A DNA stretch of 37,789 bases, from positions 1 to 37,789 of the forward strand of contig PAQF01000045.1 of assembly GCA_002709695.1 (NCBI GenBank). Reading direction: 5' to 3'. A program made the position numbers and the translations under genes. The DNA comes from Candidatus Poribacteria bacterium. Its GTDB lineage: Bacteria > Poribacteria > WGA-4E > UBA9662. Each line of letters opens with the position of its first letter. The stretch's first letter is position 1. A model generated the notes under the pieces. It was not told where the DNA came from. It did no database searches and saw nothing but the letters and a program-made list of their open reading frames with translations. Below, piece by piece: positions 1 to 37,789 of this stretch.

Positions 1-135
1 CCAATCAATGCTCAATGGCGGAGTAAAACCCATGATGAATATGAAGCCTATACGACTGACGGTAGTTTACTGGACATTAAAATTGATGGCAAATTTAACG
101 ATTGGGACGACATCAGAACCACATACGGTTGTTAG
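1..135 (+). pseudogene. truncated copy of the CBM9-like secreted protein gene (cut by the window edge)
   Basis: The frame open from base 1 begins PINAQWRSKTHDEYEAYTTD and matches residues from about 23 to 57 of the intact gene downstream (181-1065). It then reads DDIRTTYGC and ends at TAG (133-135). The DNA aligns to the downstream gene through base 141. A 5-base deletion, corresponding to TTAGA in the intact copy, shifts the frame and creates the early stop. No further homology to the intact gene is seen after base 141. The 5' part, including any signal peptide, lies outside the window, so this is a decayed tandem copy or the scar of an unequal duplication. Confidence 0.7.
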
Positions 136-141
136 TACCAA
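1..141 (+). repeat. direct repeat, copy 1 of 2 (partner 247-392)
   Basis: Bases 1-107 match 247-353 with one mismatch (base 4). From 108 to 141 the copies differ by further transitions and a 5-base deletion relative to copy 2. The two copies start 246 bases apart. All substitutions counted by eye are transitions (G/A or T/C). Confidence 0.85.
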
Positions 142-180
142 ACACATTCTACAACATACAACACTATAGGGGGAGGAATA

Positions 181-1065
181 ATGAGAGCAAATAGCTGCGT
201 TATTTTCACATCCATATTTTTAGTATTTTTTATTTTAGTTACACTACCAGTCAATGCTCAATGGCGGAGTAAAACCCATGATGAATATGAAGCCTATACG
301 ACTGACGGTAGTTTACTGGACATTAAAATTGATGGCAAATTTAACGATTGGGATGGTATCTTAGAAGGGCCACGTGCGGTTGTTGGTACCAATGGCAAAC
401 CTTTTAAAGGGGTTAAGAACGAAACAAAAGCAGGTGGAGAGAAGACATTTGAAGAGCATGGTGGAGGCAAATGGAACGGTAAAGCTGACCATGAAACTGG
501 CGTTATGTTCGTTTGGGAACCAGGTGCATTCTATCTTGGCCTTATCGTCGCTGACGATGAACACGAAAACAAAGCTAACAATGGTTGGAACGGGGATGCA
601 GTACAACTGGCTTTTGAAATGGCAGGTAAACGAGCTGCTGGCAGTAAGCTTCACCTGATTAATTGGGCCCTACCACATAAATCAGAATTGTGCAATCATA
701 ATGGATTAGCTAAAGGTGATGATTGTATAATCCATTATGAAAGAACCTTTGAAAATAAAAAAGTTGATTTGGCTATCGTCCGCAATAAAGCGAAAAAAAC
801 CACCTATTATGAATCCAGATTTCCTGCAGATGAACTCGGTGTCGGCGCATTCAAGGCTGGCATGAAATTTGGTGTCGGTATTTGCGTAAATGATGGTGAC
901 AACGATACTCCAGGTCAGACCGGTTGGAGTGGTTGGTATCCACATGCAATTGTCTTTGGTAAAAATTCTGAGAAAACCGGTTTGGTGGTTTTAACCAATG
1001 CACCGTTTGCAGTAGGCCCAACAGGTAAACTAACAACAAAATGGGCCGCTATCAGAACCAAATAG
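181..1065 (+). CDS. secreted carbohydrate-binding family 9-like (CBM9/DOMON-like) protein
   Basis: This 294-residue protein has a clear Sec signal peptide (residues 1-26, ending VNA before QW). The mature part is a single CBM9-like beta-sandwich. It opens with a KIDGKFNDWDG strand (about 49-59), the usual 'small change of identity' start of these domains, followed by FYLGLIVADDEHE (about 117-129), GWNGDAVQLAFE (135-146) and a C-terminal ESRFPADELG ... GWSGWYPHAIVFG segment. In this family such domains bind sugars or mediate surface attachment, and no catalytic domain is attached here. The start is supported by a strong ribosome binding site (GGGGGAGG) about 8 bases upstream of ATG. A truncated copy lies just upstream. 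The ligand is unknown; an exported glycan-binding role is inferred. Confidence 0.8.
   Translation: MRANSCVIFTSIFLVFFILVTLPVNAQWRSKTHDEYEAYTTDGSLLDIKIDGKFNDWDGILEGPRAVVGTNGKPFKGVKNETKAGGEKTFEEHGGGKWNGKADHETGVMFVWEPGAFYLGLIVADDEHENKANNGWNGDAVQLAFEMAGKRAAGSKLHLINWALPHKSELCNHNGLAKGDDCIIHYERTFENKKVDLAIVRNKAKKTTYYESRFPADELGVGAFKAGMKFGVGICVNDGDNDTPGQTGWSGWYPHAIVFGKNSEKTGLVVLTNAPFAVGPTGKLTTKWAAIRTK
247..392 (+). repeat. direct repeat, copy 2 of 2 (inside the intact CBM9-like gene)
   Basis: This is the partner of bases 1-141. It covers codons from the end of the signal peptide (LPVNAQW) to the segment VVGTNG of the intact gene. It is the functional-looking copy because its frame stays open to 1065. 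Confidence 0.85.
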
Positions 1066-1189
1066 AGTAAACACCCTAGATCAGTTCAGCACCCACAAGA
1101 ACCCTTCACTCGGATAACATTACACACAGAAATAGAGTGAAGAGCTCTTTCATTTTGTCTACCGGTCGAATACGTTTGTACACCCTCAA

Positions 1190-3082
1190 TCAACCAAACC
1201 AAACACCATAGCTACGAAAGATGTCATTCCCAACAGCCCCAAGAATGCCCCAGTAAGATTCCCGCGGTAAAGAAATGCCCGAGAGCAACACCCAAAAACC
1301 GGGTATAAGTTTGCGGTAAAGCCCAAACTCACCCAACCGAGTAATTAGTAATTTTAACAGCCAAGCAGAAAGAAAAGCACCTCACAATGGGTCCCCATAG
1401 GCTGTTACCATAGCAAATCCAAGAGGATGGAAAGGAAACTGAAGAAAGTTGCAACGAAAAGTGGCTAATAACGAAATACAAAGCCAAAACTGACTGCACT
1501 CGTTCGGACATAATCAGGCGAATTTGGGGACACTTGATACCCTCTTAAATATCATATTCCTGCTGGATCAACGACGCACCACGTGTGCCTCCCCGAACTC
1601 CGTCGCCACCTTCCAGGATATTCGCACCATCTTCATAGAAAGCCATAATATGAATCCAGTATCCACCTGATAACCCAACGACAAGTGCTAACATGATAAC
1701 AACAGACATAGCACGACGATTCATTTTAACATCATCACAAAGCTTAATAGCCTCCAATTAATATGCCATAAACGCGGGGAAATAACCTCGTGACAAAAAA
1801 TTCAAGCTGGCGAAGACGCTTAAATTCTGAAAGCTACCGTTATGAATGAATGCTTTTGGTCCAAACGCATTGAGCATCACACGTTTATACTCGCCATAGG
1901 GAAAAAGCCAAGATGAGACTAAAGAAGAAAAGGGCTGTAAAAACTGTCATTACTGCAACAACACACCACAGACAAATGAAAACCAGACCACTAACCACAC
2001 CAAAGAAAACGAGGCGAAATGAAAGAGGTTCATTCCTATCATCGGTTGACGACAAACCAAATGCTTTGCAGACAACATCTAGGATCTGTCGTTTCCCAAC
2101 TCAGAAGAAAGCAACTGCTAATGCTAGAAACGCACCACTGCTTTGATCATGCACATACGGAAAGCCCGGCAAATTATAGCCAAGTGCTGACGTAACAACA
2201 GCCTCAATTTTTAAGACAAAATAAAAGAACTAGATAGAAAAATTAACATCCAAAAGCATAAAAGATAGCGGAACGAAATTGAAAGGAAATTGGCCGCTCA
2301 ACAAATAAAACGCCGAAATTGAAACTTCTACCAGGTGAAAGAAATGCAGGATGAGAAGCATGAACAATATTCAATAGATTGTAAAAAAAGCAAGCCCAAA
2401 TCCAATCCACATGCATTGGTTACGAAAGAAAAGAGCAACCAATAATTTAGGGTTTTCTTTTCGGGAAATCTCAAGACCAAATCTAGCAACGGGAAATACA
2501 AGCCGCTCTTGATCTACCCATTGCCGCCGAAAAATAACCACCACACAAAGCACTGTTCAAAAAAGTGCAATGAGCATCAATGTCCAAAAGAATAATGGGA
2601 CTATCCAATCCCCTCCAAGGCACAAAATTGCCATGACCTGTACCTTCATATGAATCAATAATTGCCTGTTTGTTGGTAATAACAAACCAATCAGGTAAAT
2701 ACTGATTCAAAAGAGAATATTCATTTTTCTAAGGAAGCATAGTAAAATGGCGCCGTAAGTACAGGCAAAAAATACCGTACCATCCCAACTGATGACATAG
2801 AGATTACAATAGAAATCGTACTGTAGATAACAATGATTTCAGCTTGTGATAACGAAAGGAAACTAGCAAAACGACGAAATATAGGATTAAACAACAACAA
2901 GACAAATCAATGCCGCTACAGCAGAAATTAGGTGGTACTGACTCACCAATCTGAGTTGAATGAGTAATTAAGCCAGTATGTGTCAGCCAATAATTGCCAA
3001 TCCAGATAAAAATCAATGACAAAACAGCAGATCGAATCGTCAGGCCAGAAACAAGTTTTTCTGGAACCTCTTTACTCAACAT
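1190..3082 (-). pseudogene. decayed DUF6785/DUF6784-type polytopic membrane protein
   Basis: No long frame is open, but the minus strand can be read as one protein if frames are switched several times. In order: an N-terminal membrane segment from 3082 (GLTIRSAVLSLIFIWIGNYW); then NPIFRRFASFLSLSQAEIIV (about 2880-2820) and SVGMVRYFLPVLTAPFYYAS; then NQYLPDWFVI, SYEGTG and RRQWVDQERLVFPVARFGLE (about 2710-2450); then SGAFLALAVAFFWVGKRQIL (about 2150-2090); then RRAMSVVIMLALVVGLSGGY (about 1720-1660); then FPFHPLGFAMVTAYGDPL, an in-frame TGA, FLSAWLLKLLITRLG and LYRKLIPGFW, ending at TGA 1192-1190. This order and these motifs are what I recall for the family named DUF6785 (with DUF6784), which is common in Poribacteria, Armatimonadetes and Planctomycetes and has no known function. 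At least five frameshifts and stops are present, so the gene is dead unless the assembly is very poor here. Confidence 0.8.
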
Positions 3083-3848
3083 TTATAATATTATAACGGG
3101 AGGAAAATCATAGTTCCAAATTAGGATTAAGTGATCGTTGACTTAAATCAATTAAAGAATGCACAAACAGGAAGCAAAAAATACAATCACGCAGAATCAA
3201 CTTCTAAATGACTCCAAAGACAGAAGAGAGAGTTCTTTAAAACCCATCTCCATGATATCCGAAAAAATAGAAATTAGTCACATTTTATCAATTCTTTCTA
3301 TATACTTTAATGGAGCTACTAGACACTCCAAAATCCACAGTGTCAAAATTTAAGTTTGACTTTAAAGAAGCCAAACACAATTCTAAAAGCTGAACAGTAT
3401 AAACATAATAACCTATCTCTCAATTTACGTCCCTGAGGCACAATCTTCAAGATCCCCGCCTCTGAACGCCCTTTTGAGAAGATGGGATCCAGATCTTTTG
3501 CAGTGCGAATATTGTATTATAATCCACGATACAAATAACATTTTTTAGGAAACCAACTAGAACAAGCTACTTGGGAATGAAGACTTTTGATATCCCAAGG
3601 ATTTCCGGCAAAAGAACATGAAACAGCCCAATACCCTCTAATGGTTGTCTACTATCCTCAATGGATGAAAAAGTCCCATCTAGCGTGGATAGAAACTCTA
3701 AGCAAAAAACCTGTTGAGGCCTTAATCAATTACCCAACAAGACAATCAATTATCAAATAGGCTAGTGAAGGATAACCTGTTGTGTAGTTACTAACCTCCA
3801 ACACTACAGATCAGAACTCAGTTAAAATCTTTACACGAGGACCAAGAA
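3083..3848. other. intergenic, 766 bases, no recognisable gene
   Basis: This AT-rich stretch separates the DUF6785-type pseudogene from the ABC ATPase gene. A TATAAT-like box on the minus strand (about 3094-3099) sits directly before the pseudogene start and could be a relic promoter. A 170-base open plus-strand frame at about 3590-3759 reads plausibly (it includes PLMVVYYPQWMKKSHLAWIE) but has no good start or ribosome binding site, and I recognise no family. Confidence 0.5.
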
Positions 3849-4643
3849 ATGATTCAACTGAATCAAGTGGAGAAAACCTATACCAACAACAACGAAAAAA
3901 TCATTGCCTTGCGTCAGGTTACAATGAATGTGGACGAAGGAATTTTCATGGCGATACGTGGCCCTAGTGGATGCGGAAAATCTACATTATTATTTACAGT
4001 TGGAGGATTATTAAAACCTAACAGTGGAACCGTTAGAATAGAGGAGATCGATCTATACACAATTTCTGCTGATCAACGTGCACAATATCGTGCGCAGAAA
4101 ATAGGTTTTGTTTTTCAACGATTTCACTTAGTTCCATACTTGAATGTGCTAGACAATGTCTTGGCAGCCTCACTAGCACTTAAAGACCTGAACAAACAAA
4201 TGAAAATTAATCTTCGTAACCGAGCGTTGGAACTAATTGAACACTTTGGGTTAACAGATCGACTATTACATATTCCTTCAAAACTCTCTACTGGTGAACG
4301 ACAACGGGTAGCCTTAGCACGTGCACTACTCAATCAACCAAGTATATTGCTAGCTGATGAGCCAACTGGCAACTTAGACGATGGAAACACAGAAATGGTA
4401 TATCAGTATTTAATTGCACATACTAACAATGGTGGAACAGTGCTTCTAGCAACACATGACCAACAGGTCGCATCTTACGCACACAAAACAATCCAAATGG
4501 ACAATGGAAAACTCGATCTGAAAACGAAACTCCAGAAAGTTTCAAAAAATCTAGAATTTACAAAGCGAGCGCTTTTTTTGCCGAAACAACTGACTAACAT
4601 ACTAATAAACGTATCTTTAATATTTATCCCCAAGACAAGCTAA
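3849..4643 (+). CDS. LolD/MacB-type ABC transporter ATPase, without an adjacent permease
   Basis: This is an ATP-binding subunit of the LolD/MacB/FtsE-like class, which normally drives an FtsX/MacB-fold permease for lipoprotein release, peptide export or drug efflux. Visible motifs are Walker A GPSGCGKST (38-46), Q-loop Gln90, signature LSTGERQRVALARAL (146-160), Walker B ILLADEPTGN (166-175) and the H-loop ATHDQ (His203). The signature has LSTGE in place of the usual LSGGE/Q. The family is normally about 220-235 residues; this one has 264 because of a tail after residue 224 with a hydrophobic end (LTNILINVSLIFIP). No permease gene is next to it: a pseudogene lies upstream and a dioxygenase downstream. 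The ribosome binding site is weak (GAGG about 10 bases upstream). Confidence 0.85.
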   Translation: MIQLNQVEKTYTNNNEKIIALRQVTMNVDEGIFMAIRGPSGCGKSTLLFTVGGLLKPNSGTVRIEEIDLYTISADQRAQYRAQKIGFVFQRFHLVPYLNVLDNVLAASLALKDLNKQMKINLRNRALELIEHFGLTDRLLHIPSKLSTGERQRVALARALLNQPSILLADEPTGNLDDGNTEMVYQYLIAHTNNGGTVLLATHDQQVASYAHKTIQMDNGKLDLKTKLQKVSKNLEFTKRALFLPKQLTNILINVSLIFIPKTS

Positions 4644-4834
4644 TTATAAAAAACTTCAATATTAAACAAACAATGAGAATCAAAATTACAACATAGTTAA
4701 AAGCTGTAAAAATATTTAAATCAAAAAAGTCCTTATAAAAAGCTAACCAGCTTTATGTGAAATCAAAATTCTATACAAGAAAATGAAATCGATTGTCAAT
4801 ATAAACCAAATCAATTAGCAGGAAACAGTTAACA

Positions 4835-5659
4835 ATGAGACGTCGTGAATTCTTTGTTAAAAACGGATACTGGGTTGAACCAGACCCACTATTTTCAGGA
4901 ACTGAGCTAAAAATGTATCAGCAATCAATGATGGAAATCATGAACCATAGATATAAATCAGGACGTGAACCAATGTCAGGCAGGAACTGGCCAAACCAAA
5001 CTGATTCAAACGGACTAATACAAATCAATAACGCCTGGTGGGCAGGAGGGGCCATCCGTGAACTTGCGTTAAATTCTCGTCTGGGAAAAATTGCGTCGGA
5101 ACTTCTACAGGCAAATGGCACTTGCATGTGGCACGATCAACTATTATACAAACCACCACGTTCAGTAGATGATCCAACTAAAGGTAATGTTGGTTGGCAC
5201 CAAGACTGGAACTACTGGAAGGTGTGCGACAAACCAGACATGATAACTGCTTGGGTAGCTTTAGATGATGTCAGGGTAGAAAATGGCGCTATGATGTTTG
5301 TTCCCGGAAGCCATAGGTGGAAACAAGCAATTAAAGCCTCAGATCGCACTCTGGACATGGAATACACACTCAGTCAAGTCAAAGTGCCAAAAGGCGAAAA
5401 ACTAGATATCGTCCACTGTGAACTGAAAGCTGGTTGTGTTAGCTTCCATCACGCAATCACTCTACATGGATCAGGTCCTAACCTCAGCCAAAAGCCAAGG
5501 ATCAGTTTAGCCATCCACATGGTTGCGGACCATGTGCGATATACTACAGCAAACAAAGCTTCTCACAGCAATCTGGAAGTATGTCCACGAGAAGAGAGCG
5601 AACTCTTTCGTGGAAAGCAACACCCAGTAATCTGGCAAAAAGCACCTCATGGTTACTAA
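4835..5659 (+). CDS. phytanoyl-CoA dioxygenase (PhyH) family Fe(II)/2-oxoglutarate oxygenase
   Basis: This 274-residue cytoplasmic oxygenase belongs to the PhyH family, whose members hydroxylate small molecules using Fe(II), O2 and 2-oxoglutarate. The iron triad is His122 and Asp124 in GWHQDWNYW plus His211 in LHGSGPN. Arg222 in PRISLAIHM is the expected 2-oxoglutarate carboxylate ligand. The core WVALDDVRVENGAMMFVPGSH (about 140-160) is typical of the family. Length is normal. It stands alone between the ABC ATPase (191-base AT-rich gap) and a convergent dehydrogenase gene 41 bases downstream. Its substrate cannot be read from the sequence. It is one of three PhyH genes in the window, and they are clearly different from one another. 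Confidence 0.9.
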   Translation: MRRREFFVKNGYWVEPDPLFSGTELKMYQQSMMEIMNHRYKSGREPMSGRNWPNQTDSNGLIQINNAWWAGGAIRELALNSRLGKIASELLQANGTCMWHDQLLYKPPRSVDDPTKGNVGWHQDWNYWKVCDKPDMITAWVALDDVRVENGAMMFVPGSHRWKQAIKASDRTLDMEYTLSQVKVPKGEKLDIVHCELKAGCVSFHHAITLHGSGPNLSQKPRISLAIHMVADHVRYTTANKASHSNLEVCPREESELFRGKQHPVIWQKAPHGY

Positions 5660-5700
5660 ACCCCTAAGATAGAAACCAAATTGGTGTTAACACAAACTGC

Positions 5701-6708
5701 TTAACTTTCAATCAGACGGAAGCGTCGTTTTGTACCCTGCAAAACCTCTGGATTAACAATTGCTTCTGGAATTTTTCCTGTCAGTACTTCCAAAATCCCA
5801 GTGGCTGCCGAAATTTGCAAATCATTAATCGATTCATCCGACCAAAACGCAGCATGCGGCGTAATAATGACATTATCTAGATCTAGCAACGCAAAATCAG
5901 CAGATGGAGGTTCTTCCGGCAACACATCAAGGCCAGCTCCAGCAATCCAATCCTCCTTCAGTGCCTGACAAAGTGCATCATGATCCACAACACCACCACG
6001 AGCAGTATTAATTAAATAAGCAGTCGATTTCATCCTGCTAAGGGCTTCAGCATCAATTAAGTTACTCGTCTCAGGCACAAGTGGACAATGAATAGTAATA
6101 AAGTCTGATTCTGTCAGAAGTTCTTCAAAACTAACATTTTTGACACCACAGTCCTCTGCGACTGTATCAGTCAGACTCGGTGAGAAAGCTAAGACTTCCA
6201 TACCAAACCCTTTCGCTTTTGGCACAAGAAGCCGCCCGATTTTACCAAAACCGATAATACCAAGCTTTTGACCCCGAATACGATACATTTGCGGCCCGAT
6301 ATTACGGTCCCAACTTCTATTCTTAACCTCATTATGCAGTCTTGGAACCTTACGTGCCATTGCCAAAACCAAAGCCATAGCATGATCAGAGACTTCTTCA
6401 AGACAATAAGTCGGAACATTGAATACAACCATGCCCAAACTAGTAGCAGTTGACACATCAATGTTATCTAATCCAATTCCATATCGACCAATAACCTGAC
6501 ATTTCTTAGCGGCCTTTACCACATCAGTCGTTACTTTTGCCCAATTCGTTAAAATGCCATCAACGTCGGGAGCATATTTCAAGAACTCGATTTCTGTGCC
6601 TGTCTCAGCAACAATAAGCTCGGCACCAATAGCTGATAAGACCTCACGTTCCGGTTCTAGCGTTTCCCAGGCATAATCAGTTATTAAAATTTTTTTCGGC
6701 TCACTCAT
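5701..6708 (-). CDS. D-2-hydroxyacid dehydrogenase (phosphoglycerate dehydrogenase-like, no ACT domain)
   Basis: This NAD-dependent D-isomer-specific 2-hydroxyacid dehydrogenase is 335 residues long. The Rossmann motif GFGKIG (153-158) is followed by the catalytic set: Arg237 in NTARGG, Glu266 in DVLPEEPP and His285 in ITPHAAFWSDE. It resembles short SerA or CtBP-type enzymes and lacks the C-terminal ACT regulatory domain of long SerA. It is the last gene of a three-gene minus-strand operon with a Gfo/Idh dehydrogenase and a xylose-isomerase-like protein, so reduction or oxidation of a sugar-derived 2-keto acid is more likely than serine synthesis (inference). The gap to the preceding gene is 70 bases and only an AAAGAA-like ribosome binding site is visible. 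Confidence 0.88.
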   Translation of the reverse strand: MSEPKKILITDYAWETLEPEREVLSAIGAELIVAETGTEIEFLKYAPDVDGILTNWAKVTTDVVKAAKKCQVIGRYGIGLDNIDVSTATSLGMVVFNVPTYCLEEVSDHAMALVLAMARKVPRLHNEVKNRSWDRNIGPQMYRIRGQKLGIIGFGKIGRLLVPKAKGFGMEVLAFSPSLTDTVAEDCGVKNVSFEELLTESDFITIHCPLVPETSNLIDAEALSRMKSTAYLINTARGGVVDHDALCQALKEDWIAGAGLDVLPEEPPSADFALLDLDNVIITPHAAFWSDESINDLQISAATGILEVLTGKIPEAIVNPEVLQGTKRRFRLIES

Positions 6709-6778
6709 ATTATTTCTTTACGAAATGAGCATGTCACAACCACAGTAACACGCTCAAGATTAATTTTTAATTTGATAA

Positions 6779-7804
6779 CTACTCTGCAAACTGAGCATCA
6801 AAAGCAATATTAGATGTAGGGAAATCCACTTTTCGAACAAAATCGCAAGCTTCTGCAGCACCATGCTCGCGATCCATGCGACCATCTTCCCATTCAACCG
6901 ACAAAGGCCCATCATAACGTATATCATTTAACGCTACAATAATATCTTCAAACTCAATATCACCATGCCCAAGGGACCGGAAATCCCAGTAGCGACGTGG
7001 ATCAGTAAAATCAGTATGACCACCAAAAACTCCTACTGTACCATCACCATGCCCCCACCACACATCCTTCATATGTACGTGATAAATCCGATCAGCAAAA
7101 ACTCGGATAAACTTGACGTAATCAACGCCCTGATAACCGAGATGTGACGGATCATAATTAAAACCAAACCGTACATGCCCATCAACAGCATCAATCGCTC
7201 GCTGGGACGATGCAATGTCAAAAGCGATTTCGGTGGGATGCACTTCAAGACCAAAATTAACATTAACTTCATCAAAAGCATCAAGAATAGGTATAAAACG
7301 CCCACCAAAATCCTCGAATCCTTTATCCCAGTAATCTTGACTCGTTGGAGGGAATGCATAAATAGAATGCCAGATACTTGAACCAGTAAAACCATTGACA
7401 ACTGCGGGAAACTCTTCCCCTTCAGGTCGAGCATCAATCAATAGTCGACAGGCTTTAGCTGAATCAATCATCTTTTGCGCAGCACGCTGACGAACGCCCT
7501 CTGGATCTCCATCCCCCCAAACGTCTTCGGGTAAAATTTCCTTATGTCGGTCATCGATATTATCACAAATTGCCTGTCCTACCAAATGATTGGATATAGA
7601 ATATGCCGTAAGTCCATATTTACCCAAAGTATCCCATCGTGTTTTGACATAACCATCATCAGATAAAGCCTTGTCAACTTCAAAGTGATCTCCCCAACAG
7701 GCCAGTTCAATACCATCGTAGCCGAAGCTGCTGGCTTTTTGGCAGGCCGTATCAAAATCCAAATCTGCCCACTGACCAGTGAATAGGGTTACAGGTCTCG
7801 ACAT
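6779..7804 (-). CDS. sugar phosphate isomerase/epimerase (xylose isomerase-like TIM barrel)
   Basis: This 341-residue AP endonuclease family 2/xylose-isomerase-like TIM barrel is of the type that isomerises or epimerises sugars, inosose or keto-sugars with a divalent metal. Metal-ligand-type motifs appear in barrel order: [14 protein letters not shown] near the start, [39 protein letters not shown] and [13 protein letters not shown]. The strong ribosome binding site AGAGGAGAA precedes ATG. The gene lies 36 bases after the Gfo/Idh gene, a pairing typical of inositol- or aldose-catabolic operons. The exact substrate is not determinable. Confidence 0.87.
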
Positions 7805-7840
7805 TTTATATTCTCCTCTTCTATATTGTATTAATAAAAC

Positions 7841-9013
7841 TTATTGCGGGGGGGTATAGCTGGCATTAATCCAAGCACGTGCCTTTCCGCTCTCGACAGC
7901 TTTATGAATAAAATGTACACCAATGGCACCATCTTGAACTGTCGGAAAATCACTATCAAACGTACCAAGATCATAACCGGCAATCTTTGCCGAAATAGTG
8001 CGTGAAGCATTCACGTATATATTAGCAAAAGCTTCGATAAACGCTTCCGGATGACCAAAAGGTATCCGAGAATTATGGATAGCAATCTCTGACAGATAAT
8101 CATTTCCACGTTTATACACTTGTTCCGGTCCATCCGGGTACTTAACAGACAAATAATTTGGATTTTCCTGCCTCCACTTAAGAGACGCCTTAGTACCATA
8201 AACACGGATGTTAATATCGTTCTCCTCACCAACTGAAATCTGCGAAGCGTAGAGAATTCCACGCGCCCCACCCTTGTAATGCACAAGCAGATTCCCATCA
8301 TCCTCAAGCTGACGTCCAGAAACAAAAGTTGTTAGGTCCGCGCAAATTTCTTCAATCTCCAGCTCAGTGATATAGCGTGCTAGATTTTCTGCATGCGATC
8401 CAATATCACCAATACACGACGATACACCTGCTTGATTTGGATCCGTTCGCCAAACTGCTTGTTTGGCCCCTTCAGCTTCTAACAATGTAGCTAACCAACC
8501 CTGTGGATACTCTACAACAACCTTCCGAATTTCACCTAGTTCACCATTCCGAACAAGCTCACGCGCCTGCTTAACCATTGGATAACCAGTGTAATTATGT
8601 GTTAAAGCAAAAACAGTCCCATGTTTTGAAACAAGTTTACAAAGTGACTCTGCATCTTCCACAGTATTTGTCATAGGCTTGTCACAAACGACATGAAACC
8701 CAGCTTCGATAAAAACTTTTGCCACGTGAAAATGGACATGATTAGGCGTAACAATTGAGACAAAATCGATCCGCTCTCCATCTGGGAGAAGACTTTCCTG
8801 CTCCGCCATTTCCTGATACGAACTATACACGCGACTCGAATCCAAAAGAAGTTCTTCACCTTGTTGACGAGATTTATCTGGGTCAGACGAGAACGCCCCC
8901 GCAACCAGCTCAATTTCCCCATCAAGTGCCGCAGCCTTCCGATGCACCGCCCCAATAAAAGCTCCAGGTCCGCCACCAACCATACCATAGCGAATTCTCC
9001 TTCCAAGCGACAT
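7841..9013 (-). CDS. Gfo/Idh/MocA family NAD(P)-dependent oxidoreductase
   Basis: This 390-residue protein has an N-terminal Rossmann fold with GGGPGAF (13-19) and the family's catalytic lysine motif as CDKPM (Lys112, where many members have EKP). The C-terminal alpha/beta dimer domain carries [12 protein letters not shown], the usual D...H active-site segment. Such enzymes oxidise or reduce a sugar or inositol hydroxyl. It is the first gene of the operon at 9013-5701 and has a GAGGAG ribosome binding site. The promoter at 9070-9098 matches the sigma70 consensus almost perfectly. Confidence 0.92.
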
Positions 9014-9069
9014 TGTTTATGCTCTCCTCAACTACATATTTAAAAATCTGGTCCATCTGACAATGGCTG

Positions 9070-9098
9070 ATTATAGCATGACAACCCCCTATTGTCAA
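9070..9098 (-). promoter_or_regulatory. sigma70-type promoter for the Gfo/Idh operon, with overlapping inverted repeat
   Basis: On the minus strand TTGACA (9098-9093) and TATAAT (9075-9070) are separated by exactly 17 bases, both matching consensus in full. Transcription would start near 9063, about 50 bases before the Gfo/Idh ATG. The inverted repeat TGACAA-N7-TTGTCA (9079-9097) overlaps the -35 box and spacer, where a repressor could block polymerase. The regulator is unknown. Confidence 0.75.
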
Positions 9099-9157
9099 TC
9101 GAGCGACATACAGATCAATTCTCGCCTATTAAGACACATTCGCAAATCCAATTTCAA

Positions 9158-9186
9158 TTGACAAATCCCAGCTATATAAGTATTAT
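9158..9186 (+). promoter_or_regulatory. sigma70-type promoter for the lytic transglycosylase gene
   Basis: TTGACA (9158-9163), a 17-base spacer and TATTAT (9181-9186) lie on the plus strand about 80 bases before the ATG at 9267. The -35 box matches consensus fully and the -10 box at 5 of 6. It is divergent from the Gfo/Idh promoter. Confidence 0.6.
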
Positions 9187-9266
9187 TGCTGAAGAAGCAG
9201 GGTTAAAATCCGACATCCGCAACAAGACAAAAATCATTAATAATTTCATCAATTTTTGGGTTGAGT

Positions 9267-11420
9267 ATGGCTAAGAAAATCTCTTTCTTTCTTTTGTGGT
9301 GTATAGCTCTAATAATCATCACACCTACTTATATCACTTTCTCCGATGAGACCCAAGACAAGTCATTCAAAAATGCATTGACTTTGATCGACGAAAACAA
9401 TCACACAGCTGCATTAGAGATCTTAATTAAAATACAGGATAATAGCCCTGAGATTAAACATATTATTGCTAACTGTTATACCAAAAACGAGGCTTGGGAA
9501 GAAGCCGCCAAATATTATGGTCAAGCCATATCAACTGAATATGTACTAAGCAATTACACAACATATCATCTTGCCAAGTGTTATCAATCTCTTGAGGATT
9601 ACGAAAAATCTGTTCAATACTACCAAATGCTTGTCAATGACTACCCAGAAAGCCCCCATTTTTCCGAGGCAAAATTCCAGATCGCTAAAATCCATCAACA
9701 ACAGGAAAACTACCATTCAGCTCTCGAAATTCTTGATAATTTATCACAAGAAAAAGGAAGCAACTATACTCGAGAGGCAACCTTTGAAATGGCACGAATT
9801 CACGAAGAGCTCCAAGATTGGCAAAAAGCCAAAACCCTTTACGACAAACTGATTTCACAGAATACATCCGACTTAATCGCGTTGACATCATTAAACCAAC
9901 TGGAAAAAAGTGTTCTGAGATCCGCCAAACTAAGAGTTACTCGAAAACAACTGATGGATCAAGGTGAAATTCTATACAAAAATTTACGATTGACAGACGC
10001 CTTGAAAAAATACCGAAGAATAACCACAGGCTATCAAGATGAGCTGACAACACAAGCCATGTACAAAATCGGAAAAACCTACTTCCGTCAGCGCAAATAC
10101 ACTCGTGCAATTTCGGAATTCAAAAAAATCAAGAGTTATATGGCTGGCGCTGGCTATTTCACAAGCGCTCTCTACCAAATTGGACGTTGCTACCGACGGC
10201 TAAATCAGCATCAAACTGCACGCCAACACTTCAGCTCATTCTCGAAAAAACACAATTGGAGCAAATTCGCTGATGATGCACTTTACCATCAGGCACGCCT
10301 ATACGAAGTCGATTCTGACACAAAATCAGCTATCAAACTATACAAAGAAATGATCGAATTATATCGACAGAGTGAACTTGTACCTCGCGCCTATTGGCGA
10401 ATCGGCTGGATACAATTTAAGGCTAAGAAATATGACGACTGCATCACCACTTTTCAACAACTTGTTAGTCTATTCCCCCAAAATGGCTGGTCACTTGCTG
10501 CAGATTACTGGATTGCCAAAGTCCAAGAAAAACAAAAAAATTGGGATAACGCAGAAAAGAACTATCAACGAATCAACAAATCACGTAAATGGTACTATGG
10601 AAATTTGGCTGGTTATCGAATTGAAAGTAGCACTAAAAGCAACCTAATTTCTCACCAAGAAAATTCTGAAGACGAACATTGGAAAAACATTGGAAGGAAC
10701 AAAACAACACGTACTAAAAAACTCATGGATCTAAAACTGTACGCAGATGCTATCATCGAATTAAAAACAGTCATAAACACCAAGGGTTCAAACCAGCGGG
10801 ACAATTACTATAACCTAGCTATTTGTTATGAAAAACTCGAAGACTTCAAAAAAGCACACTATTATGCAGAGATGCTTGCAAAGTTCTGGGAAGTCCAAAA
10901 AGGGAAGCAAATACCAACGGAGCTCCTACGAATGCTTTACCCTCTACACTACAAAGATCTGATCAATAAACACGCAACAAAGTATAAGATTGACCCATTC
11001 TTCGTTTCTTCTATGATTCGAGAAGAAAGTCGGTATAACCCATCAGTTATTTCACCTGCGGGCGCCCGTGGGCTAATGCAAATTATGCCCCAAACAGGCA
11101 GATATATCTCTAAGCAGATCAAGATGAAACCATTTCATCAAGAAATGCTCTTTCGCCCCGAAGTGAACATCCAGTTAGGAACATGGTATATGAAGAACTT
11201 AATGACAAAATTTGGCAATAGCATGGAGTTAACCTCAGGTGCATATAATGGAGGAGCAAACCGAATAAAAAGGTGGCAAAAAAATCTTAAAACAACAGAT
11301 ATAGAAGAATTTATCGAAGAGATTCCAATTGACGAAACCCGACGACACATTAAGAAGGTTATTGATAGTTATCGTATCTATAAGAGACTCTACTCCAAAT
11401 TTGCAGTAGAACTTGATTAA
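9267..11420 (+). CDS. periplasmic TPR-containing soluble lytic murein transglycosylase
   Basis: This 717-residue secreted enzyme cleaves the MurNAc-GlcNAc bond of peptidoglycan to give 1,6-anhydro products. A signal peptide (about 1-27, KK then a hydrophobic core) is followed by many TPR-like helical repeats (about 30-540). The Slt catalytic domain is at about 560-700: INKHATKYKIDPFFVSSMIR, then Glu587 in EESRYNP, the catalytic acid, AGARGLMQIMPQTG, and the downstream AYNGGANRIKRW. I chose ATG 9267 over an in-frame TTG two codons upstream. The TPR superhelix resembles the doughnut-like U domain of Slt70, here with recognisable TPR repeats. A TPR membrane protein follows 123 bases downstream, which suggests a joint envelope function. 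Confidence 0.9.
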   Translation: MAKKISFFLLWCIALIIITPTYITFSDETQDKSFKNALTLIDENNHTAALEILIKIQDNSPEIKHIIANCYTKNEAWEEAAKYYGQAISTEYVLSNYTTYHLAKCYQSLEDYEKSVQYYQMLVNDYPESPHFSEAKFQIAKIHQQQENYHSALEILDNLSQEKGSNYTREATFEMARIHEELQDWQKAKTLYDKLISQNTSDLIALTSLNQLEKSVLRSAKLRVTRKQLMDQGEILYKNLRLTDALKKYRRITTGYQDELTTQAMYKIGKTYFRQRKYTRAISEFKKIKSYMAGAGYFTSALYQIGRCYRRLNQHQTARQHFSSFSKKHNWSKFADDALYHQARLYEVDSDTKSAIKLYKEMIELYRQSELVPRAYWRIGWIQFKAKKYDDCITTFQQLVSLFPQNGWSLAADYWIAKVQEKQKNWDNAEKNYQRINKSRKWYYGNLAGYRIESSTKSNLISHQENSEDEHWKNIGRNKTTRTKKLMDLKLYADAIIELKTVINTKGSNQRDNYYNLAICYEKLEDFKKAHYYAEMLAKFWEVQKGKQIPTELLRMLYPLHYKDLINKHATKYKIDPFFVSSMIREESRYNPSVISPAGARGLMQIMPQTGRYISKQIKMKPFHQEMLFRPEVNIQLGTWYMKNLMTKFGNSMELTSGAYNGGANRIKRWQKNLKTTDIEEFIEEIPIDETRRHIKKVIDSYRIYKRLYSKFAVELD

Positions 11421-11543
11421 AAACAACAAACAATTACTGATAACCTTTTATCCTTCAGGAACGTTAAGTAACAATGCAAGACACATTATAGACCTACAAA
11501 ACACAGGCAAATTTTAACGCCCAGAATTTAAGGAGGGAAACCA

Positions 11544-12473
11544 ATGTCAGTCAGGGAAGAAGCCGTCAAGTTATACAATGAAGGTCTAAATTTTGCCAAA
11601 CAGGAGCGGTACGCTGAAGCCATTCAACCAATTCTAAAAGCTGTTGAGATGGATCCAGATTACGTAAACGCCCATAATCTTCTTGGTAAAATTCATATTC
11701 AAGATGGTGATGTTAAAAGGGCTAGGGAATATTGGCTTCAAGCTCTCAAAATTGATCCGTATAATGCGACCGCCACTGCTTGCTTAGAAGCTTCCTACCC
11801 CAAACCATTGCTAGGTGGACCCCGAAACATTATACGACTATCGACCTCCATAATAGTTATTGGACTAATCGTTTACGCATTATTTCAACTACAGATACTG
11901 ACAAATAAAACTGAGGTAATTGAAGACAAAACCAAAGAAATCGAACAAGTGATTACTTCAATTCCTAAACAGCCTTCCTCCACCTCAAATATCATTCTCC
12001 CCCAAAAACCTGCCGAAGATCCCCACACACAAATCGCCGAACACCAAACAAACGTTGAGAATCATCGGAATTCCGTAACAGACGCCACAAAAACTAAAAC
12101 AGAAGATCAAACTACCAAGAAATCAAAACAAATTCCGCCCGGGATTACGAAAAAACCCACACCAGAAGAACAGAAGTCAGATATACCACAGACGAAAGAA
12201 AACTTAACAAAAAAATACAAAGAAGCACAAAAATTAAGACAAAACAGAAAATACAAAGAAGCACTAGAAACTTTCAATACTCTCACACAAACAAGCATCT
12301 CTCACCGCTATATTATCGGCAACTCATACTTTTGGATGGGAATATGCTACAAAGCTTTGGGTAAACCAGTCAAAGCGCTAGAATCCTTCAAGAAAGTGAC
12401 AGCCCAAAACAGCTATAAAGCGGAAGAAACCAAAAACGAGATAAAGGCGCTCCAACGGAAAACGGGAAAATAA
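11544..12473 (+). CDS. TPR membrane protein with cytoplasmic and external TPR segments
   Basis: This 309-residue protein has N-terminal TPRs (about 5-78), one transmembrane helix (about 96-118, SIIVIGLIVYALFQL preceded by two arginines) and a long Lys/Thr/Gln/Pro-rich linker (about 120-215). A C-terminal TPR pair (KYKEAQKLRQNRKYKEALET and KALGKPVKALESFKK) ends the protein. The positive-inside rule puts the N-terminal TPRs in the cytoplasm and the C-terminal TPRs outside the membrane. The ribosome binding site AAGGAGGG is strong. It follows the lytic transglycosylase on the same strand. A scaffold linking cytoplasmic partners to wall enzymes is an inference; no enzyme domain is present. Confidence 0.75.
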   Translation: MSVREEAVKLYNEGLNFAKQERYAEAIQPILKAVEMDPDYVNAHNLLGKIHIQDGDVKRAREYWLQALKIDPYNATATACLEASYPKPLLGGPRNIIRLSTSIIVIGLIVYALFQLQILTNKTEVIEDKTKEIEQVITSIPKQPSSTSNIILPQKPAEDPHTQIAEHQTNVENHRNSVTDATKTKTEDQTTKKSKQIPPGITKKPTPEEQKSDIPQTKENLTKKYKEAQKLRQNRKYKEALETFNTLTQTSISHRYIIGNSYFWMGICYKALGKPVKALESFKKVTAQNSYKAEETKNEIKALQRKTGK

Positions 12474-12537
12474 TCGATTCCACAATCAATCTACGAATTT
12501 TCTCTAACCTAATACATTCCACACATTCAGCAGACAC

Positions 12538-14028
12538 CTACTCCTTATTTTCAGAAAACCATTCTATCTGTGGCATATTAGTCTGGGGGGGAGGAGGCCA
12601 GTGATGGCCGCGTTGGCTCGATAACCCTTTGTTAGGCCCAGAAATAAATTCCTTGTCAGGCAAACCAACAAGTTGACCATCCTGAACCCAAGTTTCATCT
12701 CCACCATACAGTTGACTAATCAAAAGATTTGTTAGCTTCTTCAAAGTGTTGGTATAGTTTGGATTTCCGACCAGATTGTCTAGTTCATTGGGATCATTTT
12801 GAATATCAAAAAGTTGGCTATAATTGCCCACAGGATAGTAAATTAGCTTGTAACGACCATCATGAATCATACGCGTTGCATGATCGTCTTCACCAACTTC
12901 TGCATAAAACCAGTCTCGTTTCTGATGACCAGCCATTGAGAACCCTTCAACTGTTTCAGGAATATCGATATTCGCCATATCCAATAAAGTAGGCATCACA
13001 TCCTGCCAACCAACCAAACGGTCATCAACACAATCATAACCAATTTGCTTACCATTGGTTCCATCGACCAAAATCATCGGAATATTAGCTGAGTACTCAT
13101 AGAAGAGCCGTTTGGCCCACATGTTGTGATTGCCAAGCATATCACCATGATCCGAGGTGAAGCATATAATCGTACCATTTAGTAATCCTTCCTCACGGAG
13201 AGTACCAATAACAATACGTAATTGATGGTCAATATGGGTACACAGTGCGTAAAAAGCGCGACGAGCCGCAAGCGATTGATCAATATTTATCTTAGCACCA
13301 CGACTATAGTTAGCTTGCATACTGTAAGCGACATCTTCTGAATCTGTAATCCAATCACCCAAATAAGGTGTATCAATAGAGATATGTTGATAAAAGTCGA
13401 GATATGTTTGTAATGGGACCAGAGGAGGATGCGGGTGACGATAGGACAAATACCAGAAAGCAGGCCGCGTTGGATCACGACGTTTGATTATCCTCGACAT
13501 CTGTTGCGTAGCCCAATTGGTGGCGTGCGTTTCTTCCGAGAGATGCCAAGCACGACTACTATACTGATTATTGCTCATACCATGATCGAATTGACATCCC
13601 GCATATCCTTGGTCACCAAGAAACAATTCATAGTCATCAACAACACCATACTGCAATCGCCCTTCCTCGTCTAGAATTACATCATCAAAACCGATACGAT
13701 CACGTTGTGGATAAACATGCAGCTTACCAACAGCATAAGTTTGATAACCAGCCCCACGAAAAGCCTGCGCCATAGTTGGCAAATTGGGCATAGGCAAAGT
13801 AGCCCTAAAAACGCGATCTCCATGAATCCGTGGTGTCACACCAGTCATAAGGGTACGACGAGCAGGTATGCACACTGGGCACTCAGAATAGGCATTGGTG
13901 AATCGAACTCCGCTACGGGCCAATTCGTCTAAGGTCGGTGTTTGAATAACGGGGTGCCCGGCAACTCCTAGCAGAGCAGCCGGCCAATGGTCAGTACTAA
14001 TTAACAGCACATTGGGTTGAGTTGACAA
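12538..14028 (-). CDS. sulfatase (arylsulfatase/choline-sulfatase-like, Cys type)
   Basis: This type I sulfatase belongs to the alkaline phosphatase superfamily and hydrolyses sulfate esters, probably on sulfated glycans. The formylglycine motif C-x-P-x-R is Cys53-Ile-Pro-Ala-Arg57, followed by RTLMTG, so an FGE enzyme must modify Cys53. The N-terminal metal-ligand region is NVLLISTDHWPAALLGVAGH, with a single Asp13 where many members have Asp-Asp. A second metal site is FTSDHGDMLGNH. I chose the TTG start at 14028 (MSTQPNVLL, 496 residues) because AGGA sits about 7 bases before it and the family normally begins just before this strand; an in-frame TTG at 14073 would add 15 residues. No signal peptide is visible, so it appears cytoplasmic. 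Confidence 0.9.
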   Translation of the reverse strand: MSTQPNVLLISTDHWPAALLGVAGHPVIQTPTLDELARSGVRFTNAYSECPVCIPARRTLMTGVTPRIHGDRVFRATLPMPNLPTMAQAFRGAGYQTYAVGKLHVYPQRDRIGFDDVILDEEGRLQYGVVDDYELFLGDQGYAGCQFDHGMSNNQYSSRAWHLSEETHATNWATQQMSRIIKRRDPTRPAFWYLSYRHPHPPLVPLQTYLDFYQHISIDTPYLGDWITDSEDVAYSMQANYSRGAKINIDQSLAARRAFYALCTHIDHQLRIVIGTLREEGLLNGTIICFTSDHGDMLGNHNMWAKRLFYEYSANIPMILVDGTNGKQIGYDCVDDRLVGWQDVMPTLLDMANIDIPETVEGFSMAGHQKRDWFYAEVGEDDHATRMIHDGRYKLIYYPVGNYSQLFDIQNDPNELDNLVGNPNYTNTLKKLTNLLISQLYGGDETWVQDGQLVGLPDKEFISGPNKGLSSQRGHHWPPPPQTNMPQIEWFSENKE

Positions 14029-14157
14029 GTTGATTCCTATTTTTCGAGATGATAGCTTTAGCCAGAGTAACAAAATTCATTAGTTTCGTCAACTCAAAAC
14101 AAAGCACAACAATTGGAACCTAAAATGTTGATTTTCTGAAGAGATTCCTAACTATGC

Positions 14158-14186
14158 TTGACAAGAAATCTCAGGCTAGATATAGT
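14158..14186 (+). promoter_or_regulatory. sigma70-type promoter for the class V aminotransferase gene
   Basis: TTGACA (14158-14163), a 17-base spacer and TATAGT (14181-14186) lie about 75 bases before the ATG at 14259. The -35 box matches consensus fully and the -10 box at 5 of 6. It is in the 230-base region between divergent sulfatase and aminotransferase genes. Confidence 0.6.
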
Positions 14187-14258
14187 AGGAATTCGATCTC
14201 GAAATTGGAATTAGGGACATTGACTGTATCAGTAAAACTTTGTTAGAAAGGCAAACAT

Positions 14259-15461
14259 ATGCCGGTATCATCCCATCCACTTTCTAAAGCCGAAATTGAT
14301 TTCTGGAAATCAATTAGAAAACAATTTTACTTAAAAGACGATGTAACCTATTTACAAGGTGGTACTGTTGGACCATCCCCTCGACCAGTGATAGAACATG
14401 TCATCTCACTGCTACAAGAACTAGAATCCGACCCACTCAACAACCAAGGAGACGCCCTTCTACACCCAATTGTCGAAGAGAGCAGACGCAAACTAGCAAT
14501 GTTCGTGGGAACCGATCCCCAGCGAATTGCCTTAGTTATAAACACAACCATGGGCATGAATATACCTGTTCACGGCTTGTCACTCGAACGTGGCAGGGAA
14601 ATCCTAATGAGCGATCAGGAATACGGATCAATCCAAAGTATGTGGGAATACATAGCAGAGGAAAAGGGGCTAGAAGTCCGGATCGTTCCTTTGCCAACAC
14701 CACCTGAAAATCCTAACCAGGTAATAGAAGCTTTTGCCCAAGGTATCAGTGACAAGACACAAATCGTAGTTTTCAGCCATGTCTACTGTAGCAGCGGGCT
14801 AGTAACACCTGTAAAAGCATTGTGTCGTTTAGCCCACGATTACGGTGCCCTAGCACTCGTGGATGGAGCACATGCTGTTGGCATGGTGCCTGTTGACATT
14901 TCAGACTTTGGATGCGATTTTTATACTAGTAGCTGCCACAAGTGGTTGTTAGCACCCAAAGGGGTTGGCATGGCTTATATCCCCGAATCACTTGAGAGTA
15001 TTAGGCCAGCTACACTTGGATTTGGCCTCAACCAACATGGCAGCGCAGCTCGCTTTGACGTCACGGGCACTAAAGACTTAACTCACTTCGCGGGTTTAGG
15101 AACAGCCATCGATTTTCAAAAAGAAATCGGCTGGACAGAAAAAATTCGCCCTTATTGTCTGGGTTTAGCAGCATATCTAAAATCACAAATCCTAGAAAAG
15201 ATTACTACTGCTAACCTGACTATCCCAATTGATGCTGAACAATCAGGGTTTATGACCACTTTCACTATTCCAGGCATTGACCATGGCAAAGTCTCCAATT
15301 ATCTATGGCAGAACTACCAAATTGAGTCAGCTAGCGTACAAGCTGGAAATAAAACAGTTTTGCGCATCTCAACCCACTTCTATAACAATTATGATGATGT
15401 CGACAGATTTATCTCAGCCCTAACGAACATTTTGAATACTCGAACTGACATAAAAGAATAA
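14259..15461 (+). CDS. class V aminotransferase (isopenicillin-N-epimerase/cysteine-desulfurase-like, PLP-dependent)
   Basis: This 400-residue PLP enzyme of fold type I, class V has the substrate/PLP region YLQGGTVGPSPRPV near the N-terminus. Asp202 and His205 are in LVDGAHAVGMVPVD, and the Schiff-base lysine Lys228 is in SSCHKWLLAPKG. The C-terminal small domain carries VLRISTHFYNN. Class V members include cysteine desulfurases, isopenicillin N epimerase-like proteins and kynureninase-like enzymes. No desulfurase-type catalytic Cys loop is evident, so an epimerase, lyase or transaminase role is more likely. It is monocistronic and divergent from the sulfatase. Confidence 0.87.
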   Translation: MPVSSHPLSKAEIDFWKSIRKQFYLKDDVTYLQGGTVGPSPRPVIEHVISLLQELESDPLNNQGDALLHPIVEESRRKLAMFVGTDPQRIALVINTTMGMNIPVHGLSLERGREILMSDQEYGSIQSMWEYIAEEKGLEVRIVPLPTPPENPNQVIEAFAQGISDKTQIVVFSHVYCSSGLVTPVKALCRLAHDYGALALVDGAHAVGMVPVDISDFGCDFYTSSCHKWLLAPKGVGMAYIPESLESIRPATLGFGLNQHGSAARFDVTGTKDLTHFAGLGTAIDFQKEIGWTEKIRPYCLGLAAYLKSQILEKITTANLTIPIDAEQSGFMTTFTIPGIDHGKVSNYLWQNYQIESASVQAGNKTVLRISTHFYNNYDDVDRFISALTNILNTRTDIKE

Positions 15462-15557
15462 GTCTCCCTGATCCCACTTCTCCTTAACAAGCAACTGAAC
15501 ACCCCCTAAAATGGTGTAGGACAAACCACCAAAAATTTTATTTACGATTCAACGATG

Positions 15558-16583
15558 TTAGTTTAGGAGATTCCAATCAAACACAGCCGATAGATATTCA
15601 TCTTTCCTTGAAGTAAGGCCAGTATAAATCTCCTGACAATCGCGGGGTGATCCAAGATGAGTGAGTAACGGCTCAACAATAATCTTATCCTCCACAATCC
15701 AATTGATTATCTGGCGATAATTTTCCACAATATTATGCCGGCAGCGATTGACCTCGTGAGGTGGCCACTTCCACTCAAGCGATCCTATCAAACGAATTGC
15801 CTCCAAATGAACCCTCAAGAGCATTGGTGTAACATCAAAAACAGCTTTTGCCCGCGGACTTCCAAGAAGGATAGCTTCACCGTAACTACGAGTTAACATT
15901 ACAGCCTCAGCAATCAGTTGACTGATACCGATTGCCTCTACTGCAATGTGAACGCCTTTACCACCAGTCCAATCCATAACGTATTCTTTCAAATCCGTTT
16001 CATTTGGATTAACAATCCGATTAATCCCGCAAGCCTTAGCTTTCTCAATCCGAAGTGCACTCAGTTCCGATGCAACCACCTCAGCACCAGCTAGTTGAAA
16101 AAGCTGTGCAGCAAAATTCCCAACCAAACCCAATCCAATAATTAACACAGTATCTCCGGGCTGTACTGTTGAAGACCTAACGGCACTAATACTAACACCT
16201 GCCATACGTGCGAAAACAATTTTTTCACCAGCAACACCTTTAGGTACCGGTAAAGCCATACGAACTGCATCAGCCTTCACTAAAGAAGAATGATCAGAAA
16301 AACTCAACACACGGTCACCCTGTTTACACATAGTAACACCAGATCCAATTTCCAAAACTTCACCCAAATGACCATATCCTGTGTTTTGAGGATACATACT
16401 CGGATTTTGAACAAACGGCATTTCTTGAATAAGCCCGGTAAAACCTGCGCCCTCAGTACCAGCACTGACGATGGAATACTCCGATCGAACCAATGCCTGA
16501 TGCGGTGCTAAGATCTCGTCTACCTCACATTCTAGAAGTTCAGCTTTGTGTGGCTCTGTAAAAACAATTTGGTTTGTCTTCAT
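15558..16583 (-). CDS. medium-chain dehydrogenase/reductase lacking the usual zinc ligands
   Basis: This 341-residue MDR-family oxidoreductase has the nucleotide-binding motif GLGLVGNFAAQ. The segment EYSIVSAGTEGAGFTGL replaces the usual catalytic-zinc Cys region, and TGYGHLGEVLEIG stands where zinc enzymes have GHE. The structural four-Cys lobe is also absent. This 'SAGTE' pattern is what I recall for the BchC/threonine-dehydrogenase-like MDR branch without catalytic zinc. I chose ATG 16583 (MKTNQIVFTE) rather than 16637 because AAAGGAGAAAGT lies directly before it. It converges with the aminotransferase gene. The substrate is unknown. Confidence 0.85.
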   Translation of the reverse strand: MKTNQIVFTEPHKAELLECEVDEILAPHQALVRSEYSIVSAGTEGAGFTGLIQEMPFVQNPSMYPQNTGYGHLGEVLEIGSGVTMCKQGDRVLSFSDHSSLVKADAVRMALPVPKGVAGEKIVFARMAGVSISAVRSSTVQPGDTVLIIGLGLVGNFAAQLFQLAGAEVVASELSALRIEKAKACGINRIVNPNETDLKEYVMDWTGGKGVHIAVEAIGISQLIAEAVMLTRSYGEAILLGSPRAKAVFDVTPMLLRVHLEAIRLIGSLEWKWPPHEVNRCRHNIVENYRQIINWIVEDKIIVEPLLTHLGSPRDCQEIYTGLTSRKDEYLSAVFDWNLLN

Positions 16584-17523
16584 ACTTTCTCCTTTTTCTT
16601 CCACCAGAAAATTTCCAGCTCCTTGCTTTTTGTCCAAAGACCCATATACTACTCAACCTGAATAACCACAAAATAGTAATGATGGAACAATTATTAACAC
16701 AACCAAAATTAAAGTATATCCGATTAGTAACAATCAAGAAAACGCGAGAATGCTGAATCGCTCCGATTACATCTTTCTGCAAAACATCAACCTCCAGCGC
16801 CACCCCAATATGCAAATATCAGTTTCAACTAAAAAACAAAAACACACCCTATCAAAAAGATTCCTATACATACACAAAAGTCGATACCCTATTGAATTAC
16901 AATAATTCAGGTTGTCATCCAACCAAACTCAAATTCCGAAAAAATCCACTTCGCTATTTAGACAATCCGCTTTCGAAACCAAAACAAAGATCGCATACCA
17001 ATTATAGTTGATTTCCACAAAGCAGAAGCTTACATGTTAGATTGTTAATTCCAATACTAAATAAAGGCAAAAAGAAGGAATCATCTATAATTTGTAAGTA
17101 TGGATTTTCATGGTATAATTTTTAATAAGCTTCGCCACCAAATTAAAGCTTAATTTTTGACCGATTGTAACTACCATTCATAGTTTTGCTTACCTTTGCA
17201 TTCCAACTTGTAATCAAAACCTCCACTAAAGATAGAATCTAATAGCAAACCACTGCCGTCAATATTGCTAATGATCTCTTGGCACACTTTTAAAAAATAC
17301 TAAAGCAATAACATATTTTCATACTAACAAACATTCAACAAAAACCAAAAATCACACATTTCCCCTCCAACTATAAACTAAATTACATATAAAACTTAAG
17401 AAATCGAGTAAATCAGCCAGCTGGCGGTTAATCTGTCCAATCGTGTTTGCTACTATTACTTTATAAATTTTGTAATCGTCGCCTGTTGGAATACAAGGTA
17501 AGTAACGGTTTTCAATCACATAA
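16584..17523. other. intergenic, 940 bases, with a promoter-like and hairpin element
   Basis: No gene is recognisable in this AT-rich gap between divergent dehydrogenase genes. The strongest signal is an extended -10 box, TGGTATAAT (17111-17119, plus), about 400 bases before GpsA, with only a weak TTTGTA at -35. It is followed at once by a 7-bp stem (TAAGCTT 17126-17132 with AAGCTTA 17146-17152) and a short T-run. This could be a short transcript or an attenuator, but the stem is AT-rich and the case is weak. No ribosome binding site or conserved frame was found elsewhere in the gap. Confidence 0.4.
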
Positions 17524-18678
17524 ATGGGAAAATTCCATAAACAAACCATGAGAAAAACTAAGGTAGCTTTCCAAAATGTTGCAGTAATTGGCGCGGGAGG
17601 ATTTGGAACTGCCATCTCACATTACTTAGCTGAATTACCTCCAGATCGACATGGAGGCGTAACTCTCTATGGTCGAGACATAGTGGTAATTGATTCAATC
17701 AATTCTCTGCATAGACACCCATCACGCTTACAGAACTCTCAGCTTTCTCCTAAAATAATAGCTGTCAATTCATTATCGGAAGCCTTAACAAATGCGGACT
17801 TGGTTGTTCTCAGTGTACCCGCTCAACATCTACGAACTGTCCTTCGAAAAGCACAACCTTACCTAAAACCTAATACCATACTACTAAACCTAGCAAAAGG
17901 TATAGAGATTGAAGGCCTTAACACTATGTCTGAAGTTGCAAACCAAGAGATGAAATCCACTTTCACATTTGCTATGCTTAGTGGACCTTCTTTTGCACAT
18001 GATATCATGCGAAAAAAACCAATAGGGCTTACACTTGGATGCCAAAAGCGTGATGTCCGTCATAATCTACAGGTGATGTTGACAACACCTCTACTCGATG
18101 TAAAAACAACTAGTGATATTCGAGGAGTTGAACTCGGAGGTGCACTAAAAAATGTATTTGCTATCGCAGCAGGCATACTCATAGGCTGCGAAACAGGCGA
18201 TAGTTTAGCTGGCGACCTATTTACAAGATCAATGGTCGAAATGCGCGAAATAGGTTTACTCCTAGGTGGACGCTGGTCGACTTTCTCCGGTCGATCAGGA
18301 CTAGGTGATCTTGCTATCACTTGCACTCCTACCAGTCGCAACTTTAAGTTTGGCCAAATCTACGCTGAATCATACGATGCGAATTCACCTTCCCCACACG
18401 AAAATTCCTTTCAAACAACGATTGAACAACTAGGTTCTCGTACCATAGAAGGGTTTGACACACTAGGAGCAGTATACAAAATCAGCCAACGCAAACAGGC
18501 ACTGACTCCAATTATACAAGCATTGTGGCAAATACTTTATGGCCACGAGCTAGCACCTACCAATCTACTATCAGAAATCCGAAAATTAGATGCTCAACGA
18601 CATCATGAAGGTCCAAATGTGCTATCCATCCTATTACATGAGCTAATACCACATATATGGTACAGACGACTGAAATAA
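17524..18678 (+). CDS. gpsA: glycerol-3-phosphate dehydrogenase [NAD(P)+]
   Basis: This cytoplasmic enzyme makes sn-glycerol-3-phosphate from dihydroxyacetone phosphate for phospholipid synthesis. The N-terminal Rossmann motif GAGGFG (23-28) is followed by LVVLSVPAQHLR, NLAKGIE (Lys125), LSGPSFAHDI (152-161) and the catalytic Lys209 in GGALKNVFAIAAG. GRSGLGDLAITCTPTSRN (256-273) binds substrate and nucleotide. At 384 residues it is longer than the usual 330-340, with extra sequence after residue 280. Met9 (17548) is an alternative start, and neither start has a clear ribosome binding site. It is monocistronic. Confidence 0.93.
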   Translation: MGKFHKQTMRKTKVAFQNVAVIGAGGFGTAISHYLAELPPDRHGGVTLYGRDIVVIDSINSLHRHPSRLQNSQLSPKIIAVNSLSEALTNADLVVLSVPAQHLRTVLRKAQPYLKPNTILLNLAKGIEIEGLNTMSEVANQEMKSTFTFAMLSGPSFAHDIMRKKPIGLTLGCQKRDVRHNLQVMLTTPLLDVKTTSDIRGVELGGALKNVFAIAAGILIGCETGDSLAGDLFTRSMVEMREIGLLLGGRWSTFSGRSGLGDLAITCTPTSRNFKFGQIYAESYDANSPSPHENSFQTTIEQLGSRTIEGFDTLGAVYKISQRKQALTPIIQALWQILYGHELAPTNLLSEIRKLDAQRHHEGPNVLSILLHELIPHIWYRRLK

Positions 18679-18812
18679 AAACCACCAATTGAATGCTTGA
18701 ATACATAAGCTCTGAAATACAATTATGTACTCATTAAACACACAATATTACCACTAATCTTCTCAACAAATTAAAATATCCTAACAAACAAACCCAAACA
18801 CCTAAACGAGTA

Positions 18813-20648
18813 TCATTTACTACTTTGATTTAACCCCAGACGGTAGATGTGTACACCATCTCCAACGAATTTATCTGTAAACGAATTCGAATCAAATATT
18901 ACGCGTCTGTCTTCAAAAATCGCATCCAATTTCGTGATCAGTTGAGCGAACTTAAACGTTACCTGAAATGGTTCGTTTTGCTCATTAACAGCAATCAACC
19001 AAGTTTGATTATCTACATGTTTCATTAGATAGGAAACATGACCAGAATTAACTTCCAATCTATGGTAGTTTTCCACACTCAAGACTGGATAGAGAGTTTT
19101 TAGTTCTCTACCGATTGATTTCATCGTATTCCAAAATTCGGGTGTAAATGGCATGTTAACGTAAGTATGAGCTAGTGGCAAAGTTGGTCTACGCAAATGG
19201 AGAAAATACATAATCCCTTTAATACCATGAGTAATAGCCTGATACGTCATAAAACGGATTTCATGATGTGTTGGAAATCGTCTTAGATTCCCCTGAGGAG
19301 ATGACTAAATTCATCATCATTGAACTGGTAAGCTTGAAGTACCATCCAAGCAGATTGACTATCCGTTAACGACTTGTGCAACAAATCCGCGTATTGACCA
19401 ATACTATTAATCTCTTTATTTGGCAAATTACCATAACCAAACTCTTTGGGAATAGGATAGATGTCTAGACTAACAATGTCAGCTGCACAACCATAGTGTT
19501 GTAACCAACGTGGATCAATAACTGATGGAGGATGATTCAACCAGATATCATGTTCTGGATCTAAACGTTTCAGCAGTGAAATACCTTCAAGTAGACCTTC
19601 CACCGGAATTTTGTACTGAGAAATTCCATCCAAACTTTCCCAACAGAAAAGAGCTAGATGATCTTTTAGAACATCCACAATTGTGTGTAGATACAAAATA
19701 TTCCTATCCCTATTAGCACAGAAACGTGCATCTTTTTGCCCTCTACCAATTCTCCGTAGGTTTTGGTAAACGACTTCGTCTGGATTTAGATCCAAAGCCC
19801 ACCATATATGTGCAGTAGAGATCCATTGACCTGTACTAAGTTGGACCACCACCTTTAACCCATGTTTGTGAGCTTTATCCAAAAATTCAATCCATTTAGA
19901 TGTATCACCACTCTCACAAACTAACTGATTAAAATAGTGTGCTTCAGCACAAGTGATAAGGTTAAAACCACTTTGACTTAATTCAATCCAGTCATTTTCT
20001 TTTATATCATTTGAAACACTATAAAACCCAATTGGAAAAAACGGTTGGACATTCCAAGTAGCAAACGAGGATCTTTTCAGTTGGAACAAAGTTTTTTTTG
20101 GGTTTATAAGTCGCAGATCACGAATTAGGATTCCTGTGAACGTCTGTGTAGGCAAATAAGTGGTAATCTCCAACGAAATGAATCTGATCTTTTCCCATGA
20201 GCTCAAGCCTGCCCCCACTGGGGTAAACATGACCATATTATGCATAATATGGTTCCATCCATCCTTGATTGGGGTTTGGTAGTGAATGAACCCAGCATCC
20301 CAGCGATCCTTTTCACCGAACCATATAGAGATTTGTTTTATCACTTTAGAATCCGGCACATAGACCGAATAGCTAACTTCCTCATAGTGCGAATAATTCT
20401 GTCCATTTCTCAGTCTCTTCATATATCTCGCCCGATCAGCTTCAACATCCAGTTTTTCTAAGTACAATGCATGAGGTTTTTGGCCATCAGGTAGCCCTAG
20501 TTTCAGGGGACTCCCCTCCGGAATGTGTCCAATCTACAACCTCAGTCATATCATCAATTACCAGTTCGACCGATGAAACGAGACTTACAACTGGTCCAAC
20601 AATCCCAGCACCAATCACAATCACAAATACCACTAACAAGGGGGACAT
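18813..20648 (-). pseudogene. glycoside hydrolase-like gene interrupted by two one-base frameshifts
   Basis: Three frames on the minus strand join into one protein of about 611 residues. Part 1 (from about 20648) has a membrane or signal segment (SPLLVVFVIVIGAGIVG) and VIDDMTEVVDWTHSGG. Part 2 (about 20514-19283) starts SPLKLGLPDGQKPHALYLEK and holds the catalytic-barrel-like region: FFPIGFYSV, GFNLITCAEAHYF, HKHGLKVVVQLS, LFCWESLDG and DIVSLDIYPIP. Part 3 (about 19292-18813) continues NLRRFPTHHEIRF and MTYQAITHGIKGIMYF, the late barrel strand typical of GH42/GH5-like hydrolases, then a beta-sandwich tail. The breaks fall in G4 runs (20513-20516 and 19290-19293), one needing a base removed and the other a base added, so the last frame equals the first. 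The start is uncertain; ATG 20648 has a weak ribosome binding site, and upstream in-frame starts reach into the preceding gene. Confidence 0.75.
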
Positions 20649-20760
20649 AATAGACACTTTAACCGTTCTTTTTTTATACCGATTAGGATGGAGAACACAT
20701 CTTACAATGTTCAACGGCAGGATTATTTTTATCGGATGGATTTGGCACATCGAAACCCAA

Positions 20761-21660
20761 TTAGTTAATAGACATTTCAAGATTCAGGTAGTAGTCAATC
20801 AATTCATCCGCCACACGCACTTGGTAGGAATCGAGGACACAATCTGGGTTTCGAGCAACAGTACTTCGAAAAATCCCCTTTTTCACCAACAGACGCTTAA
20901 AAAAAGCAATCGAAGTTCCCAAATCCTGATTGGAGAATGTTAAGATTGGTAACAATCGCCTAAATAGCTGAAGTGATTGGGCTCGTTGACCATCGACGAA
21001 ATATTGAAAAATTTTGCTATAGACCTTGACCATCGAACTCTCTGGTATCATCGCATCTACCCCTCGATCTAAAGCTTCAACCATCTGCATAATTGCCCAC
21101 CCGCCAGCCACGAAAAAATCTTCTCCAAACGCTTGGCGTATGGCCGTATACTTTGGACCTGCCGGTATAGTTTCAACCTTCATTCCCAATAAGCTTGGCA
21201 ATGCTCGACGTAATGCTTCGATTGTCTCCATGTTTAACCCTGGTCCATTAAATTCAAGGTCTTGAATAATCAGCGGTAATCCTATATCATTAGACACGTT
21301 TCGAAAAAACGGAACAATCTCATTGACTTCTCCATATAACATATTGGGAACAGCAACGAGGTACGCCTCAGCATGCACTTGCTCTGCTAATCGACCAAAA
21401 CACCGACAGGCTTCAATCTTTTCCGACGACGCGCCGATGATAAGCGGCACTCGTCCACCTACCTGCTGAGCGACCCAAATAACAAGTTCTTCCCGTTCCG
21501 TTTGTTCCAAATAAAAAACTTCACTTGCTACCGCTGGAACCAGAAAGCCATTAACACCAGCTTTAATTGTTTCTTCAATTAGTTTAGCCAAACTATCATA
21601 ATCTATTTGACCATGGCGGATGAACGGGAGTTGAAGAACTGATATAATTCCTTTTAACAT
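20761..21660 (-). CDS. dihydrodipicolinate synthase/N-acetylneuraminate lyase family aldolase
   Basis: This 299-residue TIM-barrel class I aldolase has Lys161 in LLGMKVE as the expected Schiff-base lysine. The pyruvate-binding region reads GFLVPAVASEVFYL, where true DHDPS has a GTTGE loop. The position of the catalytic YxxP tyrosine is occupied by IIQDLEFNGPG, so that tyrosine seems absent. This favours a sugar-acid or other 2-keto-acid lyase/dehydratase over lysine biosynthesis. It lies downstream of an MFS transporter and directly upstream of the broken glycoside hydrolase gene (gap about 110 bases), consistent with sugar-acid uptake and breakdown. Confidence 0.85.
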   Translation of the reverse strand: MLKGIISVLQLPFIRHGQIDYDSLAKLIEETIKAGVNGFLVPAVASEVFYLEQTEREELVIWVAQQVGGRVPLIIGASSEKIEACRCFGRLAEQVHAEAYLVAVPNMLYGEVNEIVPFFRNVSNDIGLPLIIQDLEFNGPGLNMETIEALRRALPSLLGMKVETIPAGPKYTAIRQAFGEDFFVAGGWAIMQMVEALDRGVDAMIPESSMVKVYSKIFQYFVDGQRAQSLQLFRRLLPILTFSNQDLGTSIAFFKRLLVKKGIFRSTVARNPDCVLDSYQVRVADELIDYYLNLEMSIN

Positions 21661-21776
21661 GGTAGTCCTAAAAATTCGGTCTTAGTAATTTATCAACATT
21701 CTCTATACACGAAAACACAAAAAATAATGTTTGATGCTATTAGCTACAACAAATAGCCCTTAAATCAAATATTTCT

Positions 21777-22961
21777 TTAACTACTAACAGGTATTCTACT
21801 CATCAGAACAAATGCAAATACAGTTGAGATCATAACCGCTATAGCAGCAACTATAAAAGGCAGAGTAATATTTACACTTTCTAGTGCGCCTCCCACCAAC
21901 TGCCCCGACATAAAGCCTGCACTCCAAGCAAGGTGTGTAATCCCAACTCCTCGCCCTTTCTCTTCACTACTTGAAAATTCATTGATGAAACGCGGCATAG
22001 TGGTTGAAAGAGCCCAAGCAGTACCTGTTGCCAAAACACCCGAAACAAACAACAGCCAAGTTGAATTCACCGAACTAGCAATACCCAAAATACTAAGTAA
22101 AATAAGGAAATGGATGTATATTGCAGGTATACGACTGCCAATCTTGTCACATATCCAGCCGGTCAAGACTGAGCTGAAACCGGAAAAAAGTAGACTCACC
22201 GTTCCATAATAACCAGTTAACCTAACATTGGTATTTCGATTAATTAGTACCGGCATCATCAGACTCACGTTCCCCCAAGAAAATGTTGTAAAAAACCGAA
22301 TGCAACACAAAATAAGAATATTAGGTCTCCGAATCATCTGTTGATAATGTGCCAACATTACTATCATATTCCCCTTTGCTTCCGATTGACTACTAACTAG
22401 TCCTTTTTTCTTAGTATCTGCTGGAAGCATCCATATAGCCATAAACATCACTACACTCATAGTGACTATAGTGGTATATCCAACAAAACCATAATCGAAC
22501 CGCGTAATCAGTTCTCCACCAACTGCATTGCCGATCGCCTCCCCAATATTTCTACTCTGGAAATAAATCGCCGTGGCTAAACCTAGTGCTTTTGGATCGA
22601 CAGACTGAATCAGATATGATTGACCTCCTGCAGTTCGAAGTCCCAAAGCAACCCCCTGATAACACAAAATACATAAGATAATGATATCGAGTTTAACGAC
22701 AAAAACCCCTCCAACAATTATTGACCCAGTCATGCCAAGGAGAAAGGTCACTTTCTTACCAAATCTATCACATAACCCTCCACCAACCAAAGCGAATAGA
22801 CCTCCAATAGCAATTGGTATAGCACGCAAAACCGCTGCGTGCCATACCATTTTCCTCAGTTTTTCTTCGACATAAATAGGGAAAAAAAACTGAATTGGGG
22901 CAACAACAATGCCAGTCAGAAATAACAGCAAGCAGAGGAAAACAAATTTTCGTGTCCACAT
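21777..22961 (-). CDS. MFS transporter
   Basis: This 394-residue integral membrane protein has about 12 hydrophobic helices in two halves. The MFS loop 2-3 signature is visible as GGGLCDRFGKKVTFLLGMTG after helix 2, and a related GWICDKIGSRIP motif occurs in the second half. It starts 7 bases after the uridine-kinase-like gene ends, so translation is probably coupled. The DHDPS/NAL-family gene 116 bases downstream makes uptake of an organic or sugar acid plausible, but the substrate is not readable. Confidence 0.9.
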   Translation of the reverse strand: MWTRKFVFLCLLLFLTGIVVAPIQFFFPIYVEEKLRKMVWHAAVLRAIPIAIGGLFALVGGGLCDRFGKKVTFLLGMTGSIIVGGVFVVKLDIIILCILCYQGVALGLRTAGGQSYLIQSVDPKALGLATAIYFQSRNIGEAIGNAVGGELITRFDYGFVGYTTIVTMSVVMFMAIWMLPADTKKKGLVSSQSEAKGNMIVMLAHYQQMIRRPNILILCCIRFFTTFSWGNVSLMMPVLINRNTNVRLTGYYGTVSLLFSGFSSVLTGWICDKIGSRIPAIYIHFLILLSILGIASSVNSTWLLFVSGVLATGTAWALSTTMPRFINEFSSSEEKGRGVGITHLAWSAGFMSGQLVGGALESVNITLPFIVAAIAVMISTVFAFVLMSRIPVSS

Positions 22962-22968
22962 AAGATTT

Positions 22969-23619
22969 TCAGCGATTCATAATTCGATCCCTGATACCTG
23001 CCACAATCATTTGTAAAGTTTCCGGATTGTGAGTCTGATATGGCACGATCAAATCTGCGTATTGCTTGCAGGTCTCAGTATAAACAGGAAAATTTGGAAT
23101 AACATCACGCCGATACCATTCGACTTGCCATTGGAGGTTTTTGGCTGAGTATTCATCTTCTTTTCCTGCGACATCCCGCAGTAAACGTCTTAGCACACGT
23201 TCATGAGGATCAACCTCAATAAACAGCTTTAGATTCATTAAATCCCGAATCTGTTGATTCCAGAAAATCAGGTGACCTTCTAAAATAATCAAGTCTCCTG
23301 CTTCCAGTTGATCTTGGGGGCGACCACCAAGAGCCGCTCGTGTACCAGGAGCAGGAACAGTAACAGACTCTCCAGAAACCAATTTGTTTACATGATTAAT
23401 CAAGACATCCCAACAAATACCATCAGGATGATTCGAGGTAATTACCTTTTCACGATCTTCAGGTGAATACTCAGCATAATCCCTAAAGTACAGATCTTGA
23501 TTGACAATAACAGATTTATGACCATTGAGTTCATTAACAATGTGTTTAGCTAGTGTAGACTTGCCGGATGCCGAACCACCCGTAATACCAACAGTCACAG
23601 GGTTCAAGTTTTGAGTCAT
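22969..23619 (-). CDS. uridine kinase-like (PRK/Udk family) nucleoside kinase
   Basis: This 216-residue P-loop kinase has Walker A GGSASGKST (14-22). It then has NQDLYFRDYAEYSPEDREK and NHPDGICWDVL, corresponding to the Udk D-x-Y...HPDAFD region, followed by LIILEGHLIFW and an R-rich lid VLRRLLRDV. The family phosphorylates uridine/cytidine; close relatives act on other nucleosides or ribulose-5-phosphate, so specificity is tentative. I chose ATG 23619 (MTQNLNPV) over 23667 because GGGGAG lies 5 bases upstream and the product then has the normal length. Confidence 0.85.
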   Translation of the reverse strand: MTQNLNPVTVGITGGSASGKSTLAKHIVNELNGHKSVIVNQDLYFRDYAEYSPEDREKVITSNHPDGICWDVLINHVNKLVSGESVTVPAPGTRAALGGRPQDQLEAGDLIILEGHLIFWNQQIRDLMNLKLFIEVDPHERVLRRLLRDVAGKEDEYSAKNLQWQVEWYRRDVIPNFPVYTETCKQYADLIVPYQTHNPETLQMIVAGIRDRIMNR

Positions 23620-23716
23620 CGAGTCTCCCCACGCCATTATTTTTTCATATTTAAAATAATTCTGCATTCATACTAAATATACCGAACAACAGGCCTTCTT
23701 TTGAAATTAGACTTTT

Positions 23717-24253
23717 TTACTCCCCCTGACTGAGGATTTTACCTGTTTTATCAATGTGTACCCACTGCCCATTGGATTTCACTTCGGCAGATCCTTCTGA
23801 AAAAGAGTTCACCTCCTCAAACTGTGGTGGGATTACCATGTTGCCATTAGCATCAATGAATCCCCACTTCTTACCTACTTTTATTGCTGCCATCCCATCA
23901 TAAAAAGAAGGTGTAATACCTAGCTGAGAGAAAATTTCAGTTTTTTTACTCTGATCAATAGTGTTTAGTCTATCTTTCTTGTCGGTAATCACAGGTTCTT
24001 CCGAACCAGTTTGCGTGGTGTTTTCCCGGCTCAACTGGGGAACGATTTGTAACTGATCCGCCTTTTTTTCATTATCGTTCTGTTTCTGATTGTATGTTGC
24101 AGAGTTAGGTGTAGCCGTTACAGTCTTTCCCGATTTTCGCTGCGCAGGGGAGGTATTCTGATTTGAGCGAGGAGTATTACTTTCCGATCCACATCCAAAT
24201 AATAAAATCAATAAAAAAATGACACTGTTTTTATGATTTATAACTCTTTTCAT
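23717..24253 (-). CDS. WG-repeat lipoprotein
   Basis: This 178-residue lipoprotein has a signal peptide with lipobox-like LLFGC followed by GSESN (lipid-anchored Cys at about residue 21). A low-complexity Asn/Gln/Lys/Thr-rich spacer comes next. The C-terminal part has WG repeats, visible as DGMAAIKVGKKWGFIDANGN followed by FSEGSAEVKSNGQWVHID. WG repeats form beta-hairpin surfaces of uncertain function. The start at 24253 (MKRVINHKN) is supported by AAGGAGTGAA just before it; an ATG at 24280 is less likely. It follows tatD by 39 bases in the long minus-strand run. Confidence 0.83.
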   Translation of the reverse strand: MKRVINHKNSVIFLLILLFGCGSESNTPRSNQNTSPAQRKSGKTVTATPNSATYNQKQNDNEKKADQLQIVPQLSRENTTQTGSEEPVITDKKDRLNTIDQSKKTEIFSQLGITPSFYDGMAAIKVGKKWGFIDANGNMVIPPQFEEVNSFSEGSAEVKSNGQWVHIDKTGKILSQGE

Positions 24254-24292
24254 TTCACTCCTTATATGGCCAAACCCCAAGTTTTTTAAACA

Positions 24293-25063
24293 TCACTGGT
24301 TTTGATTTAAGAACAGAGCGACAAAGTTCTCTGTTGTTATCCGTCCAATTTCTTCAATAGATGTACCACGTAATTCAGCGATCCGTTCCACCACCGATAT
24401 AATATAAGAAGGTTCATTGCGCTCACCACGCCGAAACTGCGGAGCCAACCACGGGGAATCAGTTTCAATTAACAAGCGGTCGGCAGGAACCTCCTTAGCA
24501 ACAGCCTGCAAAGCGTCAGATTTCTTATAGGTCACAGGACCACCAATCCCAATATGAAATCCGATATCGAGTGTCTGTTTCATAGTATCAATATCACCTG
24601 AGAAACAGTGCAAGACACCAAAAACCCTTCCTTTTCTAGACCGGAGAATAGGGAGAATATCGTGGTACGCCTCACGATTATGGACAATAATCGGCATGTC
24701 AAGTTCTTCAGCCAGATCAAGCTGTTGCTCAAATGCAGTTTTTTGGATTTCTCTCGGTGATAAATCCCGATAATAGTCCAATCCCATCTCGCCTAGGGCA
24801 ATCACTTTAGCCCCCCTCGCCAATTGCCGAAAAGTATCCATAGCGACATTAGTCAAATCCTTAGCATCATGTGGATGCATACCAACAGTAGCCCAAAGGT
24901 TTTCAGTTTTCATCGCTAGTTCAACAGCGAGTTGGCTTGTTTTTAAATCAAATCCAATCACTAAAAGCTGTTCAACACCAGCCAACTCGGCCCGCTGTAA
25001 CACATCATGGCGATCTCGTTCAAACTGCTCCAACTGAATATGCGTGTGAGAATCAATTAGCAT
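24293..25063 (-). CDS. tatD: TatD family metal-dependent deoxyribonuclease
   Basis: This 256-residue amidohydrolase-fold TIM barrel has the full TatD metal set: His6 and His8 in DSHTHIQ, Glu92 in ALGEMGLDYYRD, His128 in IIVHNREAYHD, His152 in LHCFSGD and Asp202 in IETDSPWLAP. TatD enzymes are 3'-5' DNA exonucleases linked to DNA repair and degradation. The gene overlaps the end of the acetate-kinase-like gene by 11 bases, so translation is likely coupled. Confidence 0.93.
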   Translation of the reverse strand: MLIDSHTHIQLEQFERDRHDVLQRAELAGVEQLLVIGFDLKTSQLAVELAMKTENLWATVGMHPHDAKDLTNVAMDTFRQLARGAKVIALGEMGLDYYRDLSPREIQKTAFEQQLDLAEELDMPIIVHNREAYHDILPILRSRKGRVFGVLHCFSGDIDTMKQTLDIGFHIGIGGPVTYKKSDALQAVAKEVPADRLLIETDSPWLAPQFRRGERNEPSYIISVVERIAELRGTSIEEIGRITTENFVALFLNQNQ

Positions 25064-26240
25064 TCGATATATTTTTTTCGATCACTTTGGCCGTTTCTCG
25101 CGCAACGACAATTTCTTCATTTGCAGGGATTACCAACACTTTCACTCGGCTGGAACCAGCCGATATATCACCTTCACCAAGGTGATTTCGGTTTTTTTTC
25201 GAGTCAAGCTCAATCCCCAACCAACCTAATTCCAAACAAATTTGTGTCCGTGCGGTGGTACTCTTTTCACCAATTCCACCAGTAAAAGCGATGACATCCA
25301 GTCCCCCCAGAATCGCGATGTAGGCACCAATCTGTTTTTTTACACCATAGAAAAAAGTATCCATAGCCAATCGTGCATTATCATTACCAGCGTTAGCTGC
25401 AGCTTCTACATCACGCAAATCACCGCTAGTACCAGAAATCCCTTTCAGTCCAGACTCCTCCATCAACTGACGTGTTATCTCTTTGGTATCCCAATGCTCT
25501 TGATCCATTACGTACAATACAGCAAACGGATCGAGATCTCCAGTGCGAGTAGACTGGATCACACCATATTGAGTTGAAATCCCCATTGAAGTATCAATTG
25601 ATTTACCACTCTTTATAGCACACAAGGAAGAACTGCCACCAAGATGACAGGAAATGATTCGTAATCCTTCTAATGGCCTGTTAATCAGCTTTGGCGCACG
25701 TTCGGAAATCCAGCGGTGCGATGCCCCATGAAAACCATAGCGTCTGATAGCATATTTTTCTACCCAGGATCGAGGAACACCAAAATCGTAAGCATAATCA
25801 GGAATAGTTTGATGAAACCATGTTTCAAAAACGGCTACTAATGGCATCTGCGGAAGCAAATCCTGAAAAGCACGGATCGAGGCAATATAAGCCGGATTGT
25901 GGAGAGGAGCCAAAGGAATATAGTCTACTAAAGCTTCGATCACTTTTTCATTAATCAAAGCCGATCGCCAGATTCCTTTACCAAAAACAGTTTTAAAGCC
26001 GATACCTGCCAATTCACTGAGATCACCAATTTGGGCAATAGCATGCTGTATTGCCACGTTGTGATCAGGCGCATCAATCTCTCCGGTGACTGAAGTACCT
26101 GACGGCCCCACATGTGTAAAATAGGAAGGATGGTTCCCAATACGTTCAATATTCCCTTTCACAATTGAAAGAGAGTCATCCAGATCAAGAATTTCGTATT
26201 TAAAAGATGTACTGCCAACATTAGCACACAGTATTTTCAT
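25053..26240 (-). CDS. acetate kinase family protein with altered active-site positions
   Basis: This 395-residue ASKHA kinase is clearly of the acetate/butyrate kinase family. NVGSTSFKYEIL (7-18) corresponds to the N-terminal NAGSSSLK motif. YGFHGASH (His171), CHLGGSSS (His199), STRTGDLDP (Arg232) and AFTGGIGE are retained. Two normally invariant positions differ by my hand alignment to the Methanosarcina enzyme: the GHRVVHGG segment (Arg91) reads GFKTVFGKG with Lys83, and the FDTAFH catalytic Asp148 is Glu139 in FETWFH. MGLTPLEG also reads MGISTQYG. The gene could encode an acyl kinase with different substrate use. It begins 20 bases after the A2M-like gene, and no phosphotransacetylase gene is nearby. 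Confidence 0.85.
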   Translation of the reverse strand: MKILCANVGSTSFKYEILDLDDSLSIVKGNIERIGNHPSYFTHVGPSGTSVTGEIDAPDHNVAIQHAIAQIGDLSELAGIGFKTVFGKGIWRSALINEKVIEALVDYIPLAPLHNPAYIASIRAFQDLLPQMPLVAVFETWFHQTIPDYAYDFGVPRSWVEKYAIRRYGFHGASHRWISERAPKLINRPLEGLRIISCHLGGSSSLCAIKSGKSIDTSMGISTQYGVIQSTRTGDLDPFAVLYVMDQEHWDTKEITRQLMEESGLKGISGTSGDLRDVEAAANAGNDNARLAMDTFFYGVKKQIGAYIAILGGLDVIAFTGGIGEKSTTARTQICLELGWLGIELDSKKNRNHLGEGDISAGSSRVKVLVIPANEEIVVARETAKVIEKNISNAN

Positions 26241-26260
26241 GAACCTCCTTACTCCCTCCG

Positions 26261-29200
26261 TTAACGTGCCTTATACACTTGGACACCTGCCTGAGAACTG
26301 CGACGCATCCGATCGAATTGCTCTATATTTGACGACTGGATTTTCTTATTTCTCATTTTTAGGTTCATCCGGTAATCGGTCGATTTTTGGAGTACCGGAA
26401 CGAACTGATTTTGTTTTCTTTTAGATCCTGTTCTCTTACCAATGACTTGAGTACCACGATAAAAAGCGTAACGATTCTCATTTGAGCGAGCAATGACGGT
26501 TGATTGACCACGTATGCCATCAGCGATAAAAACCCCTCGGAGATCCGTTTTTCCTGAAATGAATTTATCGTTCTCTGTACCAATAGCCTTAACATGAACT
26601 TTGGCAGCATAATTTCCCGTATTTTCGTCCTTTACGTTCACTCGAACACGACCACTGATTTGATCTTCCTGAACTTCGATCCGCAACGGTGTAATCAGTA
26701 CCAACCCACTAGTAAAGAGATTATCATCACCTCGGCAAATCACCAGATATGCTCCCTCTTTCGCTAACGACAGATCAATTGGCCGCGTTTTATCAGTGTA
26801 ATCTTTACCAATACCCAAGGTGAAATTTTCAGCAAATTGAGGTTCAATACCAGCTAATTTCACCTGTGTAATTTGGCTCAAATTCTTTTGGCGTAGATAC
26901 AGTTTCATAAGATCTACCTGGTAAACTTGGACTAAAGCTTCTTTAATATTTCGGTACTTTAATTGGATTTCGGCCTTTTCACTGGGATACTTGAACGTAA
27001 CTTCCGGCAAGGAAACCCTTTTTTGTTCGAAGTAATCAATTGACTCTTTAGCATCAGGGTAGATTAACTTCACCTGATTGTACCAATTGATAGCCTGCTC
27101 CGGATCTTTTTGAGCGTGATATATTTGCCCTAGAATGTAACGAGCGAGATCGCGGTCATCACTGTCTCCATTGGCTACCATCCGTGCTGATGCAATAGCC
27201 TGATCGTACTCACGCATGGAAAAGAATCCCAATGATTCAGCATACTGGAAACTACTGAGAAAATCACTCTCCGGATAACAAATCTGACCGACCTTAGCCA
27301 ATTGGACGGCTTGTCGAAAGTCTTCCACATCAAGCAGTACATTTATCAATGACAGTGTAGCGTCATCCACAAGTGGATTAATGGGATAAAGTGTGGAAAA
27401 TTGCCGCAATATGGCAGCCGTTTTTTCCAATAATCCCTTCCTCGAAATCAATAAATCAAGTTTATCTACCAATGGTACTTTTTCGTAAAGCGATTGAGAA
27501 ATTGCAAAGTAAACAGGAATGGTTATAGCTGTATCAGGATAATCACGCCATAGATCCTGCATAAACTCTATTGATTGCAGAAACTGTCCCTCATCCTGTA
27601 CCACAGCACTAATATTGGAATCCTTAGCGAAACTGGCATCGATAACAGCATTATAAACCAATGATGCACGCTCAAACTCACCCAAGTCACGATACGCTCT
27701 ACCCACCATCCGCATCTTTGAAAACGGAATATAGAGATCTGGTTCTTGCTCACGTAGCACTTCAAAAGTATCAATCGCTTTTCGGGCATCATAGTACCTA
27801 TCCGTAGCATAGATCCAGAGCAACATTTGTGCGACCTTTTTCTCCTGATACGATGAATTCCGTTGGCGTAGTTTTGCCAATAACGGCAGTGCTTCTGAAA
27901 AATGCTTATCCTCAAAATTAGATTTACCTAGTGTATAAAGCTCAGCATCGTTCATTTTATATAAATCTATAGATTTTTCACCCGGTGCTAAAACAGTAAA
28001 CGTAGAAGCAGATCCAATACGCATTCCACCCAATTGATCAACAGAACGAATCACAGTCGGTAAAATACGAAACACGCCAGGAGCATAACTAATCAATTGA
28101 TAACGAAAATCATTGATATAGTGTCTCGGTGGATAATAAAGCCGAATTACGCCATCCCCAATTTCATAATGCTTAAAATTACCAGAAATCGAATCCTTAA
28201 CCAATGTCGTTCCAGCAGGAAAGAACTCATCCACGATCAGGTACTGATTTTGGTAGCCAGACTTTATCTTGACCGAAACTTGTGATCGGTCTCCATTTGA
28301 GAGTTGAGTGAGCTTAGTAGAGCTATCAACACCAATAGGACTGCCATTATATGTCAATGGAGCGTGATAATAGTCACGACTAACAACATACGGCTCATCC
28401 CAAGATTTCGGATCATCAATTTCACCTGAAAAGCCACTCAGCATGGCAATATATGTATAACGACCACGACCATCAACCTGAAACTGAACTTTGTTTCTTC
28501 CATCAACCAACTTACCTAAAGGAACTTCAATAACCTGGTTTGCAGCTCGGTTTTTCATCTCATTGAATTGAATTTGATGATCGTTAACAAAAACGGTTAA
28601 ACGATAATCATCAGATGTAAATTGCGTCTGTTGATAAAAGATGGCAAGTGCTGCAACTATCACCCCTTTTGCTCGGTATGGCATAAAACCATAAAATTGC
28701 CTCCGAGAAATCAAGAAATCGACCGATTTAGCAATCCACGCAGAACTTGGATCTACCTTTTGGATTGCCAGTAGTGTCAAACCAATTGCCTCTATGTCAA
28801 TTATTTGATCGGCTTTTGGTGACAAAGTAAGACTGGAAATAACTGGGGCTAACAATTCCTGAGCAATCTGGTTTCGCCTTAGGTTTACAAAAGTCAGGGC
28901 GACATAGGCTAATCGATTGTAGTTCATGTTATGCCGACGTCGATAAAGCCGGTTAGCATAGGCAAAATCTGCCTTGCCAACAGTCGAAAGCGAATGAAGA
29001 ATAACGACCTTCGATTCGTCATCCTGATTAGCATTAACAAAGGCATTCTCAAGAAACTTGGTTGCATTTGTAAGCAACTGATCTTCAATAATAAGTCCAA
29101 CTCTTTTAGCTTCCGACAATGCCCACAGATTCTGAGCGGTTACTAAGGAATCACTTTCACCTTTTGCTCGGGGCCAACCGCCATCTCTATTCTGAGTCGG

Positions 29201-32200
29201 AATTAACCGGCCAATCAACACACGAGCCCGTTCAACCAAGTCACGGTTATCAGTAGCCAAACCGCCAGCTTTCTTAATATAATCTATGGCATAGGCAACT
29301 GCTAAAAGGTCGCTACCAGCATCGCTTGGCACAGGCATAATTCGTTGATAAAAAGGCCTAATGGCCCGACTTGAATAGAAATGGTTCATCGCCAAATCAT
29401 AAATCATTCGCTCAATACTTTGACCTAGACTGATCGAGAGTTTTTTTCTTCTGTAAGTTCGGTCTTTGGGTATTTCTAGAAATATGGTCTGGTTGTGACT
29501 ACCAGTACCAGACTTGGTATCAGTGTATTCCATACCCCACGGCTGTATGGGGATTTGGCGGCGTATGCCATCTGATATATTATCTGCCTTTGCTGTAACT
29601 TCAACAATAAGCTGATCTTCAGTAGGAACAGTAATGGGATCGAAAATAAAGTCGATGACATCCGAAACCTGAATCTGCACTGACTTCGCATAAGCCTGAC
29701 TGTTAACTTTCAGATGAACCGTAACTCGACCATTAAAGTCGGTTAAATTATGGATTTGTGCATTAATTCGCAACTGGTCACCTTCAGTCACTATCGATGG
29801 CAATTTTAGGTCAAGAAAGAAATCTTTTTTGGTAATGGCACCAACTTTAACCTGATCAACTAGTGTATCCATGGAACAACCATATACTGTCAACCGCCAT
29901 TTGGTTGTTTTTTCTGGCATCGGCACCTGTACCATGGCTCGCCCACGATCATCGGTTACAACAGATCCAATCCAGTATCCAACACCGCCAAATTCGTTTC
30001 GGAGCCGAGGCAACTCTCCCAGAGCTCTAGATCCACGATCAAACATCAGCCTATTAGAATGGGAAACTGCCGCTGCAGGTTTTCGGGCACGGGCATTATC
30101 CCTGACAGCATCCTCTTCGCTCAAAAGACCAAGTTGTGCAGAATACGATTTCACAGGTGCCTGCCTTTTACCCAATGCTCGCGCTCCAGGCATTTTCTCG
30201 AACTCTCTGAGCTTCTCTCTCGCGTTCTTGTCAGCACCAAGCCGCTTTTCTTCCTCCTGTATTTCCTTGATAACTGGACGAGTTAAGGGAGTATAACGAA
30301 ACTTGCAGCTGGAAACGGTACGCATGGCGTTTTCACGCCGTATACCAGCTTGGAAGAACTCTATAACCGGCATCAATCTATCAGGAAAAAGGGCGAAAAC
30401 AGCTTCCTCAACAAGTGCTAATGAAAATTCCGCCCGAACCGGTTTATCAAGCTGGTCTGTCGCCAAAATCTCAATATTAGCCACGTTGCCAGGTGCATAG
30501 ACGGGTATGGGGTCGAATCCGCCTTCCTGACGGCGCATAGTAATCTTCAACTGACGTTCAACAGTAAACTCTTTTTGTGTTGACAACAACTTTTGTTGAT
30601 CAATTGCCGAAACTGACAAGTAGAAATTTGGGAAGTATGAGTGACCAATTCGAAGTTGAATATGATTCCAGCCGGATTTCAAAAGTAACACCTGATAGGA
30701 TATCACTGCATCACCTTCAAAAGTAATCAAGGCCAGATTTTCCTCCAGCCGAGAGTGGATACGTACCATTTCCTCTGCCCCCACCTGCGTTGTCAGTTTA
30801 TCAGCAAAGATACGTAGCTTAATCTGATCAGTATCATCAGATACAATTACCTTTCCGGTGCTGACAACCGGTTGATCAAATTGGTCAGTCCCTCTAGTCC
30901 GAATCAGGTAATTCCCACCACGGTTAAGTGTTAACTGGATTTTACTTTGTCCTGTCCGTTGATCCGTTTCAACTTTTAGTGTTTCTACCAGCACGGTCGC
31001 TAGTTGTTGAGACGTTTTTACCCATGGGATTTTGTGAAGCACCGGATGGTCTGGCGAATCAGTTTTTCGCAGGACATCAACCTCCAACAACTGTCCTATC
31101 GGATTACCGTTGGCATCCACGGTGGTTATTTTTACCTCTAGTGGTTCTCCCGACAGCGAAACTTCAGCCAATGGTGCAATCTGAATCGAAAATCCAAGTT
31201 TTGCCAGAAAAACTGACGTAGCAACCACCACATTTTCACCTTCAATTGTCCCATTGAAACTAAGTGTTGAGCCTGGTAACTGGAGCGAAGTATCAAAAGT
31301 AATCTTGAGCTTACCTTGATCATCAGTTAGTTCCGTAAAGGTTTGACCATCTGGTAGAACATAACGAATAAGGGCTGACTTTACTGGCTGGCCATAATAA
31401 TAGCTCGCAGTAAAAGTTGCTTCTACTGTTTGATGACGAAAATATACTTGATGCGGAAAATCGAGAGTTAACTGCATTTTTTCGGTTTGAAAGCGCTGCA
31501 CTACAAAATTGCCATTGAATACTTTAGACAATTTCTGATCGGCTTTAACTTCAGTAACAATAATCCGATAGTCCCCAACATTGGCGTTCTGGTCAAGTAC
31601 CATCTGAGTGGTAAATGTTCCAAACTCAGAAAGTATAACCTCTTCTTCACGCAGGGCCCGCCCTTGTGCATCAATAATACTAAGTTTGTACATTGCATCC
31701 AAATCGATGGCATAAGACCCATGCTGAACATGACGGATAATCCCTCGAATCGAAACTGTATCACCAGGACGGTAGGTAGGACGATCAGTATAAATATAGC
31801 CTCGTGGTATCAGTCCTTTACTAAACTTTAATCCAACAAGATCAAGTCGGTCAGATGCCACATCACCATCCTTGATGACGAAAACACTAACTGAATTGCT
31901 TGATCTTAACTGATGGAGTTTCTGTTGAAAAACACCATCTTCACCTGTCTTCCCTTGCAAAATGATATTTTCACCATCACTGACAAGAACTGTTGCTTCC
32001 GAGACAGCACTACGATTAATCACATCCTGAACAAAAACCAGTACCTCACTGCGCGATGCCTTAATGATAGCCTCAATGTTACTACGAATTACCATAGTTG
32101 TAGATTCAAGATCCGTGTCACTCACCTGTACAGCGTAAACACCGGCCCCTTGAATTGGAATCTCAACGTTTTGTTCCATCGGCTTATACCTTTTATAATC

Positions 32201-33967
32201 CAAAACGGGGTGTTCCCACATTTGATTAGGAGTAATTAAAGCCAAATCAAGTTTCTCAATTCCGCTGATACTATGCATTTTTCGCCAGTAGGCTTCCAGA
32301 TCAATCTTATAGAGGCGAACTTCCAGTCTTTTGATGTTTCGAAGAGAAAGATCGATTTCCGCAGGTTCATTCGTGCGAAAGGTTCGTTTAGTAGTTAATT
32401 CCAACTGTTTTTCACTCATCTGTTGGATTCGGACTTTGGCCTGATCTTGCCAATCTCCCCAAGTTAGTTTTCGGTAAGACTCCAGTGCTTTTTCAAGCTC
32501 TCCCAACTTTTGTTCATACACTTGACCAATCTGAAAAAGGGCAAATGACGATTCTGCAGTGTTCGGGTACTTACTCACCAATCTTTCCCACTCCACAATG
32601 GCCGATCGGTAATCGGCTACTGCCTCCTGATTTTTCTCAGCTTGATGGACATACATTTGACCGTAGATAACCAGTATCTGCCGTATCCGCGGATCAAGAG
32701 GATGATCCTTTTCGAATTGCTGAAACGACGCAATTGTGTCATTATAGGCCTTATCAGCCAGCAGACTGATGCCGATTTGAAACTCGGCATCGATAATCCG
32801 TTGTTGAGCTCTCGTCCAATTCGGACCATTGGGAAAATTGGCCAGATACTGCTCCCAAGACAGGATTGCTTCTGCATACTTCTTTTGTCTAAATTGAAGT
32901 TCAGCAATGTAGAAGGTTGCCGACATTTGTTGATCTAAGATATCCAAATCCCCTGATGCTACCACCAGAAAATCCTGATAAGCGGAAATAGCGTTTTCAG
33001 TTTGCTTTAGGATCCGATAGCCTTCCGCAATTTCGAACATCAACTGCTTTGACCTTGGATCTCCCGAATAAGCGTCTATAAAATCTTCCGCAGCTTTGAT
33101 ACCCAACGCCAGTTCTTGGGCCGTTTCAGGTTTAGGAAAACGATAGGTACGAGTTAGGAGAAATTTGGCATCACTGATCAAATCGATGTATCTCTCCGAT
33201 TTTAATTCTGACAATGACTCCAACAAATCGACAACACCTAACTGGGCGTTTCGATGTTGATTCTGGCTTACTTCACATTCCGCGAGATGATATTTGGCTT
33301 GATAGTATCTCTGACCAGAGCCTGCATCAAAACGGTTTAGATAAACTTGATAATCCTTGATTGCCTGTGAGAATTTTCCTGCCAATTGCATCATCCTCCC
33401 CAAACGGTATGTCAATTCATTTTTCAAGTCATCACTAATCCCTAACCCCAAAGCATGCTGATAAAGATTGTGAGCTTTATCATAATTTGGCGGAGGGGCA
33501 TCCAGATCGTTTTCATCAGGTTGGCGTGAAACCTTTTCTGCCAAATCGATGTATGCTTGCGCTATACTGGACTTCCGATCTGGCGAGAGTAAGCGTGCCA
33601 ACTCAATATTATAAATGGCCTCAGCCGCAGAGAAATCCTTGAGATCAAAATAGCATTTAGCCTTTAGAAACGTTGCTTTCTGCAACCAAATTGAATCTGG
33701 ATGGTTATTCAACAATCGCTGACAGACATCAACCGACTGTTGGAATTCTCCTTTGTAAAACGAAGCCAGCGCTTTGAGATAAATCAGAAAATCGATTTTT
33801 TGGTCAGCTATTTTGAGCAGGCTATCGATTTGATCGATGGATCGGCCAAATTGCTTTGATTGGAGAGAGGTTTGGACAACATCAAGTGATTTTTCTGTCC
33901 CTTTTTCCGCCCAAACATTCAGGACGATAACAAAAACAAGCAACAAAGGACTTGTCCGGTTGAGCAT
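26261..33967 (-). CDS. giant TPR/alpha-2-macroglobulin-like secreted protein without thioester motif
   Basis: This 2568-residue exported protein has a signal peptide at 1-20 (no lipobox Cys). A long TPR-like region (about 30-530) is followed by macroglobulin-type beta domains from about 535. These include RNIKRLEVRLYKIDLEAYW (about 540-560) and GYIYTDRPTYRPGDTVSIRG (about 722-745). The A2M core begins at FGGVGYWIGSVVTDDRGRA (about 1332) and runs through TKWRLTVYG to the alpha-helical complement-like region. Where bacterial A2M has GCxEQ, this region near residue 1545 reads RIMPVPSDAGSDLLAVAYA, so the covalent trap is absent. From about 2009 a second TPR block and another MG-like module (AEIQLKYRNIKEALVQVYQV, about 2328) repeat the N-terminal arrangement. 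GGAGG precedes the ATG. A2M-like proteins trap proteases; a non-covalent or structural role is inferred. Confidence 0.87.
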   Translation of the reverse strand: MLNRTSPLLLVFVIVLNVWAEKGTEKSLDVVQTSLQSKQFGRSIDQIDSLLKIADQKIDFLIYLKALASFYKGEFQQSVDVCQRLLNNHPDSIWLQKATFLKAKCYFDLKDFSAAEAIYNIELARLLSPDRKSSIAQAYIDLAEKVSRQPDENDLDAPPPNYDKAHNLYQHALGLGISDDLKNELTYRLGRMMQLAGKFSQAIKDYQVYLNRFDAGSGQRYYQAKYHLAECEVSQNQHRNAQLGVVDLLESLSELKSERYIDLISDAKFLLTRTYRFPKPETAQELALGIKAAEDFIDAYSGDPRSKQLMFEIAEGYRILKQTENAISAYQDFLVVASGDLDILDQQMSATFYIAELQFRQKKYAEAILSWEQYLANFPNGPNWTRAQQRIIDAEFQIGISLLADKAYNDTIASFQQFEKDHPLDPRIRQILVIYGQMYVHQAEKNQEAVADYRSAIVEWERLVSKYPNTAESSFALFQIGQVYEQKLGELEKALESYRKLTWGDWQDQAKVRIQQMSEKQLELTTKRTFRTNEPAEIDLSLRNIKRLEVRLYKIDLEAYWRKMHSISGIEKLDLALITPNQMWEHPVLDYKRYKPMEQNVEIPIQGAGVYAVQVSDTDLESTTMVIRSNIEAIIKASRSEVLVFVQDVINRSAVSEATVLVSDGENIILQGKTGEDGVFQQKLHQLRSSNSVSVFVIKDGDVASDRLDLVGLKFSKGLIPRGYIYTDRPTYRPGDTVSIRGIIRHVQHGSYAIDLDAMYKLSIIDAQGRALREEEVILSEFGTFTTQMVLDQNANVGDYRIIVTEVKADQKLSKVFNGNFVVQRFQTEKMQLTLDFPHQVYFRHQTVEATFTASYYYGQPVKSALIRYVLPDGQTFTELTDDQGKLKITFDTSLQLPGSTLSFNGTIEGENVVVATSVFLAKLGFSIQIAPLAEVSLSGEPLEVKITTVDANGNPIGQLLEVDVLRKTDSPDHPVLHKIPWVKTSQQLATVLVETLKVETDQRTGQSKIQLTLNRGGNYLIRTRGTDQFDQPVVSTGKVIVSDDTDQIKLRIFADKLTTQVGAEEMVRIHSRLEENLALITFEGDAVISYQVLLLKSGWNHIQLRIGHSYFPNFYLSVSAIDQQKLLSTQKEFTVERQLKITMRRQEGGFDPIPVYAPGNVANIEILATDQLDKPVRAEFSLALVEEAVFALFPDRLMPVIEFFQAGIRRENAMRTVSSCKFRYTPLTRPVIKEIQEEEKRLGADKNAREKLREFEKMPGARALGKRQAPVKSYSAQLGLLSEEDAVRDNARARKPAAAVSHSNRLMFDRGSRALGELPRLRNEFGGVGYWIGSVVTDDRGRAMVQVPMPEKTTKWRLTVYGCSMDTLVDQVKVGAITKKDFFLDLKLPSIVTEGDQLRINAQIHNLTDFNGRVTVHLKVNSQAYAKSVQIQVSDVIDFIFDPITVPTEDQLIVEVTAKADNISDGIRRQIPIQPWGMEYTDTKSGTGSHNQTIFLEIPKDRTYRRKKLSISLGQSIERMIYDLAMNHFYSSRAIRPFYQRIMPVPSDAGSDLLAVAYAIDYIKKAGGLATDNRDLVERARVLIGRLIPTQNRDGGWPRAKGESDSLVTAQNLWALSEAKRVGLIIEDQLLTNATKFLENAFVNANQDDESKVVILHSLSTVGKADFAYANRLYRRRHNMNYNRLAYVALTFVNLRRNQIAQELLAPVISSLTLSPKADQIIDIEAIGLTLLAIQKVDPSSAWIAKSVDFLISRRQFYGFMPYRAKGVIVAALAIFYQQTQFTSDDYRLTVFVNDHQIQFNEMKNRAANQVIEVPLGKLVDGRNKVQFQVDGRGRYTYIAMLSGFSGEIDDPKSWDEPYVVSRDYYHAPLTYNGSPIGVDSSTKLTQLSNGDRSQVSVKIKSGYQNQYLIVDEFFPAGTTLVKDSISGNFKHYEIGDGVIRLYYPPRHYINDFRYQLISYAPGVFRILPTVIRSVDQLGGMRIGSASTFTVLAPGEKSIDLYKMNDAELYTLGKSNFEDKHFSEALPLLAKLRQRNSSYQEKKVAQMLLWIYATDRYYDARKAIDTFEVLREQEPDLYIPFSKMRMVGRAYRDLGEFERASLVYNAVIDASFAKDSNISAVVQDEGQFLQSIEFMQDLWRDYPDTAITIPVYFAISQSLYEKVPLVDKLDLLISRKGLLEKTAAILRQFSTLYPINPLVDDATLSLINVLLDVEDFRQAVQLAKVGQICYPESDFLSSFQYAESLGFFSMREYDQAIASARMVANGDSDDRDLARYILGQIYHAQKDPEQAINWYNQVKLIYPDAKESIDYFEQKRVSLPEVTFKYPSEKAEIQLKYRNIKEALVQVYQVDLMKLYLRQKNLSQITQVKLAGIEPQFAENFTLGIGKDYTDKTRPIDLSLAKEGAYLVICRGDDNLFTSGLVLITPLRIEVQEDQISGRVRVNVKDENTGNYAAKVHVKAIGTENDKFISGKTDLRGVFIADGIRGQSTVIARSNENRYAFYRGTQVIGKRTGSKRKQNQFVPVLQKSTDYRMNLKMRNKKIQSSNIEQFDRMRRSSQAGVQVYKAR

Positions 33968-34017
33968 CAGAATTCCTCCGATGTAAATCCATAGCTAAGC
34001 AGGGAAGCGAATTTTTA

Positions 34018-34875
34018 TTAACATTCAACGTCTTTGCCTTCACTACCAAAGATCTCAAGCCGTGCTTCGGTAGTAATGGTAGTTGCACACGCAGGACGAT
34101 AATGAAACTGCAGAGCACGACGTTGGTCCTGTGAGAAGTTAGCCGGTGTGCCATGGTGCATTAACCCATGGAAAAAGAGACACCCTCCTGGATCTAAGGG
34201 AACCATGGTGTCGTTTTCCCCACTAACGTCGGTATCACAAATCTGCCAATCCCTTTTTTTAAAATGGGTCATCGGCTCTTTATGTGAACCAGGAACAATG
34301 TGCATACATCCATTTTCAGGTGTCGCTTGATCAAGAGCAATCCAAACCCCAACCACTATTGTCCCCAAGGGATAGTTAAAATAGGCACAATCTTGATGCC
34401 ACGGTTTCTCGGACCCAAAATCACGCGGTTTCAGCAAAGCCATATCCTGTAAGAAAAGCGGTTCATCATCCATCAAACGGGCTAACACTTGTAAAAGATC
34501 TTGATTATAAAACATAGAGCTCAGATGAGAATCATAATCGATAAAACCATGAATCTTTCGAGTAGCCTTACGTTTTTCTGATTCCGAAAACGTTGCTAGA
34601 TACTTATGTAATTTTGGTTCGATTTGCACACCATTAAAATCTGGGCACTTACCATCAATTAGATCGTAGATAGAGTGCTTTGCTAATTCTATATTGTTCT
34701 GATCGAAAGCATCATGAACTACCAAATATCCCTGATCATGGAAGAACTGAAGATCAGTATCAGTAACATTCCCAAATCCACCTTCAATTGATTCAGAAAT
34801 ATTAGTGTAATGATACAATTCTGGTGGATACGCTACCTCTTTCAGAGACTGAATAAGACCTTCATCCCAACTCAT
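34018..34875 (-). CDS. phytanoyl-CoA dioxygenase (PhyH) family Fe(II)/2-oxoglutarate oxygenase
   Basis: This 285-residue oxygenase has iron ligands His160 and Asp162 in KPWHQDCAYF and His241 in MHHGTPANFS. Arg253 in QRRALQFHY is a likely 2-oxoglutarate ligand. WIALDQATPENGCMHIVPGS is the standard family core. I chose ATG 34875 (MSWDEGLIQ) rather than an in-frame ATG at 34938 because GGGGAGG lies about 8 bases upstream. It is the first gene of the long minus-strand run and ends 50 bases before the A2M-like gene. A third PhyH gene is divergent from it, 360 bases away. Confidence 0.9.
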   Translation of the reverse strand: MSWDEGLIQSLKEVAYPPELYHYTNISESIEGGFGNVTDTDLQFFHDQGYLVVHDAFDQNNIELAKHSIYDLIDGKCPDFNGVQIEPKLHKYLATFSESEKRKATRKIHGFIDYDSHLSSMFYNQDLLQVLARLMDDEPLFLQDMALLKPRDFGSEKPWHQDCAYFNYPLGTIVVGVWIALDQATPENGCMHIVPGSHKEPMTHFKKRDWQICDTDVSGENDTMVPLDPGGCLFFHGLMHHGTPANFSQDQRRALQFHYRPACATTITTEARLEIFGSEGKDVEC

Positions 34876-35235
34876 ACTGTATACCTCCCCTAGCAGATTC
34901 AGATTCCAGATTCTAACATGGAGAACCCAGCATGTCAACGATAGGCATAATAAAGAAAATCAGCATAACAAAAGCGCATTTTCCTACTTTTTGGGCAGTC
35001 CCTGATCGTATCCATTGGCCGTGTGGCACTCACAAGAGTAAGTAGGATATAATATTTATTATGCTCGGCATTTCAACCTTAATCTACGTAGACTATAGTA
35101 AAACTAATTCGACTTCGACACAACTACAACAGAAACTTAACATAGCCAACAAGAGAAATGCCGAAAAAGCCTATAAAACCAACTTGACCATCAGCAAAGA
35201 CAAAACTTCAGGCATCACCACAAGAGGAGAATAAA
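34876..35235. other. 360-base region between two divergent PhyH genes
   Basis: A perfect TATAAT (35048-35053, plus) lies 187 bases before the downstream PhyH start, but no convincing -35 box is at the right distance. A 57-codon frame opens at ATG 35061, immediately after that box, and ends at TAA 35234, one base before the GTG of the PhyH gene. It is rich in Thr, Asn and Lys, has no ribosome binding site and resembles nothing I know. Confidence 0.4.
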
Positions 35236-36027
35236 GTGAAATCCGCCATCCGAATTTCCGATCAGCAGAAGCTACAGTTTAAAACAGACGGATATTTTGT
35301 GCTAGAAAGCGTCATCCCCGATCAATTTTTGAACCTACTTCGTGGCCAATGTCAAAGTTTTATCGATCAAATAGATGTTGAAATGGATCAGCAAGGTACT
35401 GATGTAATGGGAATTAATCATCGTAACAAAAGATATTTCGTCGCGAATTGCTTCCGGAAACAACCAGAGCTCCGTCAATTTTTATTTAGTAACATGATGG
35501 CCGAGATCTGTCGTGCCACACTCGGCGAAAACGTATACCTTTTTTGGGAACAGTACGTGGTAAAAGGCGCGAGAGAAGGAATGGCGTTTAGTTGGCATCA
35601 GGACTCAGGTTATATTGGTTACCCTGATCATAAACCCTACTTGACGTGCTGGTGTGCATTAGATGATATGTCAGAAGAAAATGGTACTGTGTATGTGATG
35701 CCTTTTTCTCATGTTGGGATTCGATCATGGGTACAACATATCCGCGATGAAGGTACAAATGACCTGATAGGTTACTTTGGGCGTGATCCCGGAATACCGG
35801 TTATTGTCCCTGCGGGCAGTATTGCGGTATTTACCAGTATCAATTTCCATTCTAGTGGCACCAATGAAACTGGTGAATTACGTCGTGCATATCTTGCACA
35901 GTATTCGGCCGAACCGCTTTTAAGTCGTGATCAGACGAGGTTATGGGGCAATGCAGAACCGTTACTTATTAATGGTAAAATGGCTGTGGGGACACCCCCT
36001 CCAAACATATCTTCTAACTTCAAATAA
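35236..36027 (+). CDS. phytanoyl-CoA dioxygenase (PhyH) family Fe(II)/2-oxoglutarate oxygenase
   Basis: This 263-residue oxygenase has iron ligands His121 and Asp123 in FSWHQDSGYIGY and His205 in NFHSSGTN. Arg216/217 in ELRRAYLAQY is a likely 2-oxoglutarate ligand. CALDDMSEENGTVYVMPFSH is the conserved core. It starts with GTG (MKSAIRIS) directly after an AGAGGAGAAT ribosome binding site. It is followed 80 bases later by a zinc-type dehydrogenase on the same strand, so a hydroxylation and an oxidation step on one substrate are possible (inference). Confidence 0.9.
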   Translation: MKSAIRISDQQKLQFKTDGYFVLESVIPDQFLNLLRGQCQSFIDQIDVEMDQQGTDVMGINHRNKRYFVANCFRKQPELRQFLFSNMMAEICRATLGENVYLFWEQYVVKGAREGMAFSWHQDSGYIGYPDHKPYLTCWCALDDMSEENGTVYVMPFSHVGIRSWVQHIRDEGTNDLIGYFGRDPGIPVIVPAGSIAVFTSINFHSSGTNETGELRRAYLAQYSAEPLLSRDQTRLWGNAEPLLINGKMAVGTPPPNISSNFK

Positions 36028-36107
36028 CAATATCAAAATTAATTGGAAAAGTATAAACTAAGCCAGACAGGACTTTAACAAAATAATCTACCACTGTAGG
36101 AAAAATC

Positions 36108-37097
36108 ATGCTCGGTGTTAAAATGTTAGGGGATGAAAAAGTTACGATCGAAGATTACCCGGAACCAATACAAAAACAAGGCGAAATTTTAATTCAGATT
36201 AAAGCGTCAGGAATCTGTGGTAGTGAGATGCACGGTTACCGAAGTCAATCTTCTCAACCATTCAATGGCGGACACGAAATGGCAGGAATCGTTATCGATG
36301 CGGGAAATTCAAAACGGTTCAAAATCGGGGACCACCTTGGCGTTCACGCTGTTTGGGGATGCGGAGATTGCCAATGGTGCGATGTAGGAAAATATACTTT
36401 TTGTGATGACCGATTAACTTGTCCCGGAACACACGCCGAAAGAATTGCGGCTCCCGAACATACCTGTCTCAAACTACCAAAGGATATTCCTTTTGATATC
36501 GGAGTACTTCTAACTGGCGATGGTTTAGGTGTCCCATATCATGTCAGCCAGCGGCTGAATACCAATCAAGGAGATGTCGTTTGCATCATTGGTGCAGGCC
36601 CAATTGGTCTTGGCAACGCAATAATTCAATCTTTCTTTGGCGCGGAGGTTGTTATTATCGACATTAATCCATACCGTCTCGCCCTAGCAAAAAAATTTGG
36701 TATCGCACACACTATCAACTCACAAGAAACCGATCCCTTAAAAGCCGTATCAGAAATTACCGAAGGGATGCTAGCAAATAAGTGCATTGAAGCTGTTGGG
36801 CACCCCGAGACATTCAGACTAGCATTAAAACTAGTGGGGAAATCTGGAACAGTAATGGTTATTGGTGAACAGGGAGACGTACCAATCAATCTCAGCGAAA
36901 ATTTGATTCGTCGAGATATTACTCTGATGGGTAGTTGGTTCTACCACTACTCAGAATACCCTTCTATGCTTAATCTATATCGGTGTGAACTACCAATTAA
37001 ACAAGTAATTACAGACCACTTCCCACTTCTGGAAGCAGAAACAGCTTTCAGTAAATTCGCTCGTGGGGAAACAGGGAAAGTCATTCTCGAACCGTAA
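36108..37097 (+). CDS. zinc-dependent alcohol/sugar dehydrogenase (MDR family)
   Basis: This 329-residue medium-chain dehydrogenase has intact zinc sites. The catalytic set is Cys37 in GICGSEMHG with His55-Glu56 in NGGHEMAG. The structural site is Cys85, Cys88, Cys91 and Cys99 in WGCGDCQWCDVGKYTFC. The nucleotide motif is GAGPIGLGNA. It resembles threonine-dehydrogenase/sorbitol-dehydrogenase-type enzymes oxidising a polyol or sugar. It follows the PhyH gene by 80 bases on the same strand. The substrate is unknown. Confidence 0.9.
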   Translation: MLGVKMLGDEKVTIEDYPEPIQKQGEILIQIKASGICGSEMHGYRSQSSQPFNGGHEMAGIVIDAGNSKRFKIGDHLGVHAVWGCGDCQWCDVGKYTFCDDRLTCPGTHAERIAAPEHTCLKLPKDIPFDIGVLLTGDGLGVPYHVSQRLNTNQGDVVCIIGAGPIGLGNAIIQSFFGAEVVIIDINPYRLALAKKFGIAHTINSQETDPLKAVSEITEGMLANKCIEAVGHPETFRLALKLVGKSGTVMVIGEQGDVPINLSENLIRRDITLMGSWFYHYSEYPSMLNLYRCELPIKQVITDHFPLLEAETAFSKFARGETGKVILEP

Positions 37098-37187
37098 AAT
37101 GCTAGACCTCAAAAATAGTTATTTCCTTTATCAACTGAAATTATTCCACATAATTCATCCGTCATTTTCCTCATTAGCAATTAACAC

Positions 37188-37216
37188 TTGACACTACCCT
37201 ACCGGGGGGTTAGTAT
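37188..37216 (+). promoter_or_regulatory. promoter-like region overlapping an RcnR/CsoR-type operator
   Basis: TTGACA (37188-37193), 17 bases and TAGTAT (37211-37216) form a sigma70-like promoter. Between the boxes lies TACCGGGGGGTTAGTA (37200-37215), close to the RcnR site I recall as TACT-G6-N-AGTA. The same segment is an imperfect inverted repeat (37193-37214, 8 of 11 pairs). It sits directly before the CsoR-family gene, fitting autoregulation. One problem: the -10 box overlaps the proposed ATG (37215), so either the start codon or the promoter assignment is off. Confidence 0.55.
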
Positions 37217-37496
37217 GACAACTAGTTCTCATAACCATACCAACACAAAACAAATCGCCAATCGGCTCTCAAAAATCGAAGGTCATGTTCGAAGCATTAA
37301 AGAGATGGTATTATCTGGGCGGGATTGTTCGGAAATCTTAATCCAAATTGCAGCCGTACAGTCAGCCTTACAAAAAACCGGGAAAGTCATTCTCGAAGAA
37401 CATCTGGAACACTGCATCGTTGAAGCAATCCAAGAAAATGACCAAAAAGAACCTCTTGATAAATTCAAAGATGCTCTGGCGAAGTTTATTCGTTAA
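37215..37496 (+). CDS. CsoR/RcnR-family metal sensor repressor, InrS-like (probable nickel)
   Basis: This 93-residue all-alpha DUF156-family DNA-binding repressor contains the family signature NRLSKIEGHVRSIKEM, which binds GC-tract operators until metal binds. The candidate metal residues are His6, Cys38 (GRDCSEIL), His63 and Cys67 (EEHLEHC). Their spacing of +32, +25 and +4 is identical to that I recall for InrS (H21, C53, H78, C82; Ni) and differs from RcnR (H3, C35, H60, H64) only at the last ligand. CsoR copper sensors share C-H-C but not the N-terminal His. I chose ATG 37215 over TTG 37188, which lies in the promoter-like element. The His-rich gene follows 30 bases later. Confidence 0.87.
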   Translation: MTTSSHNHTNTKQIANRLSKIEGHVRSIKEMVLSGRDCSEILIQIAAVQSALQKTGKVILEEHLEHCIVEAIQENDQKEPLDKFKDALAKFIR

Positions 37497-37526
37497 ACAC
37501 ACATAAGTTGAAAAGGTTGAAGAAAA

Positions 37527-37781
37527 ATGCATGAAGGCGGACATGGAATCCTAGACGGAATCAAGAAAAAGCATCACAGCCATGATCACGATCATGACCA
37601 CAACCATGACCATGACCACAACCATGACCATGACCACAACCATGACCACAACCATGACCACAACCATGACCACAACCATGACCATGGATCAAGCTTCGCT
37701 ACCAAGGTTTCCGCTGGCATCATAACAGCCGCAATCATTGTAGCCTTTATTCTATGGAAATGGTTCCTTCCAGCCAATTGA
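37527..37781 (+). CDS. His-rich single-pass membrane protein, probable metal-binding partner of the InrS-like regulator
   Basis: This 84-residue protein has 22 histidines. After a Lys-rich start (KKKHHS, 13-18) residues 19-54 are almost only His, Asp and Asn in units HDHDHDHN, HDHDHN twice, HDHN three times and HDHG. A C-terminal hydrophobic helix (about 61-81, VSAGIITAAIIVAFILWKWF) anchors it in a membrane. His tracts of this kind bind Ni, Co, Zn or Cu. It lies 30 bases after the CsoR/RcnR-family gene and is probably co-transcribed. No catalytic domain is present; buffering, delivery or export of metal is inferred. A full transporter may follow beyond the window edge. Confidence 0.8.
   Translation: MHEGGHGILDGIKKKHHSHDHDHDHNHDHDHNHDHDHNHDHNHDHNHDHNHDHGSSFATKVSAGIITAAIIVAFILWKWFLPAN
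37581..37688 (+). repeat. in-frame tandem repeat encoding His-Asp/His-Asn units
   Basis: An 18-base unit (CATGACCATGACCACAAC) occurs twice (37605-37640), then a 12-base unit (CATGACCACAAC) three times (37641-37676), flanked by degenerate copies. All are in frame, so copy-number change would lengthen or shorten the metal-binding tract without breaking the gene. Confidence 0.9.
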
Positions 37782-37789
37782 ACAAGGAA

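Follow-up and report, generated by a model that had tools for sequence, protein, structure and literature searches.

The window analysed here is the entire contig C45 (37,789 nucleotides) of a 5.2-Mb Candidatus Poribacteria genome. It also encodes a protein of 2568 residues (26261-33967, reverse strand) which has repeats close to its start and a large region of extracellular type, and which by eye resembles alpha-2-macroglobulin-like proteins, as well as three apparent members of the phytanoyl-CoA dioxygenase (PhyH) family, at 4835-5659 (forward), 34018-34938 (reverse) and 35236-36027 (forward). Close to its end lies a gene for a small regulator which an initial annotation had taken, from the spacing of its cysteine and histidine residues, to be a nickel sensor. 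The question raised by the locus is which signal this protein answers to and which genes it governs.

The regulator and its candidate ligands

The reading frame at 37215..37496 (forward strand) encodes 93 amino acids and scores 96 bits against the DUF156 profile PF02583 (cut-off 22.8), with profile positions 2-78 of 78 covered. Its assignment to the CsoR/RcnR family of metal-sensing repressors is thus borne out, and it is the only PF02583 member in its own genome. The nearest named relative of that genome, Candidatus Poribacteria UWMA-0119, carries a copy which is 89% identical. The AlphaFold2 monomer (pLDDT 89) has the family fold, with predicted helices at 11-33, 38-74 and 78-92 and a disordered N-terminal tail, and Foldseek ranked InrS (5FMN) first against this model, followed by Geobacillus CsoR. 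The annotated start is probably safe, because the only other canonical starts are an upstream TTG at 37188 and Met31, which falls within helix 1, and because the homologue L046 begins MSHQH.., immediately ahead of the W-position histidine. There is no canonical in-frame start between His6 and Met31. A start downstream of His6, named in the initial annotation as a danger to its reading, was rejected on that ground.

By alignment, the metal-ligand positions W, X, Y and Z are occupied by His6 (codon 37230..37232), Cys38 (37326..37328), His63 (37401..37403) and Cys67 (37413..37415), all on the forward strand, ie the same His-Cys-His-Cys set as in the InrS group. The spacing of +32, +25 and +4 given for these residues was found in the sequence, and so was the correspondence to InrS: residues 6-92 align by phmmer without a gap to residues 21-107 of InrS (5FMN), placing H6, C38, H63 and C67 on H21, C53, H78 and C82. 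His63 is retained in 33 of 33 aligned clade members. The residue before Cys38 is Asp37, not the tyrosine found at this A position in Cu(I) sensors (PMC4235346), and Cys67 is directly preceded by His66, as in NreA (PMC12724321). The allosteric glutamates of InrS at positions B (E98) and C (E95) are replaced by Lys83 and Pro80.

His6 is followed by a second tail histidine, His8. Among 74 homologues without the A-position tyrosine, a sample biased toward the window protein since it served as the query, W is histidine in 57 (77%), and the histidine fractions at positions -34, -32 and -30 are 0.74, 0.77 and 0.65. The N-terminal tail therefore reads, from sequence, as an alternating H-x-H-x run in which the W histidine is not a unique column, so that the tail accounts for part of the exact spacing. 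The pattern at W-X-Y-Z has in any case been reported not to be predictive of the metal: S. aureus CsoR, a Cu(I) sensor, has a W histidine, and nickel binding persists in InrS H21L, while a tyrosine just ahead of the X cysteine is a predictor of Cu(I) sensors (PMC4235346). In a later XAS study, described in the review PMC7055735, H21 emerged as a nickel ligand of InrS. That copper-sensing CsoRs lack the N-terminal histidine, as had been stated, is consequently not a rule. Naming the metal from H-C-H-C alone was rejected, both on the published counter-examples (PMC4235346) and on the alternating tail. The argument from the fingerprint to nickel was thus too strong and fails, but nickel is still favoured on independent evidence given below. 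As a general caution, a Cys/His fingerprint is by itself unfit for naming a metal.

Operator, neighbouring genes and the contig break

A predicted operator, the G-tract pseudopalindrome CTACCCTACCGGGGGGTTAG, lies directly upstream of the gene at 37194..37213 (forward strand). Allowing up to 3 mismatches, the genome contains no second copy, and other Poribacteria have related sites ahead of their versions of the gene: a C3-4 N3 G5-6 core precedes 8 of the 9 copies that are not Tyr-type, the window included. In relatives of the same class, G080, G077 and G075 (L103, L101 and L104), the published NreA consensus TATCCYCtccrgGRGGATA is matched with 1, 2 and 2 mismatches respectively, where about 0 to 0.01 matches are expected by chance; these sites have the same arms as the type-1 operator of NreA. 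The window operator agrees with the consensus at 13 of 19 positions by eye, which is poorer than in the class relatives, and it has the core in common but not both arms. The site at the Tyr-type CsoR paralogue of G021 is a different one and reads CCCACCCCGTAGGGGGTGGG. In G075, two tandem NreA-like sites stand upstream of the regulator (L104 4797-4815 and 4865-4883).

Around the operator is a promoter-like TTGACA-17-TAGTAT (37188..37216, forward strand), a consensus match and not proof of a promoter, as 2 such matches were found and 1.7 expected. In the NreA layout a TTG is followed 20 bp on by TAGNAT with the operator between, and the TTG, operator and TAGTAT of the window match that arrangement. 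The sister genome L018 has near-identical geometry, with its -10 one base ahead of the start codon. The NreA message is leaderless and its ATG lies downstream of the -10, whereas the ATG of the regulator overlaps the -10-like hexamer, so that a transcript from this match would begin inside the gene. Either the match arose by chance, or a longer mRNA is the template for the regulator and the two genes that follow are expressed from this promoter.

The regulator is followed at 37527..37781 (forward strand) by a reading frame for an 84-residue microprotein with the N-terminus MHEGGHGIL, a His-Asp/Asn-His repeat and, by eye, one likely transmembrane helix. The histidine run is encoded by a 12-bp tandem repeat of 9.2 copies (37575..37684, forward strand), whose length varies among genomes; complete microproteins in related genomes range from 43 to 84 residues. 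The microprotein gave no match above the curated cut-offs of Pfam and NCBIfam and none in the plasmid collection. Matches to Pfam ZIP and NCBIfam DmeF fell below those cut-offs, were caused by the histidine run and were rejected. So was the notion that the frame is an isolated repeat artefact, as its N- and C-termini are conserved, it is present in several genera, and the changes between two genomes show a synonymous excess (3 synonymous to 1 non-synonymous, and 12 to 8). In two genomes the ATPase described below itself opens with MHEGGHGIL.

The contig ends 8 bases past the microprotein, soon after the repeat. This is not the end of the operon, a reading which was rejected because contig C72 of the same genome begins in the same repeat (G000:C72:1-235), has the last 102 bases of the window in common with one mismatch, and then runs on into an ATPase gene. 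The repeat pattern of C72 differs from that at the end of the window (37575-37789), which suggests strain variation in the histidine tract. The joined gene order is regulator, histidine-rich one-helix microprotein, and a P1B-type ATPase of 673 residues on C72. Related genomes keep the microprotein at this place, between csoR and the gene for the ATPase: the same order is found in G001/L018, G021, G077, G079 and G080 and, up to the contig ends, in G082 and G075.

The ATPase, likewise conserved in related Poribacteria, carries CPC and HNISS motifs but no HMA domain and no MxxSS. It is 33% identical to the HMA-bearing, CopA-like pump (MMSFSS) encoded on C28 of the same genome, upstream of which no such operator was found. 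It passes the cut-offs of both the cadmium model (458 bits) and the copper model (425 bits), the CPC site being common in copper and in zinc/cadmium pumps, and its best PDB match, 7QBZ, is titled 'cadmium translocating P-type ATPase'. In G080 the ATPase is followed by a CDF-family cation exporter nearest to the ZitB (zinc) and DmeF (cobalt/nickel) models, both below cut-off, and in G021 a second CsoR, of Tyr type, stands beside a CopA with two HMA domains.

Known relatives and a proposed mechanism

In a maximum-likelihood tree the regulator falls inside the InrS-containing group with support 99/86, in an alignment of few columns that leaves many forks unresolved. That group leaves out Geobacillus Cu-CsoR, the other Tyr-type CsoRs, CstR, RcnR and FrmR.

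The Synechocystis protein InrS (5FMN), the Ni(II)-responsive repressor of nrsD, resembles the regulator in fold, in gapless alignment, in the H-C-H-C residues, in the missing A-position tyrosine and in clade, and the structural match has about 41-43% identity. The regulator is nevertheless not a copy of InrS, as it is without both the B and C glutamates, and its partners are a P1B ATPase and a microprotein instead of the NrsD exporter. A second close counterpart is NreA of Mesorhizobium C089B, a 93-residue nickel-responsive repressor of nreAXY, with a metal pocket of C38, H63, H66 and C67 and DNA contacts that include R17 and Q44 (PMC12724321). Compared by the published numbering, all six residues recur at the same numbers in the regulator; NreA R20 is Lys20, and near the position of NreA K91 the regulator has Lys90. 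The NreX and NreY exporters are absent after the regulator, the next genes being those for the microprotein and the ATPase. RcnR of E. coli, the nickel- and cobalt-responsive repressor of rcnA, belongs to the same family and has a W histidine at -32 (His3), Cys35 and His60, but its Z ligand is His64 in place of Cys67, its identity is 30%, and it stands on a separate branch with FrmR. The Cu(I)-responsive CsoRs of M. tuberculosis and Geobacillus have the same fold and the same Cys-His-Cys at X-Y-Z; they differ in the Tyr-Cys at A-X and the glutamate at B, where the regulator has Asp37 and Lys83, and in branch. CstR is without the Y histidine that the regulator has in His63.

Building on what was observed directly, ie the sequence, the monomer fold, the clade, the conserved operator and the conserved gene order, we infer the tetramer, the metal, the direction of the response, the specificity of the pump and the role of the microprotein as follows. 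The apo tetramer would bind the operator at 37194-37213 and block its own operon, comprising the regulator, the microprotein and the C72 ATPase. Cytosolic metal, most likely Ni(II), would then fill sites made of Cys38' of one subunit and His63 and Cys67 of another, with His6 and perhaps His66 assisting. The metal-filled repressor would leave the DNA, the pump and the metal-binding microprotein would be made, and the metal would be exported. There is good support for the protein being a metal-sensing repressor that controls an efflux operon and with it its own synthesis. The full statement, that it is an InrS/NreA-like, metal-responsive autorepressor of this operon with Ni(II) as the most likely effector, we consider probable, though by no means securely so.

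As a relative of known nickel sensors the regulator is rather ordinary, and the pair of microprotein and ATPase is the less ordinary part. The locus might even represent a novel nickel efflux system, in which an InrS/NreA-like sensor is joined to a P1B ATPase of an unassigned class (CPC, last-helix HN[IA][SA]S, no N-terminal metal-binding domain) and to a new family of one-helix HEGGHGIL microproteins with an expandable histidine tract, which may pass nickel on to the pump. We regard this larger proposal as possible but doubtful. With this regulator, the part of the CsoR/RcnR family that does not sense copper reaches into Poribacteria and is tied there to a metal pump and to a histidine-rich membrane microprotein outside the family databases searched. 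Should the effector prove to be nickel, the P1B ATPase would be an added type of exporter under InrS/NreA-like control. The earlier remark that no such sensor had been described in this lineage is consistent with our literature search.

Which metal

Our best guess at the effector is nickel, on the strength of the InrS clade, the lack of an A-position tyrosine, the NreA-like residues and operator, and the gene neighbours; other divalent metals come next and copper is less likely. Beside clade members in other phyla are genes for nickel-dependent LarA (L021, 578 bits, cut-off 460), CODH/ACS subunits (L086) and CbiM cobalt/nickel importers (L043 and L057), and also, among others, for MATE and EamA transporters. 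This survey, which covered the loci of clade members alone, is not uniform, and supports nickel or cobalt for part of the clade. The literature holds no metal measurement that we could find for any member of the regulator's own subclade. Searches of its own genome for HypA and CbiM found neither. LarA-like proteins are present there: LarA N-terminal domain proteins are encoded at G000:C63:30976-31588, C86:19701-20174 and C28:5636-6136, one of them split over two frames, and these are possible nickel-pincer enzymes. For nickel we further counted the CDF exporter in G080, the separate copper-type ATPase on C28 and the copper context of the Tyr-type CsoR in G021; against it, the missing B and C glutamates, the CPC pump, the cadmium and copper model scores, the lack of HypA and CbiM, the weaker operator match of the window and, as weak evidence, the title of 6AHX (see below).

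The same autorepressor and operon could respond to another divalent metal (Zn, Cd or Co), with the ATPase a Zn/Cd/Co-type exporter. The better score of the pump with the cadmium model than with the copper model, its match to 7QBZ and the ZitB and DmeF likeness of the G080 transporter all fit this reading, which we nonetheless think unlikely, as the operator and the ligand numbering resemble those of the nickel sensor NreA. To our knowledge no characterised native CsoR/RcnR member senses zinc or cadmium in cells, which also counts against it; an engineered FrmR, E64H, reportedly senses Zn(II) and Co. InrS does bind Zn(II) and Co(II) in vitro (PMC4235346; PMC7055735). A CsoR-like role in sensing Cu(I), with the operon serving copper efflux, appears decidedly improbable. 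The Cys-His-Cys at X-Y-Z is that of copper CsoRs, S. aureus CsoR shows that a W histidine is compatible with copper (PMC4235346), and the ATPase has CPC. Set against these are the Asp in place of Tyr before Cys38, Lys in place of Glu at B, the position of the regulator outside the Geobacillus CsoR group, and a pump devoid of HMA domains and MxxSS when a typical CopA with both is encoded elsewhere in the genome; moreover, it is the Tyr-type CsoR of G021 that has the copper context, together with a different operator. The least credible reading, to which we attach hardly any weight, is a sensor of a small reactive molecule (persulfide, as for CstR, or formaldehyde, as for FrmR) in which the metal site is a relic. 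CstR does have the X and Z cysteines, and FrmR the X cysteine and the fold, but both lie outside the clade, the invariant His63 of the clade is lacking in CstR, and the operon partners are a metal pump and a histidine-rich peptide.

The closest solved sequence, 6AHX (88 bits), is titled a copper-sensing regulator, 'CsoRGz', and has H-C-H-C and an Asp before the Cys, as does the regulator. No paper behind it and no published effector for it were found in the literature search, so that the title is weak evidence for copper. In the tree it groups with a plasmid protein of S. aureus encoded beside a MATE transporter. On the conjugative S. aureus plasmid pJ01-01 (L131, 3992-5629), an H-C-H-C regulator with 57% identity lies next to a MATE transporter gene, between copies of IS257.
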